Positions 1 through 64,000 of a stretch of 64,000 nucleotides of DNA are shown here, piece after piece. The translations under genes and the position numbers were made by a program. The notes under the pieces were generated by a model. The model did not search any database. It was not told the origin of the DNA and was given only the letters and a program-made list of their open reading frames with translations. This stretch comes from an uncultured Algibacter sp. (GTDB lineage: Bacteria > Bacteroidota > Bacteroidia > Flavobacteriales > Flavobacteriaceae): contig NZ_CANKXG010000005.1 in NCBI RefSeq assembly GCF_947487575.1, positions 62,001-126,000 of the forward strand, written 5' to 3'. The first letter of the stretch is position 1. Each line of letters begins with the position of its first letter.

Positions 1-2156
1 GTGTTGAATACCAAGTTTAAATACATTTTTAAATTTGGCATATTTGGAACATAATCTTGAAAGAGTGCTGCAAACTTTAAGCGCTGGTCTGTTGGTCTAG
101 ATATATAACCTCTGTTATTAATATTTTCTTCGGTTTTTAGATACCCAAAACTAAACCAAGATTCTGTTCCTGGAACAAATTCGCCATTTAAGCGCATATC
201 TAGCCCGTAAGCATATGCAACCGCACTATTGTTAGCTCTGTATCTAATACGAACATTTTCAAGTGTGTAAGGGTTAACATCTGTTAAATTCTTATAATAA
301 ACTTCTGAGGTGAGCTTAAAAGGTCTGTCCCACATTTTAAAACTATAATCGTTTCCTAATACCAGATGAAATGATTTTTGAGCTTTTACATCTGGTTGAA
401 CCACACCATTTCTATCTCTGAGTTCTCTGTAGAAGGGAGGTTGATAATACAAACCACCTGCAACCCTAAAAAGCATGTCTTTCTCCCAATTTGGCTTTAT
501 TGCAAATTGAGCACGCGGACTAAAAACAACTTGGTTTGATGTTGAAAAATCATCACCGCTTACAGACCAACTGTGCGCACGAATACCTGCATTATACCAA
601 ACATCACTTGTTCCTAAAGTGCTTCGTTTACTCCATTGCGCATAAGCTTGAAATCTGTTTATTTGAGTGTTATTTGTAGCTCTAACATTTTGAAATGGCT
701 CTAAAGGGCCCGTAAAAGGTTCGTAAGGTTGTTCATTAGGAGATGTTCTGGGAGGTCTTATAGAAAATCCTGCCGAGTCGATAACTTCCCACTCAATTAA
801 ACGATCCCTAATGTCTTCATTTGTATATTTTAAAGACCATTCAAACCTATTATCATTAACTTTAAAATCGCCTTTATGCTCAATATTGGTAATAAGTGCG
901 TCCAAATCATTTCTTCCGTGGTTCAATTGGCTGCCTATGCCTTGGCTAAATTCAACTTCCCCTAAATTTTCATCGCCTATATTGCCGTTTACTTCTCCTA
1001 ATCTATATTGTGCTAAAATATCAAAGTATTCTTCTTCAGTAGTATGATATGTTGATGCAATTAAATGTAGCGTTAAATCATCATTTGCAAAATAAGACCC
1101 TTTAAAGGCGCCAAAAAGTGTTTGATATCTATCCTTTTCTTGACCATCATAAAATACCAATAATGCCACGGGCTCGCTTAATGTTCCAAAATTAGTTTGT
1201 CGGGCTTGTGGTTCAAAATTGTATTTATTAATTGAAGCACTTCCTAAAAAACTTAAATTAAATTTATTGGAAAACTTATAGGTAAAAAAGCCTTGGGCAT
1301 CTGCAAATGTTGGTCTAAAATTAGTTTCTGTTTCTTTAGCATTTACTAATAAACTATTATCGCGGTAACGAAGCCCAACAATTCCTGTGAATTTGGAATC
1401 TTTGCTTATGTTTTCCACAGAAAGACTTCCTCCTAATAAACTTAAATCGGCATTAACTTCAAATTGATAAGGGTTTTTATATGTGATGTCTAAAACAGAT
1501 GAAAGCTTATCACCATACTTTGCCTGAAAACCACCTGCAGAGAAATCTACATTTTGCACCAAATTTGTGTTTACAAAACTCAAACCTTCTTGTTGACCAG
1601 AACGCACTAAAAATGGACGATAAACTTCAATACCATTTACATATACTAAGTTTTCATCATAATTTCCTCCTCGAACGGAATACTGTGTGCTTAACTCATT
1701 ATTGTTACTAACCCCAGGTAAGGTTAATAACAAATTTTCTACACCAGCATTGGCTCCAGGGATTTTGCGAATAACATCTGGTTTTATCGTAATAACGCCT
1801 TCAACCTCTTTTTTTCTATTACTATTAATAATAATAGTGGCTATTTGTTCAATTGAGGCACTCATTACAGGATTAAATTCAAGTTCCTCACCGTTTTTTA
1901 AATTGAAAGTACTTGTTACCTTTTTATGTGAAAGATGGGTGAACTCAATAGTTATATTTTTATTAGCTGGAATTGTAATACTGTAAAAACCGTTGGTATT
2001 TGTTTCTGTTCCATTATCCTCAGTTTTTATGCTTACTTTTTCTATAGGATTATTTTTTTCATCAAGAATAATTCCTTTAATAGTTGCATTTTGTGCAAAA
2101 CTTAAGGTTAGGATTGAAAAAAACAGGATGGTAGTTAGTAGTTGTTTTGCCTTCAA
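1..2156 (-). CDS. TonB-dependent outer-membrane receptor (3' end outside window)
   Basis: The ORF track misses this gene because it runs off the left edge and starts with TTG. Reading the minus strand from 2156 gives MKAKQLLTTILFFSILTLSFAQ, a clean signal peptide, then a carboxypeptidase-regulatory-like beta-sandwich (about residues 22-100), then a plug domain with VRGGNYDENLVYVNG, then a long barrel. I checked the frame at the left edge (QDYVPNMPNLKMYLNLVF), and it is still open. No ATG lies in frame between the upstream gene's stop and the signal peptide, so TTG is the likely start. It would import an unknown ligand across the outer membrane with TonB/ExbBD. It begins 14 bp after the M23 peptidase stop, so the two probably form an operon. 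The substrate cannot be told. Confidence 0.9.
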   Translation of the reverse strand, partial: MKAKQLLTTILFFSILTLSFAQNATIKGIILDEKNNPIEKVSIKTEDNGTETNTNGFYSITIPANKNITIEFTHLSHKKVTSTFNLKNGEELEFNPVMSASIEQIATIIINSNRKKEVEGVITIKPDVIRKIPGANAGVENLLLTLPGVSNNNELSTQYSVRGGNYDENLVYVNGIEVYRPFLVRSGQQEGLSFVNTNLVQNVDFSAGGFQAKYGDKLSSVLDITYKNPYQFEVNADLSLLGGSLSVENISKDSKFTGIVGLRYRDNSLLVNAKETETNFRPTFADAQGFFTYKFSNKFNLSFLGSASINKYNFEPQARQTNFGTLSEPVALLVFYDGQEKDRYQTLFGAFKGSYFANDDLTLHLIASTYHTTEEEYFDILAQYRLGEVNGNIGDENLGEVEFSQGIGSQLNHGRNDLDALITNIEHKGDFKVNDNRFEWSLKYTNEDIRDRLIEWEVIDSAGFSIRPPRTSPNEQPYEPFTGPLEPFQNVRATNNTQINRFQAYAQWSKRSTLGTSDVWYNAGIRAHSWSVSGDDFSTSNQVVFSPRAQFAIKPNWEKDMLFRVAGGLYYQPPFYRELRDRNGVVQPDVKAQKSFHLVLGNDYSFKMWDRPFKLTSEVYYKNLTDVNPYTLENVRIRYRANNSAVAYAYGLDMRLNGEFVPGTESWFSFGYLKTEENINNRGYISRPTDQRLKFAALFQDYVPNMPNLKMYLNLVFN

Positions 2157-2169
2157 AAGTATAAAAAGT

Positions 2170-3855
2170 TTATTTTCTATAAAATAACGTTTCAAAAGTA
2201 GAATTATTTCCAACATTATCGGTAACAATTACTTTTAAATTGTTTTTAGTGCTAGTTATCTTGCTATCATTAAAATCGTAGATAAGGGTGTTTTTTTTGT
2301 AATCATATTCCATCAATATCCATTTTCCATTTATAGTAGCGCGATAATTTGATATTCCAGAACCTTCATCATCAATTTTAATTTTTAGATATCTATACTT
2401 GCTTAGCCATTGTTTACTCTTAAAGTTAACACTAGAAATTTTTGGTTTTATAGTATCCATAGCAAGAGCGTAAGTGCCTAGTTTTTTTGAACGCCCAATT
2501 AATAAGTTGTCTTTTCTTTTGGTATAAGTATATGATGGGGAATTTTTATAGCCAACTAGTCTTGCAATATAAAGTTTGCTTTTATCGGCGTTTGAATATT
2601 TACTAACATCATAAGTAATGTTGAAATTCTTTTTAGTAGCTTTTACGTCTTTATGAAGTTTAAGTGTATCGTTTTTTACTTCAAAATCTATATAAAAATC
2701 ATCATAAAAGGTGTCTTTATAAAAATCTACAACAACATTTTCTGTTTTTAAATTTATGGTTTGGTTTGCTTTAATATAGTAGGGAGTAACTTTTTCTTGA
2801 GCAGGTTGGGTTATACTTCTGTTTGTACCTTTTATATGAATGGTTACCCAAGCCTCATTGTTTTTAAAATCAGAAACTTTAATTTTATAAACCGAGTACG
2901 TACTGTCTTCAATTTTTATAACTCCATCGTTAAGCACTGAATTAAAAAGACTTAAAGGGTTGTTCTTTTTGAATAATTTTTGAACACGTTGCTTTTTTGT
3001 TATAAAATGCTCGTAATCTATAAGCTGATTAATATGCTTAGTTTCATCAAAAGAAAAACGTTTAAAATCTATTTCAAAGTTTCTTTTACCATTAATAAAT
3101 GTTTGAATATTGTATACGCCATTAGAATTTGCAGCTAAGTCTTGCCTATCAAAAGTACTAATAGCAAAACCTATATTCCCTAATGCTTTAATATTTTCAA
3201 CATTATAATCACCATTATTTAAAGGTGTTAATCGTAGTTTTTGTTTAGTATTAGAATTATTAATAAATGAATTTCTATCTAAAGGGTATGCATAAATAGA
3301 TTTGATTATGGGGTTGCTAGTGTCTTTAATATCCATTCCAAATAACATAGGATTCATTGGGCGTTCTTGCTTATCTCTAATCTCGAAATGTAAATGTGGA
3401 CCGCCAGAACCACCAGAATTTCCACTATATGCAATAAGACCGTCTCTTAAAACGATTAAATCTTCTGCTTTTGGAAACAACTCAATTTCATAAGATTCTT
3501 TTTCATATTGCTGTTTTTTTACATAAGCTTCAATATCTGGCGAAAATTTTTGAAGATGCGCATACACCGTAGTATACCCGTTAGGATGTGTTATATATAG
3601 TGCTTTGCCATAACCGTAATGCGATACTTTTATTCTACTAACAAAGCCACTGGCAGAAGCCCTAACTTTTAAGCCTGTACGCTGTTGCGTTTTAATATCC
3701 ATTCCTGAATGAAAATGATTAGAGCGAAGCTCGGCAAATGTGCCAGATAAAATTAACGGGATATCTAAAGGGCTACTAAAATAATCCTGCGGATAATTAT
3801 TTTGTGCACTTGAGAATAATGAAAAAACTAGAAAGAGGGACAGTATAAATCGCAT
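2170..3855 (-). CDS. M23 family (LytM-type) metallopeptidase
   Basis: 561 aa with an N-terminal signal peptide ending SSAQ, so periplasmic or outer-membrane facing. The peptidase domain is near the N-terminus: HSGMD supplies zinc ligands H49 and D52, and HLHFE supplies H154 and H156. These are the usual M23 metal and catalytic residues, so it should be an active peptidoglycan endopeptidase. The remaining 400 residues are beta-rich and of unknown role, which is common in the flavobacterial form. Its stop is 14 bp before the TTG start of the TonB receptor, so the two are likely co-transcribed. Confidence 0.92.
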   Translation of the reverse strand: MRFILSLFLVFSLFSSAQNNYPQDYFSSPLDIPLILSGTFAELRSNHFHSGMDIKTQQRTGLKVRASASGFVSRIKVSHYGYGKALYITHPNGYTTVYAHLQKFSPDIEAYVKKQQYEKESYEIELFPKAEDLIVLRDGLIAYSGNSGGSGGPHLHFEIRDKQERPMNPMLFGMDIKDTSNPIIKSIYAYPLDRNSFINNSNTKQKLRLTPLNNGDYNVENIKALGNIGFAISTFDRQDLAANSNGVYNIQTFINGKRNFEIDFKRFSFDETKHINQLIDYEHFITKKQRVQKLFKKNNPLSLFNSVLNDGVIKIEDSTYSVYKIKVSDFKNNEAWVTIHIKGTNRSITQPAQEKVTPYYIKANQTINLKTENVVVDFYKDTFYDDFYIDFEVKNDTLKLHKDVKATKKNFNITYDVSKYSNADKSKLYIARLVGYKNSPSYTYTKRKDNLLIGRSKKLGTYALAMDTIKPKISSVNFKSKQWLSKYRYLKIKIDDEGSGISNYRATINGKWILMEYDYKKNTLIYDFNDSKITSTKNNLKVIVTDNVGNNSTFETLFYRK

Positions 3856-4031
3856 AGGTATGTATTATGGCTAAAATATTAATTTGATATGAAAGCGCAA
3901 AGAATAAAGCAAAAATCAAGCCATGCTGTTTTGTATTGGGCTTAATCTTAGAAAGAAAAATTTTATGATAAAACAATTGTAATATATGGCTAAGAATGTT
4001 AACTTTGTAAGGTAAGTATTGAAATTTGTAA

Positions 4032-4322
4032 ATGAGTAATATTGAAGATATTGTAGATTCTTTAGAAAACAAGATTAGTAAAGTATTACACAAACTAGAG
4101 CTTTTGAAACTTGCTAATTTGAAATTAAATGAAGAATTAGAGATTTCAAAGCAAGAAAATTTAACCCAAAAAAAGCATATAGCTGATTGGGAAGAAAAAT
4201 ATGAAGCACTTAAAATTGCAAATACAATACTTGGTAGTGACGATAATAAAAGAGAAACTAAGCTTAAAATAAACGCATTAATCAGGGACATTGATCATTG
4301 TATTGCTCAACTCGCTGATTAA
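4032..4322 (+). CDS. Small coiled-coil protein upstream of zapA
   Basis: 96 aa, almost wholly predicted helix with a leucine-rich heptad pattern (residues 5-70) and no signal peptide. It ends 15 bp before zapA and so is probably in its operon. A small coiled-coil ORF at this place recurs in flavobacteria. By position it may be a division-associated partner of ZapA, but that is inference. The overlapping 164-aa minus ORF is its shadow. Confidence 0.75.
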   Translation: MSNIEDIVDSLENKISKVLHKLELLKLANLKLNEELEISKQENLTQKKHIADWEEKYEALKIANTILGSDDNKRETKLKINALIRDIDHCIAQLAD

Positions 4323-4337
4323 AGCTAATTAAACTCA

Positions 4338-4631
4338 ATGTCAGAAAAGCTTAAAATAAAGCTATCTATAGCTAATAGAGTATATCCTTTAACAATTGAG
4401 CCAAGTCAAGAAGAAGGATTACGTAAAGCGGCTAAAAACATTGAGGCTATGATAAAGCAATTTGAGCAAAGTTATTCTGTTCGAGATAAACAAGATGTTT
4501 TGGCAATGTGTGCCTTACAATTTGCATCTCAAGTAGAGCAGAAGTCTATTGATAAAACAAATGTAAATGAGCATGTAGAAGAAAAACTAAATGCTTTAAA
4601 TGATTTGTTACATGCTCATATAGTTTCTTAA
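4338..4631 (+). CDS. zapA: Cell division protein ZapA
   Basis: 97 aa. The N-terminal KLKIKLSIANRVYPLTIEPSQEE matches the ZapA beta-strand start, followed by EGLRKAAKNIEAMI and a C-terminal coiled coil, the usual size and layout. ZapA binds FtsZ and bundles its filaments at midcell. It follows the coiled-coil gene at 4032 and is followed by the 6S-like RNA and rny. A zapA-6S RNA neighbourhood is also known from proteobacteria. Confidence 0.9.
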   Translation: MSEKLKIKLSIANRVYPLTIEPSQEEGLRKAAKNIEAMIKQFEQSYSVRDKQDVLAMCALQFASQVEQKSIDKTNVNEHVEEKLNALNDLLHAHIVS

Positions 4632-4654
4632 CGTTCTTTAAAATAAACTAAAAG

Positions 4655-4845
4655 TTACTGCCTACATTGGTTATTTTTTTTGATAAACTCAACGTTAATT
4701 CTTTAAAAAGGGTGAGTTTAAGTTGTAAAAGCATGCTGCTAGTACTGAATTTATTTTCGGTATCTCGAGCAGACCCTTGATCAGCTTGTTAGCCCTAAAC
4801 TTGTTTTTAAGGAGTTTATACAAAACTTTATACCGGTGTAGGCTT
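4655..4845 (+). ncRNA. ssrS: Probable 6S RNA (flavobacterial type)
   Basis: The 290-bp gap between zapA and rny holds no ORF but folds well by eye. A closing stem pairs CCTACATTGG (4661-4670) with CCGGTGTAGG (4833-4842). The next stem pairs ATAAACTC (4683-4690) with GAGTTTAT (4812-4819) exactly. The terminal hairpin pairs CTGCT (4736-4740) with AGCAG (4768-4772) and TACTGAA (4743-4749) with TTCGGTA (4756-4762). A long rod with internal bubbles ending at a T-run (CTTTTTT, 4843-4849) downstream of zapA fits 6S RNA, which sequesters RNA polymerase holoenzyme. The class call is from shape and context, not from a covariance search. Confidence 0.75.
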
Positions 4846-4919
4846 TTTTATATACCAATTTGAATATGTTAGTTAGTATTTAAACTGGATTTTTACACAC
4901 AAATCAACTAAAACAAACG

Positions 4920-6494
4920 ATGGACAACTCAATTATATTTGCAGTAGGAGGTGTTGCGCTAGGAGTCATAATTGGCTTTATAATAGCAAAAACACTAGAG
5001 AAAAACAACGCTTCAAAACTTGTTAAAGAAGCTAAAAAGGATGCCGCTTTAATATTAAAAGAAGCAAAAAGCGAAGGAGAAACGCTTAAAAAAGATAAAA
5101 TCCTTCAGGCTAAAGAAAAGTTTATTGAACTAAAGTCGGAGCACGAAAAGGTTATTTTATCTCGTGATAAGAAAATGGCTGAGTCTGAAAAGCGTACGCG
5201 TGATAAAGAATCTCAGATCTCAAGTGAATTAGCTAAAGGTAAAAAACTAAATGAAAGTTTAGAAAGTAAATCTAAAAACTACGATCACAGGTTAGATGTT
5301 TTAGAAAAGAAGCAAGAAGAGGTTGATAAATTGCATAAAAGACAAGTACAACAACTAGAAGTTATTTCTAGTCTTTCGGCTGAAGAAGCTAAAGAGCAAC
5401 TAGTGGAGTCTTTAAAAGGAGAAGCAAAGAACGATGCTATGGCATACATTCAGAGTGCTTTAGAAGAGGCTAAATTAACTGCCGAACAAGATGCTAAAAA
5501 GATAATAATAAATACCATACAGCGTATTGGAACAGAGGAAGCAGTAGATAATTGTGTGTCTGTATTTAATATAGAGTCTGATGATGTTAAAGGACGTATT
5601 ATTGGTCGTGAAGGACGAAATATTAGAGCCATTGAAGCTGCAACAGGTGTTGAAATAATTGTTGATGATACACCAGAAGCGATTATATTATCATGTTTTG
5701 ATTCTGTGCGTAGAGAAGTAGCGCGTTTATCATTACATAAGTTGGTTACAGATGGTAGAATTCACCCTGCTAGAATTGAGGAAATCGTTAAGAAGACTCA
5801 GAAACAAATTGAACAAGAAATTATAGAAGTTGGTAAACGTACTGTTATTGATTTAGGAATTCATAATTTAAACCCTGAGTTAATTAAAATGGTAGGTAGA
5901 ATGAAATACCGTTCTTCTTATGGACAAAACTTATTACAACACTCAAGAGAGGTAGCAAAACTTTGTGGCGTTATGGCAGCAGAGTTAGGTTTAAACCCAA
6001 AACTGGCTAAAAGAGCAGGATTATTACATGATATCGGAAAAGTGCCAGATGCTGAAGCAGATATGGAAACACCACACGCCATTTTAGGTATGCAATGGGC
6101 AGAGAAGTTTGGTGAAAAGGCAGATGTTTGTAATGCTATTGGAGCGCACCATGATGAAGTAGAAATGAAATCATTATTGGCTCCTATTATTCAAGTATGT
6201 GATGCTATTTCTGGAGCAAGACCAGGTGCAAGACGTCAAGTTCTAGACAGTTACATACAACGTTTAAAAGACTTAGAAGATATTGCCTTTGGGTTTAATG
6301 GTGTTAAAAAAGCGTATGCTATCCAAGCAGGTAGAGAACTACGTGTTATTGTTGAAAGTGAAAAAGTAAATGATGATGTAGCAGCAGATTTATCATTTAG
6401 CATTTCTCAAAAAATACAAACGGATATGACTTATCCTGGGCAAGTTAAAGTAACTGTAATTAGAGAAACTAGAGCGGTTAATATTGCTAAGTAG
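4920..6494 (+). CDS. rny: Ribonuclease Y
   Basis: 524 aa. One N-terminal membrane helix (about residues 5-24) is followed by a long charged coiled coil (30-200), a KH domain with [15 protein letters not shown], and an HD domain with HDIGK. The length and order match RNase Y, the membrane-anchored endoribonuclease that starts mRNA decay. The start ATGGACAACTC places the membrane helix at the expected position. The gene stands alone behind the 6S-like RNA and ends before a good terminator at 6563. Confidence 0.96.
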
Positions 6495-6562
6495 TTTTTT
6501 GGTTGCTAGTTAATAGGCTTTAGTTATTAGAGCGCATTATAATAAAATATTATAATTCTTAA

Positions 6563-6600
6563 AATCTCAGGTTAAAATTTAATCTGAGATCTTTTTTTTT
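6563..6600 (+). terminator. Rho-independent terminator of rny
   Basis: ATCTCAG and CTGAGAT form a 7-bp stem around a 13-nt loop, followed by C and nine T residues, 70 bp after the rny stop. Confidence 0.85.
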
Positions 6601-6848
6601 ATTACTAATGTTCATTGGTGTACGATATAAGGACTCAAGACCACTGCACTTAAAGAACAAATAATAAAGACTTGATTGTAACTATTTGCGAATAATTAAA
6701 CTCTTTTTTTAGCTTTTCATAATAATTAAAAAAAGGATGTATTCTTAAAAGCATAGTCTAAAATCTAACAGAAACGGTGCTACGGTTTATTCTAAGAGGT
6801 TTTTCACTGATTACATTATTTTTATCGGACAACATTGATTAATTTTCA
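6601..6848. other. Gene-free AT-rich spacer between rny and xerD
   Basis: I see no convincing ORF, RNA fold or promoter here. It leads directly into the 7-bp tandem repeat. Confidence 0.5.
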
Positions 6849-6925
6849 CTAACAACTAACAACTAACAACTAACAACTAACAACTAACAACTAACAACTA
6901 ACAACTAACAACTAACAACTAACAA
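6849..6925. repeat. Tandem repeat (CTAACAA) x 11
   Basis: Eleven perfect, uninterrupted copies of the 7-mer CTAACAA fill 77 bp and stop 7 bp before the xerD stop codon. A perfect 7-nt array is prone to slippage. It lies outside coding sequence, at the 3' ends of both rny and xerD, so any effect would be on transcript ends, not on reading frame. Confidence 0.95.
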
Positions 6926-6932
6926 CCGATAA

Positions 6933-7829
6933 CTATTTCCTCGGATGATATTGCTCTACAACTTTCGCTAAATGGCTTTTATCAAGATGCACGTAAATTT
7001 CAGTAGTGGTAATGCTTTCGTGTCCTAACATAAGCTGTATGGAACGTAAATCGGCATTGTTTTCTAGTAGATGAGTGGCAAACGAATGTCTAAACGTATG
7101 CGGAGATATACTCTTTTTTAAATCTATTTTTACTGCAAGTTGTTTTATTATGGTGAAAATCATAGCGCGGGTTAATTGTTTGCCGCGTCTATTTAAAAAC
7201 AAAGTATCTTCATGTCCAGGCTGGATGTTTAAATGAATACGAATTTCATTTCTGTAAATATTAATATACTTTTGAGTAATATCAATAATAGGAACAAAAC
7301 GTTGTTTATCACCTTTACCAGTTACTTTTATAAAGCCTTCATCAAAAAATAAGTCTGATATTTTTAGATTAATAAGCTCGCTTACTCGCAATCCGCAACC
7401 ATATAATGTTTCAAGCATGGCTCTATTACGTTCACCCTCTGGTTTGCTTAAGTCAATGGCTTTAATAATAAGGTCTATTTCTTCTTCGGAAAGCGTGTCT
7501 GGAAGCTTTCTTCCTATTTTAGGCGATTCTATAAGTTCTAGTGGGTTGTCTTTTCTATAATCCTCAAATACTAAATAATTAAAAAAACTGCGCAAGCCAG
7601 ATATTAATCGAGATTGAGACCTTGCATTTACGGTTTTGGCAATTTCATATATAAATTGTTGAATAATCTCTGAGGTTATATGAATAGGAGAACTTTTTAT
7701 GTCATTAGTTTCAATAAAATCAGCGAGTTTTTTTACATCAAGCGCATAATTATCAATAGAATTTTTTGATAAACCACGTTCTATTTTTAAATATAACTGA
7801 TAGTCTTTTAAAGCATTTTGCCAATTCAT
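6933..7829 (-). CDS. xerD: Tyrosine recombinase XerD/XerC type
   Basis: 298 aa from the internal ATG (MNWQNALKDYQ). The track's longer start adds 23 residues with no family resemblance, so I reject it. An N-terminal SAM-like core-binding domain (1-100) is followed by the catalytic domain with R148 (GLRVSEL), K172 (GKGDKQR), H244 and R247 (HTFRH), H270 (LGHESI) and nucleophile Y279. The residues and length are those of chromosome-dimer recombinases acting at dif with FtsK. It is oriented away from aroQ, as in many flavobacteria. Confidence 0.93.
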   Translation of the reverse strand: MNWQNALKDYQLYLKIERGLSKNSIDNYALDVKKLADFIETNDIKSSPIHITSEIIQQFIYEIAKTVNARSQSRLISGLRSFFNYLVFEDYRKDNPLELIESPKIGRKLPDTLSEEEIDLIIKAIDLSKPEGERNRAMLETLYGCGLRVSELINLKISDLFFDEGFIKVTGKGDKQRFVPIIDITQKYINIYRNEIRIHLNIQPGHEDTLFLNRRGKQLTRAMIFTIIKQLAVKIDLKKSISPHTFRHSFATHLLENNADLRSIQLMLGHESITTTEIYVHLDKSHLAKVVEQYHPRK

Positions 7830-8050
7830 AGTTGTAAAAATAACCAAATAACAAGAATAATTGGTTTTAATTATATACGTATTTATACGTATATTCATTA
7901 TAAATTGTTAATAAAATTAAAAATAACTAATTGATTATTAGTTGTTTATATAAATATGTTGGTAAAAATGTTAATAACATTGAATTATATGTAGTCTTTT
8001 ACAAAAAAATATCTTTAATTTGTTCTAATCAAACTAAAAACATTTTAATT

Positions 8051-8542
8051 ATGAAAAAAGTATTATTATTAGCTGCAATTGCAGTATTTGGATTAACAAG
8101 TGTAAACGCACAAGACACTCAATTTGGTGTAAAAGCAGGTATAGATATAATGTCACAGACTGTTGCTGGCTTCTCTGTTTCATCTACTAATGTGTATTTT
8201 GGAGGTTTTGCTGAAATTGAACTTGATTCATTTACTTTACAGCCAGAAGTTATTTATGTAGCGGCTACTGGGGGAGGTCTTGTTCATGTTCCAGTAATGG
8301 CAAAATTTAATCTTTCTGATGAGTTTAATTTATTAGCAGGACCTGCGTTAGGTTTTCTTACAAATTCTGGAGGAGGAAAATCTTTTAATTATGGCATAGA
8401 AGCGGGAGTTGCTTATGATATAAGTGAAGCACTTTTTCTTGAAGCTAGATACAGCTTAGGATTAGCTGATTTTGCACCTGATGGAGCTGGTTTTACTTCA
8501 AAGCTTAATGGTTTCTTTATTGGAGCTGGATATAGACTATAA
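8051..8542 (+). CDS. Small outer-membrane beta-barrel protein
   Basis: 163 aa from ATG at 8051. The track start at 7931 adds 40 residues ahead of a perfect signal peptide (MKKVLLLAAIAVFGLTSVNAQ), so the internal start is right. After cleavage the protein has alternating beta strands rich in Gly and aromatics and ends with GAGYRL, typical of an eight-stranded barrel of the OmpA/porin-like family. Ligand and role are unknown. It is separated from the similar gene at 8629 by a terminator, so the two are likely separate units from an old duplication. Confidence 0.85.
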   Translation: MKKVLLLAAIAVFGLTSVNAQDTQFGVKAGIDIMSQTVAGFSVSSTNVYFGGFAEIELDSFTLQPEVIYVAATGGGLVHVPVMAKFNLSDEFNLLAGPALGFLTNSGGGKSFNYGIEAGVAYDISEALFLEARYSLGLADFAPDGAGFTSKLNGFFIGAGYRL

Positions 8543-8558
8543 TTATTTAATAAATAAA

Positions 8559-8587
8559 AAAAGGGAAGCAGTTGCTTCCCTTTTTTT
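8559..8587 (+). terminator. Rho-independent terminator
   Basis: AAGGGAAGCA and TGCTTCCCTT form a 10-bp stem with a 2-nt loop followed by T residues, just after the first barrel gene. Confidence 0.9.
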
Positions 8588-8628
8588 ATGCACAATTTTT
8601 ATTTTTTTTAAATCAAACTAAATTTATA

Positions 8629-9189
8629 ATGAAAAAAGTTACAGTTTTTATTGCTACTCTATTTTTTGGAATAGTGACTTTAAGCGCTCAATCAACTGAG
8701 TTCGGTGCTACAGCAGGTTATAACTCTTTAATTGCTACTGCAACCTTTAATGGTGCTTCTGGTTCGGATAGTGTTTCAGGCTTTTATGTAGGTCTATTTG
8801 CAGATTTTGAAACGTCTGATAAGTTTCATGTTCAGCCAGAAATACAATATGTGAACTCTATACAAAATGGCGAGTCTGGGGGTTCACTTGTTATACCAGT
8901 TTTAGGGAGGTATTATATATCTGAAGAGGTAAGTTTGAATTTTGGGCCCCAATTGGATTTTATTCTAGAAGAATCGCCAGGTGTTAAAGCTCTTGGACTT
9001 GCAATTGCGGTTGGGTTAAGTTATGATATTAATACTAACATTTTTCTTTCTTTTAAGTATGCTTTAGGTTTAACAGATAGGTTAGAAGATGGAGCGGTAA
9101 TATTTGATGAATTTGGAAATAGTATAAGTTCCGAAGGAATTACGACTAAGTTTAGTTTCCTTCAAATTGGGCTAGGGTTTAAATTTTAA
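8629..9189 (+). CDS. Small outer-membrane beta-barrel protein, paralogue of the preceding gene
   Basis: 186 aa from ATG at 8629, chosen because it begins the signal peptide MKKVTVFIATLFFGIVTLSAQ; the track start is 19 residues too early. It shares its layout with the 8051 gene: TEFGATAGYN after the signal, FHVQPEIQYV in the middle, and a C-terminal strand ending GLGFKF. It is probably an eight-stranded outer-membrane barrel. A terminator at 9209 closes the unit. Function not recognised. Confidence 0.85.
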   Translation: MKKVTVFIATLFFGIVTLSAQSTEFGATAGYNSLIATATFNGASGSDSVSGFYVGLFADFETSDKFHVQPEIQYVNSIQNGESGGSLVIPVLGRYYISEEVSLNFGPQLDFILEESPGVKALGLAIAVGLSYDINTNIFLSFKYALGLTDRLEDGAVIFDEFGNSISSEGITTKFSFLQIGLGFKF

Positions 9190-9208
9190 AATTAAAAGAT
9201 AAATTATC

Positions 9209-9237
9209 AAACCGAAGTAAAGGCTTCGGTTTTTTTA
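9209..9237 (+). terminator. Rho-independent terminator
   Basis: AACCGAAG / CTTCGGTT stem with a 6-nt loop and a run of seven T residues, between the second barrel gene and aroQ. Confidence 0.88.
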
Positions 9238-9263
9238 TGCCCAATTTTTAATATATTTACTTT

Positions 9264-9677
9264 ATGAAAAAGCTAATTATAATTAACGGACCTAACTTGA
9301 ACTTATTAGGGAAAAGAGAACCAAATATATATGGGAGTTTATCCTTTACTGAGTTTTTAGAGGAAGTAAAAGGAAAATACCCAAAAGTTTCAATTGATTA
9401 TTTTCAATCTAATATAGAAGGGGAGTTGATAGATAAATTACATGAGGTTGGTTTTAGTTATGATGGTGTAATTTTAAACGCAGCGGCTTACACGCATACC
9501 TCTGTTGGAATTGGCGATGCTATAAAAGCTATTGAAACTCCAGTTGTAGAGGTTCATATTTCTAATACATTTAATAGGGAAGAGTTTAGACATCAGTCAT
9601 TTATCTCACCAAATGCAAAAGGTGTTATTCTTGGTTTTGGATTACAGAGTTATGAGCTGGCTATTCAGAGTTTTTGA
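9264..9677 (+). CDS. aroQ: 3-dehydroquinate dehydratase, type II
   Basis: 137 aa, close to the usual 140-150. It opens with INGPNLNLLGKREPNIYG (the Arg/Tyr catalytic loop) and has LNAAAYTHTSVGIGDAI, EVHISN with the catalytic His, and FRHQS. It removes water from 3-dehydroquinate in the shikimate pathway, in the cytosol. It ends in TGA, which shows that TGA is a normal stop in this genome. A bidirectional terminator separates it from convergent lpdA. Confidence 0.95.
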   Translation: MKKLIIINGPNLNLLGKREPNIYGSLSFTEFLEEVKGKYPKVSIDYFQSNIEGELIDKLHEVGFSYDGVILNAAAYTHTSVGIGDAIKAIETPVVEVHISNTFNREEFRHQSFISPNAKGVILGFGLQSYELAIQSF

Positions 9678-9734
9678 ATTAGATTTTTAGAAAGTTAGAT
9701 ATGTTAGAAATTTGCTTTAGCAAATTTTAGATTA

Positions 9735-9770
9735 TAAAAAAAGTTCCAGTATAACTGGAACTTTTTTTAT
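9735..9770. terminator. Bidirectional terminator between aroQ and lpdA
   Basis: AAAAAAGTTCCAGT and ACTGGAACTTTTTTT form a symmetric stem with a 4-nt loop, with a T-run on either strand. It serves both convergent genes. Confidence 0.9.
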
Positions 9771-9798
9771 CTAAGAAATCTAATTATTTAAGAAAGTC

Positions 9799-11175
9799 TT
9801 ATAAGTGTATCACCTCATCATAAGCATCAGCTACAGCTTCCATAACCGCTTCACTCATTGTTGGATGGGGGTGTATAGCTTTTAATACTTCATGCCCAGT
9901 AGTTTCAAGTTTTCTTCCTAAAACAGCTTCTGCAATCATATCTGTTACACCAGCACCAATCATGTGGCAACCTAACCATTCGCCATATTTGGCATCAAAA
10001 ATAACTTTTACAAAACCTTCTTTATTACCACCTGCACTAGCTTTACCAGAAGCAGAGAATGGGAATTTTCCAACTTTAATATCTAAGCCTTTATCTTTTG
10101 CTTGTTTTTCAGTTAAACCAACCGATGCAATTTCAGGAGAGCAATATGTGCAACCAGGTATGTTTCCATAATCAATAGCTTCAACATGTTGTCCTGCTAA
10201 CTTCTCAACACATAAAATGCCTTCCGCGGAAGCGACATGAGCTAAAGCCTGGCCAGGAGTAACATCACCAATAGCATAATACCCAGGTAAATTTGTTTGA
10301 TAAAAATCGTTTACAATAATTTTGTCTCTATCAACCACAATACCAACATCTTCTAACCCAATATTTTCAATATTAGATTTTATACCAACGGCACTTAAAA
10401 TAATATCAGCTTCAAGAACTTCTTCGCCTTTACTGGTTTTTACTGTGGCTTTAACACCTTTGCCAGAAGTGTCAACAGAGGTTACTTCTGCAGAAGTCAT
10501 AATATTAATTCCAGACTTCTTAAAAGAACGCTCTAATTGTTTTGAAACATCATCATCTTCAACAGGAACAATTTTTGGTAAATATTCAACAATAGTTACC
10601 TCGGTTCCCATAGAGTTGTAGAAATAAGCAAATTCAACTCCAATAGCTCCAGAGCCAACTACAATCATTTTCTTTGGTTGTTTTTTTAAAGTCATGGCTT
10701 GTCTATAACCAATAACTTTTTTACCATCTTGTGGCAAACTAGGGAGTTCACGAGAACGAGCTCCTGTAGCAATAATAATATTATCAGCGCTATATTCAGT
10801 ACCGTCAACCTCAACCTTTTTACCTGGTTTAATTTTCCCGTAACCTTCTATAACGTCAATCTTATTTTTTTTCATTAAAAACTGAACACCTTTGCTCATG
10901 CCATCTGCAACACCACGACTACGTTTAACAACAGCATCAAAATCATGATCTGCATCTTTTACTTTTAAACCATAATCTTCGGCATGTTTGAGATACTCAA
11001 AAACTTGGGCAGATTTTAATAATGCTTTTGTTGGAATACAACCCCAATTTAAGCATACACCCCCAAGGTTTTCTTTTTCAACAATAGCAGTTTTAAAACC
11101 TAATTGTGATGCTCTAATAGCTGTTACATAACCACCAGGACCGCTCCCAAGAACAATAATATCGTATTTACTCAT
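9799..11175 (-). CDS. lpdA: Dihydrolipoyl dehydrogenase (E3)
   Basis: 458 aa. FAD site GSGPGGYV (10-17), redox disulfide CLNWGC (C41/C46), NAD site VVGSGAIGVEFA, second FAD motif YAIGDV, and C-terminal HPHPTMSEA with the catalytic His-Glu pair. It reoxidises lipoamide in pyruvate, 2-oxoglutarate or branched-chain dehydrogenase complexes. No E1/E2 gene is adjacent, so it may serve several complexes. Single gene between a terminator and the divergent ndh. Confidence 0.96.
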   Translation of the reverse strand: MSKYDIIVLGSGPGGYVTAIRASQLGFKTAIVEKENLGGVCLNWGCIPTKALLKSAQVFEYLKHAEDYGLKVKDADHDFDAVVKRSRGVADGMSKGVQFLMKKNKIDVIEGYGKIKPGKKVEVDGTEYSADNIIIATGARSRELPSLPQDGKKVIGYRQAMTLKKQPKKMIVVGSGAIGVEFAYFYNSMGTEVTIVEYLPKIVPVEDDDVSKQLERSFKKSGINIMTSAEVTSVDTSGKGVKATVKTSKGEEVLEADIILSAVGIKSNIENIGLEDVGIVVDRDKIIVNDFYQTNLPGYYAIGDVTPGQALAHVASAEGILCVEKLAGQHVEAIDYGNIPGCTYCSPEIASVGLTEKQAKDKGLDIKVGKFPFSASGKASAGGNKEGFVKVIFDAKYGEWLGCHMIGAGVTDMIAEAVLGRKLETTGHEVLKAIHPHPTMSEAVMEAVADAYDEVIHL

Positions 11176-11362
11176 TTGTTAAAAGTTTAGAACGCGAATT
11201 TACAAAATCGATTTATAAAAAAGAATTAAGAGCCTTATAAATCGAAAAAAATGTAATGTTCTAAAATATCACTTTTTTTGTTGAATATTTAATTGCTTAG
11301 AAGGCGAGTTTTTAATCATATTTAAAATGGTATTGCTACCTTTGCGATGCAAGTTTTTATTT

Positions 11363-12646
11363 ATGAACATACCTAGGACGAGTTTTCCTCGAATTGTAAT
11401 TATTGGTGGGGGTTTTGCTGGAGTTGCACTAGCAAAAAAATTATCAAAGCAAGAAGTGCAAGTGGTACTTTTAGACAAAAATAATTATCACACCTTTCAG
11501 CCTTTATTATATCAAGTTTCTACTGGAGGATTAGAACCCGATTCTATTGCATACCCAATAAGGAAAATTTTAAAAGACTTTCCAAACTTTTATTTTAGAT
11601 TAGCTAATGTAGAGGAAATAAGTACCAATAAGAATAAAATAAAAACAAATATTGGAAATTTAAAATTTGATTATTTAGTTGTTGCTACAGGCTCTACAAC
11701 CAATTTTTTCGGAAATACAGAAGTAGAAAAGCATGGTATGGCAATGAAAACCATACCACAGTCTTTAAATTTAAGAAGCTTAATACTTGAAAATTTTGAA
11801 GACGCCTTATTAACCTCAGATTTAAATGAGCGCAATGCATTAATGAATTTTGTTATTGTAGGCGGCGGACCAACAGGAGTAGAGCTTGCTGGAGCTTTAG
11901 CAGAAATAAAAAAAGGCATCCTCCCAAAAGATTACCCAGATTTAGATACCCGCTTAGCACAAATTCATATCATACAATCTAGCGATTGTATTTTGAAAGG
12001 GATGAGTGCTAAAGCTTCTAAAAAAGCAGAGGATTTTTTAGAAAAATTAGGTGTTAATGTTTGGAAAAACGTTCGAGTAACCAATTACGATGGTAAAACA
12101 GTTACAACAAATACCGATTTAACTTTTGAAACTGCAACCCTAGTCTGGGCAGCCGGCGTAAAAGGAGCTACTATAAAAGGTTTAGATGCCAATGCATTTA
12201 TAACACATGGTAATAGAATATTAGTAAACGAGTTTAATCAAGTAAAAGGGTTTAAACATGTATTTGCTATTGGAGATATAGCATGTTTAGTAAACGATGA
12301 GTTTCCACAAGGTTTTCCAATGATGGCACAACCAGCCATTCAACAAGGCGACCAATTAGGCGATAATATTTTAAAACTAATTGAAGCAAAACCCATGACA
12401 CCCTTTAGCTATAAAGATAAAGGCGCTATGGCAACAATTGGCAGAAACAAGGCCGTAGTAGATTTAAAAAACTTTAAGTTTCAAGGCATTTTTGCCTGGT
12501 ATGTTTGGATGTTTGTACACTTATTTTTCCTAATAGGGTTCAGAAATCGTATGGTAGTGTTTGTAAATTGGGTTTACAATTATGTGCGGTTCGATAGAGA
12601 AGCACGTTTAATTATTCGTCCGTTTAAAAAGAAGTTAAAAAAGTAA
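11363..12646 (+). CDS. ndh: Type II NADH dehydrogenase (NAD(P)/FAD-dependent oxidoreductase)
   Basis: 427 aa from ATG at 11363, which puts the FAD-binding IVIIGGGFAGVALAKKL at residue 10; the track's extra 12 residues are unlikely. Second dinucleotide site VIVGGGPTGVELAGAL (NADH), FAD motif FAIGDIA, and a C-terminal amphipathic/hydrophobic segment WYVWMFVHLFFLIGFRNR that would anchor it to the inner membrane. It passes electrons from NADH to the quinone pool without proton pumping. Divergent from lpdA. Confidence 0.9.
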   Translation: MNIPRTSFPRIVIIGGGFAGVALAKKLSKQEVQVVLLDKNNYHTFQPLLYQVSTGGLEPDSIAYPIRKILKDFPNFYFRLANVEEISTNKNKIKTNIGNLKFDYLVVATGSTTNFFGNTEVEKHGMAMKTIPQSLNLRSLILENFEDALLTSDLNERNALMNFVIVGGGPTGVELAGALAEIKKGILPKDYPDLDTRLAQIHIIQSSDCILKGMSAKASKKAEDFLEKLGVNVWKNVRVTNYDGKTVTTNTDLTFETATLVWAAGVKGATIKGLDANAFITHGNRILVNEFNQVKGFKHVFAIGDIACLVNDEFPQGFPMMAQPAIQQGDQLGDNILKLIEAKPMTPFSYKDKGAMATIGRNKAVVDLKNFKFQGIFAWYVWMFVHLFFLIGFRNRMVVFVNWVYNYVRFDREARLIIRPFKKKLKK

Positions 12647-12655
12647 TTTTTTTAT

Positions 12656-12803
12656 TTGGGCGAGTTGCTAAAAAAAGCAAACAGGCTTTCAGCAGTCGCT
12701 TTTTTGTGTTGCATAGGTGCAACAACACAAAAAGAGCTTTAACAAATGTCTCAATCCTTCTCGCGGTGCATATTTGCAAATTAATAGTTTTACTTAGCGT
12801 CCC
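12656..12803. repeat. Dispersed intergenic repeat with hairpin, copy 1
   Basis: The block GCAGTCGCTTTTTTGTGTTG...CAACACAAAAAGAGCTTYAACAAA...CTCAATCC...AGCGTCC recurs at 48905-49019. Both copies hold the stem TTTTTGTGTTG / CAACACAAAAA with the loop CATAGGTGCAA. The stem and loop are identical in the two copies while the flanks have drifted, so the hairpin is the conserved part. It lies 10 bp past the ndh stop and could also end that transcript. Confidence 0.85.
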
Positions 12804-12903
12804 TGACTGCTAGTAGGTTAGTAAAATAAAAACCATCAAGAACTTTGTTCTTACACGTAAAGTTTATTATTATAACGAAACATACTGCTAACTGTAACTT
12901 ATT

Positions 12904-13455
12904 TCACAGGTCATCAGTAAAATGACGTTTACCTTTCTCTTGGCTAAATTTATCCTTATTAAACTCCGCAGAATTCCCTTTAGGAATAGATAGTGATTCC
13001 CAGTCTTTTCCTTTTAAAAGTGTCCCCAAAAATACAATTTGCCCAACATGGTATGAGTAATGTGCTAATTGTCTATTTATAGCCTCGGTAACAGTGTGTC
13101 CTCCGTTTCTAATATAAATAGTGCGTTCTAAATCGTCTAATTTTAATGGTCTTATTGCATGGAACAAACAAAACCACCCACTTTCCCAAGCAGCAATTAT
13201 TTCTTCCTTAGAGTTAAAGTCACTAACAAATTCCTCGTCTCTATTTCGCCATTCTTTTTCGCCATCTTCAGTTAAAAAGTTAGTCCATCTGCTTAGCATA
13301 TTGCCTACCATATGTTTAACAAGTATGGAAATACTGTTTAAGTCTTCATTGCTCTGCCAGAGTAGCTCATCAAAACTAAGTTGGTTAAAAGTCTTATCGC
13401 CTAAGCTTTTATAGTATTCAAATTGTTTGATTGTGCTAGATAAATAACTTTCCAT
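12904..13455 (-). CDS. DUF1572 / DinB-like four-helix protein
   Basis: 183 aa, cytosolic, no signal. MESYLSSTIKQFEYYKSLGDKTFNQL at the start, HMVGNMLSRWTNFLTEDGE and a C-terminal HYSYHVGQIV supply the three histidines expected of the metal site in the DinB superfamily. Members bind a divalent metal; some are thiol-dependent transferases or detoxification enzymes, but DUF1572 proteins have no assigned reaction. It lies 15 bp upstream of msrB on the same strand, so the two may be co-transcribed, which hints at a stress link. Confidence 0.82.
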   Translation of the reverse strand: MESYLSSTIKQFEYYKSLGDKTFNQLSFDELLWQSNEDLNSISILVKHMVGNMLSRWTNFLTEDGEKEWRNRDEEFVSDFNSKEEIIAAWESGWFCLFHAIRPLKLDDLERTIYIRNGGHTVTEAINRQLAHYSYHVGQIVFLGTLLKGKDWESLSIPKGNSAEFNKDKFSQEKGKRHFTDDL

Positions 13456-13470
13456 TTAGCAAAACTACTA

Positions 13471-13953
13471 TTATTTATTTGGAATAAATTTTAAAGATAC
13501 CCCATTTATGCAATGACGTTTTTCAGTGGTTGCTTTTGGACCATCATTAAAAACATGACCTAGATGTCCGCCACAAGTAGCGCAATGTTCTTCAGTTCTA
13601 GCATAACCTAAATCATAATCAGTAGAAAAATCAACATTACCCTTTATTTCTCTATCAAAACTTGGCCAACCAGTACCAGAATCAAATTTATGGTCGCTTT
13701 TAAATAAAGGCGTATTACAACCACTACAAACATAAATACCATCTTCATGATTTTTATTTAGAGGACTTGTAAACGGACGTTCAGTTCCTGCTTGTCTTAA
13801 AACATAAAATGCTTTAGTTGTTAACTGTGCTTTCCATTCAGCTTCAGTTTTTGTTACTTGATACCTTTTAGTCTCCTTTTTGGATTTTTTTTGAGCCGCA
13901 GAGTTGCAATTAAAAAATAAAACTAACGTAAAGGCTATTAAAAGTTTGTTCAT
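13471..13953 (-). CDS. msrB: Peptide-methionine (R)-S-oxide reductase, exported
   Basis: 160 aa with an N-terminal hydrophobic stretch ending FFNCNSAAQ, so it is exported and possibly lipid-anchored at Cys16, though the lipobox is weak. The MsrB domain has zinc pairs C76/C79 (CSGC) and C124/C127 (CATC), the GTGWPSF motif and catalytic C148 in RHCING. It reduces methionine-R-sulfoxide in proteins. The exported form suggests repair of envelope proteins. Confidence 0.93.
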   Translation of the reverse strand: MNKLLIAFTLVLFFNCNSAAQKKSKKETKRYQVTKTEAEWKAQLTTKAFYVLRQAGTERPFTSPLNKNHEDGIYVCSGCNTPLFKSDHKFDSGTGWPSFDREIKGNVDFSTDYDLGYARTEEHCATCGGHLGHVFNDGPKATTEKRHCINGVSLKFIPNK

Positions 13954-14126
13954 ATCAAAAAATTTATAAGTTTTAAGTCGGTATTTTTACTATAACATTA
14001 CAAATTAAAAGAGGTGTAATTTGTAACTTGTACAAGATGTGACAAATAAATAATTTAAGTGTCTAATTAGGTATAAAGATGCATTTTTTATGTATTTTTA
14101 ATACTTATAAATTAAACTATTATACT

Positions 14127-14945
14127 ATGAAAACTAAACATACATTTTATTTAATAGCCATGGCCGCAATTGTTGTTGCATGTGCTACGAATCCTTTTAC
14201 AGGAAAGAAAACTATGGCATTGGTGCCAAACTCTCAGTTGTTCCCAACTGCGTTTGCTCAATATAGTCAATTTTTAAACGAAAATAAAGTTGTTACGGGT
14301 ACGAAAGATGCCGAAATGATAACAAGAGTAGGGCAACGCATTGCTGTTGCAGCAGAACGTTGGTTAAATGCAAATGGAAATCATAGCTATTTAAATGATT
14401 ATAAATGGGAGTATAATTTGGTTGATGATCCAACTGTTAATGCTTGGTGTATGCCTGGAGGTAAAATTGTATTTTATACTGGTATTTTACCAATAGCAAA
14501 AAGTGAGGCTGGAGTTGCGGCTATTATGGGGCATGAGGTTGCTCACGCATTAGCAAATCATGGGCAGCAACGTATGAGTGCGGGTATGTTACAACAATTT
14601 GGAGCAGTAGCAGGTAATATTGCTATTAAAGATGAGAAATCTAGAAATGCGTTTAATCAATATTATGGTATAGGATCTCAATTGGGTGTAATGTTACCAT
14701 TTAGCCGAGGACATGAAACAGAGTCCGATCAAATAGGAATTTATTTAATGGCTATTGCTGGTTATAATCCTACTGAAGCGGCAGAGTTATGGAAACGTAT
14801 GAAAGCAAATAGTGGAGGACAGGCACCGCCTGAGTTTATGAGTACGCATCCATCAAACGACACAAGAATTGCAAACCTTACTAAATGGGCACCTAAGGCC
14901 AAAGCTGAAGCTAAAAAGTTTGGTGTTACTACATTTAAGCAATAG
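14127..14945 (+). CDS. M48 family metallopeptidase lipoprotein
   Basis: 272 aa from ATG at 14127. The track's 16 extra residues precede the lipoprotein signal MKTKHTFYLIAMAAIVVACA (lipid Cys at 19). Zinc site HEVAH at 136-140 with the third ligand in ETESDQIG near 203. It resembles the periplasmic BepA/LoiP-type branch of M48, proteases that deal with misassembled outer-membrane proteins. The spacing and size (about 270 aa, no TPR region) fit the short LoiP-like form. Followed by a terminator. Confidence 0.9.
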   Translation: MKTKHTFYLIAMAAIVVACATNPFTGKKTMALVPNSQLFPTAFAQYSQFLNENKVVTGTKDAEMITRVGQRIAVAAERWLNANGNHSYLNDYKWEYNLVDDPTVNAWCMPGGKIVFYTGILPIAKSEAGVAAIMGHEVAHALANHGQQRMSAGMLQQFGAVAGNIAIKDEKSRNAFNQYYGIGSQLGVMLPFSRGHETESDQIGIYLMAIAGYNPTEAAELWKRMKANSGGQAPPEFMSTHPSNDTRIANLTKWAPKAKAEAKKFGVTTFKQ

Positions 14946-14981
14946 TAATTGATACTATAAATAAAAATATTTGTTTACTTT

Positions 14982-15012
14982 AGAAGCTGTTCATAAAAGG
15001 GCAGCTTTTTTA
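14982..15012 (+). terminator. Rho-independent terminator of the M48 gene
   Basis: AAGCTG / CAGCTT stem with a 12-nt loop and six T residues. Its T-run ends two bases before the next start codon, so the following gene's leader overlaps it. Confidence 0.75.
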
Positions 15013-15014
15013 TT

Positions 15015-16403
15015 ATGGCGGTATTAGAAAAAGGAAATAAAAAACTTCTTAATGCTTGGGCTTTTTATGATTGGGCAAACTCAGTGTATACACTTACTAT
15101 AGCGTCATCGATATTTCCCATTTTTTATTCGGCTTTATTTCTTAAAACGACCTCACAAGTTAAAACTGTTTTTGCTTTTGGTATAGAATTTAAAAGTACT
15201 GCTTTAATCACTTTTGTTACGGCTTTTACTTTTTTAGTCGTAGCATTTACATCGCCCATACTTTCAGGTATTGCTGATTATGTAGGAAATAAAAAGAATT
15301 TTTTAAAATTTTTCTGTTATGTAGGTAGTGCAGGATGTATAGGTTTGTACTGGTTTGATATTACTCCAGATAAAATACATTTAAGTTTACTATTCTATTT
15401 TATGGGTTTAATAGGGTATTGGGGAAGTTTAGTGTTTTATAACTCTTATTTACCAGATATTGCTTTTCCTGAACAACAAGATAGTATTAGTGCCAAAGGA
15501 TTCTCAATGGGTTATTTGGGAAGTGTACTTTTACTTGTTTTAAATTTATTAATGGTTATGTTTCCACACTGGTTTGGGTTTGATATTAGTATATCAAATA
15601 CCATATTGGAAAGTGGCTCAGAATCTGAAATTAATGAAGCTTTAAAGACGGCAAAAGACAAGGCTTCTTTTGAAGCCATGAAAATAGCGTTTATAACTGT
15701 AGGTGTTTGGTGGGCGTTATTTAGTCAATACTCATTTTATTATTTACCCAAAGGCGTATCTTCAGGACATAAAGTAACAAAAGCCGTTATTTTTAATGGA
15801 TTAAAAGAATTGCAACAAGTATGGAAACAATTAAAACAAAACCTTAGGCTTAAGCGATATTTATATGCGTTTTTTGTGTTTAGTATGGCAGTACAAACGA
15901 TTATGTTAGTTGCAGTGTATTTTGGTGAAGAAGAGATTTCTTGGGGAGGCGAAAGTGAAAAAACCATGGGACTAATAGTTAGTGTTTTGGTAATTCAATT
16001 AGTAGCTATTTTGGGCGCATTTTTAACATCAAAAGCATCTTCAAAGTTTGGAAATATAAAAACCTTAATAGCTGTTAATTTTATCTGGATGGCATTATGC
16101 TTCTATGCATATATGATGAAAACTCCCATGCAATTTTATATAGCAGCTGGTTTTGTTGGTATGGTGATGGGAGGGGTGCAGTCTTTAGCGCGTTCTACAT
16201 ACTCAAAATTTTTGCCTGAAACAGAAGATACTACCTCGTACTTTAGCTTTTATGATGTAGCTGAAAAAATAGGTATAGTTATCGGGATGGTTATTTTTGC
16301 TTTTATAGATCAAATAACAGGAAGTATGAGAAACGGAATCCTGTTCTTGTTTGTTTTCTTTTTAGCCGGAATTATTTTGTTATTTAGAGTACCTAAGAAA
16401 TAG
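15015..16403 (+). CDS. MFS transporter, UMF1 (Atg22-like) family
   Basis: 462 aa with about 12 hydrophobic segments. It starts NAWAFYDWANSVYTLTIASSIFP, the hallmark opening of the UMF1/Atg22-like group, and has SGIADYVGNKK after TM2 and GGVQSLARSTYSKFLP in the second half. The family is linked to amino-acid or small-solute export, but the substrate here is unknown. The start directly follows the M48 terminator, so it must use a promoter within or ahead of that hairpin, or rely on read-through. Confidence 0.9.
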   Translation: MAVLEKGNKKLLNAWAFYDWANSVYTLTIASSIFPIFYSALFLKTTSQVKTVFAFGIEFKSTALITFVTAFTFLVVAFTSPILSGIADYVGNKKNFLKFFCYVGSAGCIGLYWFDITPDKIHLSLLFYFMGLIGYWGSLVFYNSYLPDIAFPEQQDSISAKGFSMGYLGSVLLLVLNLLMVMFPHWFGFDISISNTILESGSESEINEALKTAKDKASFEAMKIAFITVGVWWALFSQYSFYYLPKGVSSGHKVTKAVIFNGLKELQQVWKQLKQNLRLKRYLYAFFVFSMAVQTIMLVAVYFGEEEISWGGESEKTMGLIVSVLVIQLVAILGAFLTSKASSKFGNIKTLIAVNFIWMALCFYAYMMKTPMQFYIAAGFVGMVMGGVQSLARSTYSKFLPETEDTTSYFSFYDVAEKIGIVIGMVIFAFIDQITGSMRNGILFLFVFFLAGIILLFRVPKK

Positions 16404-16525
16404 AAATAAAGATTGATATCTGCAAACGGTATCATTTTAACGTATATTCCTTTTTTTATATCGATTCTTAGGAATAGTGAAAAAAATAATTATTACGTTT
16501 GTTGTCAATTATTTTTTTACTTTTT

Positions 16526-17359
16526 ATGAATTATAATAAATCTGTTGCCAAGGTTTTAAGCATTCTTTTTTTATTTATTGTTTCATCTTGTAATATAGAG
16601 CCTTATGAAGGTGATATTCCAGAGGAAACCAATGACACGCTTCCTAGTACTTGTGAAGAAGCCTTGCGAATTACAGCGGAAGCTGGAACAGCATTTCTTT
16701 CGGTGTCTGCAACGGATTCAAATTACACGGATTTATGTAGTGCATATAAAAAAGCTTTAGAGGATCAAGTAGCTGTTTGTGGAGATGAAGGTGACGTTTT
16801 TCAATTGCTTATAGACGCTTTAGATTGTGGGACGGAGACCAATCCTGGGAACCCTGCTGATGGTCATGCATTTATGACTGCTACTATAATAGGAGAGCAG
16901 TTCAATGATTTAAAGCCTAATGGTTATAGTATTTTTAAATCTGCTACAAAGATTGTTACCTTTTTTGGAGATGATACCAACTATATAAAGCTTCAAGGAA
17001 ATAGTGATTATAATAGTTTTGTTGCATTAGATGATTCAAAAGAAATAAACTTATACATACCAGAAAAATTTTGGGAGGTAGGAACTTACAATTTGAATAC
17101 TGATAATACAGATACGGATGGTAATCCTACCCCGTTTTTTAATATAATATATGAAACAGGTAGTGAATATCCTCAAGCATATGAAAGAGAAGGAGGAACA
17201 ATTACCATTACTGAATTTAATATAACAACAAGAGTTATAAAAGGAACTTTTGAATTTCCGTTTGTTAGGGTTAGTACAACTACAAGTGAAGAAATTGGTC
17301 CCTTTGAATGTAAAGATGGAACTTTTGATTATTCTTTAGACGACGAGTTTTTTGACTAA
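16526..17359 (+). CDS. Lipoprotein, resembles DUF6252
   Basis: 277 aa from ATG at 16526, which opens MNYNKSVAKVLSILFLFIVSSCN, a lipoprotein signal with the lipid Cys at 22; the track start is nine residues earlier. Residues 25-110 contain six cysteines in a small helical region. The C-terminal half (from GHAFMTATIIGEQ) is a beta-rich domain like those called DUF6252 in Flavobacteriaceae. Surface or periplasmic location is likely; function is unknown. Confidence 0.75.
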   Translation: MNYNKSVAKVLSILFLFIVSSCNIEPYEGDIPEETNDTLPSTCEEALRITAEAGTAFLSVSATDSNYTDLCSAYKKALEDQVAVCGDEGDVFQLLIDALDCGTETNPGNPADGHAFMTATIIGEQFNDLKPNGYSIFKSATKIVTFFGDDTNYIKLQGNSDYNSFVALDDSKEINLYIPEKFWEVGTYNLNTDNTDTDGNPTPFFNIIYETGSEYPQAYEREGGTITITEFNITTRVIKGTFEFPFVRVSTTTSEEIGPFECKDGTFDYSLDDEFFD

Positions 17360-17374
17360 TTCAGATAAATATCA

Positions 17375-17416
17375 AAAAAGAAAGAGGCTGCTTTTTAAAG
17401 CAGCCTCTTTCTTTTA
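17375..17416. terminator. Bidirectional terminator
   Basis: GAAAGAGGCTGCTTT / AAAGCAGCCTCTTTC, a 15-bp perfect stem between two convergent genes, with A and T runs on either side. Confidence 0.93.
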
Positions 17417-17446
17417 CTGTTGGTTTTTGATTGAATTTTTATAAAT

Positions 17447-18172
17447 CTATCGTTGATTAATAGACCCAGACCCTGCAACTTTAGTATCTTTTTTAGGGTT
17501 TCCTTTGTATGTTATATCTCCAGAACCTGCAACTCTAGCTGTTAAAGAATTGTTGCTTACTACTTGAGCATCTCCTGATCCAGCTACGGAAACATCTGTT
17601 TTATTTGCTTGCAAACCAAATCCGTGAAAGTCTCCAGAACCCGCAACTTTGACTTCTAATTTATCGGTATAACCATCTAAAGTTAAATCTCCAGAACCTG
17701 CTATAGCGCCTTTAATAAAATTGGTTTTTACATCAAGCTTTAAATCTCCAGAACCTGCTAATGAAACACTTAATTTCTCAGTTTCGATAGTGTCTCTACT
17801 ATATAAATCTCCAGAGCCAGCAAGAGAAACGGTGTTAACACTTTCAAAAGGAATAGTAATTTTAATAGTGTTATTTTTATAACTCATATTTACACCTTTC
17901 TGGGTTTTAACTATTAAATGGTCTCCTTTAACTTCAGTAATTATATATTCTAAAAGATTAGAGTCTCCTTCTAAAGTTATATTTCCTTCATCTCCTTTTA
18001 CAAGAATAAAGTCCATGGAACCCGCGCATTTAATGCCCTTATAATCGCTAGTTGTTCTAGTTTCGGTAACTACGTTTCCGTTGCCTTTAATCTTTTTCTT
18101 TCCCCAAGATTGAGCGTAAGTAATGGATGCTAACATTAGCGATAGAACTGTAAGTGTAATTGATTTTTTCAT
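17447..18172 (-). CDS. DUF2807 (head GIN / putative auto-transporter adhesin) protein
   Basis: 241 aa from ATG at 18172, which opens the signal peptide MKKSITLTVLSLMLASITYAQ; the track start is 27 residues too early. The mature part is a right-handed beta-helix-like domain with seven or so V/L-AGSGD/S repeats spaced about 19-22 residues apart. Such proteins are exported; their function is not established despite the adhesin name. Third gene of a sigma factor operon, 10 bp after the 18183 gene's stop. Confidence 0.88.
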   Translation of the reverse strand: MKKSITLTVLSLMLASITYAQSWGKKKIKGNGNVVTETRTTSDYKGIKCAGSMDFILVKGDEGNITLEGDSNLLEYIITEVKGDHLIVKTQKGVNMSYKNNTIKITIPFESVNTVSLAGSGDLYSRDTIETEKLSVSLAGSGDLKLDVKTNFIKGAIAGSGDLTLDGYTDKLEVKVAGSGDFHGFGLQANKTDVSVAGSGDAQVVSNNSLTARVAGSGDITYKGNPKKDTKVAGSGSINQR

Positions 18173-18182
18173 GATTTTAAGT

Positions 18183-18725
18183 TTAAATGATTGATATTTG
18201 ATTATTAGTTTTTTTAAGGTTTTTAATCTGATCTTTTGTGTCTTGTAATACATTAATTCTACTTTGGAAATTGAGAATCATAGCATCAAGAATCAATTCA
18301 TCATTTGGTTGTTCTTTTAGTCCCAGAATTAACTGATTGTAATCTTCTTCTAAAATTTGAAGCTGAAATAAAGCATCTACAATTAGTTCTTGGTACTCTG
18401 GCATGTCTTCGCTATTTAGGTTTTCTAACTCTCTAGTTAGTGAAGCCATGAATAGAGTTTCTGTTTTTGCCATTTCTGGAGAGATACTTGCAAGGTCAAT
18501 GGTATTATCTTTTTTAGATGTGAAAATAAAAAGAGAAACTATTAATACTATTGATGCTGCAATGCCGATAAATGGTTTCCAGAAGCTGTTTTTTCTGTTA
18601 CTTGAAATTGATTTTTGTATGTTTAATTTTTGTGCAAAACGTTCCTTATGACCTATGTCAGGACGGTCTGTATCAAAATCATTTTCAAGATTTTTAAATA
18701 AATCGTCTAGTGTGTTTTTACTCAT
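18183..18725 (-). CDS. Membrane protein in sigma-factor operon, possible anti-sigma factor
   Basis: 180 aa. A cytosolic N-terminus of about 45 residues (MSKNTLDDLFKNLENDFDTD) precedes one membrane helix (about 50-68, FIGIAASIVLIVSLFIF) and a helical periplasmic tail. This topology and its place 10 bp after an ECF sigma gene fit an anti-sigma factor, although no zinc motif is visible. It sits between the sigma gene and the DUF2807 gene, all on one strand. Confidence 0.7.
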   Translation of the reverse strand: MSKNTLDDLFKNLENDFDTDRPDIGHKERFAQKLNIQKSISSNRKNSFWKPFIGIAASIVLIVSLFIFTSKKDNTIDLASISPEMAKTETLFMASLTRELENLNSEDMPEYQELIVDALFQLQILEEDYNQLILGLKEQPNDELILDAMILNFQSRINVLQDTKDQIKNLKKTNNQISII

Positions 18726-18735
18726 GATAATTTTA

Positions 18736-19296
18736 TTAAGCTGTGCCTACTTGTAATTTTTGTCTTAAACTTTCTTTAGCTCTAGAAATTGTGGTTCTGC
18801 AATTTGCATTAGTGAGATTCATAATCTTACTAATCTCCTCGTAATCATAACCTTCTATAAGGTTTAATGTTAATGCTATTCTATAATTATCTTTTAATGT
18901 TTTCATAGAATTTAAAACTTGTTGCGCTTTTATGCTTTTAAACTCGTAATCACTACTAATCCCGTCTGCTTCATTTTCAACTTTGTATAATATGTCATCA
19001 ATAGGAACTTCATTGTTTTTAATGGTTTTCTTATAATGATAAATACTGTTATTAATAACAATTCGTTTTAACCAAGGCCCGAAAGTAGATGCGTTTTTAA
19101 GGCTTTCTAGTTTTGTAAATGCCTTTAAAAAAGAATCTTGCATAATGTCTTCAGCTTCAAAATTGTTTTTTACAATTCTTAATGAAGTATTATACATTAC
19201 TTTGTAATACCTGTTATAAATCTCCAATTGTGCAGACTGGTTTCCAGTTTTACAAAGCGCAACAAGTTGTTCGGTATTTTGGTTGGTTAGTGTCAC
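18736..19296 (-). CDS. ECF-type RNA polymerase sigma factor
   Basis: 186 aa from GTG at 19296 (VTLTNQNTEQLVALCKTGNQ). The track's ATG at 19377 lies inside the clpC terminator stem and adds 27 unrelated residues, so it is unlikely. Region 2 has ARNIVKNNFEAEDIMQDSFLKAF-like sequence (AEDIMQDSF) and region 4 has LIEGYDYEEISKIMNLTNANCRT, the helix-turn-helix. It probably drives its own operon with the membrane protein and DUF2807 protein. The inducing signal is unknown. Confidence 0.88.
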   Translation of the reverse strand: MTLTNQNTEQLVALCKTGNQSAQLEIYNRYYKVMYNTSLRIVKNNFEAEDIMQDSFLKAFTKLESLKNASTFGPWLKRIVINNSIYHYKKTIKNNEVPIDDILYKVENEADGISSDYEFKSIKAQQVLNSMKTLKDNYRIALTLNLIEGYDYEEISKIMNLTNANCRTTISRAKESLRQKLQVGTA

Positions 19297-19355
19297 AAAA
19301 AATGAATTGTTATAGTATAGATACTTAAAGTTTTTGTTTGTTACAGTTTTGCAAT

Positions 19356-19391
19356 AAAAAAATCCTACTTTATTCAATAAAGTAGGATTTT
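19356..19391 (-). terminator. Terminator of clpC
   Basis: AAAATCCTACTTTATT / AATAAAGTAGGATTTT, a perfect 16-bp inverted repeat with a 1-nt centre, 25 bp past the clpC stop. Confidence 0.9.
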
Positions 19392-19415
19392 AAATGTATT
19401 TATGACGTTTTTAAA

Positions 19416-21962
19416 TTAAGACTCAGTAGGCTTTTCGGCTTTTTCTATGCTAATACTTAATTCATCAGTTTTCTTATCTAAGTCTATTTTGATATTGTCT
19501 CCTTCTTGAAGATGTGATGCTACAATCTCTTCGGCTAAAGCGTCTTCAACATATTTCTGAATTGCTCTTTTTAATGGACGAGCGCCATATTGCTTGTCGA
19601 AACCTTTTTCGGCAATATAATCTTTAGCGCTATCGGTAAGCGTAAGGTTGTAACCTAAACCTGTAATTCTTGTTAAAAGTTTTTCTAATTCAATATCAAT
19701 AATTTTGTTGATGTCTTCTTTTTCCAAAGCATTAAAGACAACAACATCATCAATTCTATTTAAAAACTCAGGGGCAAACGATTTTTTTAGTGCATTTTCA
19801 ATAACGCTTCTAGCATTTGCATCTTCTTGTGCTTTTTGAGAAGAAGTACCAAAACCAATGCCTGTACCAAAATCTTTTAGTTTACGAGCACCAATATTAG
19901 AAGTCATGATAATAATTGTATTTCTGAAATCAATCTTTCTGCCTAAGCTATCAGTTAAGTAGCCATCGTCTAAAACTTGTAATAGCATATTAAATACATC
20001 AGGATGCGCTTTTTCAATTTCATCTAAAAGAATAACTGCATAAGGTTTACGTCTTACTTTCTCAGTTAATTGTCCGCCTTCTTCGTATCCAACATATCCT
20101 GGAGGTGCTCCAATTAATCTCGAAATAGCGAATTTTTCCATGTATTCACTCATGTCAATTCTAACTAAAGAATCTTCACTGTCAAATAACTCTCGAGATA
20201 ATACTTTGGCTAACTGTGTTTTACCAACACCAGTTTGGCCTAAAAATATAAATGAACCAATGGGTTTGTTTGGGTCTTTAAGTCCAGCTCGGTTACGCTG
20301 AATAGCTTTGACCACTTTTGCAACGGCCTCATCTTGACCAATCACTTTTCCTTTTATAAGTTCTGGTAGTTCGGCTAGTTTATTTATTTCGGTCTGAGCA
20401 ATTCTATTAACAGGAACGCCAGTCATCATTGAAACTACATCGGCTACGTTGTCTTCGGTAACAACTTCGCGATGTTGTTTGGTGTCTTCTTCCCATTTTT
20501 CTTGAGCAATTACTAAATCTTTTTCAATACGCTTTTCGTCATCTCTAAGCTTAGCAGCTTCTTCATACTTCTGTTTTCTAACAACGGCATTTTTCAATTC
20601 CTTGATATCTTCTAATTGCTTTTCAAGTTCAATAATTTGTTTGGGAACATCAATATTTGTTATGTGAACACGAGAGCCAGCTTCATCTAAAGCATCAATG
20701 GCTTTGTCTGGCAAAAAGCGCTCAGTCATGTATCTATTTGTTAATTTTACGCACGCCTCAATAGCACCTTGTGTATAATCAACATTATGGTGTTCTTCGT
20801 ATTTACCTTTTATGTTATTCAGGATTTCAATAGTCTCTTCAACTGTAGTTGGTTCAACAATAACCTTTTGGAAACGACGCTCTAAAGCGCCATCTTTCTC
20901 AATATACTGACGGTATTCATCTAAAGTTGTAGCGCCAATACATTGTATTTCACCTCTTGCTAGGGCTGGCTTAAACATGTTTGAAGCATCTAAACTACCA
21001 GTGGCGCCACCAGCACCAACAATGGTGTGTATTTCGTCAATGAATAAAATAACATCATCATTCTTTTCAAGCTCGTTCATTACGGCTTTCATACGTTCTT
21101 CAAATTGACCACGGTATTTAGTACCGGCAACTAAACTTGCTAAATCTAAAGTTACCACTCGTTTATTAAATAAAATACGTGACACTTTTCGTTTTACAAT
21201 TCTAAGAGCTAAACCTTCAGCGATGGCAGATTTACCAACGCCAGGTTCGCCAATTAAAAGCGGATTGTTTTTCTTTCTTCTGCTTAAAACCTGAGAAACG
21301 CGCTGAATTTCCTTTTCTCTGCCAACAACAGGGTCAAGTTTACCTTCTTCGGCTTGAGCTGTTAAATCGCGTCCAAAATTATCTAAAACGGGCGTTTTAG
21401 ATTTTTTATTAGTCTTTCCGGCAGGGTTGTTGAAAATATTGTCCTTGTTAGATTCTTCTTCAGGTATGTTGTCATCATCCTGGAATTCAGACTTTGGTTC
21501 TATATAATCGTTATCGTTTGTAATCATAAGTTTAAATTGTTCTTTAACATTGTCATAGTCAACTTTTAGCTTATTTAAAAGCTTAGTAGTGGGGTCGTTT
21601 TCATTTCTCAAAATACAAAGCAACAAATGTGCTGTATTAATTGAAGTGCTTTGAAATAACTTTGCTTCTAAGAAAGTTGTTTTTAAAGCACGTTCTGCTT
21701 GCCTTGTAAGATGTAAGTTCTTTTTTTGATTTGAAGCTACAGTAATATCTGGGTTAGCAGGGCTTAGTATTTCAACTTTTCTTCTTAGGTGATTTAAGTC
21801 TATATCTAAAGCGTTAAGTATATTTATTGCCTTTCCGTTTCCGTCACGCAAAAGACCAAGCATTAAGTGTTCTGTACCTATAAAATCATGACCTAAACGC
21901 AATGCTTCTTCTTTGCTGTAAGCAATAACATCTTTTACTCTTGGGGAAAAATTATCATCCAT
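19416..21962 (-). CDS. clpC: ClpC-type AAA+ ATPase of the Clp protease
   Basis: 848 aa. Two N-terminal Clp repeats (1-150), first AAA module with [13 protein letters not shown] and [10 protein letters not shown], a UVR-like middle segment ([13 protein letters not shown]), a second AAA module with [12 protein letters not shown] and [11 protein letters not shown], and a D2-small domain. This is the ClpC/ClpA form that unfolds substrates for ClpP. It is divergent from gyrA, with a 260-bp gap between them. Stand-alone unit closed by the 19356 hairpin. Confidence 0.94.
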
Positions 21963-22223
21963 AAATCGTGTCCTTTCTGCATTAAAAATAGTAAAACATT
22001 TTAACTAAAGTCAAAAACCATACCTAAAAATGTTAGCATCGTGCTAATTGACGAAAAAATCTTTATAAAATCAAAATATTTGCTTCTATACTTATTAACC
22101 AAATAAGTCGTTAAAATTGTTAATAAATAACATTAAAAAGCAAGCCTGATAGTCTTACTGTGATTGTCGGAATTCTTATATTAGCATGTTTGGAAAATTA
22201 CATAAAACTAAATTAAATTATTT

Positions 22224-24797
22224 ATGGCAGAAGGAGAAAAATTAATCCCTATTAATATTGAAGATGAGATGAAATCGGCTTACATTGATTATTCAATGTC
22301 AGTCATTGTGTCACGTGCTTTACCAGATGTAAGAGATGGTTTAAAACCAGTTCATAGACGTGTGCTTTATGGTATGCATGAATTAGGTGTTAGAGCAAGT
22401 TCAGCACATAAAAAGTCCGCAAGAATAGTTGGAGAGGTTTTAGGTAAGTATCATCCACATGGTGACACCTCGGTTTATGATGCTATGGTTCGTATGGCTC
22501 AAGAATGGAGTTTACGATACATGCTTGTAGATGGGCAAGGTAACTTTGGATCTATTGATGGTGATAGTCCTGCTGCAATGCGTTACACAGAAGCGCGTAT
22601 GCGTAAGATTTCTGAAGACATGTTGGCAGATATTGATAAGGAAACTGTAGATCATAAATTAAATTTCGATGATACTTTAGAAGAACCAACAGTTTTACCA
22701 ACGCGTATTCCTGGGCTTTTAGTAAATGGAGCTTCGGGTATTGCAGTAGGTATGGCTACAAATATGCCGCCTCACAATTTAACCGAGGTTGTTAATGGAA
22801 CAATAGCATATATTGAAAATAATGATATTGAAATTGATGAGCTTATACAGCATGTAAAAGCACCTGATTTTCCAACAGGAGGTACTATTTATGGTTATGA
22901 TGGTGTAAAAGATGCTTTTCATACAGGTAGAGGGCGCATAGTTATGCGAGCCAAAACCAATATTGAAGAGGTAAACGGGCGCGAATGCATCATCGTAGAT
23001 GAAATCCCTTACCAAGTGAATAAGGCAGATATGATTAAGAAAACTGCTGACTTGGTTAACGATAAAAAACTAGAGGGTATTTCTCTTATTCGTGATGAAT
23101 CTGACAGAAACGGAATGCGTATAGTTTACGTATTAAAACGTGATGCAATTCCTAATATCGTATTAAATAAACTATTTAAGTATACTGCGTTACAATCCTC
23201 ATTTAGTGTGAATAACATCGCATTGGTTAATGGTCGTCCACAGTTATTAAACTTAAAAGAATTAATTCATTATTTCGTAGAGCATAGACATGAGGTTGTT
23301 GTAAGACGAACGACTTACGAATTACGGAAAGCGGAAGAAAGAGCACATATATTAGAAGGTCTAATCATTGCTTCTGATAATATTGATGAAGTTATAAAGA
23401 TTATTAGAGCATCTTCAAACGCAGATGAAGCTAGAAACAACTTAATTGAACGTTTTAAACTCTCTGAAATTCAAGCTAAAGCAATAGTTGAGATGAGACT
23501 GCGCCAGCTTACTGGTTTAGAGCAGGATAAGCTAAGGTCAGAGTACGAGGAAATTATGAAAACCATCATCGATTTAAAAGATATCTTAGACAAGAAAGAA
23601 CGTCGAATGGATATTATAAAAGGTGAGTTAGAAGTTGTTAGAGATAAATATGGAGATGAGCGTCGTTCAGTAATTGAATATGCAGGTGGAGACTTGAGTA
23701 TAGAAGATATGATTCCTAACGAAAAAGTGGTTATCACAATTTCTCATGCAGGGTATATTAAACGTACATCTTTAACAGAGTACAAAACACAGAATAGAGG
23801 AGGTGTTGGCCAAAAAGCATCAACTACTCGTAATGAAGACTTCTTAGAACATTTATTTGTGGGAACAAACCATCAATATATGTTATTCTTTACGCAAAAA
23901 GGAAAATGTTTCTGGATGCGTGTTTACGAAATTCCAGAAGGTAGTAAAACATCAAAAGGTAGAGCAATTCAAAATCTTATAAATATTGAGCAAGACGATA
24001 AAGTAATGGCTTTCATTTGTACTCAAGATTTAAAAGATGAAGAATATATTAACAATCATTATGTAATCATGGCTACTAAAAAAGGTCAGGTTAAGAAAAC
24101 ATCATTAGAGCAATATTCTCGTCCAAGAACAAATGGTATTAATGCTATAACAATTAAGGATGATGATGTTTTATTAGAAGCTAAACTTACAACTGGCGAA
24201 AGTCAAGTCATGTTAGCATTAAAATCTGGTAAAGCTATTCGTTTTGAAGAAGCTAAAACAAGACCAATGGGACGTGGAGCATCAGGAGTAAGAGGTATTC
24301 GTCTTCAAGATGAAAAAACGGATGAAGTAATTGGTATGATTGCTGTTGATGATATGGAAAGTAATGTCCTTGTTGTGTCTGAGAACGGTTATGGCAAACG
24401 TTCTAGTTTAGAAGACTATCGTATTACCAATCGAGGTGGAAAAGGTGTTAAAACTATTTCTATTACAGAAAAAACGGGGAATTTAGTATCGATAAAGAAT
24501 GTTACCGATGATGATGATTTAATGATTATCAATAAATCTGGAATAGCGATTAGAATGGCTGTAAAAGATTTAAGAGTTATGGGACGCGCAACTCAAGGGG
24601 TTAAATTAATTAACCTTAAAGGGAATGACTCTATAGCGGCCGTTGCAAAAGTAATGCATGATGAAGATGAAGTAGAATTGGATGATGATGGCAATGTAAT
24701 AGTTTCTGAAGCTGCGGAAGGTATTGATAACACTGATGTTTCAGAAGATGGCACAACTCTTGATAATGATATAAACGATAATAACACTGAATCTTAA
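22224..24797 (+). CDS. gyrA: DNA gyrase subunit A
   Basis: 857 aa. Winged-helix/tower with catalytic Y121 in [13 protein letters not shown]-gate loop [17 protein letters not shown] (Thr and Ser where E. coli has Ser83-Ala84; Asp87 kept), coiled coil at 360-480, and a C-terminal pinwheel with the GyrA box variant TNRGGKG. The tail is very acidic ([11 protein letters not shown]). With GyrB it introduces negative supercoils. The following TPR gene starts 17 bp later and is likely co-transcribed. Confidence 0.96.
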
Positions 24798-24814
24798 ACT
24801 TAATATTAATTACA

Positions 24815-26068
24815 ATGAAAAAACAATTAATCATAGCTTTAGCTGTTTCAATAAGTGCATTTTCATTTGCACAGAAGAAAGAATTGAAAACTGTCGAGAA
24901 AGCTATTAAAAACAACAATTTTGCAGAGGCTAAAGTAGCTATTACTCAAGCAGAAGGATTGCTTTCTGTTATGGATGAAAAATCTAAAGCAAAATTTTAT
25001 TATTTAAAAGGGCAAGCTTTATACGCTAATGGAAAAGGGTCTATTGCAGATATTGATTTAGCTCTCGAAAGCTTAGGAAATGTAAATGGAGCTTACGAAT
25101 CTGAAACTGCTATTTTAAAGCAAAACATGGCAAATGGATTGTTAACAAATGGGAACTCTGCTTATGAAAAGAAAGATTATTCAAAAGCTTCGAATTATTT
25201 TGAAAAGGCATATAGAGTTTCTCAAAAAGATACTGTTTATCTTTATTATGCTGCTGCTACGGCTATAAACGTAAAAGAATATGATAGAGCTTTGGGTATT
25301 TATGAAGAGCTTAAAGAGTTAGGCTATACTGGAATTGTAAAAGAATATTTTGCTACCGATAAAGAGTCTGGTAAAGAAGTGGTTTTGGATAAAGGAACAC
25401 GTGATATATTCGTTAAAGGGGGAAGTCATATTAATCCCGGAGAGCGTTTTAGTGATTCTAAAAAACCTGAGATTGTTAAAAATGTAGCTCTAATTTATAT
25501 ATCTAATGGAGATAATGAAAAAGCACTTACGGCAATTAAAGATGCTAGAGCTGAAAACCCTGAAAATGTTGATTTAATTGTTAATGAAGCTAATATTTAT
25601 TTACAATTAAAAGATGAAACCAAGTTCAAAGAGTTAATAGAAGAAGCGCTTGTTAAAGATCCTGAGAATGCAATTTTGCACTATAATGTTGGCGTAGTTA
25701 ATATGAAAAAAGGAGATGTAGAGTCTGCTAAAAAGTCTTTTGAAAAAGTACTGAGTATTGACCCTGCGTATTCTGATGCAGCATTAAATCTTTCAAATCT
25801 TTATATTGAGAAAGGTAATGTAGTTATTGAAGATATGGGTAATTTAGGAATGAGTAAAGCTGATGATGCCAAATATGAAACTTTGAAAGTTGAAAAAAAT
25901 AATTTATTTCAAAATGGCGCGGATGTTTTAATTGATTTTATGAGTAAAAACCCAGATGCTAATTCTGATATTTTAACGCAATTAAAAAATATTTATCTAG
26001 CTCTAGGTGAATCGGGTAAAGCAAAAGATATTGAAGCTAAAATTGACGCTATGGGTGGTGGTCAGTAA
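24815..26068 (+). CDS. Exported tetratricopeptide repeat protein
   Basis: 417 aa with signal peptide MKKQLIIALAVSISAFSFAQ. Clear TPR units include YFEKAYRVSQKDTVYLYYAAA near 125-150 and ILHYNVGVVNMKKGDVESAKKSFEKVLSIDPAYSDAALNLSNLY near 290-330. It should be a periplasmic scaffold. gyrA followed by a TPR gene is common in flavobacteria; no functional link is known. A terminator follows. Confidence 0.88.
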   Translation: MKKQLIIALAVSISAFSFAQKKELKTVEKAIKNNNFAEAKVAITQAEGLLSVMDEKSKAKFYYLKGQALYANGKGSIADIDLALESLGNVNGAYESETAILKQNMANGLLTNGNSAYEKKDYSKASNYFEKAYRVSQKDTVYLYYAAATAINVKEYDRALGIYEELKELGYTGIVKEYFATDKESGKEVVLDKGTRDIFVKGGSHINPGERFSDSKKPEIVKNVALIYISNGDNEKALTAIKDARAENPENVDLIVNEANIYLQLKDETKFKELIEEALVKDPENAILHYNVGVVNMKKGDVESAKKSFEKVLSIDPAYSDAALNLSNLYIEKGNVVIEDMGNLGMSKADDAKYETLKVEKNNLFQNGADVLIDFMSKNPDANSDILTQLKNIYLALGESGKAKDIEAKIDAMGGGQ

Positions 26069-26093
26069 GAAACCTTGAACCATTAAATATATA

Positions 26094-26128
26094 AAAAATG
26101 CCGCTAAATTTAATTAGCGGCATTTTTT
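26094..26128. terminator. Bidirectional terminator
   Basis: AAATGCCGCTAA / TTAGCGGCATTT stem with a 6-nt loop and flanking A and T runs between the convergent TPR and NlpC/P60 genes. Confidence 0.92.
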
Positions 26129-26876
26129 ATACGATTTTTTTAATGACACGTAGTTTGTGTGTATGCATGTTTTTTTCAACATTATAAATTCCAGAATGAT
26201 CTAAGCGGTCAATTCTTACCTTGCCGTGGGCATGTATTATATAATTGTCTTTCATGATAATACCAACATGAATTATGGTGCCCTCGTTATTATCAAAAAA
26301 TGCTAAATCTCCAGGTTCACTTTCTTCAATAAAACTTAGTGCTTCACCTTGTGTAGCTTGTTGCGACGCATCGCGTAATAATTTGTAACCATTAAGTTTG
26401 TAAACCATTTGAGTAAAGCCAGAACAGTCAATTCCAAAAGGTGTTTTTCCTCCCCATAAATATGGAGTGTTTAGAAAAGTAAATGAGGTTGAAATGATAT
26501 TCGCTTTTTCTAATTTTTTATTTATAATATTTCCATCATATTTATGATTTAAAATGGAAAGTCCATTTAAACTAGAGCCAATAGTAATTGGGAATAACTG
26601 TTTGTTTTTATCTTCAATAAACTCAACTAAATCTGTAGATAATTTTGGTGTTTCTTTATTGAGTAATTTATATTGGTCTTCAGAGATATTTTTATATTGT
26701 TTGTTATCCACCCAGCCTTCATATTTATCAAAAGCTAACCTTATTTTACTCCACTGTTTTCGTTGCTCTAAAATTTTAAAAAAGTCACCGTAAATAACTT
26801 GTGAAACCAATTCACTAGTGTCTGCTGGTTCATTTCGAAGCGGAACAATGCTTAAATTACAAATACCGTATTGCAT
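26127..26876 (-). CDS. C40 (NlpC/P60) peptidase with SH3b domain
   Basis: 249 aa, no obvious signal peptide. A bacterial SH3-like domain fills the N-terminal 60 residues. The NlpC/P60 catalytic domain (about 130-249) has Cys in GIDCSGFTQMVY, His in IIHVGIIM and the third polar residue in IIHAHG. It would cut gamma-D-Glu to diamino-acid bonds in muropeptides. It lies 8 bp after the thiolase stop, so the two are probably one transcript. The absence of an export signal suggests recycling of imported muropeptides. Confidence 0.9.
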   Translation of the reverse strand: MQYGICNLSIVPLRNEPADTSELVSQVIYGDFFKILEQRKQWSKIRLAFDKYEGWVDNKQYKNISEDQYKLLNKETPKLSTDLVEFIEDKNKQLFPITIGSSLNGLSILNHKYDGNIINKKLEKANIISTSFTFLNTPYLWGGKTPFGIDCSGFTQMVYKLNGYKLLRDASQQATQGEALSFIEESEPGDLAFFDNNEGTIIHVGIIMKDNYIIHAHGKVRIDRLDHSGIYNVEKNMHTHKLRVIKKIV

Positions 26877-26884
26877 TAATACTT

Positions 26885-28063
26885 TTAGTTTCGTTCAATA
26901 ATCATTGCCGAAGCACCACCACCTCCATTACAAATTGCAGCGGCACCAATTTTAGCATTATTTTGTTCTAGTACATTTAATAATGTAATTAGAATTCTAA
27001 CACCAGAACATCCAAGTGGATGCCCTAAAGAAACAGCGCCTCCATTTACGTTTACGTTTTTATCTGTTAGTCCTAAAATTTTCATATTTGCCAAACCAAC
27101 AACAGCAAAAGCTTCATTAAATTCAAAAAAATCAACATCGTTAATTGTAATTCCAGCTTTATCAAGAGCCTTAGGAAGGGCTTTTGCAGGAGCTGTTGTA
27201 AACCATTCTGGTTCATGAGCAGCATCAGCATAACTTTTTATTGTTGCAATCGGTTTTAAACCTAACTCATCTGCTTTCTCTTTACTCATAAGAATCATAG
27301 CCCCAGCACCATCATTTATAGTTGATGCATTTGCTGCAGTTACGGTTCCGTCTTTAGAAAATGCAGGACGTAATTGGGGTATTTTATCCATCCTAACATT
27401 AGTATATTCTTCATCTTTATTAACAGTTATAGGCTCTCCTCGACGCTGAGGAACTTCAACAGGAATAACTTCATTATTGAATTTTCCAGCTTCCCAGGCA
27501 GCAGCAGATCTTTGATAAGACTTTATGGCATAGGCATCTTGATCTTCTCTAGAGAATTCATATTTAGAAGCACAGGCATCTGCGCATACACCCATAGCAT
27601 TTTCATTGTAAGCATCAACTAAACCGTCTTTTTGCATACCATCAATTAATGTGGCTGGACCAAATTTAGTTGAACTTCTTGCGTGTAGGTAATGAGGAAT
27701 AAGACTCATGTTTTCCATGCCACCAGCTACAATAACATTAGCGTCACCTAAAGCAATAGATTGTGCTGCTTGCATAACGGTTTTCATTCCAGATGCGCAA
27801 ACCTTATTTATGGTTGTACAAGGCACGGAATTTGGAATACCAGCGTAAATAGCAGCTTGCCTTGCTGGAGCTTGTCCTGTACCAGCTTGAACCACATTAC
27901 CCATTAAAACTTCTTCAACTAACGCTGGGCTTAAGTTTATTTTATCTAATGTACCTTTTATAGCAATAGCACCTAACTTAGGGGCAGGAACGCTAGATAA
28001 AGCACCCAAAAAACTTCCTATTGGAGTCCGTGCTGCAGAAACAATAACGACTTCTTTATTCAT
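26885..28063 (-). CDS. Acetyl-CoA C-acyltransferase (thiolase)
   Basis: 392 aa from ATG at 28063; the track uses the TTG one codon earlier. The nucleophile is C89 in NKVCASGMK, the catalytic His is in SLGHPLGCSG (about 347), and the second Cys is in CNGGGGASA (about 377). It condenses or cleaves acyl-CoA: acetoacetyl-CoA thiolase or beta-oxidation thiolase. No beta-oxidation multienzyme is adjacent, so the biosynthetic acetyl-CoA acetyltransferase role is slightly favoured. Confidence 0.93.
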   Translation of the reverse strand: MNKEVVIVSAARTPIGSFLGALSSVPAPKLGAIAIKGTLDKINLSPALVEEVLMGNVVQAGTGQAPARQAAIYAGIPNSVPCTTINKVCASGMKTVMQAAQSIALGDANVIVAGGMENMSLIPHYLHARSSTKFGPATLIDGMQKDGLVDAYNENAMGVCADACASKYEFSREDQDAYAIKSYQRSAAAWEAGKFNNEVIPVEVPQRRGEPITVNKDEEYTNVRMDKIPQLRPAFSKDGTVTAANASTINDGAGAMILMSKEKADELGLKPIATIKSYADAAHEPEWFTTAPAKALPKALDKAGITINDVDFFEFNEAFAVVGLANMKILGLTDKNVNVNGGAVSLGHPLGCSGVRILITLLNVLEQNNAKIGAAAICNGGGGASAMIIERN

Positions 28064-28181
28064 CAATCTAATGTTTTAATTTAGTCTATGCGAAAATAAC
28101 GATTTTTTAGTAGAAATTTATAAGATTAGATTATTATAAAAAATGGAGAAAGCTTATAAATTTATTACATTTGATTTCTAG

Positions 28182-30236
28182 ATGAAAGACCTTATAAATA
28201 AATTATACAGAAACCATTCCTTGATTTATAAAGGGTTATTGTTTATATGTACTACTTTTTTGATTGTATATTTATTTCCTAAAAGTGGAAAGTTTAAATA
28301 CAATTTTGAAAAAGGCAAGCCTTGGCAATCTGAGAGTTTGCAAGCTCCTTTTGACTTCGCCATTAAAAAGACCGCTAAAGAAATAGATTCTGAAAAAAAA
28401 GACATTGTAGATCATGCGGTGTTATATTTTGATTTAGACAATGCTATACAGAAAAAAATCAACGAAGCTTATAAAGAACAGTTTAAGGTTGTTTTTTCAG
28501 ATACCTTGCCAACACGTATTTCAAATAAATTATTTGATGCAGGTGAAACCATAATCTCAGAGTTATATAGGTATGGTGTTTTAAATGAAAATTATGATTT
28601 TGGTGAAGATAGGTCTGTAGTTATTCTTGCGGGAAGAGAAAAAAAGTATGATGGTTTTTATGTAAACTTAATTCAACAAAATGACGTTACAAGTGTTATA
28701 GAAGATGTGTTGTCTAAAAATAACCTGTCGAGTTTTAAAACGAATTATGTTTCATTGTTTTTTGATTTAATTGAACCTAATATAACATTCAATAAATCAT
28801 TTACCGATAAAGCGATTCAAGATGAATTAGGTAGAATTTCTTTTACAAGAGGAAGTGTTGCCAAAGAAACCTTAATTGTATCCAAAGGGGAAGTAGTTGA
28901 AGGCGATAAATATCAAAAATTAAAATCTTTACAGTCTGAATATGAGTCTCAGTTTTGGAATGAGGCTAATTATAATTGGGTTCTATTTGCGTACACTTTA
29001 TTAGTGGCTTTGGCTTTGTTAATGTTGCTTTTGTTTTTAAGAAAGTATAGACTTGAAGTTTTTGAGAATAACACAAAAGTAACCTTTATTTTTTTTAATA
29101 TATTATTAATGATATTCATTACAACGCTTGTAGTGAATTATGATTCAGCGTATATATATATAGTTCCAATTTGCATATTGCCGTTAGTGTTTAAAGCGTT
29201 TTTTGATGCACGATTAGGTTTGTTTGCTCATGTGCTTACTGTACTTTTATTAGGTTTTATAGTCCCTAATAGCTATGAGTATATGTTTTTACAAATTATA
29301 GCCGGAATTGTAACCATCTTAACCGTTTCTGAGTTATATAAACGTGCTAATTTGTTTATTTCAGTAGGCCAGATAACACTAATTTATATTATAGCTTATT
29401 TTGCTTTTTTTGTAATTCATGAAGGAAGTGTTGAAACACTTAAATGGGAAACATTTATATGGTTTATTTTATGTGGATTGGCAACCTTGTTTGTACAACC
29501 TTTAATTTATGCTTATGAAAAGTTATTCGGGTTAGTTTCAGATGTTTCTCTTTTAGAGTTGTCCGACACGAATTCTAAGTTACTTAAAGAGATGTCAAAT
29601 AAGGCGCCCGGAACTTTTCATCATTCTTTAAATGTAGCAAATTTAGCTGAAGCTTCTGCAAATGAAATTGGTGCAAATGCTATGCTGGTCAGAGTTGGAG
29701 CTTTGTATCATGATATAGGAAAAATGAAAAACCCAACGTACTATACCGAAAATCAATCAACTGGTATTAATCCTCATGATGAGTTATCATCTAAAGAAAG
29801 TGTAAAAATAATAATAGACCATGTTATCGATGGTATTGAAATAGCTAGGAAAAACAATTTACCAGATAGGGTAATTGATTTTATTAGAACGCATCATGGA
29901 ACAAGTGTAGTTTATTATTTTTATATGCAAGAGAAAAAGGGGTTTCCAGATGTGAAAGTTGATAAATTAGATTTTAGTTATCCAGGGCCAAAACCATTTA
30001 GTAAAGAGACTGCTATTTTAATGATGTGCGATAGTATTGAAGCAGCATCAAAAAGTCTGAAGGAACCTACTTCTACAAAAATTGAAGCATTTGTTGAAAA
30101 TATAATAAACAAGCAAATAGAAGAGGGGCAGTTTTTAAATGCTAATATCACTTTTAAAGAAATTCAATCCATAAAAAAAGTACTAAAATACAAGCTTGCA
30201 AATATTTACCATTTGCGAATTGAATACCCCGAATAA
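28182..30236 (+). CDS. pgpH: 7TM-HD phosphohydrolase, PgpH-like
   Basis: 684 aa. One N-terminal membrane helix (about 17-33), a large extracytoplasmic 7TMR-HDED domain (35-255), seven membrane helices (265-450), then a cytosolic HD domain with FHHSLNVANLAE, YHDIGKM and HHGTS. The layout is that of PgpH, which hydrolyses cyclic di-AMP. The gene stands alone; tRNA genes follow. I see no c-di-AMP cyclase in the window. Confidence 0.9.
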   Translation: MKDLINKLYRNHSLIYKGLLFICTTFLIVYLFPKSGKFKYNFEKGKPWQSESLQAPFDFAIKKTAKEIDSEKKDIVDHAVLYFDLDNAIQKKINEAYKEQFKVVFSDTLPTRISNKLFDAGETIISELYRYGVLNENYDFGEDRSVVILAGREKKYDGFYVNLIQQNDVTSVIEDVLSKNNLSSFKTNYVSLFFDLIEPNITFNKSFTDKAIQDELGRISFTRGSVAKETLIVSKGEVVEGDKYQKLKSLQSEYESQFWNEANYNWVLFAYTLLVALALLMLLLFLRKYRLEVFENNTKVTFIFFNILLMIFITTLVVNYDSAYIYIVPICILPLVFKAFFDARLGLFAHVLTVLLLGFIVPNSYEYMFLQIIAGIVTILTVSELYKRANLFISVGQITLIYIIAYFAFFVIHEGSVETLKWETFIWFILCGLATLFVQPLIYAYEKLFGLVSDVSLLELSDTNSKLLKEMSNKAPGTFHHSLNVANLAEASANEIGANAMLVRVGALYHDIGKMKNPTYYTENQSTGINPHDELSSKESVKIIIDHVIDGIEIARKNNLPDRVIDFIRTHHGTSVVYYFYMQEKKGFPDVKVDKLDFSYPGPKPFSKETAILMMCDSIEAASKSLKEPTSTKIEAFVENIINKQIEEGQFLNANITFKEIQSIKKVLKYKLANIYHLRIEYPE

Positions 30237-30261
30237 ATTCTAGAAAAAAACGAGGAAAATG

Positions 30262-30293
30262 TTTGTGTTGTTTAAGATGAAAAACTAAATTTG
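30262..30293 (+). promoter_or_regulatory. Promoter of the tRNA-Ser/tRNA-Pro pair
   Basis: TTTG (30262-30265), a 20-bp spacer, and TAAATTTG (30286-30293): a perfect match to the Bacteroidota -33/-7 consensus, about 43 bp ahead of the first tRNA. This also supports the phylum assignment. Confidence 0.85.
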
Positions 30294-30336
30294 CATCCGC
30301 ATTTAAATTAAGTGCTTAGTTTATATTGAAATTATT

Positions 30337-30425
30337 GGAGAGGTGCCTGAGTGGCCGAAAGGAGCGGTTTGCTAAATCGTCGTACCTAGAAATAGGTACC
30401 CAGGGTTCGAATCCCTGTCTCTCCG
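30337..30425 (+). tRNA. tRNA-Ser (GCT)
   Basis: 89 nt with a 7-bp acceptor GGAGAGG / TCTCTCC, anticodon GCT in TTTGCTAAA, a long variable arm (CGTACCTAGAAATAGGTACC) as in class II serine tRNAs, and a GGTTCGAATCC T-loop. CCA is not encoded. Confidence 0.97.
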
Positions 30426-30447
30426 CAAATTATTAAGATAACCATTT

Positions 30448-30522
30448 CGGGGTGTAGCGTAGCCCGGTTATCGCGCCGCGTTTGGGACGCGGAGGTCGCA
30501 GGTTCGAATCCTGCCACCCCGA
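30448..30522 (+). tRNA. tRNA-Pro (TGG)
   Basis: 75 nt with acceptor CGGGGTG / CACCCCG, anticodon stem CCGCG / CGCGG around TTTGGGA with anticodon TGG, and T-loop GGTTCGAATCC. It follows the Ser gene by 22 bp and shares its promoter and terminator. Confidence 0.97.
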
Positions 30523-30547
30523 CAAATTAATAATTAATTTAATTCAA

Positions 30548-30584
30548 GTCCTTGATAACTATATGATTGTCAAGGATTTTTTTT
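30548..30584 (+). terminator. Terminator of the tRNA pair
   Basis: TCCTTGA / TCAAGGA stem (extended by weak pairs) followed by eight T residues, 27 bp after tRNA-Pro. Confidence 0.85.
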
Positions 30585-30985
30585 GTGTTATGCTGTTGTT
30601 TGGTATTTAATAGATAGTTTTTATTTATAAGTTAACTTTAGCATTTTTAATCAATAATTTTTGTGAATTTATTCAACTTCTAAATAGTATTTATTAGTAA
30701 ATATTATAGTGGGCACTTCAAATATTAAAATGAAAAACTAATAAAAAAGGAAACCAAAACCTTTAAGTCATTTTTATTTCAATTGATGATTAATCCAACG
30801 AAGTTAATTAATCGTTACTTTAACACTTTTATAAATAGTTGATTTAGAAATCTTTCGTTTTTTTTAGTAATAAAATAACCAAAACACATTTAGATTTTGA
30901 TATAATATTATTATAGCTAAAGACTCTTATGTATCTTTAGAATTTTTAGTATTTTCGAGGTTTCTTAATAATAAGCTATTAATAA
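30585..30985. other. Gene-free AT-rich spacer
   Basis: About 400 bp between the tRNA terminator and the LtaS-like gene. I find no ORF over 40 codons with coding character and no RNA fold. It probably holds the promoter of the envelope-lipid cluster; I cannot place it. Confidence 0.5.
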
Positions 30986-32959
30986 ATGTTCAAAATATTT
31001 CCTACGCGTTTTGCGTTGCTTAAGGCCTTTGTAGGCTTATTTTTATTATTATCCTTTGTTGTAAGAATAAGTTTTTTGTTTTGGAATTTTTCTGAATTTG
31101 ATAAAGGTTTTTTTACTCTAGGAAACACTTTTATTATTGGTTTTCTTTTTGATTTAGCAACAATTTCATTTTTTACGATTCCTTATCTTATTTATTTATT
31201 TCTAATTCCAAAGAAATGGCACGGTTCATTGTTCGATAGATTTGTGACTTATTTTGGGTTTTCTTTAGGGGTACTTATATTGTTTTTTTCGTTTTTTGGA
31301 GAATTTACATTTTGGGATGAATTTGAAAGACGCTACAATTTTATAGCAGTTGATTATTTAATTTACACTTATGAAGTTGTTAAAAATATTAATGAGTCTT
31401 ACCCTTTGCCATTTCTTATAACGGGAATGTTAATATTAGTTTTAACTAGTATTTTTGTTGTGTATCGTTTGGGGTATTTTAAAAAAGTATTTATTAGCGA
31501 GACTTGTTTTAAAACTAAAATATATGCAGCTGTTCCTTGGTTTTTAATTGTCGTTATTTCAAGTTTATTTGTTACAAATAAACAAGCAGATTGGACAGAA
31601 AACAGATTTAATAACGAACTATCTAAAGCAGGTATTTATTCGTTTTTTGCAGCATTCAGAAATAATGAATTACCGTATAAGGAATTTTATCAAACGATTC
31701 CAGAAAAGGAAGCCTACGCCTATGTGAAATCTGTATATGGAGATGGATTGCTAAAAGTTAAAAATAAAAGTGTTTATCGAACAATAACAAATTCAGATAG
31801 TATTAATAAACCTATTAAACCAAACGTTATTTTTATTTGTATTGAAAGTTTAAGTGGTAAGTTTTTAGGGTCTTTTGGTGCTAAAAGTAATATAACTCCA
31901 ACTTTGGATGCATTGGCTAATGAAAGCGTATTTTTTACGAACTTTTACGCTACAGGAACTCGAACAGTTAGGGGCATGGAAGCCATTACGCTTTCAATAC
32001 CTCCAACACCTGGTAGAAGCATTGTAAAACGCAAGAATAATCAAGGTTTGTTTACTATTGGCGAAGTATTCAGGCAACAAGGTTATACTCGAAATTTTTT
32101 CTACGGTGGAGATGGTTACTTTGATAATATGAACACCTATTTTGGAGGTGATAATTTTGATATTGTAGACCGAGGACGAGGTTTTTTACTGGATAAAAAG
32201 ATATCTGCGAGCAGAAAAAATATAGAAGATGATGAAGTAACTTTTGAAAATGCTTGGGGTGTTTGTGATATGGATATTTATAATAAAGTCTTGAAAGAAG
32301 CAGACAAAGCCTACGTGACAAAAAAACCTTTTTTCGATTTTGTCATGACTACCTCAAATCATAAGCCATATACATATCCAGAGAGTAAAATTGATATTCC
32401 TTCTGGTACTGGACGGCATGGTGCAGTAAAGTATACAGATTATGCTATTGGAGAATTTTTAAAAAAGGCAAGAAACAAACCTTGGTTTAGTAATACCGTG
32501 TTTGTTATTATGAGCGATCATTGTGCTAGTAGTGCTGGGCGTTGGGAGTTAGATGTGCAGAACTATCACATTCCTGCGTTAATTTATAATCTTCCTAGCG
32601 TGAAACCTCAAAAAGTAGATAAGCTAGCTTCTCAAATAGATATGTTTCCAACCCTGTTTTCTTTATTAAATTGGGACTATAAATCAAACCTATTTGGAAT
32701 GGATATTATGAATATGAAACCTGAAGACGAACGCGCTTTTATTGCAAATTATCGAAAACTAGGTTATTTTAAGGATAATCAAGTTATGGTGTTAAATGAA
32801 CAGGCTAATGCTAATTTTTATGATTGGAATTCATTAGATAACAGTCTTACTAAAAAAACTATTGATAATGCTTTTTTAAAAAAAACAATTTCATTTTATC
32901 AGGTAGCAGACGACCTATATAGAAATAGTGGCTTAACAATATTGAAAACGGATGACTAA
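30986..32959 (+). CDS. LtaS-like sulfatase-fold membrane enzyme
   Basis: 657 aa. Five N-terminal membrane helices (about 10-200) are followed by a periplasmic sulfatase-fold domain (275-600). IFICIESLSGKF holds the metal-binding Glu, GTRTVRGMEA the Thr nucleophile, and MSDHCAS the Asp-His metal pair. Family members transfer phosphoglycerol (lipoteichoic acid synthase) or phosphoethanolamine to envelope glycans or lipids. Bacteroidota make no classical LTA, so the acceptor is unknown. It overlaps the lipid kinase gene by 8 bp. Confidence 0.88.
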   Translation: MFKIFPTRFALLKAFVGLFLLLSFVVRISFLFWNFSEFDKGFFTLGNTFIIGFLFDLATISFFTIPYLIYLFLIPKKWHGSLFDRFVTYFGFSLGVLILFFSFFGEFTFWDEFERRYNFIAVDYLIYTYEVVKNINESYPLPFLITGMLILVLTSIFVVYRLGYFKKVFISETCFKTKIYAAVPWFLIVVISSLFVTNKQADWTENRFNNELSKAGIYSFFAAFRNNELPYKEFYQTIPEKEAYAYVKSVYGDGLLKVKNKSVYRTITNSDSINKPIKPNVIFICIESLSGKFLGSFGAKSNITPTLDALANESVFFTNFYATGTRTVRGMEAITLSIPPTPGRSIVKRKNNQGLFTIGEVFRQQGYTRNFFYGGDGYFDNMNTYFGGDNFDIVDRGRGFLLDKKISASRKNIEDDEVTFENAWGVCDMDIYNKVLKEADKAYVTKKPFFDFVMTTSNHKPYTYPESKIDIPSGTGRHGAVKYTDYAIGEFLKKARNKPWFSNTVFVIMSDHCASSAGRWELDVQNYHIPALIYNLPSVKPQKVDKLASQIDMFPTLFSLLNWDYKSNLFGMDIMNMKPEDERAFIANYRKLGYFKDNQVMVLNEQANANFYDWNSLDNSLTKKTIDNAFLKKTISFYQVADDLYRNSGLTILKTDD

Positions 32960-33833
32960 TATTCACTTTATAATAAATCCAATAGCTGGTTCTGCTGAGC
33001 ATGATTTTTCTGAACATTACTTTCAAGAATTTTTTGAGAAAGAAAAATATAACTTAACAGTTAAATTATCTGAGCATAAAGGGCATGCAATAGATTTAAC
33101 TAAAGCATCAATTAATCAAGGAGTAAATGTTATTGTTGCTTGTGGGGGAGATGGAACGATTAACGAAGTGGCATCTACTTTAATAGGGGTTAATATTCCT
33201 CTGGGAATAATTCCTGTTGGCTCTGGAAACGGATTAGCATCAAATCTTAAAATTTCGCGTAATGTAGAACAGGCTATCCAAATTATAAAAAAAAATGAGC
33301 AAACTAGAATTGATGTTGGTTGCATTAATGAGCGTTATTTTTTTAGTAATTCTGGTTTTGGATTTGACGCAAATGTTATTGAAAACTACGAAGCTTCTCA
33401 AAAAAGAACACTTTATTGTTATGTAAGAGCTTCTATAAAATCGTTTATGGAGTTTAATAAGAAAAATAAAATGACCATTAATATTAATGGCAATACAATC
33501 ATTGATAATCCTTTCTTAATCTTCGTTTCAAATTCTAATGAATTAGGCTATAACGTAAGCTTAACACCCAAAGCATCATTACAAGATGGGTTATTAGATA
33601 TTTTGATTGTTCCTAAAATTAACAAGTTAAAAATGGTTTTGTTTGGTGTTCTGGTATTGCTTAAAAGACCTCATTTACTAAAAGGCGTAAAAAGTTTTCA
33701 AACAAAAGCAATGACGCTTTCTCGTAAAACAGGCGAAGCTTTTGAATCGCAAATTGATGGAGAGTTTATAAAAATTAAGGAACAGTCTGTCTCAATTCAT
33801 TTAAAGGAGAAGTCGCTAGTTGTAATTGTATAA
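32952..33833 (+). CDS. Diacylglycerol/lipid kinase (DagK/YegS family)
   Basis: 293 aa. Opens NIHFIINPIAGSA, then the nucleotide-binding GGDGTINEVAST and GSGNGLA motifs, and ends with the beta-sandwich domain (SQIDGEFI). It phosphorylates diacylglycerol or a related lipid at the inner membrane. The start ATG lies in the last codons of the LtaS-like gene, so translation is probably coupled. A transferase that releases diacylglycerol from phosphatidylglycerol would pair naturally with a kinase that recycles it. Confidence 0.9.
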   Translation: MTNIHFIINPIAGSAEHDFSEHYFQEFFEKEKYNLTVKLSEHKGHAIDLTKASINQGVNVIVACGGDGTINEVASTLIGVNIPLGIIPVGSGNGLASNLKISRNVEQAIQIIKKNEQTRIDVGCINERYFFSNSGFGFDANVIENYEASQKRTLYCYVRASIKSFMEFNKKNKMTININGNTIIDNPFLIFVSNSNELGYNVSLTPKASLQDGLLDILIVPKINKLKMVLFGVLVLLKRPHLLKGVKSFQTKAMTLSRKTGEAFESQIDGEFIKIKEQSVSIHLKEKSLVVIV

Positions 33834-33968
33834 AGGATTTATAAAAAAAATATTATTTTAATATTTTTAAGATTTCATGTGGTACTCTGAATATGAAGGG
33901 GGAAGATAAATGTTATAATCAATATATTGATTTTAATTATTTAATTTAAAAAAACTAATTAAGCAAAT

Positions 33969-34514
33969 ATGTTTTGTAGAAAACTTTTCTTTGTGTTATT
34001 AGCTATTCTATTTCAAAATCTATATTTGGGTTTTGCACAAAAATCTGATATAGAAATGGCGGGTGATATTGGAGTTATAGTTGTACCTATTGCTGGGCTT
34101 ACCACTACGCTTATAAAAGGTGATAATAAAGGGACATGGCAATTTGCTAAAGGGTTTCTACTAAATCAAGTTGTAACTTTTGGTTTAAAAGCTAGTATTA
34201 GTAAAACAAGACCCGATTTTAGTGATAATAATGCGTTTCCATCAGGGCATACTTCTACAGTTTTTCAAGGCGCATCATTTATTCATAGGCGTTACGGATT
34301 TAAATATAGTATTCCAGCTTATGCCATTGCTGGATTCACTGCATTTAGTAGACAAGACGCTAAAAAACATGATATGTTTGACATTCTTGTTGGCGCCATA
34401 ATTGGAATAGGGAGTACGTGTCTTTTTACAACGCCATACCAAGAAGAACATTTAAAACTATCATTTAATAGTTATGATGGAAATTATTTAATGGGCTTCA
34501 TTTATAAATTTTAA
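33969..34514 (+). CDS. PAP2-family phosphatase 1
   Basis: 181 aa with an N-terminal signal/anchor (ending GFAQ). All three acid-phosphatase motifs are intact: K-x6-RP (KASISKTRP), PSGH (FPSGHTS) and SR-x5-H-x3-D (SRQDAKKHDMFD). It should remove phosphate from a lipid phosphate or polyprenyl pyrophosphate at the periplasmic face. It is short for the family but complete. It is the close paralogue of the broken gene that starts 16 bp downstream. Confidence 0.88.
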   Translation: MFCRKLFFVLLAILFQNLYLGFAQKSDIEMAGDIGVIVVPIAGLTTTLIKGDNKGTWQFAKGFLLNQVVTFGLKASISKTRPDFSDNNAFPSGHTSTVFQGASFIHRRYGFKYSIPAYAIAGFTAFSRQDAKKHDMFDILVGAIIGIGSTCLFTTPYQEEHLKLSFNSYDGNYLMGFIYKF

Positions 34515-34529
34515 AGAAATAAAAGGTAT

Positions 34530-35096
34530 ATGAAAAAAATAGTTTTAATATTAAGCCTTATTATTCCATTAATTTGTATCGCGCAAAATGAAAGCCTTTC
34601 AGAATTATGAACAAAGCGACTTGTACAAGACATAGGAGATTATGCTCAACATGCACCAGCAATAACCTCATTAATAGTAATTCTTGCTAAGAAAGACAAA
34701 GAAGGTTTTTGGCAGTTTGCTAAATCTTATGGAACAACTCTAGGCTTAACTTATGGACTCAAATATGCGATTAATAAACCTAGGCCAGAAGGCAGAACAG
34801 ATGGTCTTGCATTTCCATCTGGACATACATCTGTTTCGTTTTCAGGAGCGTCATTTTTGCAAAGACGCTATGGGTGGAAGTATGGTATTCCTGCATATTT
34901 AGTTGCAGGATTTGTAGCTTATAGTAGAATTGAAGGAATTCATGATAGGCATGATGGATGGGATGTGCTTGGAGGAATTTTAGTTGGTTTAGGGAGCACA
35001 TATTTGTTTACAACACCTTATCAAAAAGAACATTTAGAATTAACTTTTAATAGTGGTGGTGGCGATTATTTAATAGGTCTTAATTATAAGTTTTAG
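34530..35096 (+). pseudogene. PAP2-family phosphatase 2, interrupted by in-frame TGA
   Basis: The reading frame from ATG at 34530 encodes a signal peptide (MKKIVLILSLIIPLICIAQ) and then meets TGA at 34608 (ESLSEL*TKRLVQD). The same frame continues without another stop to 35096, with K-x6-RP (KYAINKPRP), PSGH (FPSGHTS) and SRIEGIHDRHDGWD. Its tail FTTPYQKEHLELTFNS matches the intact paralogue's FTTPYQEEHLKLSFNS. One base change (TGG to TGA, Trp lost) explains it. No in-frame start lies between the stop and the first motif, so I call it a recent pseudogene. Sequencing error is the alternative. Confidence 0.85.
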
Positions 35097-35221
35097 ATAA
35101 AGGTATTTTAGCTTAATTTTTTAAAGAATAATAATTAAGGCTATTCGAATATAATTGTCTTAGGAAAAAGTAAAGTGCATTTGGTATAAGAACCATAATT
35201 GAGGAATTTAAAAAAGAAAAA

Positions 35222-36220
35222 ATGAAATTTAGTTATAAAAGTTCATTAATAAAACGTTTATGCATAGGCTTTGTCTGTGTTTTTATTTTTCAAATTACTG
35301 GCTTTGCTCAAGTCAATAATAAGGAAACGCAAACTTATGATATGGGTGATGGAATGACTTTTACATATGCCAAGCCAAAGTTTTTTGAGGCATTTAAGCA
35401 TGTTCCAAATGATATTTATGAATTTGGAAAGTTTACAGTTCAAAAAGAAAACTTATTCTGGACGGGTATGGCAGTTGGAAGTACTCTAGCATTAATTCCA
35501 TTTGACCAAAAGTTATTAGATAATGCTCAGGAAATAGGAAAACCACTGGGTTTGTATGAAGATGTTAGGTATACAAGGTTTCTAGGGTTAGAGGTGCTGC
35601 CAAAAAATATTAACGGAGCTATTTATTATTTGGGTAATGGGTTAACCCCTATTTTATTAAGTGGTGGCTTTTACATTGCAGGAAAAATCAATAACGACTA
35701 TCGTGCTTTAAATGTTTCAAGTGAATTAATTGAAGTTTTAGTTTCCTCTGGAGTATGTACACAAATAATAAAAAGAATTACTGGAAGGCAAAGTCCAGGC
35801 CCAGCAATTGATAGCGGAAACCCAGGAGGACATTGGACACCTTTTCCAAGTTTTAAAGCATACCAAACAAATACACCAAATTATGATGCCATGCCTTCTG
35901 GGCACCTAACAACATATATAGCATCTTTAACTGTAATATCAACTAACTACCCGAATACAAAGTGGATAAAGCCCGTGGGTTACACCTTAGCAGGTGTTAT
36001 GGCTTTTCAAATGATGAGTACTAGAGTGCATTGGGCATCCGATTATCCATTTGCAATTCTTATGGGGTATGTTATTGGTAAAAATGCTGCAAACAGAAGA
36101 ATAAAAAAGGAGGTTAGGCATGATTTAACAGGCGAAATAATCCACCCAAAATTTAAGACAGATTTTAGCTTTAGTTACAGAGCAGATTATAAGATGGCTG
36201 GTGTTACTTTTTCTTTTTAA
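35222..36220 (+). CDS. PAP2-family phosphatase 3, divergent
   Basis: 332 aa with signal peptide (…CVFIFQITGFAQ). The C-terminal PAP2 domain has MPSGHLTTY and RVHWASDYP, but motif 1 reads KRITGRQSP, with Ser where the substrate-phosphate-binding Arg of K-x6-RP should be. The first Arg of motif 3 is also displaced. Activity or specificity may be altered. Third PAP2 gene in a row after the lipid kinase, but only distantly similar to the first two. Confidence 0.85.
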   Translation: MKFSYKSSLIKRLCIGFVCVFIFQITGFAQVNNKETQTYDMGDGMTFTYAKPKFFEAFKHVPNDIYEFGKFTVQKENLFWTGMAVGSTLALIPFDQKLLDNAQEIGKPLGLYEDVRYTRFLGLEVLPKNINGAIYYLGNGLTPILLSGGFYIAGKINNDYRALNVSSELIEVLVSSGVCTQIIKRITGRQSPGPAIDSGNPGGHWTPFPSFKAYQTNTPNYDAMPSGHLTTYIASLTVISTNYPNTKWIKPVGYTLAGVMAFQMMSTRVHWASDYPFAILMGYVIGKNAANRRIKKEVRHDLTGEIIHPKFKTDFSFSYRADYKMAGVTFSF

Positions 36221-36693
36221 TTTTAAGTAAGTAATAGGGGGGAGTCACTTCTTTTTCTAATAATCAATCCAACTAATTATTATAAATCTTGAAATCTTTA
36301 GGCTTATTTACCAACACAATTCCTGAAATAATACAAGAGTTAATTAAATTAAACTTATAGGTAATATTTATTAAACCACCCTTTGTGAGTTATGGTGATT
36401 ACCAGTATTATAAATTTCTAATAATTATTCGTTAACAATATTACAATATAATATCATTTCACTTTAAGTAATCAATAATAGCAAATTATTAAGTTATTAA
36501 TCTAATGGTATAGCAGTAGGAATAAGTAATTTTATCCTTAGCTGAATAACTGGTAATCCCAATGATAATAAAGAGTGGTCGCAATTTTAAAAAGAAAATT
36601 AATAATTTTTTAATAATAGTATCTATAATTTTTTGATTTACGTGATGACAATTTCAAAACTATACGATGTATTAAAAACTAAAATAATTTTTT
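36221..36693. other. Gene-free AT-rich spacer
   Basis: About 470 bp with short homopolymer-rich stretches. I see no ORF, no clear hairpin and no RNA-like conservation. Confidence 0.5.
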
Positions 36694-37410
36694 ATGAAGA
36701 ATCTAAAGAACACAATTTTTTTACTTATTACTTTATCACTCTTTTTTTTTACAAGTTGTACATCTAGTGATGATGAGTCTAACAATAATGAGCCAACAAG
36801 CTTTTCATCGAATACTATAGAAACAAAGACTTATGGTGCTACTATAGAATGGACTGAATCCACAGATTTTGATGGAGATCTTGTAACTTATACCATAGTG
36901 TTAGAAGGGAAAGAGGTTGCTTCTGGTGTTAATGCTTTAACACATTCATTTACTGACCTAGAGCCTGAAACAATTTATAATGGTAATATTGAAGCTAAAG
37001 ACGGTAATGGTGGGGTAACTAAAGCTGATTTTTTCTTTACAACAGAACCAATTCTTTTTATTAAATGGAGAGATTTTATTGAAGGTGACGGTCATAGTTT
37101 TGTTGCTTTTTTTGAAGTACCTGAAAAATCTGGTGCATCTAGTTATGCTGTTGAAGTAAAAGAATATTCATTAAACACAAGCCCTGCTACCATAGGTAGA
37201 AGCTATTCATGGAAACCAGAAGATGATTTGCCAACTGGTAATAATGTAGGTACAGGCTCTAGCGGTCTTACAGAATTTTCATCAGGAGTTTACCATGCAA
37301 ATACTCATGTCTCAGGAGCTCATGTAACTAATGCCGCTGCAGTTAGCCAGTTGGTTTTCTACTATGGGGCTATTACAGGTTCTGCTGAGTTAACAATTAG
37401 ATACAAATAG
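36694..37410 (+). CDS. Lipoprotein with fibronectin type III-like domain
   Basis: 238 aa. Lipoprotein signal MKNLKNTIFLLITLSLFFFTSC (lipid Cys at 22) followed by an acidic SSDDESNNNE linker. Residues 35-117 look like an Fn3 domain (ATIEWTESTDFDGDLVTYTIVL … LEPETIYNGNIEAKDGNG). The C-terminal 120 residues are beta-rich and unrecognised. Probably surface-exposed; function unknown. It is the last chromosomal gene before the integrative element. Confidence 0.8.
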   Translation: MKNLKNTIFLLITLSLFFFTSCTSSDDESNNNEPTSFSSNTIETKTYGATIEWTESTDFDGDLVTYTIVLEGKEVASGVNALTHSFTDLEPETIYNGNIEAKDGNGGVTKADFFFTTEPILFIKWRDFIEGDGHSFVAFFEVPEKSGASSYAVEVKEYSLNTSPATIGRSYSWKPEDDLPTGNNVGTGSSGLTEFSSGVYHANTHVSGAHVTNAAAVSQLVFYYGAITGSAELTIRYK

Positions 37411-37522
37411 AGCATTTTTAATAAAAGTATTTTTTTTGATTTTGGTGCCTTTCAGAAATTGAGCTTTGTTTTAAATGTAGAGAGAAGGATTGCATATCCC
37501 AATAGGTAATCCAGTACAAGCA

Positions 37523-37562
37523 TAAAAACCTAAACCACGCTTAGGCGTTGTTTAGGTTTTTG
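37523..37562. terminator. Bidirectional terminator
   Basis: AAAAACCTAAAC / GTTTAGGTTTTT, a 12-bp stem around a 14-nt loop, about 115 bp after the Fn3 lipoprotein gene. Confidence 0.85.
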
Positions 37563-37600
37563 TTTATAGTAACTTACAAAAGCACACTTATGACGCTACT

Positions 37601-37640
37601 AAAAACAAAAAACCTACAACTTCCGTTGTAGGTTTCCTTT
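37601..37640 (-). terminator. Probable original terminator of tRNA-Ser(TGA), now displaced
   Basis: On the minus strand AAACCTACAAC / GTTGTAGGTTT with a GGAA loop is followed by TTTGTTTTT. It abuts the duplicated tRNA 3' end at 37642-37654, exactly where a tRNA terminator would be before the element inserted. Confidence 0.8.
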
Positions 37641-37641
37641 T

Positions 37642-37654
37642 GCGGAGAAAGAGG
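37642..37654. other. Attachment site, distal end (partial tRNA-Ser 3' end)
   Basis: GCGGAGAAAGAGG, 13 bp, repeats 47997-48009 in the same orientation. It equals the last bases of tRNA-Ser(TGA), the acceptor stem plus part of the T arm. This is the direct repeat left by tyrosine-recombinase insertion into a tRNA gene. Confidence 0.82.
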
Positions 37655-37713
37655 TTCTTCCTCAATATCTTTAAACTCAATGTTTACAGTACTTCACAAA
37701 GGTTCAGTTTTCT

Positions 37714-37734
37714 AGGGTAACCCATAGGGTAACT
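37714..37734. repeat. Element-end repeat GGGTAACCCATAGGGTAAC, left copy
   Basis: The 21-bp sequence AGGGTAACC-CATAGGGTAACT recurs exactly and in direct orientation at 47866-47886, near the other end of the element. A further half copy, AGTTACCCTAT, lies inverted at 47839-47849. Position and arrangement suggest integrase arm-binding sites. Confidence 0.8.
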
Positions 37735-37796
37735 TTACCAGTTTTACTAATAATACTCCGCAAGTTACATTTTAAATCCTTAAATCACAAAATTTC

Positions 37797-37863
37797 AGGG
37801 AATGCTAGGGAATCCCTAGCTATACCTTGATGAAACCCTAATATTTGCATCATAATAATTTAA
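37797..37863 (+). promoter_or_regulatory. Shared element operator-promoter, copy L (drives 37875 ORF)
   Basis: AGGGAAT-GCT-AGGGAATCCCT-AGCTAT is followed after 17 bp by ATATTTG and CATCATAATAATT. The copy ahead of the 45204 gene has the same order, the same spacing and an identical ATATTTGCATCATAATAATT. The operator replaces the usual -33 TTTG, so an activator-type or repressor-type regulator is likely. This also shows that the track start at 37845 falls inside the -7 box. Confidence 0.8.
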
Positions 37864-37874
37864 AAAATAATATT

Positions 37875-38078
37875 ATGATTGAAAATTTAGAAGAAATCAA
37901 CTTGGATTTAACTCCATTAACACGACAATTGTTAATTAATTACATTTCCATTAATTATGAAGAGCATGCGGATTTTAGCGAGGAATCTTTAAGAGCTGAA
38001 TTATTACTTTTAAAACGTACTAATAACCTAGAGCAACTTTTTCTAGCAGAATCTTTATCAAATTACTATCAGCAGTAA
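37875..38078 (+). CDS. Tiny unknown protein under the shared element operator
   Basis: 67 aa from ATG at 37875 (MIENLEEINLDLTPLTRQLL). The longer track start (TTG, 37845) is inside the promoter and is rejected. It is acidic and leucine-rich, all helix by appearance, with no signal or recognisable domain. It shares its operator and promoter with the integrase and the excisionase-like gene, so a role in element control or excision is a fair guess. Confidence 0.65.
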   Translation: MIENLEEINLDLTPLTRQLLINYISINYEEHADFSEESLRAELLLLKRTNNLEQLFLAESLSNYYQQ

Positions 38079-38119
38079 TTTAAAGCTGTTGAAATTTTGA
38101 GCATGACTAGTTGTAAAAT

Positions 38120-38166
38120 GAAAAACCTAACAGCAATTATATTGATTTATTTTTCTGTTAGGTTCT
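38120..38166 (-). terminator. Terminator of the short recombinase gene
   Basis: AACCTAACAG / CTGTTAGGTT 10-bp stem; on the minus strand it is followed by TTTTTCATTTT. It lies 27 bp past the stop of the 38193 gene. Confidence 0.8.
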
Positions 38167-38192
38167 CATTAATCATTAGATTGATTTTAGAC

Positions 38193-38756
38193 TTATAAAC
38201 TCATATAAATATCGTCTAATTCCTCTTGTCTAATACCTAAGTATCTTTTTGTAATAGCAGGTGAAGAGTGGTTAAACAAATCTGATAAGTATAATAGTGC
38301 TTTTTCAGTTTCGTTATTATTAGAGTACACTTGACGACCAAAAGTTTTACGAAGTGAATGTGTTGAAACTGAAAGTTTTTTAGTTCCAAAAAGTTCTTTG
38401 ATTTTACGATTTACATATTGTACGCTGTAAACTGTATTTTGGTTTGAAGTAAAAATAAAGCCTTCATGTTCTTCAACTCTAGTTTTTAGTAAAGCAAAAG
38501 CATCTTTAATATTATCGTTAATTCTGATAATACGTTTCTTATTGGTCTTTTTCTCTAGAAGTGTAATTGAATCATTTTCTAAATCTGTAAACTTTAATGA
38601 AAGTAAATCTGAAATACGTAAACCAGAATTAATACCTAAAACCACTAAAAAACCTAATTTATAGTTTTTATCATTTTTAATTAATTTGATTGCTTTGTTT
38701 AACGTAGAATCAAAATTTAAATAATCGCTTGTAGTAACTGAACCTTTAACACTCAT
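38193..38756 (-). CDS. Catalytic-domain-only tyrosine recombinase
   Basis: 187 aa against about 300 for XerD. It begins directly at the catalytic domain with no room for a core-binding SAM-like domain. The active-site set is complete: Arg in GLRISDLL (about 56), Lys in EKKTNKKR, His-x-x-Arg in HSLRKTFG, His in FNHSSPAI and Tyr in KRYLGI. Such short forms are known on Bacteroidota plasmids and islands, some linked to DNA inversion or resolution. Hairpins at 38794 and 38890 lie between it and res. Confidence 0.88.
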   Translation of the reverse strand: MSVKGSVTTSDYLNFDSTLNKAIKLIKNDKNYKLGFLVVLGINSGLRISDLLSLKFTDLENDSITLLEKKTNKKRIIRINDNIKDAFALLKTRVEEHEGFIFTSNQNTVYSVQYVNRKIKELFGTKKLSVSTHSLRKTFGRQVYSNNNETEKALLYLSDLFNHSSPAITKRYLGIRQEELDDIYMSL

Positions 38757-38793
38757 ATCATTATTATTTATGATACAAATATAATAAAAATAA

Positions 38794-38829
38794 GTTTCAC
38801 TTTTATTTGTTTTAAGATAAAAGTGAAAC
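38794..38829. repeat. Inverted repeat upstream of the short recombinase
   Basis: GTTTCACTTTTAT (38794-38806) and ATAAAAGTGAAAC (38817-38829) are perfect complements around 10 bp. It starts 38 bp ahead of the recombinase start. The same GTTTCACT / AGTGAAAC arms recur in the hairpin at 38890-38931. It could be a recombinase site or a second terminator for res. Confidence 0.75.
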
Positions 38830-38889
38830 TATATTAGTGTATGTTTTGCTTTGAAACACATAACTTGTTGTTTTACAATGTTTTAACAA

Positions 38890-38931
38890 AATAAAAAAGG
38901 TTCACTTCTAATAATAGTGAAACTTTTATAC
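38890..38931 (-). terminator. Terminator of the type III R-M operon
   Basis: On the minus strand GTTTCACT pairs with AGTGAAC around a 9-nt loop and is followed by CTTTTTTATTTTG, 20 bp past the res stop. Confidence 0.75.
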
Positions 38932-38950
38932 TCTGCTAACTATTGAAGTG

Positions 38951-41491
38951 TTATGATTCCACATCCAATGTTTCTTCCAACGTCTTTTTAAATTCGTTTT
39001 CACTCTCGTTGTTATAAAATGGTACACCTGTAATTAAGTATTTGTCAGAATTAAGGGTGATGGTGGTTTTACTCTCTCTAATTTCTTGTAAAAAGTCTTC
39101 CTTCCATTTGTCGTGAGCTTTAAGATGTTTCCCTTTTGGTTCTATAAAAATCTGATAGGTCAGTTCTTCTCCTGTTTTTTGTTTACAGAACAACACAAAG
39201 TCTGGCTCAAACGCTCGCCCTTGTTTATCAATGATTTTAATTTCTCTTTCATTACGTATTAAGTAAATGTCTTTAAACTGTTTTTCCAGATGCTCAAAAC
39301 GTCTAGCAAACATTTTTACAAATTCTTTCTCCTCACTTGTACCGTAGTTTGCATTATACACATACCAACTTGGCTCACTAACTACATCAAACTGACCATC
39401 GGCACGAGGGTTGTCCTTATAGGTTCTGATTTCCTTGTCTTTAAAAACCTTGTGTACGTAATCGTTTATGTATTCTGAACCTTCATAATCCGTTAGATTG
39501 GATTTAATCTCAATCTCAATGGTTTGTAGTAATTTCTGGATAGCAGAAAGGTAATCGTCATTTGTTATATACTCTAATCTGTTTTGTGTTCCAGAAAAAG
39601 CAATCTCTAAACCTGCTAAATATTCCTTACTTTCTATAAAATTTGTAATGGATTCTATTTTTGGAAAAAATCGTTCTAAACTGTCAAAATAGTAAAAGGG
39701 ATTCTGTGTTAAGGCATATTTTGTTATATGCTTTGGTATGTCTAAAACTCTTATGTCTTTAGCTATAATTTTATCTTTCTTAGCTTCTTTTTCTTCTTTT
39801 GCGAAAGCATCAGTTTTAACACCTATACCAGATGATAAAGTATATTGTATGTTTCGCTTTGAAACTCCTAAATCTGCAAAGGACTTTATATTATCGTAGC
39901 TTTTCTCTACTCGCTTGTTGTAGATAACCTTTCCAGTTTTGTAAAACTCCGTTTCTTTAAACTCTGGTTTTAGTGTTAGTCGAAGTTGCACCGAATTTTC
40001 ATCGTTCTCCATTGCGCCAGATTCCCTCAAAGCCTTCTTTATGTCATAGATGTATTTGCTTTCATCTTTCGTGTGGTAATACAATTCTTCCAAAACTTTG
40101 AAATCATTATCGAGTTGGTCGTCAAACTTTCGTTTGTACTTTTCTTGACCCTCTTCAAGCTTGAATGGATAATACCTTGCACCTCTACCTATTAATTGAG
40201 CTTCTGATAGTGTAGCTTTTGAAGTTTTTTTGTCAGAACCACCTGCATTTTGACCTTCGTACAACCTTACGATGTCAAACAGGTTTAATACATCCCATCC
40301 CTCGTTTAGCTTTTGGACTGCAAAAACTGCACGAATAGGATTGTTTATATCTTCTAATGTGTTTAATCTAATTTGATTCTGTTCTGCTTCTGCATCATTA
40401 TTAGCACTTAAACAATTTTCTTGTTTGAAATTTGACTTTATACGATTAGCAATTTCTGTATCTGTAAGATTATTTTCAGCAAAAAAGGTAAACGCATTTT
40501 GCACTACCTCAACAGTTGAAGTATCCCTTATATTTTCAACCATTTTGGGTGAAAAATTTTCTATCAACTTATGAAACTTCGCTTTGTTTTCTTTTGATTC
40601 TGCTATGGTACGTTTTGCCTTAAATAAAATTACAGGCTTTAGGTTTACACCTCTGGACGTAGCAAGCTCCTGTCTGTACAAATTGAGTATTAACGCTTGT
40701 ATAATACGTTCTTGCTCATCGTACATAGACCTAACAAGGTTAATTTCCTTCGAGTATTTATCTAACCTAAATTGTGCAAGGTCATATTTGTAAATTACTT
40801 TGTCTTGATACTTTTCTGCTATGGCTTGACTGTCATAATCTAGTGTAGCGGTAAACTCTAAAAGTATATTCTCGTAGTTTAACTCGTGGGTTTTCTTCAC
40901 CAAATCACCCCAAACATCAGCGTTATTATGGTGCGCTTCATCACCTAGTAGTACTAATTTACGGTCTTCAAAGTCTTCAAAACTTAAACCATTTTCTCTC
41001 ACGTTGAGCAATAGTCCAGATGTAAGCATTTGTATGGAAACAAATTTGATGTTGATGTTAACCTCATCTGCTTCATCAAAATTATCTACTTCCTTAACTA
41101 GTACCTCTTTACCATCAACCACAATTTTATCCTTGAATAAGTACTTAGATGCAAACGGATTTAAAAAGTTCTCCTTCGTTTTCTGGATAATGTTGTTACT
41201 GTTTACAAAAAACAAAAAGTTGCGATACCCTTTTTCATAAAGGAAGAGCATCAAACCTGCCATTACTAGAGTTTTACCGCTTCCAGTAGCCATATTGTAC
41301 ATTAAGTGATATGGTTTATCTGGTTTCTCTTCAAATTCTTCCTTGTCTAAATAGACGTAACGCTTGAAGGCTTCAACTTGGTAAGGTCTAACATCAAATT
41401 TTAAATTATCTGAAATAAAACTGGGTAAAGCAACCTGTTCTAATGCTTTGCGTGCAAAAGGGTTATCAAATATTTTATATAAGTACGCCAT
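38951..41491 (-). CDS. res: Type III restriction enzyme Res subunit
   Basis: 846 aa. Superfamily 2 helicase/translocase with Walker A MATGSGKT (about 68-75), DEAHH (about 184), and the SF2 motif VI QLIGRGARYYPF. The C-terminal endonuclease domain has the PD-ExK signature EPDFVLF … FIEPKGKH (about 780-805). Res cuts DNA some 25 bp from an unmodified site after collision of two complexes and needs Mod for recognition. It starts 2 bp after the mod stop, so translation is likely coupled. No frame damage is visible; the system appears functional. Confidence 0.94.
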   Translation of the reverse strand: MAYLYKIFDNPFARKALEQVALPSFISDNLKFDVRPYQVEAFKRYVYLDKEEFEEKPDKPYHLMYNMATGSGKTLVMAGLMLFLYEKGYRNFLFFVNSNNIIQKTKENFLNPFASKYLFKDKIVVDGKEVLVKEVDNFDEADEVNINIKFVSIQMLTSGLLLNVRENGLSFEDFEDRKLVLLGDEAHHNNADVWGDLVKKTHELNYENILLEFTATLDYDSQAIAEKYQDKVIYKYDLAQFRLDKYSKEINLVRSMYDEQERIIQALILNLYRQELATSRGVNLKPVILFKAKRTIAESKENKAKFHKLIENFSPKMVENIRDTSTVEVVQNAFTFFAENNLTDTEIANRIKSNFKQENCLSANNDAEAEQNQIRLNTLEDINNPIRAVFAVQKLNEGWDVLNLFDIVRLYEGQNAGGSDKKTSKATLSEAQLIGRGARYYPFKLEEGQEKYKRKFDDQLDNDFKVLEELYYHTKDESKYIYDIKKALRESGAMENDENSVQLRLTLKPEFKETEFYKTGKVIYNKRVEKSYDNIKSFADLGVSKRNIQYTLSSGIGVKTDAFAKEEKEAKKDKIIAKDIRVLDIPKHITKYALTQNPFYYFDSLERFFPKIESITNFIESKEYLAGLEIAFSGTQNRLEYITNDDYLSAIQKLLQTIEIEIKSNLTDYEGSEYINDYVHKVFKDKEIRTYKDNPRADGQFDVVSEPSWYVYNANYGTSEEKEFVKMFARRFEHLEKQFKDIYLIRNEREIKIIDKQGRAFEPDFVLFCKQKTGEELTYQIFIEPKGKHLKAHDKWKEDFLQEIRESKTTITLNSDKYLITGVPFYNNESENEFKKTLEETLDVES

Positions 41492-41493
41492 CC

Positions 41494-43509
41494 CTAAGCC
41501 TTGTTAATTTGGTAAAAATCCTGCGTTACTTTCTTGTCTTCATCTGTACATTTCATTTCTGCATCGTTGAGCGATGATACATTTACAAATAATTGGTTTT
41601 TGTCTAATATGCTAACTAGATGTTCTTTCTGTTCTTTCAGGTCTAGCTTCTTAAAATCCTCAATATGTGCATCCTGCTTCTTAATATCTACGTTGTAATT
41701 AAGGAAAGATTTTGCTTTCATTTGCTCCCAGATAGTCAATAGCTCTTTGGTGTCATTAGAATCTTTAATTTGGTCAACGAAGATTTGATTATATCTTCTA
41801 AGTTCGAGATATTTAAACGAACCTCCACCTTTCCAATTCACATCTTCCTCTTTAGAAATACCTGTGGTGTCGCCATTAATCACATTTTGTAATCTTTCTA
41901 ATGATAAATCTATTTGACTAGTCATTTGTTCACAACCGATGTATTGAAAACCAAGCTTATGAGCAGTAGCCATTGAGCTACCACTACCAATGTGGAAATC
42001 TAACAGAATATCTTCTGGATATATGTTACCTATTTCCATAATCTTTTTTAAAAATAATTCAGGTTTTTTTCCGTTTTTGAAAGTAACACCACCTTCACTG
42101 GCTACTAAGTTAAATTCCTTCTCAAAATCGTAGTAATTAGGGTATGGATTTCCTACATCCTCTTTTTGTGAAATTGGTTTGCCTTGATAATAAAACCCGT
42201 TACTTCCAGAAGTGTCAAAGGGTTGACGAATGTATCTGTAACCAAGTCCATCACCTCTCGTCCCCATACCTATAACTCTATATAACGCTCCTAAACCATC
42301 TTCTTCTTTTCTTTCTCTTAGATTTAATTCGTAATACTCCGATGCTGAACCTTTTTGAGTAATTAGAGACCCACGAATATTATACTCTTTCAAATCACCA
42401 TTGTCCTCATTAAGCAATTCATACTCATTAACATTATAAATTTCAACGTCATATTTCCCAATTTTTACAATTTTAGGTTTTGCATTTTCATTAATTTTTA
42501 CAGCAAATCTGTAGTGCCTTTCTGAATTATCTTCTACGAAAATTCTATTTGGTTTATAATTTGGCATACCATACGATAATAACTGCTCAATTACTTTTTG
42601 ATACCTTATATCTTTTCTTAGAATTCTATTTTCGTGTCGTACTTTAACGTGAAAAATATTTTCAAATCGTTCAATTCCAAATACTTCATCACAAACAGAT
42701 TTCAAATAAGTATATTCATTATCATCACAACTAATAAAAATCACACCATCTTTTTTCAATAATCGTTTAGCAATTTCGAGCCTATTTTTCATAAACGTTA
42801 ACCAAGTGGAGTGGTTGAAACTATCGTTATAAGTAAAACTATCATTTTCTGTATTATAAGGTGGGTCGATGTAGATAAGTTTTACTTTACCTGCAAACTC
42901 TTTTTTAAGTGAGTGCAACGCTAATAAGTTGTTTCCTTTGATAATCAAGTTATCTGTAATGGTATCTTCTGGTAAACCTCGTTTTTTGTTAATCTCTGCA
43001 TTTCTGGTAAACCCTGTAAAATTGTGTTCACCATCTTTGTCAAAAGTTTTTGCGTTAGTTAATACTTTTGGCTCTAATAGTTGTGTTATTTCATCCTGTG
43101 CTAGTATTTCGTTAAAGAAAATTTCTTCTCGTTTATCTTCCTCACGACTTTGACCACCTTCCAGAACGCAATCTTTAAAGGGCCATACTAGAGAAACCTC
43201 ATTACGTTGTTTTAAAAATTTACCGTCAATGTTTAAGCCTACTTTATTACGATACTGGGTGTAACTATCGTTGAGGTAATTTTTCTGTTCCAGAAACTGT
43301 ATAAACTTATTTTGGTTAAAAATAAGTGTATCCTTTACATTTAGAAAAAAGGTTTCTTTAAGCTCTGCATCTTCAAGTAGTAGGGAAATCAACTTTTCAT
43401 CAAAGTTTTGAGCTTTGTTGATGACTACCCATTTTTTCAGTTCACCTTCATCTGTGATATAATCGTTTTCCTGCTTTAGTTGGTCTTCTAGTTGTTGGTA
43501 TAGCTTCAT
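41494..43509 (-). CDS. mod: Type III DNA methyltransferase Mod subunit (N6-adenine)
   Basis: 671 aa. Beta-class order: motif IV DPPYNTEND (about 215) precedes motif I LDFHIGSGSS (about 505). The region between, about 300-480, is the target recognition domain and would set the site. Mod methylates one strand of an asymmetric site and carries specificity for Res. I find no simple sequence repeat inside the gene, so it does not look phase-variable like many pathogen mod genes. Its ATG directly follows the XRE stop (TAGATG). Confidence 0.94.
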   Translation of the reverse strand: MKLYQQLEDQLKQENDYITDEGELKKWVVINKAQNFDEKLISLLLEDAELKETFFLNVKDTLIFNQNKFIQFLEQKNYLNDSYTQYRNKVGLNIDGKFLKQRNEVSLVWPFKDCVLEGGQSREEDKREEIFFNEILAQDEITQLLEPKVLTNAKTFDKDGEHNFTGFTRNAEINKKRGLPEDTITDNLIIKGNNLLALHSLKKEFAGKVKLIYIDPPYNTENDSFTYNDSFNHSTWLTFMKNRLEIAKRLLKKDGVIFISCDDNEYTYLKSVCDEVFGIERFENIFHVKVRHENRILRKDIRYQKVIEQLLSYGMPNYKPNRIFVEDNSERHYRFAVKINENAKPKIVKIGKYDVEIYNVNEYELLNEDNGDLKEYNIRGSLITQKGSASEYYELNLRERKEEDGLGALYRVIGMGTRGDGLGYRYIRQPFDTSGSNGFYYQGKPISQKEDVGNPYPNYYDFEKEFNLVASEGGVTFKNGKKPELFLKKIMEIGNIYPEDILLDFHIGSGSSMATAHKLGFQYIGCEQMTSQIDLSLERLQNVINGDTTGISKEEDVNWKGGGSFKYLELRRYNQIFVDQIKDSNDTKELLTIWEQMKAKSFLNYNVDIKKQDAHIEDFKKLDLKEQKEHLVSILDKNQLFVNVSSLNDAEMKCTDEDKKVTQDFYQINKA

Positions 43510-43707
43510 CTATAATTTTGTTCTCTCTGTTAGTAGTTCCTGTATTTTTACATCTAAAATATCTGCAATCTTGTATAGGTCTTCTATACTAGGTTGACGT
43601 TTGTTACGTGCGTATTCGTTAATGGTGGTGTAGCTTTTATCCATTTGGTTTGCAAGCCATTTTTGACTTATACCTTTCTTTTTCAAATTTTCTTTAATCC
43701 TGTTCAT
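43510..43707 (-). CDS. XRE-family regulator of the R-M operon
   Basis: 65 aa, a single helix-turn-helix: ISQKWLANQMDKSYTTINEYARNKRQPSIEDLYKIADIL. It resembles the controller proteins that sit ahead of restriction-modification genes. Its stop codon abuts the mod ATG, so it heads the mod-res operon. A palindrome at 43759-43774 in its leader is a candidate operator for autoregulation. Confidence 0.88.
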   Translation of the reverse strand: MNRIKENLKKKGISQKWLANQMDKSYTTINEYARNKRQPSIEDLYKIADILDVKIQELLTERTKL

Positions 43708-43753
43708 TACAGTCTATTTGAATTTGCGACAGCAATGTAATAATGTTCATTGA

Positions 43754-43782
43754 AAAATAGCGACTTTTTTCGCTGTATTTTT
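43754..43782. promoter_or_regulatory. Candidate operator between the XRE gene and the divergent HTH gene
   Basis: AAAATAGCGA and TCGCTGTATTTT form an imperfect palindrome centred on CTTTTT in the only divergent promoter region of the element. It is a likely site for the XRE regulator, from position only. Confidence 0.5.
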
Positions 43783-43857
43783 TACTAAAACCTCATCATG
43801 GTATTTATTTAGTTGCTTTTTAATGCACCTGTATATTTATTAGTAAACAATTTTTTT

Positions 43858-44061
43858 ATGAGAACATATAAAACATATTATACTAGTGTTGAGGTGATGG
43901 AACTTTACCAAATATCAGAACGTACACTACGTTATAGATTAGCTCTACTAAAAAATAAATACAAAGGTCAGCCATCTTTACTATCTAAACAGAACAATGC
44001 ATGGCGAATCCATAACAGTATTTTAGAACACTTTGCACCGAAACGAAATAAACCAGATTGA
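43858..44061 (+). CDS. Small helix-turn-helix protein
   Basis: 67 aa from ATG at 43858 (MRTYKTYYTSVEVMELYQIS); the track's 15 extra residues are hydrophobic and unlikely. VEVMELYQISERTLRYRLALLKNK looks like a MerR/excisionase-type winged helix (DNA-binding). It is the only element gene besides the tiny ORF on the plus strand and is divergent from the R-M operon. Its role is unknown; an excision or R-M control factor is possible. Confidence 0.7.
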   Translation: MRTYKTYYTSVEVMELYQISERTLRYRLALLKNKYKGQPSLLSKQNNAWRIHNSILEHFAPKRNKPD

Positions 44062-44257
44062 AAAAGAACCTCAACACGCATCACCGCTCTTACATTAGCA
44101 TATTTAAAAAGCCTTATTGCACGCCCTTAGAGTGCTAAAAAATATTTGTATAGATTTTTCCGTACGGTTACAGAAGACCTGCAATTACATTTAAAATAGC
44201 CTAAATGATGGTAATATCAGCGTTTTTATAATTGACAGTTAGAGTGGCATTCAAATT
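44062..44257. other. Short gene-free spacer inside the element
   Basis: Convergent gap between two DNA-binding protein genes. I see no clear hairpin with a T-run. Confidence 0.4.
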
Positions 44258-44716
44258 TTAAAATAATTTTCCAAAATGTTTTTCTATATACGGTTTGGAT
44301 TTTACATATTCTACTATTACACCATCAGCCGTAAATGTGAATTTAGCCCACCTTAAAAAATCTTCCAAATCTTTGAAACTCTTTATATCAATATCAATTT
44401 CAATAAGTATTTCGATAGGAATATATTGGTGTAGATTGTTTACTAAAAGTAATCTTCGTTTTTTAGGTCTTCCGCCTTCTGGTGAAATTGGATAAAAATA
44501 TTCCTTGTAAAGAATTGGATTAAGGGCTGTTATAGCAGTTTGAATCCTTTTTTCACTGCATCCAAACTCATAACTTAAACTTTTATTAGTCATATAAAAA
44601 TAACGTCCTTGCAATTGGTAACTTATTATCTCTGACAAAATGAGCTTTTGAAGTTCGTTGAGGTTTTTATCTGCTTTTACTTTTTTATAAACTTTTGTAA
44701 ATTGATGTTCTGGCAT
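44258..44716 (-). CDS. Helix-turn-helix domain protein of unknown role
   Basis: 152 aa. Residues 18-70 (LNELQKLILSEIISYQLQGRYFYMTNKSLSYEFGCSEKRIQTAITAL) look like the winged-helix module found at the start of plasmid and island replication or control proteins. A basic KKRRLLLVNN follows, then a C-terminal 60 residues without match. No replication domain is present, so a regulator is more likely than an initiator. Confidence 0.65.
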   Translation of the reverse strand: MPEHQFTKVYKKVKADKNLNELQKLILSEIISYQLQGRYFYMTNKSLSYEFGCSEKRIQTAITALNPILYKEYFYPISPEGGRPKKRRLLLVNNLHQYIPIEILIEIDIDIKSFKDLEDFLRWAKFTFTADGVIVEYVKSKPYIEKHFGKLF

Positions 44717-44907
44717 TGTTTTTATTTATTGTTATGGCTAAAACAGTATGTTTCAAATTTGTTTATTACAAGTTGAAGTATTCTAAAATAGCCCTGTATT
44801 ATATTATATATTATTAGACTAAACTTATTATTAAACTAAAAAAAGAGTATTAATAGGTTTCCTCTTCGAGGTGTTTCAATTTTAATTTTTAAAAATGCTA
44901 ATCTCAA
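44717..44907. other. Gene-free spacer inside the element
   Basis: AT-rich gap between 44716 and the excisionase-like gene end. No ORF or strong hairpin seen. Confidence 0.4.
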
Positions 44908-45204
44908 CTAGAAGGATTGAAGGTTTTTAGATAAAATTTTATCTATTTCCCTAACGGGGTATAAATAAACATCTCCAATTGTAGTAAATGGAATGTCACC
45001 ATTATTTCTATATTTAATAATAGTATTTTGAGATATACCAAACAGTAACTTCAAATCTTTGTTACGGTAGTACTTTTTAACTTGTTTAGAGCTTGTTTTA
45101 TCAAGTTTTGTTTCAAGTTGAGCTAACTTGTCATGTAATGGAAGTAAAAGCCTTTTAAGCTCTCCAAATGGAATAATTGAAATCTGTGATTCTTGTTTCA
45201 TCAT
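44908..45204 (-). CDS. Excisionase-like helix-turn-helix protein
   Basis: 98 aa. The C-terminal half, KYYRNKDLKLLFGISQNTIIKYRNNGDIPFTTIGDVYLYPVREID, is a MerR/Xis-type winged helix as in element excisionases of Bacteroidota. The N-terminal half is helical. A two-codon start (ATGATG) follows the shared operator-promoter at 45220-45285. Co-control with the integrase fits a recombination directionality factor. Confidence 0.78.
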   Translation of the reverse strand: MMKQESQISIIPFGELKRLLLPLHDKLAQLETKLDKTSSKQVKKYYRNKDLKLLFGISQNTIIKYRNNGDIPFTTIGDVYLYPVREIDKILSKNLQSF

Positions 45205-45219
45205 AATTATATTTTTTAG

Positions 45220-45283
45220 AATTATTATGATGCAAATATTCGGGTTTATATCAACAATAGCGAGGGATTCCCTTTGATTCCCT
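45220..45283 (-). promoter_or_regulatory. Shared element operator-promoter, copy M (drives excisionase-like gene)
   Basis: On the minus strand AGGGAAT-CAA-AGGGAATCCCT-CGCTAT, 17 bp, ATATTTG, CATCATAATAATT. The distance from operator to -7 is 17 bp, as in copy L. The sequence from ATATTTG through ATAATAATT is identical to copy L, although the genes behind them are unrelated. Confidence 0.82.
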
Positions 45284-45303
45284 CAAAGATTAACATAATG
45301 GAT

Positions 45304-46476
45304 TTACATTGATTCATAGATTTTTTTTCTTCTATCGGAAAATTTTGAAATGATGAGGTCTAATAGTTCAATTTCTTGACGTTCATATTCGCTTTTTTCG
45401 TCATTTTTTCTTTTTTTAACTTTTGAAAATTCTTTATTGATTCCTTTAACTTTAACAGATTCCCCTTTTTCGTTTAGGAAGTGGATGTTTGCATTATCTA
45501 AATACTTTTTTAGGTTGGTATCTGTATATTTTTGGTTCTTACTATCTACATCAATAAAACCTTCTTCAAATAATGCTTTATAAAAGAATACAACATTTAG
45601 TTTGTTCGTTTTAAATTCTAATTTTAGATTTGTTGGGTCTTTGTCAAAGACCTCATCAAAATTAAATTCATCTTCTTTATAGGTCTCTAGTTTTTTAATT
45701 AGATTGAGTATATTATCTAGATGTTTGATTATATTTTTTAACACAGTTTTAGTGCTATCTAGGCATATAGAAAGCTGAACATAAGAATGCATTTTTTCTA
45801 ATTCTTCATTCTTGTTTATTTTATTAACGGGGTAATTATAAGAAAGTTCTTCTTCGATTACATCTTTTTCAATATCACCTTCTTTTTCGAGGAATTTTCT
45901 AGTGGCTTCTTTTGCTTCATGCTTCTTTTTTTCATTTTCCTCATTTTCAATCTCAATTCTTTCAAGTATTAATTCTTCTAAATTACCTTTTTCATCATCC
46001 AATGTTTCATCTGGGTCGGTCAATGGTAAAAAGTCTTTGCTATAAAATATTCGACCTAACTTATAAATGAAATGTTCATATTCTTCATAAGTAATGAAAT
46101 AACTGCTATCAAAATCATCTGAAAAGTCTTTGCATTTATTTTTAGGAGATTTGATTGACTCTGGAGTACGGTATATGTTTGAAAAAAGCGATTTAAGGTA
46201 TTCTAAATTTTCATTGTCAAATTCAATAATGTTATTATACTTCTGTAAAACATCTTGATGGAATACTTTAATAAACTTAACTTTAATTGGGCTGTCTAAA
46301 TCGGCAATATGATTGATTTTATCTTTAATTCTATTTTCCCAATTATTAAAATACTCATCATCAATCTCAACCACCCATGTTTTAAAAAATGAAAAAGTTT
46401 GATAGTCCTCATGAAAGTAAATTTCAGGATTAACTATCTTTTCTATCTCTTTGTTAAGGTCAATAAGGTATTTCAT
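45304..46476 (-). CDS. Unknown 390-aa element protein, possibly RteC-like
   Basis: 390 aa, cytosolic, very rich in Lys, Glu and Asp, with a long helical centre (about 150-280). The C-terminal part (FKTNKLNVVFFYKALFEEGFIDVDS … YLDNANIHF) has the look of the C-terminal domain of RteC-type proteins, which control excision of Bacteroides conjugative transposons. I am not certain of this. It lies between the integrase and the excisionase-like gene on the same strand, so it may be the element's regulator. Confidence 0.65.
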   Translation of the reverse strand: MKYLIDLNKEIEKIVNPEIYFHEDYQTFSFFKTWVVEIDDEYFNNWENRIKDKINHIADLDSPIKVKFIKVFHQDVLQKYNNIIEFDNENLEYLKSLFSNIYRTPESIKSPKNKCKDFSDDFDSSYFITYEEYEHFIYKLGRIFYSKDFLPLTDPDETLDDEKGNLEELILERIEIENEENEKKKHEAKEATRKFLEKEGDIEKDVIEEELSYNYPVNKINKNEELEKMHSYVQLSICLDSTKTVLKNIIKHLDNILNLIKKLETYKEDEFNFDEVFDKDPTNLKLEFKTNKLNVVFFYKALFEEGFIDVDSKNQKYTDTNLKKYLDNANIHFLNEKGESVKVKGINKEFSKVKKRKNDEKSEYERQEIELLDLIISKFSDRRKKIYESM

Positions 46477-46489
46477 AAAATTTTATATA

Positions 46490-46518
46490 AAGAAGCTTAC
46501 AATATTGTAGGCTTCTAA
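46490..46518 (-). terminator. Hairpin after the integrase gene
   Basis: AGAAGC-TTAC and GTAG-GCTTCT form an imperfect stem around AATATT, followed on the minus strand by TTTATATAAAATTTT. It lies 19 bp past the integrase stop and would separate it from the 45304 gene. Confidence 0.65.
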
Positions 46519-46536
46519 ATTAAGAAAAATATAAAT

Positions 46537-47757
46537 TTATACGAATTTTTGTATTAGTTTATCCATATCCTTTTTAACGCTTGAATCCAGAACTTTAGCA
46601 TAGTGTTGGGTCATGGTTATTCTTGTATGCCCCATCATGCTTGAAACATTTTCAATAGCTATTCCATTAGCAAGCGTTACAGTAGTAGCAAACGTATGTC
46701 TAGCAACATAATGCGTGAGTTTTTTGTCTATTTTGCACAAATCAGCAATTTCTTTTAAATATTCGTTTATTTTTTGATTACTAATATTAGGTAGTAATTT
46801 ATCACCTTCCAAATGTGCGTATTTATCAATTATGCGTTTAACTGGTGGTAATACTGGAACATTACTTTTAATAGTTGTTTTTGCTCGATTAGTTTTAATC
46901 CAATAGGTGTTATCATTATCTCTAATTACATTAGCTTTAGTAAGGTTTTCAACGTCAATGGGTGCATAACTTGTATAGCATGAGAAAAGAAAAATATCTT
47001 TTACTCTGTTTAGTCTTTCGGTGCTAAATACTTTTTTTTCTATGCGTTGAAGTTCGTCCTGCGTAAGAAAAACAGCTTCTTTAATTATTAGCTTTTCGTC
47101 GTAACATAAAAATGGATTTTTAGAAATTATATTTCTTTTAATACCATAGTTACAAACTGTTTTAAAGCATTGAAAGTATTTTACAACAGAATTATGGTTT
47201 ATACCAACTTTACTTTTAAAAGTAGATTCATACTTTAAAAAAGATTCTAATTCATAGATAAATGTATTGTCAATATCCACTACATTATAAGTTGTTTTCC
47301 TGTGTTTTAAGCTAATAAAATTATATAGTAAATCTTTTGCTCGATTATACTTTTGAAGTGAAGCTTTAGAGCGTTCTCCTGCTTCAAATTTTCTTTTAAA
47401 ATAGTTATTGTGGTTCTCAAATAATTTGATAATATCAATTTCGGTAGATTTTGATTTTTTACCGCTAAGTACATTTTTTATATCACTTAGTTTAACGTTA
47501 GAATTGACTTTTACTAATTCCAGATAGATACTTTCAATTTTAGATTCAATAATATTTAAAGTTGTTCTACAATTTTTTTCACTTGTAACACGTAATGTGT
47601 TTTTTAGTTTATTTGTGGCATCCCAACGGTCTTTGGTGATAAATTTACCAGTACTTAATGTTGAGGTTTTACCTTGTAATTCAATTTTTGCATAAATAGG
47701 GGATTCTCCGTTACTGTTTTGCTTGTCTGTTTTAATGTAGAAATAAGTTTTAATCAT
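46537..47757 (-). CDS. int: Site-specific integrase of the element (tyrosine recombinase)
   Basis: 406 aa. An N-terminal arm-type DNA-binding domain (1-90), a SAM-like core-binding domain (100-205) and the catalytic domain. His-x-x-Arg is in THYVARHTFATT, the later His in MMGHTRITMTQHY, and the nucleophile is that final Tyr. The first catalytic Arg box reads FSCYTSYAPIDVENL, with no Arg, as is frequent in Bacteroidota integrases. It lies next to tRNA-Ser(TGA) and should insert the element there. The upstream operator-promoter is copy R. Confidence 0.93.
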   Translation of the reverse strand: MIKTYFYIKTDKQNSNGESPIYAKIELQGKTSTLSTGKFITKDRWDATNKLKNTLRVTSEKNCRTTLNIIESKIESIYLELVKVNSNVKLSDIKNVLSGKKSKSTEIDIIKLFENHNNYFKRKFEAGERSKASLQKYNRAKDLLYNFISLKHRKTTYNVVDIDNTFIYELESFLKYESTFKSKVGINHNSVVKYFQCFKTVCNYGIKRNIISKNPFLCYDEKLIIKEAVFLTQDELQRIEKKVFSTERLNRVKDIFLFSCYTSYAPIDVENLTKANVIRDNDNTYWIKTNRAKTTIKSNVPVLPPVKRIIDKYAHLEGDKLLPNISNQKINEYLKEIADLCKIDKKLTHYVARHTFATTVTLANGIAIENVSSMMGHTRITMTQHYAKVLDSSVKKDMDKLIQKFV

Positions 47758-47780
47758 TGGTTTACTAATTTAATGTTCAA

Positions 47781-47831
47781 CAAAAATATTAGCAAACTGC
47801 AAGTATAGCTAGGGATTCCCTGTGATTCCCT
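47781..47831 (-). promoter_or_regulatory. Shared element operator-promoter, copy R (drives integrase)
   Basis: On the minus strand AGGGAAT-CAC-AGGGAATCCCT-AGCTAT, 15 bp, ATATTTTTG. The last G of the -7 box lies at the same distance from the operator as in copies L and M. The 18 bp AGGGAATCCCTAGCTATA are identical to copy L but lie in opposite orientation at the other end of the element. Confidence 0.82.
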
Positions 47832-47865
47832 TAAAATTAGTTACCCTATATGTTTTTCATTTTGC

Positions 47866-47886
47866 AGGGTAACCCATAGGGTAACT
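47866..47886. repeat. Element-end repeat GGGTAACCCATAGGGTAAC, right copy
   Basis: Exact direct repeat of 37714-37734, lying between the integrase promoter and the tRNA. An inverted half copy (AGTTACCCTAT) lies at 47839-47849. Confidence 0.8.
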
Positions 47887-47924
47887 GTACTTTGATATAT
47901 AATGTGTATTTTGAATATATACCA

Positions 47925-47966
47925 AAAACAAAAAACCCTCTAAACGTAGTGTTTAAAGGGTTTTGA
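47925..47966 (-). terminator. Terminator of tRNA-Ser(TGA), carried by the element
   Basis: AAAACCCT / AGGGTTTT with inner AAAC / GTTT; on the minus strand it is followed by TTTTTTGTTTTTGG. It replaces the displaced original terminator at 37601. Confidence 0.8.
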
Positions 47967-47996
47967 CTTTTAAAGTGTCTTTTGACGACTTAATCA

Positions 47997-48009
47997 GCGG
48001 AGAAAGAGG
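47997..48009. other. Attachment site, tRNA-proximal end
   Basis: GCGGAGAAAGAGG inside the tRNA-Ser(TGA) 3' end; the element carries these bases so the tRNA stays intact after insertion. Direct repeat of 37642-37654. Confidence 0.82.
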
Positions 48010-48082
48010 GATTCGAACCCCCGGAGGTGTGACCCTCAACAGTTTTCAAGACTGCCGCATTCGACCACTCTGCCATTTCTCC
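47998..48082 (-). tRNA. tRNA-Ser (TGA), integration target
   Basis: 85 nt on the minus strand. Acceptor GGAGAAA / TTTCTCC, anticodon TGA in CTTGAAA, long variable arm (GGGTCACACCTCC) as in serine tRNAs, and GGTTCGAATCC T-loop. The 63-aa ORF at 47963 is its antisense shadow. Confidence 0.96.
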
Positions 48083-48120
48083 TTGAGTGCCTCATCAAGC
48101 TATTTGCCTGAATGCGGGTG

Positions 48121-48151
48121 CAAATATAACCTCCTTTTTCATTCTATCAAA
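48121..48151 (-). promoter_or_regulatory. Promoter of tRNA-Ser(TGA)
   Basis: On the minus strand TTTG, 19 bp, TATATTTG: a perfect Bacteroidota -33/-7 pair about 38 bp ahead of the tRNA. Confidence 0.85.
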
Positions 48152-48269
48152 TAAAAACATAACTTTTTAACAATAAATTTTGCGTATTTTTCAATGCTTA
48201 TATTTTGTATAACAATATCGCGAAAAGAAAATTTCAAACCTTATTTTTGTAAAAACTTATTATACCATA

Positions 48270-48899
48270 ATGGATACAATTAAACAGCTTAAATGGCGGT
48301 ATGCAACAAAAAAATTTGATGCAACAAAAAAGTTGTCAAAAGCTAAATTAAATATCGTAACAGAAGCTTTTAACCTAACAGCCACCTCATTTGGGTTACA
48401 AACTATTAAGCTAATTGTTATTGAAGATAAGCAAATAAGAAAACCATTAGTAGAAGCATCCTATAACCAAAAACAAGTTCTAAATGCGTCACATCTTCTT
48501 GTAATTTGTATCCAAAAAAACATTGCAGATATCGATGTTACAACTTACTACAACAATATAAAACATATCCGCAATACACCAGAAACCATATTAAAACCTT
48601 ACAGAGAAGATTTAATTAGCATGATGAAAGATATGTCGGTACTAGAGCGCCAGCAATGGTCAACAAATCAAGCATACATCGCACTAGGGAATTTAATGAC
48701 GGTTTGTGCCATTGAAGGCATAGATTCATGTCCAATGGAAGGATTTTTACCATCAAAATATGACGAAATACTTAAATTAGATAAAAAAAAATTAAAATCA
48801 GTTTTACTTTTACCAATAGGTTATCGTGCAGAAGACGATATGTTTTCTGACTTCAAAAAAGTTAGAAAACCAATAGAAGAAGCTGTAATAACAATATAA
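48270..48899 (+). CDS. Nitroreductase-family NAD(P)H oxidoreductase
   Basis: 209 aa. Opens LKWRYATKKFDATKKLSKAKL with the phosphate-binding Arg/Lys of FMN, then TATSFGLQTIKLIVIED, AYIALGNLMTVCAIEGIDSCPMEGF and a C-terminal LPIGYRAEDD. This matches the NfsB-like nitroreductases, FMN enzymes that reduce quinones, nitro compounds or related substrates in the cytosol. Single gene; a dispersed hairpin repeat follows the stop. Confidence 0.92.
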   Translation: MDTIKQLKWRYATKKFDATKKLSKAKLNIVTEAFNLTATSFGLQTIKLIVIEDKQIRKPLVEASYNQKQVLNASHLLVICIQKNIADIDVTTYYNNIKHIRNTPETILKPYREDLISMMKDMSVLERQQWSTNQAYIALGNLMTVCAIEGIDSCPMEGFLPSKYDEILKLDKKKLKSVLLLPIGYRAEDDMFSDFKKVRKPIEEAVITI

Positions 48900-48904
48900 A
48901 ATAT

Positions 48905-49019
48905 TTGGGCGTTACCACAAGGGTCGGGCTTTCGGTAGTCGCTTTTTTGTGTTGCATAGGTGCAACAACACAAAAAGAGCTTCAACAAAACCTCAATCCC
49001 TAACGCAAAACTAGCGTCC
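48905..49019. repeat. Dispersed intergenic repeat with hairpin, copy 2
   Basis: Shares GTCGCTTTTTTGTGTTG, CATAGGTGCAA and CAACACAAAAAGAGCTT with 12656-12803 in the same orientation. It opens GGGCGTTACCACAAGGGTCGG and closes AATCCCTAACGC, so it may be the fuller copy. It fills the gap between the nitroreductase and aminotransferase genes. Confidence 0.85.
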
Positions 49020-49045
49020 AATTCAACATTAAAGAAAAATAGAAT

Positions 49046-50239
49046 ATGCCAGGATTTGAATTATTTGGAGATTTAGAGAGAAAGCAAGTAAATGATGTAT
49101 TGGACAATGGCGTGCTTATGCGCTATGGATTCGATGGCATGCGAAAAGGCCATTGGAAAGCCAAAGAATTAGAATCCGAACTTCAAAACGCTTTTCAATC
49201 CAAACACGTACAATTGGTATCTAGCGGCACCGCAGCAGTATCCGTAGCCTTAGCTGCAGCAGGCGTAGGAGCAGGTGATGAAGTTATCATGCCAACCTTT
49301 ACCTTCGTGGCTAGTTTCGAAGCCATCATGATGCTCGGTGCTATTCCCGTTTTGGTTGATGTAGATGATACATTATGCCTAAACCCAGAAGCCGTAGAAA
49401 AAGCCATCACGCCAAAAACAAAAGGCATTATGGTCGTGCAAATGTGTGGTAGTATGGGCGATATGGATGCCCTAAGAGATGTAGCCAAAAAGCATAATGT
49501 ATTATTAATTGAAGATGCATGTCAAGCCATTGGAGGAACATACAAAGGAAAACCACTAGGAAGCATTGGCGATTTAGGTTGTTTTTCATTCGATTTTGTA
49601 AAAACCATTACCTGTGGCGAAGGAGGAGCAGTAATAACAAACAACAAAGAATATTATACAAACGCCGACCATTATAGCGACCATGGTCACGACCATGTAG
49701 GTCACGACAGAGGAGCAGAAACACATCCGTTTTTAGGTTACAACTTCCGTATTTCTGAGTTACATGCTGCAGTAGGTTTAGCACAAGTAAAACGTTTGCC
49801 AGAGTTTTTAGCTATTCAAAAGAAAAATTTTAATATTCTAAGAGAAGCTTTAACAGAAATTCCAGAAGTCACCTTTAGAAAAGTACCAGAAGGAGGCCAA
49901 GAAAGTTGTGCTTTTTTAAATTTCTTTCTGCCAGACGTAGAAACAGCGCAGAACGTATCTAAAGCATTTAAAGAGAATGGTATTGATGTCTGCTGGAATT
50001 ACTACAATAATAACTGGCACTATGTTCGTGAATGGCATCATCTAAAAGATGCTAAATCGTTATATCCTTTAACTAAAGAGATAAAAGGAGAATTAGCTAA
50101 TCTTAAAACTAAAGATTTTTCGCAATCTGATTATTATATATCTAGAAATATTTCGTGTTTAATTAAGATGTCTTGGACTGAAGAGGAGGTTTTAGCGCGC
50201 GCGAATAAAATGGTAGAAAGTATAAAAAGTTGTATTTAA
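49046..50239 (+). CDS. DegT/DnrJ/EryC1-type PLP aminotransferase
   Basis: 397 aa. GTAAVSVALAAAGVGAGDEV early on, PLP-contact Asp157 in IEDACQAIGG, the Schiff-base Lys186 in SFDFVKTITCGEGG, and the histidine-rich SDHGHDHVGHD insertion. The family aminates keto-sugars for surface polysaccharides or antibiotics. No sugar-nucleotide genes are adjacent, so the substrate is unknown. The G+C and the alanine/glycine codon use of the first 600 bp look richer than in neighbours. A decayed 3' end of a related gene lies at 51015. Confidence 0.92.
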   Translation: MPGFELFGDLERKQVNDVLDNGVLMRYGFDGMRKGHWKAKELESELQNAFQSKHVQLVSSGTAAVSVALAAAGVGAGDEVIMPTFTFVASFEAIMMLGAIPVLVDVDDTLCLNPEAVEKAITPKTKGIMVVQMCGSMGDMDALRDVAKKHNVLLIEDACQAIGGTYKGKPLGSIGDLGCFSFDFVKTITCGEGGAVITNNKEYYTNADHYSDHGHDHVGHDRGAETHPFLGYNFRISELHAAVGLAQVKRLPEFLAIQKKNFNILREALTEIPEVTFRKVPEGGQESCAFLNFFLPDVETAQNVSKAFKENGIDVCWNYYNNNWHYVREWHHLKDAKSLYPLTKEIKGELANLKTKDFSQSDYYISRNISCLIKMSWTEEEVLARANKMVESIKSCI

Positions 50240-50452
50240 ATACACAAATCTCTTATAATAATTACATCTATAAAAGAAAATGAGCAAACTTATTTAAGTT
50301 TAAAAAGGTATACTTTAAGCTTTGTATTTCCTTGTTATCACTATATTGTTACATTTGTTATAGGTTTTGTTACATTAGTAATACGCGTTCAATAGGCTAT
50401 CATTTAATTTTGAGTTGAAATTATACATTAATAATAATTAAAACTTAAAATT

Positions 50453-50932
50453 ATGAAAACAACTCGAAGATTTTTAACCTATGCACTTATGGCTTTTGCT
50501 TTAATTTTTACAAGTTACTCATGTGAAGGTGAGGATGGTGAAGATGGAATGAATGGAATTGATGGTTTAGAAGGGCCAGCTGGACAAGATGGTAACGCTA
50601 ATGTGGTTTCTGTATTGTTAGAAAATCAGACAATTAATAATGGCGACAATGTTTTTGATATTTCTCAATTAACACAAGAGATATACGATACAGGTATTGT
50701 ATATGCTTACGTCACAGTAACAGGAAATGATTATTGGGAGGTACTACCTCTAAGTCTTTCACAACAGATAATATTAGAAATTGATAAAATTGAAGTTGGT
50801 AAAATTACTTTAAAAGCTACTTTTTCCCAATCTAATCTTCGACTCAGATTTGTATTGCTTGAAGGTACAAGCGTTAGCGCTGTAGATTTTAATAATTTAG
50901 AAGAAGTCGTATCATATTACAATTTAGATTAA
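50453..50932 (+). CDS. Lipoprotein with short collagen-like stretch
   Basis: 159 aa. Signal MKTTRRFLTYALMAFALIFTSYSC with the lipid Cys at 24, then Gly-x-x triplets (GEDGEDGMNGIDGLEGPAGQDG), then a beta-rich domain (NANVVSVLLENQTI …). Such small surface lipoproteins are frequent in flavobacteria; function unknown. A palindrome at 50958 closes the gene. Confidence 0.78.
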   Translation: MKTTRRFLTYALMAFALIFTSYSCEGEDGEDGMNGIDGLEGPAGQDGNANVVSVLLENQTINNGDNVFDISQLTQEIYDTGIVYAYVTVTGNDYWEVLPLSLSQQIILEIDKIEVGKITLKATFSQSNLRLRFVLLEGTSVSAVDFNNLEEVVSYYNLD

Positions 50933-50957
50933 TAAATCCCAAATAAACCAATTCTAT

Positions 50958-50992
50958 AACTTTACTCTATGTTAAGGCATAGGGTAAAGTTC
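50958..50992 (+). terminator. Terminator of the collagen-like lipoprotein gene
   Basis: AACTTTACTCTATG / CATAGGGTAAAGTT, a 14-bp stem with one T/G pair and a 6-nt loop. The trailing T-run is weak. Confidence 0.7.
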
Positions 50993-51014
50993 TTATATTT
51001 AAAGCATCAATATT

Positions 51015-51130
51015 TCTCATAATCATATCTCGGTAGAAATATATATTGTTTAATAAAACCGTCTTGGACAGAACAAGAGGTTAGGGAATGAGCTTCTAAA
51101 ATGGTTAAGGCTATAAAAGCGTCTGTTTAA
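51015..51130 (+). pseudogene. Decayed 3' end of a DegT-type aminotransferase
   Basis: The frame AAACCGTCTTGGACAGAACA onward reads KPSWTEQEVRE*ASKMVKAIKASV and then stops. It aligns with the C-terminus of the intact gene at 49046 (KMSWTEEEVLARANKMVESIKSCI). Nucleotide similarity extends upstream into the YYISRNISCLIK region with a frameshift. One internal TGA and the frameshift show that it is dead. It is more like the typical family C-terminus than a recent copy of its neighbour, so it may be the remnant of a second, older gene. Confidence 0.75.
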
Positions 51131-51792
51131 CAATTATAATTCATGTAACATGCTATCTGTTTCATAGAGTATCATCATATATAGGTGATTTTCTATACAA
51201 TAATATTCAAAAGAACATTATTGTATTTCTAAGTATAGTGGGGGAATTTATGCAGCTATAACTTTTAGTAGGTCGCTATTGCTTAAATGTTTTCATGATA
51301 TAAAATTAAGTTTAGAAATATTGTAGTAATTTATTAAATATATTATAGATGTTATGTTGCTTTTAACAATCTCTGTACTTCTTTAAATAAGCTTACTATT
51401 ATATGTCTACAGAATTACTAATAGCCATAACAAAACATAAATTACTCCATATCTAAATTATTCTCTTTAGAGTATTTGATGTATTTATATGTTTTATTTA
51501 TACAAAAATCCTCTCGTATTCTATGCTATTACTATCATGTTACATAATTTACAGGTTTTGTTACATGTGTTATATCTATATCTATAATAGTCCTTTAGTT
51601 TTGAAAAAATTAATAGCAATGCCTTTACCTAAAAACAAAAGTGATAAAGAAAACTAAAACTTTAAAAGATGAAATTGAAGCTTTCCCTAAGCATAATATA
51701 GATCTAAATGTTAATCATTTATAAAATGGGAAGTACACTTAAAAAAGTAAAAGAGAAGCAATATCTAAATAACTATTAATAATAAAATAATT
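51131..51792. other. Gene-free AT-rich region
   Basis: About 660 bp after the aminotransferase remnant. I see stop-rich frames, no convincing RNA and no repeats. It reads as decaying sequence plus the promoter of the 51793 gene. Confidence 0.5.
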
Positions 51793-52275
51793 ATGAAAAA
51801 CACTATAGGTTTAATAATATTTTTAAACATCTGTATCGTGGGTGCGCAATCTATTGAAAACGTAACATTATCTAATGGAGGCAATGCTATAAGTAACGGC
51901 AGTAATTCAATTAATGCAACAATTGGTGAGCCCATTATAGGAGTTATATCTAACAATGAAACTTTGTTACAAGGGTTTTGGTTTAGTTCAACACTAAATT
52001 CAACATTAACAACTACTAATTTCTCATTAGAAGACAATATTTTACTTTATCCAAATCCTGTAATAAATAATCTCACTATTTTATTAAAAGATACTAAGAG
52101 CTACAATATGTCTTTGTGGACATTGCAAGGGCAATTAATAATGAAGAAAGATTTTAAAGGAATTCCTAATGGACACAAAATAAATTTTAGTGCTTTATCT
52201 AAGGGAGTTTATGTTTTAAAACTTTCAATAGACGACATAAATCAAAATAAAACATTCAGAATCATTAAAAAATAA
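51793..52275 (+). CDS. Short secreted protein with type IX secretion sorting domain
   Basis: 160 aa. Signal peptide ending VGAQ, a 60-residue middle with SNGGNAISNGSNSINATIGEPIIG, and a C-terminal sorting domain: ILLYPNPVINNLTI, WTLQGQLI and LSKGVYVLKLSIDDINQNKTFRIIKK. The C-terminal domain directs export by the T9SS and attachment to the cell surface. The passenger is only about 70 residues. The next gene follows 26 bp later. Confidence 0.88.
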   Translation: MKNTIGLIIFLNICIVGAQSIENVTLSNGGNAISNGSNSINATIGEPIIGVISNNETLLQGFWFSSTLNSTLTTTNFSLEDNILLYPNPVINNLTILLKDTKSYNMSLWTLQGQLIMKKDFKGIPNGHKINFSALSKGVYVLKLSIDDINQNKTFRIIKK

Positions 52276-52301
52276 AAGTATTAACCTTTAAATCATAAAT
52301 T

Positions 52302-53327
52302 ATGAAAAATATAAATTACTGTATTACTGTATTAGCCTTTTTTTTAATCAGTGTGTCTTTTGCACAATCAGCACAAAAAAACTTTATTAATTACCAAGCT
52401 GTAGCTAAAGATAGTGCAGGAGAACTTTTGGTAGATGAATCTGTAAACATACAAATAGCTATTAAATTTGGTGCCCCAGATGTTACTGCAAGTTATGTGG
52501 AAAATCATACAGTTACAACAAGTAGCAATGGTGTTTTTAGTCTTTTGATTGGTAATGGGGTTGCAATATCAGGAGATTTTGGTAGTTTGGAATGGGGTTC
52601 TATTGCTAGTTATATAACAATATCACTTAATGGGGCCGAAATTGGAACTAATGAGCTTATGGCTGTACCTTATGCTATTTCGTCTGGAGACACAAGGTGG
52701 CTTACTAATGGGAATGACATAGAAAATATAAATACTGGTAATGTAGGCATAGACAGAGCGCCTACATCTAAGTTGGATGTAAACGGAGATTTAAGATTAG
52801 AAAATGGTACGTCAGTAAACGAGATATCTACTGACGCAACTTTAGGAGGTAATAGTAATAATGCAATCCCTACTGAAAGAGCAGTTAAAACCTATGTTGA
52901 TAATGCTACTGCGGCTACCACTCCAGTTGTATTTAAAGTTAGAGGAAATGGTTTTGCAGTAAAAGACTTGGATGCCAATACTACTATAGAAACAGATATT
53001 TGGGATATTAGAACGTATGATACTAGAAATGCTTTCAATACCACTACTAAAAGATTTGTTGTCCCAGAAAGTGGATATTATTATATACATGCAGTTGTAA
53101 GACAATCCAATACTGTAACTACTTCTTTTTTCAGAATTAGTTTTAATGTAGATACAGGTGTTGATTTCACGCAAATTGTTGATGGTGATGACGTAAAAAC
53201 AGATGTTTGTGGTATTTATTTTCTTAATGTTGGACAACAAGTATTTGTGTCCCTGAGGAACTTTGGTGCTAATGATGTTAGAATAGATGGAACTGGTAGT
53301 TGGTTTGAAGGTTATAAAATTAATTAG
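52302..53327 (+). CDS. Exported surface protein with C1q/TNF-like C-terminal domain
   Basis: 341 aa. Signal peptide (…LISVSFAQ), an N-terminal beta-rich part (FINYQAVAKDSAGELLVDESVNIQIAI, MAVPYAISSG) common in flavobacterial tail-fibre-like proteins, a linker VGIDRAPTSKLDVNGDLRLENGTSV and IPTERAVKTYVDNA, then a C1q-like jelly roll (WDIRTYDTRNAFNTTTKRFVVPESGYYYI to the end). Trimeric ligand-binding or adhesive role by analogy. Likely in an operon with the T9SS gene before it. Confidence 0.78.
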   Translation: MKNINYCITVLAFFLISVSFAQSAQKNFINYQAVAKDSAGELLVDESVNIQIAIKFGAPDVTASYVENHTVTTSSNGVFSLLIGNGVAISGDFGSLEWGSIASYITISLNGAEIGTNELMAVPYAISSGDTRWLTNGNDIENINTGNVGIDRAPTSKLDVNGDLRLENGTSVNEISTDATLGGNSNNAIPTERAVKTYVDNATAATTPVVFKVRGNGFAVKDLDANTTIETDIWDIRTYDTRNAFNTTTKRFVVPESGYYYIHAVVRQSNTVTTSFFRISFNVDTGVDFTQIVDGDDVKTDVCGIYFLNVGQQVFVSLRNFGANDVRIDGTGSWFEGYKIN

Positions 53328-53405
53328 AGGTAAATTATTGAGTAGTTTAACTAATCATGTAAGTAAAAATAATAAAATCAGCTTAATCTGATAAATAATT
53401 TAAAG

Positions 53406-54107
53406 ATGAAAAATAGAATTAAAATTAGTGTAGTACTATTATTGTTTACATCAAGCATAATAGCGCAATGTACAGACATTAATACAAAAGAAATAGCTAA
53501 ATATTTAAACGAAAAAGTAAAACCACGTCTAGATATTAAGCTAGATAAACACGATGGTTTTTTAGCCATAAATGGCACACGCCAAAATCTAGACCTTAAA
53601 GATGTAAAAATTAGTCCTGTAAGTAGAGAGTGGACCTATTTTTTTGAAAACGTAAGGCGTATAGATAGTAATTTCTGGTACGATTCTAAAAAAAACGCTT
53701 TCGTTTTAGACGTTAAGTTTGAAAACAACGGTATAGAGTTAAAGGGACGATGTGAAGGTTGTTTAACAAAGCGCATGAAAGACGATCGTGCACCAGATAT
53801 TAATTGGGCAAATCCCCAAATAATGCGCTTTACATTAAAACCTATAGTTTTTCAACGTTCAGTATCATTTAAAGTAACACAAGTAGAAATGTTAGGTAAA
53901 TTAGTTGGTAGTGGTTTTGGTAGTGTGTTTTCTAGACTAACTAAAGGTATTGAAGATGTTGTAGGGCAAGAACTAACTAGAGTTTTTACAACCGATGTTA
54001 CTAAACGCTTATTTAATGATGCCTTACGTCCTTTATTAAAATCGAAAAAAACAGTTTCTGCGAATAGTGTGTCTTTGGCATCGTCTAGTTTGAGAGTTTG
54101 TAAATAA
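53406..54107 (+). CDS. Exported protein of unknown function
   Basis: 233 aa. Signal peptide MKNRIKISVVLLLFTSSIIAQ, then a mixed alpha/beta body with an isolated Cys pair (GRCEGCLTKR, about 118-121) and a C-terminal amphipathic part (GSGFGSVFSRLTKGIEDVVGQELTRVF). I recognise no family. It lies 78 bp after the C1q-like gene and 58 bp before a lipoprotein gene on the same strand, so it may belong with them in the cell envelope. Confidence 0.7.
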   Translation: MKNRIKISVVLLLFTSSIIAQCTDINTKEIAKYLNEKVKPRLDIKLDKHDGFLAINGTRQNLDLKDVKISPVSREWTYFFENVRRIDSNFWYDSKKNAFVLDVKFENNGIELKGRCEGCLTKRMKDDRAPDINWANPQIMRFTLKPIVFQRSVSFKVTQVEMLGKLVGSGFGSVFSRLTKGIEDVVGQELTRVFTTDVTKRLFNDALRPLLKSKKTVSANSVSLASSSLRVCK

Positions 54108-54165
54108 TTAAATCAAAAACTACATACCTCAAAAAACACAAATCATAATTAATATATTGAAAACC

Positions 54166-54780
54166 ATGAAGTTATATGTATTATTGTTTATCGTTCTTGT
54201 TTCCTTTTCCTGTAAGGAAAGTAATAAAATTAATGAGGAGCATACATTAGATATTATAAATAAAAAAAAGGAACCTAAAAAAGAAACAAAAACTAAAGAA
54301 ACCTATTTATGTACTATAAACGGAAAGCCATGGCATTACACTAAAGCTTCTGGTATTGTAAGCCGACATAAAAAAACCAAAAAACGAGAAGCTATTTTTA
54401 CTTTTACTAAAAAGCTTGAGAAAGGCAAGGAAATAGTTCAGTTATTTTATGATGGAGACACCAATCAATTAGAGAAAGCTAATATTCACTTAAAAGTACT
54501 TAAGAAAGATGGTAAGAGAATGACAGCTATGTATACATATTCTTCCAACACTACTAAATTTCATCCTAATGCTAAAATATCTGGTGCTATAGATTTATCA
54601 AATCCAAGTAATGCATCGGGTAATGCAGAAATTTCAAAATTAGATGTACGTTTTGATAAAAATGAAGTAAAAAATGAAGCAGATAAAATTATATCAGCAC
54701 AAGGAATAAACTTTAAAGGTATTGGTTACTCAGAAGCTGGTAAGCTATTTGGTTCTAAAGGAGGAGCAAGTAATAATTAA
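54166..54780 (+). CDS. Small lipoprotein of unknown function
   Basis: 204 aa from ATG at 54166; the track uses a TTG three codons earlier. Lipoprotein signal MKLYVLLFIVLVSFSC (lipid Cys at 16), a Lys-rich linker (KKKEPKKETKTKE), then a beta-rich domain starting YLCTINGKPWHYTKASG. That opening resembles flavobacterial domains called DUF6252-like. Convergent with ribB; the two stop codons overlap within 4 bp. Confidence 0.75.
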   Translation: MKLYVLLFIVLVSFSCKESNKINEEHTLDIINKKKEPKKETKTKETYLCTINGKPWHYTKASGIVSRHKKTKKREAIFTFTKKLEKGKEIVQLFYDGDTNQLEKANIHLKVLKKDGKRMTAMYTYSSNTTKFHPNAKISGAIDLSNPSNASGNAEISKLDVRFDKNEVKNEADKIISAQGINFKGIGYSEAGKLFGSKGGASNN

Positions 54781-55937
54781 TATTTAACATAATCCACAAT
54801 CTCTAAACCATAACCAATCAACCCAACACGCTTTGTTTGTTTGGTATTAGAAATTAAACGCAGTTTGTGAATATTTAAATCGTGAAGTATTTGAGCTCCA
54901 ATTCCAAAATCTCTATTATCCATGTTTATTTTTGGAGCCCTAGCTATTTTATTAGATTCTTGGTTTTCTTTTAAAAAAGATAAGCGATTAAGGATATTCA
55001 TAGATTGTGATTCTTGATTAATAAAGATTATTGCACCTTTTCTAGCATCATTTATAACCTTAAACATATCATCCAATTGCTTATCCGCATTATTGGTAAG
55101 CGTTCCTAAAATATCATTATTAATTAGGGTTGAATTTATTCTTGTAAGAACCTCTTCACTATCTTTCCATTGTCCTTTAGTTAAGGCTATATGTACTTGA
55201 TTATTTGTAGTTTGCTTGTATGCTCTTAATCTAAAATTCCCAAAACGTGTTTCTATTTGAAAGTCCTCTTTTTTTTCTATTAAAGAGTCGTGTTGCATTC
55301 TGTAAGCCACTAAATCTTCAATAGAAACGATTTTCAAATCTAACTTCTTGGCAACCTCAATTAGCTCAGGTAAACGCGCCATGGTACCATCTTCATTCAT
55401 TATTTCAACAATCACACCAGCTGGATTTAAACCTGCTAATCTTGCAAAATCAATGGCAGCTTCAGTATGACCAGTTCTTCGTAAAACACCACCTTCTTTA
55501 GCAACTAAAGGAAAAATATGACCAGGTCTAGCCAATTCAAATGGTTTTGTATTGTTATTAATTAAAGCTTGTACTGTTTTTGCTCTATCACTAGCTGAAA
55601 TACCTGTGGTTACACCATTACCTCTTAAATCAACCGATACCGTAAAAGCAGTTTCCATGGGGTCAGTATTATTACGAACCATCATGTTTAACTCTAGCTC
55701 CTTACATCTGTTTTCGGTGAGCGGTGCACAAATAAGTCCTCTACCATGAGTAGCCATAAAGTTTATCATTTCTGGAGTTACCTTATCGGCGGCAGCCAAA
55801 AAATCACCTTCATTTTCACGATTTTCGTCATCAACAACAATTATAACTTTTCCGTTTCTTATGTCGTCAATAGCTTCGTGTATTGTATTAAGCTTAAACT
55901 CTTGTTTTGCTTTTTGTGTCATAGGGTTAACCATCAT
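54777..55937 (-). CDS. ribB: 3,4-dihydroxy-2-butanone-4-phosphate synthase with degenerate GTP cyclohydrolase II domain
   Basis: 386 aa. The N-terminal RibB half (about 10-215) is complete: VDDENRENEGDF, THGRGLICAP, HIFPLVA…GGVLRRTGHTEAAID. The C-terminal half follows the RibA fold, but the zinc cysteines are gone. Where active enzymes have S-E-C-x-T-G-D-x-F-G-S-x-R-C-D-C, it reads INNDILGTLTNNADKQL. It therefore makes the 4-carbon riboflavin precursor from ribulose 5-phosphate but should not open GTP. A separate ribA is expected elsewhere. Confidence 0.9.
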   Translation of the reverse strand: MMVNPMTQKAKQEFKLNTIHEAIDDIRNGKVIIVVDDENRENEGDFLAAADKVTPEMINFMATHGRGLICAPLTENRCKELELNMMVRNNTDPMETAFTVSVDLRGNGVTTGISASDRAKTVQALINNNTKPFELARPGHIFPLVAKEGGVLRRTGHTEAAIDFARLAGLNPAGVIVEIMNEDGTMARLPELIEVAKKLDLKIVSIEDLVAYRMQHDSLIEKKEDFQIETRFGNFRLRAYKQTTNNQVHIALTKGQWKDSEEVLTRINSTLINNDILGTLTNNADKQLDDMFKVINDARKGAIIFINQESQSMNILNRLSFLKENQESNKIARAPKINMDNRDFGIGAQILHDLNIHKLRLISNTKQTKRVGLIGYGLEIVDYVKY

Positions 55938-55953
55938 AGAACAAAGATATGGC

Positions 55954-57927
55954 TTATTTTAAAGATTCTAAACAATTTGCATTTAAGTCAACTTTCATTT
56001 TTACATTCAAAAAGAAGTGGGTAATAAAATAAAGAGGAATTCCAAGTATTAAAAGAAAGATATTGGGTTTGTTCTGTTTTTTATTTATATGATTATAAAA
56101 TTGAAATAAATTAATAATCGATTTAATAAAGTAAATAATAAATATTGCTAATGAAACCATACTTAGCTGTATTGCAGGTGATGACAATGATGGTAATTTG
56201 TTATTTTTAAAAACAAAGAATAAAATTAATAGAACAAAGCCAATAATATATAATACTATAGCAAATTTTGAGTGTTCATTATAATTCTTTTTTATTTCTT
56301 CTGAAGTGTCGTAACTTTTATTAATATTTAAACCGTTTGCTCTTAAATCTGTTGTAGATAATCCTCTAGATTTTAAGACTTCCATAGCCTTAAACCCTAT
56401 AGCTTTATCATGATCTAATGTGTCAAAATTATTGATAGTGTTTATCAGCTTTTCGTTTTCATATTCAGATAAAAACTTGTAATTTATACTGTCTTTCTCT
56501 TTAATTTTAAAAATCTTTTTTAATGGTTCTACAGCACTACCGAAATCAAATAAACCTCTGTCTGCTGTAGCTCTTTTGGTTAAGAAAATACCAAGGGGCA
56601 GCATGATTAAAGTTGAAAACCAAGGCGCTATAATAGGGTTAAAGTCTCCAGCTTTTGCACTATTTACAGCAAAAATTCCAATGAAATGATAGGTTAAAAA
56701 CAATAGGATAGCAATTACCATAGGTAAGCCTATACCACCTTTACGAATTAGTGCTCCTAAAGGTGCTCCAACAAAAAATAAAATAACACAAGCAAAGCCT
56801 AAAGCAAATTTCTCATGAAGTGAAATAAAATGCTTATTAAGCCATGCTTTAGAGATTTTCATGGTGGCATCTTTCGAAATAATAAGTTGTTTAGAACTAA
56901 TAATTGATTTTGATGCAACATCAACTAACTCTATTTTTTTTTTAGTGTTAAAAAGTTCTAGAATAGGACCTGTATAACTTACGGAGTCTATAATTCTATT
57001 GTTTGCTAGAGGTTTCTTGTTAATACCAGATCTTATATGTAAATTTTGGGAAAAGGATTCATGCTCATTGTTATATTTTACGACCAAAGAATCTATAGTC
57101 TTGGTTAATCCACTAACATTTAGCATATTGTATTTGTCGGTTTGTGATTGTTCATCAAAATCGACATTATTAATTTGCGATAAATCAATATTAATAATCT
57201 TTGTTTCAAAAGTACTTTTTGCAAATGGTTTCCTGATTAGTGCTTTTCTATCCTTTAGAGTTGTTACATCATTGTAGTAATGGCCATCATTTAAAATTAG
57301 TTTTAAAACATTAGAGTCTTTTTCGCTTGCAAGTTCACCAGTTTTAGATTTGATAACCGTAGTATTCTTTCTACCATCATTTCCTTTTACATGAATGGTT
57401 ACATCTTCTAAGTATTGCCCTCTATCTCCACTCTTCCTACTTACTTTTATATTATAATTTGTTCCTTCTATTGTATTAAATTGCCCTTCTGCTATAGCCA
57501 TACTGGGTTTTACCTTTGCAATGTTTTTTCTTAAATTATAGAATTTAAGTTCTGACCAAGGAATCACATTATTTGCAAAGAAGAATGTAATAATACCTAC
57601 TGCAACAATAAAAACACTAAGCCCAGACATAGCGCGCTGTAAGGAAATACCTGTCGATTTCATGGCGGCAAATTCATAATTTTCAGCAAAACTTCCAAAC
57701 ACCATAATAGATGCCAAGAGTATGGTAAGGGGTAAAACTAAAGGAATAAGTTTAGGGGTAACATAAGTCAAAAATTTAAAAACTATAACTATATCTAGCT
57801 CCTTTCCAGCTAGTTCTTTTATATATAGCCAAATAGATTGCAATACAAAAATAAGTATGAGTATAACAAATACGCTGAGAAAAGTTTTTAGGTATGTGGT
57901 TAGTATGTAGCGGTCTAGAATTTTCAC
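55954..57927 (-). CDS. LptF/LptG-family permease
   Basis: 657 aa. Opens MKILDRYILTTYLKTFLSVF, the typical LptF/G start, with three membrane helices in the first 130 residues, a periplasmic beta-jellyroll domain (150-380), three more helices (390-480) and an extra 170-residue C-terminal extension with further membrane helices. It forms the permease pair of the LptB2FG exporter that moves lipopolysaccharide. The extension is usual in Bacteroidota. LolA follows upstream on the same strand. Confidence 0.92.
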   Translation of the reverse strand: MKILDRYILTTYLKTFLSVFVILILIFVLQSIWLYIKELAGKELDIVIVFKFLTYVTPKLIPLVLPLTILLASIMVFGSFAENYEFAAMKSTGISLQRAMSGLSVFIVAVGIITFFFANNVIPWSELKFYNLRKNIAKVKPSMAIAEGQFNTIEGTNYNIKVSRKSGDRGQYLEDVTIHVKGNDGRKNTTVIKSKTGELASEKDSNVLKLILNDGHYYNDVTTLKDRKALIRKPFAKSTFETKIINIDLSQINNVDFDEQSQTDKYNMLNVSGLTKTIDSLVVKYNNEHESFSQNLHIRSGINKKPLANNRIIDSVSYTGPILELFNTKKKIELVDVASKSIISSKQLIISKDATMKISKAWLNKHFISLHEKFALGFACVILFFVGAPLGALIRKGGIGLPMVIAILLFLTYHFIGIFAVNSAKAGDFNPIIAPWFSTLIMLPLGIFLTKRATADRGLFDFGSAVEPLKKIFKIKEKDSINYKFLSEYENEKLINTINNFDTLDHDKAIGFKAMEVLKSRGLSTTDLRANGLNINKSYDTSEEIKKNYNEHSKFAIVLYIIGFVLLILFFVFKNNKLPSLSSPAIQLSMVSLAIFIIYFIKSIINLFQFYNHINKKQNKPNIFLLILGIPLYFITHFFLNVKMKVDLNANCLESLK

Positions 57928-57985
57928 ACGTTTAAATTTTTAAAAAGATATTTTTAAAATTTGTAGATAATCGTTTCAAACGTTA

Positions 57986-58621
57986 TTAATCTAGTTTATT
58001 AATGTAATAATCTTTGTATTTATTGGTGTCAAAGGTAAATAAGGTTTTTGATAAAGGCTCATTTGTTTTAAAAGAATTAACAGTAAGCGTTGTTTTTGTA
58101 CCATTTTTACCCACTTGTATTAAATTGTAAATATGCTTTGTTTGCGTATCTATACCTAAAAGAATATTTTTTATTTCAGAATTTGAATCGATAGGGGTAA
58201 GTTTTACATATTGAATTTTTCTACCATTTATATTTTGTTCAATATCAATTGTGTAAGTATGCCCCTCTTCATAAAAAGATAGCATTTTACTAGGTGTAAT
58301 GGCATCGCTTTCTTCATCATTATCTGATGAAATAGTTACTTCTTCATCTTCAGTACTAATACTATACATGGTTTTTCCATCAAATAGTCTAGTCACTCCA
58401 AGGATATTTAATCTGTATTTATCACCTTGCATGATAACATCACCTTTGGTTTCTTGTTTTATGTTTTCTGAAATATTTTCAAGAGTATATTTAAAGTCTA
58501 GTGAAATATTTTCATAGCTTTTAACTTTTGTTGAAACCTCGTTTAACAACGCTTTGGCATTGTTTTGGGTAAATGCACTAAATGAAAGCGTAATAAGTAA
58601 TATGGTTAAGAATTTTTTCAT
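57986..58621 (-). CDS. lolA: Outer-membrane lipoprotein carrier LolA
   Basis: 211 aa from ATG at 58621 (MKKFLTILLITLSFSAFTQ); the track start is six codons earlier. The mature protein has SYENISLDFKYTLENISENIKQETKGDVIMQGDKYRLNILG and KTMYSISTEDEEVT, matching the LolA/LolB half-barrel. It ferries lipoproteins across the periplasm. It sits between ftsK and the LptF/G gene, a conserved flavobacterial order. Confidence 0.9.
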   Translation of the reverse strand: MKKFLTILLITLSFSAFTQNNAKALLNEVSTKVKSYENISLDFKYTLENISENIKQETKGDVIMQGDKYRLNILGVTRLFDGKTMYSISTEDEEVTISSDNDEESDAITPSKMLSFYEEGHTYTIDIEQNINGRKIQYVKLTPIDSNSEIKNILLGIDTQTKHIYNLIQVGKNGTKTTLTVNSFKTNEPLSKTLFTFDTNKYKDYYINKLD

Positions 58622-58666
58622 TGAAATTTTATTTTTCATTCCTCTTCTCGCGGAACCTAATTTTAA

Positions 58667-61039
58667 TTATAATTCGTCTTCTAAAAGTTTATCTAAGGCT
58701 GTCAAATCTGGAACTAAAACCTGTCTTGCTTTGCTGCCTTCAAAATGACCAACTATTCCTGCGGCTTCTAACTGATCAATTAACCTACCAGCTCTATTGT
58801 AGCCTAATTTTAATTTTCGCTGTAATAATGAAGCTGAACCTTGTTGAGCGGTTACAATAACAATAGCGGCATCTTTAAATAGTTTATCTCTATCTGATAT
58901 GTCTATATCAAGACCTGTGCCACTTTCTTCACCAACATATTCAGGAAGTAAATAAGCATCAGGATATGCTTTTTGTGAGCCTATATAATCTGTTATTTTT
59001 TCAACTTCAGGAGTGTCAACAAAAGCACATTGTACACGAATTAAATCGTTGCCTTGCGTATAAAGCATATCTCCGCGGCCAATAAGTTGGTCTGCTCCAG
59101 AACCATCTAAAATGGTACGTGAATCAATTTTTGAAGTTACTCTAAACGCAATTCTAGCTGGGAAATTGGCTTTAATGATACCTGTAATTACATTAACAGA
59201 TGGGCGTTGGGTTGCAATAATTAAATGAATTCCAATAGCACGGGCTAATTGTGCTAAACGTGCAATAGGTGTTTCAACCTCTTTACCTGCCGTCATTATT
59301 AAATCTGCAAACTCATCAACAACTAAAACAATGTATGGTAAAAATTGATGTCCGTCATTTGGGTTAAGCTTTCTAGCTTTAAATTTTGCATTGTACTCAG
59401 CTATATTTCTGCAGAATGCATTTTTAAGTAATTCATAACGGTTATCCATTTCAATACATAGTGAGTTTAATGTATTGATAACTTTTGTATTATCCGTTAT
59501 TATAGCATCTTCACTATCTGGGAGTTTTGCTAAATAGTGACGTTCTATTTTATTAAAAAGTGTTAACTCTACTTTCTTTGGGTCAACTAAAACGAATTTA
59601 ACTTCGGCGGGATGTTTTTTGTAAAGTAAGGATGTCAAAACCGCATTTAAACCAACCGATTTACCTTGACCAGTAGCACCAGCCATAAGTAAGTGTGGCA
59701 TTTTTGCAAGATCAACCACAAAGGTTTCATTGCTAATAGTTTTCCCTAAAGCTATTGGTAGTTGCATTTCAGAACTTTGAAATTTCTTTGATGCAATTAC
59801 AGAACGCATGGATACAATTGTAGAATTTTTATTTGGTACCTCTATACCAATAGTGCCTTTTCCAGGAATTGGAGCTATAATACGAATGCCTAATGCTGAA
59901 AGTGATAATGCAATATCATCCTCTAAATTCTTAATTTTAGAAATACGAATTCCAGCATCTGGAACAATTTCATATAATGTAACTGTTGGTCCTATAGTAG
60001 CTTTAATACTGGAAATACCAATTTTATAATTGTTTAAAGTATCAACAATTCTGTTCTTATTTTCTTCTAACTCTTCTTGGTTAATGGTAATCCCTTCAGT
60101 ATCGTATTTCTTTAATAAATCTAGTGTTGGAAATTGATATTTAGCTAATTCTAGAGTAGGGTCAAACTGTCCAAAATCTTCAACTAGTTTATTCGCTAGG
60201 TTATCAGTTTCAGATTTTTCTTCCTTTACGTCTTCAACTTTTATTTCTAATTCAGGTTCTTCAACTTCAGGTTCTGGTATTTTTACTTCTAAGGGAGCTG
60301 TTTCAATTTTTGGTTTAGGCTCTGGATTTTTATTTTCTAAAGCTAATTCATGAGCTTTTTTTATAGCTTCAGCTTCATCAGATAAATTGTTATCCAAAGG
60401 CACAACTATATCTTCTTTCATATTAGAAAGCTCGTCTTTAAAATCTTTTTTAGCAGATTTAAAAATACGCGTAAAACTTTCAAAAGTCACTTTAAAACGA
60501 ATCGCTAAATATGTAATTAATCCAAAAATAAGTAAAAGTATAGTGCCAATTTTACCAACGTAATCCTGAAGAAAACTATTAATTTCAAAACCAATTGTAC
60601 CTCCAAGTATATCATTTTTATTTCCGAAGAATCCTAAAAGTATTGATAGCCAGATAGTAATAAGAATCCCCCAAAACCAATGTTTTCTCAGCTTTGCTTT
60701 GTTGATGTTCATTAAAACATAAACACCAGACATAAAGATTAATCCAGAAAAAATAAAAGATGCAATACCAAAACCACGTTGAATAAAAAAGTCGCTTAAC
60801 CAGGCGCCAGTTTTACTCAACCAATTTTGTGTTTTAACTTCGCGTGACGTGAAGTCTGATAAGGTGCTCTGGTCGGCTTCTCCTGTAAATAGATAAGATA
60901 CAAACGCAATAAATAGCAAAAGTCCAGTAATTACCAGAAAACTACCCAACACCAATTTTTGTTGGCTAGACAACTTAAAACTTGGTGCTTTTACGGTTTT
61001 TCTAGGTGATTTTTTAGCTTTAGTTCTGGTTTTAGCCAT
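58667..61039 (-). CDS. ftsK: DNA translocase FtsK
   Basis: 790 aa. Four N-terminal membrane helices (about 25-190), an acidic/proline linker (220-290), the RecA-like motor with Walker A GATGQGKSVGLN and Walker B LVVDEFADL, and a C-terminal gamma winged helix (LLQRKLKLGYNRAGRLIDQLE) that reads KOPS-type sites. It pumps DNA at the septum and activates XerCD at dif; the window also carries xerD at 6933. Its start is followed upstream by dgkA and tpx. Confidence 0.95.
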   Translation of the reverse strand: MAKTRTKAKKSPRKTVKAPSFKLSSQQKLVLGSFLVITGLLLFIAFVSYLFTGEADQSTLSDFTSREVKTQNWLSKTGAWLSDFFIQRGFGIASFIFSGLIFMSGVYVLMNINKAKLRKHWFWGILITIWLSILLGFFGNKNDILGGTIGFEINSFLQDYVGKIGTILLLIFGLITYLAIRFKVTFESFTRIFKSAKKDFKDELSNMKEDIVVPLDNNLSDEAEAIKKAHELALENKNPEPKPKIETAPLEVKIPEPEVEEPELEIKVEDVKEEKSETDNLANKLVEDFGQFDPTLELAKYQFPTLDLLKKYDTEGITINQEELEENKNRIVDTLNNYKIGISSIKATIGPTVTLYEIVPDAGIRISKIKNLEDDIALSLSALGIRIIAPIPGKGTIGIEVPNKNSTIVSMRSVIASKKFQSSEMQLPIALGKTISNETFVVDLAKMPHLLMAGATGQGKSVGLNAVLTSLLYKKHPAEVKFVLVDPKKVELTLFNKIERHYLAKLPDSEDAIITDNTKVINTLNSLCIEMDNRYELLKNAFCRNIAEYNAKFKARKLNPNDGHQFLPYIVLVVDEFADLIMTAGKEVETPIARLAQLARAIGIHLIIATQRPSVNVITGIIKANFPARIAFRVTSKIDSRTILDGSGADQLIGRGDMLYTQGNDLIRVQCAFVDTPEVEKITDYIGSQKAYPDAYLLPEYVGEESGTGLDIDISDRDKLFKDAAIVIVTAQQGSASLLQRKLKLGYNRAGRLIDQLEAAGIVGHFEGSKARQVLVPDLTALDKLLEDEL

Positions 61040-61148
61040 TAATTGGTTTGTTTCAAAATTTAATATCTAAAATAAGATTGTTATTGAGTGATTTTAGTAA
61101 TACAACAAAAATACAAATTACTAACGTTTATCCTAGAGTATTAGTATT

Positions 61149-61517
61149 TTAAAAAATCTTTGGAAGATATATTATAAAGCCAACAATACTCGCAAATATG
61201 CCAGCTATAAATACCGCTCCTGCAGCTATGTCTTTTATTAAACCAATTTTTTCATGACGGTCTGGATGAATAAAATTGGCAATTTCTTCAATGGCTGTAT
61301 TAATGCCTTCAATACTCATAACTAAACCAATAGCGAGTAGTTGAATAGCCCACTCTGTAGAGGAAATGTTAAAATAAAACCCTGCAGCTGTAACTATTAA
61401 AGCTATAAAAAACTGAATTTTTATACTAGCCTCAGATTTTAAAAGTAGGGTTGCACCTTTAAAGGCGTAACCCACACTTTTTAATCGGTTTTTTATAAAA
61501 GATTCTTTTTTAGGCAT
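61149..61517 (-). CDS. dgkA: Diacylglycerol kinase (DgkA-type)
   Basis: 122 aa with three membrane helices. KSEASIKIQFFIALIVTAAGF contains the first conserved Glu, and EGINTAIEEIANFIHPDRHEKIG the second Glu box plus the family motif NTAIE. It phosphorylates diacylglycerol or undecaprenol in the inner membrane. It overlaps the tpx stop by 8 bp. Confidence 0.92.
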   Translation of the reverse strand: MPKKESFIKNRLKSVGYAFKGATLLLKSEASIKIQFFIALIVTAAGFYFNISSTEWAIQLLAIGLVMSIEGINTAIEEIANFIHPDRHEKIGLIKDIAAGAVFIAGIFASIVGFIIYLPKIF

Positions 61518-62016
61518 CTTGCAATGCTTCTAAAGCAGCCTTATAGTTTGGTTCGTCAACAATTTCTCCCACTTGTTCAGTATATTTTACGATGCCATTT
61601 TTATCTAAAACTACAACACAACGTGAGTGCAAACCTTCTAATGGACCGTCAACAATGTTTAAACCATAAGCTTTCCCGAAACTTCCATCTTTAAAATCAG
61701 ATAAATTTACCACATCTTTTAATCCTTCAGCACCGCAAAAACGACCTTGAGCAAAAGGTAAATCGCGAGAAATACAAAGTACTTTTGTGTTTTCTAATTC
61801 ACTTGCTTCCTGATTAAAGGTTCTAACTGATTGTGCGCAAGTCCCAGTATCAATACTTGGGAAAATGTTTAAAACAACTTTACTTCCTCTATAATTTGTT
61901 AAGCTATGAACATCTAAATCTGTAGTAGTTAGTAAAAAGTCTGGTGCTTTTGTACCAACTTCTGGTAAGTTACTTGATGTTTTAATTGAATTTCCTTTTA
62001 ATGTAATTGAAGCCAT
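61510..62016 (-). CDS. tpx: Thiol peroxidase Tpx
   Basis: 168 aa. Peroxidatic C60 in SIDTGTCAQSVRTFN and resolving C94 in GRFCGAEG, the spacing of atypical 2-Cys Tpx. It reduces lipid and other hydroperoxides using thioredoxin. It is divergent from katG across a 258-bp gap, so two peroxide-defence genes share one intergenic region. Confidence 0.95.
   Translation of the reverse strand: MASITLKGNSIKTSSNLPEVGTKAPDFLLTTTDLDVHSLTNYRGSKVVLNIFPSIDTGTCAQSVRTFNQEASELENTKVLCISRDLPFAQGRFCGAEGLKDVVNLSDFKDGSFGKAYGLNIVDGPLEGLHSRCVVVLDKNGIVKYTEQVGEIVDEPNYKAALEALQDA

Positions 62017-64000
<1,984 letters not shown>

Follow-up and report, generated by a model that had tools for sequence, protein, structure and literature searches.

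6S RNA is a small RNA that is thought to dampen RNA polymerase as growth slows. The canonical 6S/SsrS family (Rfam RF00013) is built of a closing stem, a central bubble and a terminal stem, an architecture that it has in common with the RNA described here, and in E. coli K-12 its gene, ssrS, begins 41 nt after zapA, which lies directly upstream just as it does at the present locus. The gene downstream of ssrS in E. coli is fau (ygfA) and not rny, and to our knowledge adjacency to zapA is not universal among 6S genes. The order zapBA-ssrS has been described for beta- and gamma-proteobacteria (PMC7641849). As to the Bacteroidota, the 6S-Flavo RNA (RF01685) was described by Weinberg et al. 2010 (PMC2864571), transcription of a 6S RNA has been observed in Flavobacterium psychrophilum (PMC9723704), and 6S together with two classes of pRNA has been reported in Bacteroides thetaiotaomicron (PMC7366714), whose 6S may or may not be the RF01693 RNA.

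The window, i.e. the whole stretch of 64,000 nt from an uncultured Algibacter sp. that was analysed, carries zapA at 4338-4631 on the + strand (Pfam PF05164 ZapA, 72.5 bits) and rny, the gene for RNase Y, at 4920-6494 on the same strand (Pfam RNase_Y_N at 121 bits, with KH_1 and HD), and the ORF list of the window holds no reading frame of at least 70 aa in the gap between them. Upstream of zapA lies a further small ORF, which has no Pfam match and is called zapB-like only on the basis of its position and size. The features of the locus are the following.

4032..4322, + strand: zapB-like small coiled-coil gene, an ORF that is kept as the upstream neighbour
4632..4640, + strand: conserved boxA-like element CGTTCTTTA directly after the zapA stop, a pattern in the family loci
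4657..4849, + strand: 6S RNA gene, full length, from RF01685, an extended covariance model and covariation, with its ends placed by conservation
4660..4671, + strand: closing stem P1, 5' arm GCCUACAUUGGU, beyond the limits of the Rfam model, from covariation
4683..4690, + strand: inner closing stem P2, 5' arm AUAAACUC, pairing with 4812-4819
4691..4708, + strand: central bubble, 5' strand, from the predicted structure
4709..4796, + strand: terminal stem with internal loops, from covarying helices 4-7
4742..4766, + strand: lineage-specific apical extension, like the dispersed repeat CTGAAYTTRTTTCRG, from genome copies and local alignments
4797..4811, + strand: central bubble, 3' strand, from a constrained fold
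4812..4819, + strand: inner closing stem P2, 3' arm GAGUUUAU, from the covariation analysis
4832..4843, + strand: closing stem P1, 3' arm ACCGGUGUAGGC, from covariation
4844..4849, + strand: run of six T after the closing stem, a T-run that the 58 listed family loci have

The initial annotation had placed a 6S-like RNA in this gap and had named covariance searches with the 6S and the flavobacterial 6S models as the way to check it. The second of these models succeeds: when the whole window is compared with Rfam, RF01685 matches at 4687-4817 with 100.8 bits against a curated cut-off (gathering score) of 85 bits, over the full length of the model (positions 1-108 of 108), and it is the sole non-tRNA Rfam match in the window, which places the copy within the 6S-Flavo family. 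The first does not recognise the window copy directly, as no RF00013 match is listed at the locus up to E = 10 or in the organism's own genome at E <= 0.001, and the copy does not reach the RF00013 gathering score of 46.4 bits. The genome holds a single copy of RF01685, as do 99 of 101 genomes drawn from the Flavobacteriaceae, and in an even draw over the phylum the family is nearly confined to the Flavobacteriaceae (32 of 248 genomes), with weak matches in two other families of the class. The zapA-rny gap is therefore occupied by an ordinary, well-conserved 6S RNA gene of an RNA family that was already known, and we consider it highly probable that this Flavobacteriaceae genome has here its only 6S RNA gene and that the product of the gene acts as an RNA polymerase decoy with pRNA release.

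The long imperfect hairpin noted at the outset in the ORF-free gap is borne out by the fold of 4655-4845, which reaches -61.1 kcal/mol (z = -6.6), where dinucleotide shuffles give -37.2 +/- 3.6 and not one of 200 is as good. Its exact outer stems are likewise found, as 12 bp between 4660-4671 and 4832-4843, G-U pairs included, followed by six T, and the end coordinates first given, 4655 and 4845, agree with the conserved ends to within a few bases. When 58 loci of the family are lined up, conservation extends well past the Rfam model on both flanks, the 5' flank reading ACTGCCTACATT(A/G)GT and the 3' flank its complement, followed by about six T. Neither the outer 12-bp closing stem nor the inner closing stem pairing nor the T-run is part of the RF01685 model with its 108 positions, and the comparison supplies full gene boundaries for 6S-Flavo: the closing stem and the six T extend the gene past the Rfam model and would give an RNA of about 190 nt, and the six-T run at 4844..4849 is the probable 3' end, formed by termination. 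A search for a simple intrinsic terminator found none, because the arms of the stem before the T-run come from opposite ends of the RNA.

This structure is strongly supported by covariation in two alignments. In the first (A1), which comprises 30 diverse relatives and was analysed by an RNAalifold consensus with an independent pair count, 96.8% of cells are paired, compensatory changes on both sides occur in 26 of the 40 pairs, and none of 500 shuffles is as high on any measure. The second (A4), with 27 Bacteroidia members, shows compensatory changes in 36 of 40 pairs, in an alignment that was fitted to the model and so is biased towards the structure. In both, covariation is far over shuffles and slid controls. 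The outer stem P1 has both-side changes in 9 of its 12 pairs in A1 and in all 12 in A4; the inner stem P2 is nearly invariant (AAACUC/GAGUUU), with 99.6% of its cells in A1 paired. The consensus fold and its covariation show the architecture of the 6S class, with closing stem, central bubble and terminal stem-loop.

The surroundings of the gene are as constant as its fold. The order zapB-like gene, zapA, 6S, rny, with all genes co-directional, holds in 60 of 60 fetched RF01685 loci (59 of them distinct), so that the 6S gene stands beside zapA in every one, as it also does in the E. coli zapA-ssrS pair. The RNA usually starts about 19-36 nt past the zapA stop (12-14 nt in two of the family loci), and the median distance from its end to the rny start is about 24 nt.

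The bridge to canonical 6S RNA is given by models built from this slot. With a model from Flavobacteriaceae and relatives (R1), the RNA is also recognised between zapA and rny in other Bacteroidia, and a covariance model was then constructed from 27 Bacteroidia zapA-rny slot RNAs only (R2). RF00013 itself has matches in 15 of 148 genomes drawn from the phylum (E 4e-8 to 1e-3), only one of which passes the curated cut-off; all 15 have a ZapA-like gene immediately before them and rny immediately after, Pfam ZapA being confirmed at each of the six loci tested. The FMO protein (PF02327) is present in 14 of the 15 genomes, which are therefore green sulfur bacteria, and their RF00013 6S genes have the same zapA-6S-rny order as the window. 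R2 recovers all 15 of these loci in the right place and on the right strand (E 5e-8 to 9e-3), ranking them above every other match, with further matches in Sphingobacterium, Pedobacter, Mucilaginibacter and Rikenellaceae. Among the loci tested, the family thereby reaches lineages, e.g. Sphingobacterium, Mucilaginibacter and Rikenellaceae, that have no 6S-type Rfam match above cut-off at the slot. Homology with accepted 6S RNAs is found in this way, via R2 and the RF00013 loci, and E. coli ssrS itself is not matched by R2; since RF00013 in turn matches neither the window nor its genome, the link to the founding member of the family runs by a chain.

The same model also finds the Bacteroidales-1 RNA (RF01693), in Bacteroides, Parabacteroides, Phocaeicola and a Prolixibacteraceae genome, with E values of 1e-12 to 7e-10 on four loci above the RF01693 cut-off, and in three genomes the RF01693 and RF01685 models match the same places. 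The RF01693 RNA of Bacteroides, Phocaeicola and Parabacteroides differs from the window RNA in its position, as it adjoins an infC-rplT-like cluster (the gene names being a reading of the translations) and not the zapA-rny slot; in these genera zapA and rny are still neighbours, about 100 nt apart. The 6S gene thus appears to have moved out of the slot in the Bacteroides group (L205-L208). From the R2 matches and the gene order it follows that RF01685, RF01693 and the green sulfur 6S look like one gene, which joins three Rfam families that have been listed apart (RF01685, RF01693 and RF00013).

A slot RNA (E 7e-7) with a Bacteroidia-type rny (60% identity) was also seen at L168, 2200-2416, in a record named 'Alphaproteobacteria bacterium isolate INTA.CYC.164'; the Alphaproteobacteria label of this metagenome assembly is probably wrong.

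The linkage to zapA had been left in the initial annotation as either ancient or convergent. That the zapA-6S-rny slot occurs in Bacteroidia as well as in green sulfur bacteria speaks for common descent within the phylum, where the linkage looks inherited, and for the zapA-ssrS pair of Proteobacteria the same origin is likely, although not proved: because R2 misses E. coli ssrS, the evidence for this last step is gene order and the 6S architecture that both have. A wider reading, which we hold to be evenly balanced between right and wrong, would make RF01685, RF01693 and the green sulfur RF00013 one orthologous gene with zapA-6S-rny as its ancestral site, the zapA-6S pair of Proteobacteria a remnant from before the split of the two phyla, and 6S expression coupled to zapA and RNase Y. 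If the order is indeed common with E. coli, 6S would have kept its place next to a gene of cell division over a very long period, and the reason is a testable question. The synteny and the bridge between Rfam families are the newer part of these results and are modestly new; the shared zapA-rny position may already have been noted in earlier work on the distribution of 6S.

Other explanations of the RNA have to be weighed against a 6S function. It could be a cis-acting 5' leader of rny, through which RNase Y or the ribosome sets rny expression, with the free RNA as a by-product. Such a leader would fit the position of the RNA, which in the family is always directly upstream of rny, and the spacing, as rny begins about 24 nt past the T-run in most members and transcription must therefore cross the RNA gene or start inside it. 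Yet in Bacteroides and relatives the homologues found by the same model lie away from rny, downstream of the infC-rplT-like cluster, with zapA and rny still adjacent there, which means that RF01693 and RF01685 RNAs travel without rny, and the RNA has the 6S architecture; a leader as the main function is accordingly unlikely, although the RNA could have a role in rny expression besides its 6S function.

Less probable still, and very unlikely in our view, is a structured small RNA with a function other than that of 6S, whose hairpin with bubble arose by convergence. What speaks for it is the missing direct RF00013 match and the fact that long hairpins match one another loosely, but R2 matches the RF00013 loci precisely in position and on a single strand, with no more than 10 bits for the other strand of these hairpins, and the gene slot is the same in both groups. 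As for a protein-coding gene or a chance palindrome, no supporting point was found; the fold z of -6.6 and the gap free of ORFs of at least 70 aa speak against it, and the covariation (26 of 40 pairs) already refutes it to the point where its probability is negligible.

With the 6S function preferred, a mechanism can be outlined for which the present analysis shows the sequence family, the structure with its conservation and the gene order, and in which polymerase binding, the growth-phase role and pRNA release are taken over by homology. A co-directional transcript that begins on the zapBA side or at a promoter not recognised in the sequence would yield the RNA of about 190 nt, whose ends pair in the 12-bp closing stem followed by U residues, and whose central bubble and long terminal stem would imitate an opened promoter. 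The RNA would bind the RNA polymerase holoenzyme with the main sigma factor and keep it off promoters as growth slows; once nutrients are back, the polymerase would transcribe a short pRNA from the bubble's 5' side, and this pRNA would open the inner closing stem and release the enzyme. The 5' strand at 4691..4708 is presumed to be the pRNA template side by analogy with E. coli 6S. In constrained folds, blocking 4682-4697 in the manner of a pRNA breaks up the inner closing stem, which costs the RNA by itself about 9 kcal/mol, and the outer stem persists.

With the 5' strand occupied, the bubble 3' strand and the P2 3' arm can form a small hairpin (AAACU/AGUUU), which many members are able to make; its mean is -3.0 kcal/mol, where shuffles give -1.7. 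As a conserved release switch this hairpin was rejected, since its advantage over shuffles is no more than modest and several members lack it.

The signals that drive expression were sought in the 60 nt before the RNA. The TAnnTTTG -7 box is not enriched there, occurring in 1 of 58 family loci against a shuffle mean of 2.2, by which a local sigma-A promoter of this type was rejected. In a scan for sigma-70-type promoters a single weak site turned up where 2.3 were expected. The only conserved element found in the 60 nt before the RNA is CGTTCTTTA, which 50 of 58 family loci carry 19-31 nt ahead of the RNA, most of the others having a near match. Of three genomes whose rRNA operons are complete, two have a similar GTTCTTTA 300 or 560 nt ahead of 16S rRNA; the third, with six rRNA operons, has no such element at a constant place, and in one genome (G014) the 6S copy reads CGTTCATTA and the rRNA copies GTTCTTTA. 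On this thin evidence the boxA reading of CGTTCTTTA was set aside and remains a lead, a boxA-type antitermination or processing signal for 6S being possible. Processing of 6S from the zapBA transcript is a fair guess. The gap of about 24 nt behind the RNA leaves little room for a promoter in most relatives, and as rny follows the RNA at so short a distance in them, it likely depends on transcription through the 6S gene; regulation of rny by this RNA is possible.

The segment UUUG(A/G)UAAACUC (window 4678-4690) is nearly invariant in the Bacteroidia members, and UUUG is absent from the two phylum-level RF00013 relatives that were printed (L061 and L064). This UUUG may imitate the TTTG that belongs to the -7 promoter box of Bacteroidetes.

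The apical loop of the window copy is longer than that of RF01685. It holds an extension that resembles the dispersed hairpin CTGAAYTTRTTTCRG, a pattern which has 37 near matches in the organism's own genome against 2 for the reversed pattern, and the long form of which has no match in the window. Exact copies of CTGAAYTTRTTTCRG stand in the same 6S loop of two further loci (L042 and L047), and a REP-like element may have been inserted into the 6S loop in some lineages.

Follow-up and report, generated by a model that had tools for sequence, protein, structure and literature searches.

Three promoters of one genomic island carry the same 21-bp operator at one fixed distance from the -7 box. 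The recurrence of this arrangement across related islands gives strong sequence support to an element-specific three-promoter regulon, as an earlier note on this DNA had proposed, and points to a family trait rather than a quirk of one island. The island lies within the analysed stretch of 64,000 nucleotides (the window). The switched units would be the integrase, an excisionase-like HTH_17 protein and, at the opposite end, a gene that faces inward. The best explanation, to which a probability of roughly 0.5 is assigned, is that a 390-aa RteC-like protein encoded on the island binds the 21-bp site and activates all three promoters.

The island and its operators

The island is bounded by an exact 13-bp direct repeat, GCGGAGAAAGAGG (0 expected by chance), and its tyrosine integrase is encoded next to the 3' end of tRNA-Ser, as is typical of tRNA-integrated islands with direct-repeat att sites (Table 1). 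It carries a type III restriction-modification system as cargo. The left terminus, GCGGAGAAAGAGGTTCTTCC, is also present in a Flavobacterium island. A search for the joined flanks in 10 congeneric genomes found no clean empty site; one of these genomes has both flanks, about 21 kb apart. All five window copies of AGGGTAAC are confined to the two ends of the island, and these probable integrase arm sites (GGGTAAC) are sequences separate from the operators.

Table 1. Features of the island (positions in the window)
Feature	Position	Strand	Remark
Genomic island, about 10.36 kb	37642..47996	.	integrated at 3' end of tRNA-Ser(TGA)
attL core	37642..37654	+	13-bp direct repeat
Probable integrase arm-type sites, left end (AGGGTAACCCATAGGGTAAC)	37714..37733	+	kept in relatives
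Operator copy L (AGGGAATGCTAGGGAATCCCT)	37797..37817	+	left-end promoter
-7 box, left-end promoter (AATATTTG)	37840..37847	+	fixed operator offset in 34 promoters
67-aa ORF under operator copy L	37875..38078	+	
Type III restriction (Res) and modification (Mod) cargo	38951..43509	-	PADLOC REase_III 2e-133, MTase_III 4e-166
65-aa XRE protein, control-protein-like	43510..43707	-	part of R-M cargo
152-aa HTH_36 protein	44258..44716	-	downstream of HTH_17 gene
98-aa winged-helix HTH_17 protein, excisionase-like	44908..45204	-	Pfam HTH_17 1.3e-7; all intact islands
-7 box, HTH_17 promoter (AATATTTG)	45233..45240	-	fixed operator offset
Operator copy M (AGGGAATCAAAGGGAATCCCT)	45263..45283	-	HTH_17 promoter
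390-aa protein, remote RteC-like C-terminal domain	45304..46476	-	best candidate regulator; downstream of integrase
Tyrosine integrase, 406 aa	46537..47757	-	arm-binding and SAM-like domains (Pfam)
-7 box, integrase promoter (TATTTTTG)	47781..47788	-	fixed operator offset
Operator copy R (AGGGAATCACAGGGAATCCCT)	47811..47831	-	integrase promoter
Probable integrase arm-type sites, right end (three AGGGTAAC)	47840..47885	.	mixed orientation
attR core, inside tRNA-Ser	47997..48009	+	13-bp direct repeat; tRNA-Ser detected

The window contains exactly three copies of the motif AGGGAATN3AGGGAATCCCT, each with 0 mismatches; 0.04 copies are expected by chance, and none of 100 shuffles contained three. 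The copies stand where the earlier note had placed them, ahead of the ORF at 37875, the excisionase-like gene and the integrase gene. Its description of the site also holds, with AGGGA half-sites 10 bp apart and the second of them within an 11-bp palindrome about one central base (AGGGAATCCCT), and ATATTTGCATCATAATAATT is indeed common to copies L and M, in the sORF and HTH_17 promoters. The possibility it had raised, that the motif is common outside such elements, was checked and not borne out: the 3.5-Mb genome contains no further copy when up to 3 mismatches are allowed, 9 congeneric genomes contain none with up to 1, and the exact or near-exact copies in relatives lie at the same gene positions. 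At 2 mismatches, a search of 301 genomes of the family returned, apart from the true islands, mostly dispersed matches attributable to chance, and 6 of the 13 DNA-pattern matches in IMG/VR had neither a match to any island protein nor a promoter context.

Promoter geometry and related islands

The promoter tally covers 34 promoters from 14 islands, one of which is a decayed remnant. A TTTG or TTTA ends at offset 51 from the operator in 33 of these promoters, and TTTG is found only twice elsewhere in the 110-bp promoter stretches. The orientation of the operator relative to the promoter is identical throughout, and TTG is at the -33 position in none of the 34, confirming the suggestion that the operator replaces the -33 box. 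The claimed spacing of 24 bp between the end of GCTAT and the G of the -7 box is found in all three window promoters. The boxes themselves fit less uniformly, since only the right-hand one is TATTTTTG and the other two are AATATTTG, a partial match to TAnnTTTG with an intact TTTG. Within one island, operators are 81-100% identical, and spacer and leader are mostly 24-55% identical, mostly near background. Operator columns 3-7 and 12-15 show no variation in a tally of 27 promoters, and the right palindrome arm (TCCCT) is conserved as well as the repeats.

The operator precedes both the integrase and the HTH_17 gene in islands of at least 8 other flavobacterial genera (Leeuwenhoekiella, Lutibacter with two islands, Flavobacterium, Algibacter, Altibacter, Gaetbulibacter, Winogradskyella and one further genus) and on three IMG/VR contigs; Yeosuana has the remnant of an operator-bearing island. 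An inverted third copy driving an inward-facing gene at the far end is present in at least 8 other islands, namely those of genome G338, Winogradskyella and Flavobacterium, two of Lutibacter and three from IMG/VR. In one of the IMG/VR islands, the 67-aa ORF has a 65% identical homologue with the same operator ahead of it. The arrangement is not uniform among all relatives. In four Flavobacterium relatives, an operator-like site is present only at the integrase, and the genes for the RteC-like and HTH_17 proteins lie apart as a convergent pair; in three others the site precedes the integrase and no pair of this kind is found in its vicinity. The divergent island L098 carries another operator, with 19 bp exactly matching between its integrase and HTH_17 promoters. 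For another island (L078, operator class B), the corresponding upstream match of 19/26 was left out as evidence because it is no better than in shuffles; its operator-class-B sites lie at suggestively similar distances from the start codons, 81 and 82 bp.

Candidate regulators and alternative explanations

The integrase, the 390-aa protein and the HTH_17 protein are present in every intact island, and nothing else is. From the regulators proposed earlier, the 390-aa and HTH_17 proteins remain candidates, and the XRE and other HTH proteins were excluded because most islands lack them. Most operator-bearing islands have no XRE protein, and in the window no operator lies upstream of its gene, unlike in regulons of R-M controller (C) proteins, where an XRE protein has the site before its own gene. 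The 67-aa, HTH67 and HTH36 proteins were likewise rejected as the regulator, since they are not universal among the islands.

The C-terminal domain of the 390-aa protein appears to be remotely related to RteC. In a single hhalign comparison, it matched RteC at 71% with a score of 35 and a P value of 4e-5, and controls scored at most 22. With shallow alignments the profile comparison was not significant, and the match required deeper ones. Neither this protein nor 10 other members matched the Pfam RteC model (PF09357), and fold searches with this protein and RteC against solved structures matched nothing. The gene order rteC, HTH_17 and a third gene is the same as at canonical rteC loci. The HTH_17 protein, a small winged-helix protein encoded near the integrase as expected of an excisionase, matches PHROG excisionase profiles (8e-5 and 5e-4).

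In the preferred reading, the 21-bp sequence would be the binding site of the RteC-like protein, placed at about -55 to -35 in the three promoters. The bound protein would most likely activate them by standing in for the absent -33 box and contacting RNA polymerase in the manner of a class II activator. Transcription from the integrase promoter may read through into the downstream RteC-like gene, by which the regulator would boost its own expression. The putative excision factor, the integrase and the end gene would thus be switched on jointly, and the defence cargo would stay outside the switch.

The main rival is that the HTH_17 protein itself is the regulator, with a head-to-tail pair of molecules occupying the two 10-bp repeats, and controls the integrase, itself and the far-end gene in addition to serving as excision factor. 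This is possible but somewhat doubtful. Every intact island encodes the protein, whose own gene bears the site, and direct repeats one helical turn apart suit head-to-tail winged-helix proteins such as RdfS and BldC better than a textbook dimer. RdfS, each molecule of which covers 10 bp, activates intS and has been suggested to restrict its own expression; BldC binds 9-bp direct repeats (PMC11963761). TorI, in turn, represses intS (PMC2951348). However, RdfS-type proteins read degenerate sites, in contrast to the invariant operator columns, and the palindrome arm is conserved as much as the repeats. The recognition helix (NTIIKYR..G) is also nearly invariant across islands with differing operators. 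In the Algibacter island, which alone has operator column 15 changed (A to G, in both copies), the HTH_17 protein is 87% identical to that of the window, whereas the RteC-like C-domain is only about 20% identical. Such divergence to about 20% identity also occurs among islands with nearly the same operator.

Either protein could instead be a repressor that covers the -33 region and silences the integrase, HTH_17 and far-end genes until it is inactivated. The overlap of the operator with this region fits, integrated islands are usually kept quiet, and tRNA-associated integrases are commonly under negative control (PMC2951348). Repression is nevertheless rather unlikely: three promoters that otherwise differ would not need a repressor site at a single distance and orientation to the -7 box, and promoters under repression normally retain a -33 box, which none of the 34 has. 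As two of the copies lie no more than about 170 bp from the att cores, the repeats could also be arm-type or accessory att sites of the integrase. This was rejected as very improbable because separate GGGTAAC sites exist, restricted to the island ends, and in relatives their variation does not follow that of the operator. Furthermore, the third copy sits 2.5 kb inside the island, and the left copy lies 153 or 198 bp from the att core depending on the island, while its distance to the -7 box is constant. Recent promoter duplication within one island, without shared control, is hardly credible: the leaders of the HTH_17 and left promoters of the window are indeed alike (76% identical over 29 bp), but elsewhere an island's three promoters are mostly alike only in the operator, and the arrangement persists across genera. 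For the third copy, a duplication peculiar to the window is ruled out by the far-end copies in relatives.

Known systems and significance

The preferred reading, activation by the RteC-like protein, resembles the control of CTnDOT, another element of Bacteroidota, whose excision and transfer genes are controlled by the element-encoded RteC (PMC1976400). Besides the remote similarity of the C-terminal domains, rteC is immediately followed by an HTH_17 gene in related genomes from the window's genus. The site of RteC is an inverted repeat upstream of -33. The window protein differs in falling outside Pfam RteC, in its N-terminal half and in following the integrase. Moreover, the window switch would also cover the integrase and the far-end gene, and the tetQ-rteA-rteB cascade is absent from the island.

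RdfS of ICEMlSym-R7A, a winged-helix excision factor controlling int and itself, is likewise one small regulator acting at an att-adjacent int promoter and its own promoter with a 10-bp periodicity. Its sites have no consensus motif, whereas the window island has a strict motif of 21 bp at a constant distance from the -7 box, and a third promoter at its other end. In prophage KplE1 (TorI/IntS), a tRNA-adjacent integrase with a promoter overlapping the att region is also element-controlled, but there the sites are recombination sites of integrase and TorI and control is negative, whereas arm sites and operators are separate sequences here. BldC of Streptomyces, a winged-helix protein bound to direct repeats in a 22-bp target, is a global developmental regulator rather than a mobile-element switch, and the window protein is related to it by fold class only.

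To our knowledge, how small defence-carrying islands of Bacteroidota decide between leaving and staying is largely unknown. The arrangement described here suggests that such an island uses one regulator to time its own departure, by a precise switch common to about a dozen islands with differing restriction-modification and other defence cargo. With the motif, more such islands can be found, some of which are now filed as viruses, and genes turned on when an island moves can be identified, here including small end-proximal genes. It also offers a route to studying activator-dependent promoters in flavobacteria. A wider RteC-like activator family is suggested. We tentatively propose that across islands of Flavobacteriaceae such activators, outside the known RteC family, may use a 21-bp site in place of the -33 box to fire integrase, excision factor and an inward-facing opposite-end gene together; operators would change jointly with their regulators, so that each switch would be private while defence cargo is freely exchanged.

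Operator geometry in three promoter contexts

The earlier note had described three copies of the operator AGGGAATN3AGGGAATCCCT, upstream of the 67-aa ORF, the HTH_17 gene (encoding a 98-aa excisionase-like protein) and the integrase gene. All are located at the claimed coordinates with 0 mismatches (0.04 expected by chance), and in each, GCTAT and the G of the -7 box are 24 bp apart, as the note stated. Beyond these copies, the operator was absent from the whole 3.5-Mb genome with ≤3 mismatches, and it was not found in nine congeneric genomes with ≤1 mismatch.

Aligned at operator base 1, 34 promoters from 14 islands were compared (13 integrase, 12 HTH_17 and 9 from the far end, opposite the integrase). 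A TTTG or TTTA ending at offset 51 is present in 33 of them and TTTCG occupies this place in the remaining one; elsewhere in the aligned 110-bp stretches, TTTG occurs twice. The orientation of the operator is identical in 34/34 promoters. With -12 to -5 as the position of the flavobacterial -7 box (PMC9723704), the operator covers approximately -55 to -35, its palindromic half being centred near -40. That it takes the place of the -33 box was borne out, with TTG at this position in 0/34 promoters. Columns 3-7 and 12-15 were invariant in the 27 promoters tallied first. Operators of one island are 81-100% identical to each other, whereas identity within an island is mostly 24-55% for the leader and for the 20-bp spacer to the -7 box, except for the common leader of the window's HTH_17 and left promoters. 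Therefore, the operator by itself is under selection. Since several islands have a common ancestry, the promoters cannot be counted as 34 separate events; what is independent is the recurrence of one geometry in three non-homologous promoter contexts.

Related islands and their ends

Relatives were collected with an integrase-alignment scan, extended by family-wide searches that added more. The scan yielded 11 loci. Eight are islands whose integrase is full-length or frameshifted, one is a remnant in Yeosuana with a decayed integrase and a degenerate operator site, and two are distant integrases. In Leeuwenhoekiella, two Lutibacter, Flavobacterium, Algibacter, Altibacter, Gaetbulibacter, Winogradskyella and the G338 genus, the operator lies about 74 bp upstream of the integrase start and about 75-82 bp upstream of the HTH_17 start; the tRNA directly adjoining these integrases, where found, is tRNA-Ser(TGA). 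The frameshifts in Gaetbulibacter and Winogradskyella are at different residues (~270 and ~255), and both have intact operators. When the genomes containing these loci were searched, an inverted third copy turned up at the far end of four islands (G338, G766, G770, G772), at a distance of 14-24 kb, and in Flavobacterium on a separate contig. IMG/VR holds further islands with this arrangement, one with a homologue of the 67-aa protein (65% identical) under the far-end operator. The cargo varies, including type III and type I R-M, Snf2 helicase with methylase, and reverse transcriptase, the last two assigned by eye from sequence unless PADLOC is cited. Family islands catalogued in IMG/VR as viral contigs (L146/L178, L147/L181, L179/L184, L149) contain integrase, R-M and other defence genes in the parts read, where no phage structural genes were seen.

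The window has five AGGGTAAC sites; all of them fall in the two island ends and look like integrase arm sites. A clean empty tRNA-Ser site was not found in the congeners examined; in one, the flanks of this site are ~21 kb apart, which suggests a hotspot for other islands. Most islands carry a conserved pair at the far end, consisting of a serine recombinase (239 aa) and a 104-aa protein. In the window island, a tyrosine recombinase of 187 aa takes the place of this pair, and a remnant of that recombinase adjoins the pair in L179. The far-end genes under the operator code for a conserved family of 94 aa and for one of 182-196 aa, which matched nothing in Pfam and PHROG, nor in PADLOC for the former, and which may act when the island moves.

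Coordinates of the island and related features
Feature	Location	Basis or content
Island in window	37642 (13-bp repeat) to repeat copy at 47997, within tRNA-Ser(TGA)	direct repeat and tRNA
Island genes		67-aa ORF; short tyrosine recombinase; type III Res and Mod; XRE control-like protein; two small HTH proteins; HTH_17 protein; 390-aa protein; 406-aa integrase
Flanks of same tRNA-Ser site, congener G267	C4:409657-431399	
Split integrase genes	Gaetbulibacter L093 10001-11216; Winogradskyella L094 10001-11217	frameshift
104-aa/serine recombinase pair	L127 3022-4055; L129 2554-3587; L181 9051-10090; L178	
Far-end genes under the operator	L129 4189-4473; L130; L178; L181 10359-10643; L127 2397-2945	
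Canonical rteC-HTH_17 pair, elsewhere in host genome	L118 1327-2712 (C6:150631 on)	

Candidate regulators and direction of control

In L098, a more distant island, the AGGGAAT site is lost. The promoters of its integrase and HTH_17 genes lie on opposite strands, 12 kb from each other, and have AAAAGTNNACTTAAAGAGACTTTTCAA in common, including an exact block of 19 bp at the same spacing from TTTG (promoter match 24/26 versus ≤20/26 in shuffles); the arm sites of L098 remain GGGTAAC-like. The operator changed and the arm sites were kept, so the regulator recognises a sequence different from the arm sites; as both promoters carry the block, an island's promoters change together. A second divergent island, L078, is no more than suggestive, and Flavobacterium relatives have GAATTCCCYGGGAATTCCC ahead of the integrase only.

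Every intact island encodes the integrase, the 390-aa family and the HTH_17 protein, and no other protein is universal; XRE, HTH67 and HTH36 are each limited to a few islands. The integrase is an unlikely regulator because its arm sites are separate sequences. No Pfam model matched the 390-aa family, but over 88 C-terminal columns it aligns with the RteC C-terminal domain (hhalign 71%, score 35, versus ≤22 for reversed, shuffled and unrelated controls). Canonical loci in this genus have rteC, an HTH_17 gene and a third gene in the order seen in the island, and RteC controls excision and transfer genes in CTnDOT (PMC1976400). The HTH_17 protein is a weaker, though serious, candidate: head-to-tail winged-helix proteins have sites similar to these direct repeats of 10 bp, and direct precedent is provided by RdfS, an excision factor that acts both on int and on the promoter of its own gene (PMC11963761). 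However, its recognition helix is near-identical across islands with differing operators. The Algibacter island, the only one with operators deviating at column 15, has a nearly unchanged HTH_17 protein and a very different RteC-like protein. For these reasons, the RteC-like 390-aa protein is favoured as the operator's regulator, with a probability of roughly 0.5.

In the host's canonical pair, a dyad ACC..GGT (ACCGTAGTACGGT in L121) lies ~40 bp upstream of TTTG in the HTH_17 promoter and could be an RteC site.

The regulator may possibly be a repressor. Activation is favoured because distance and orientation are fixed and the -33 box is absent in three otherwise unlike promoters; we infer that a regulator bound to the operator would activate these promoters from a class II position.
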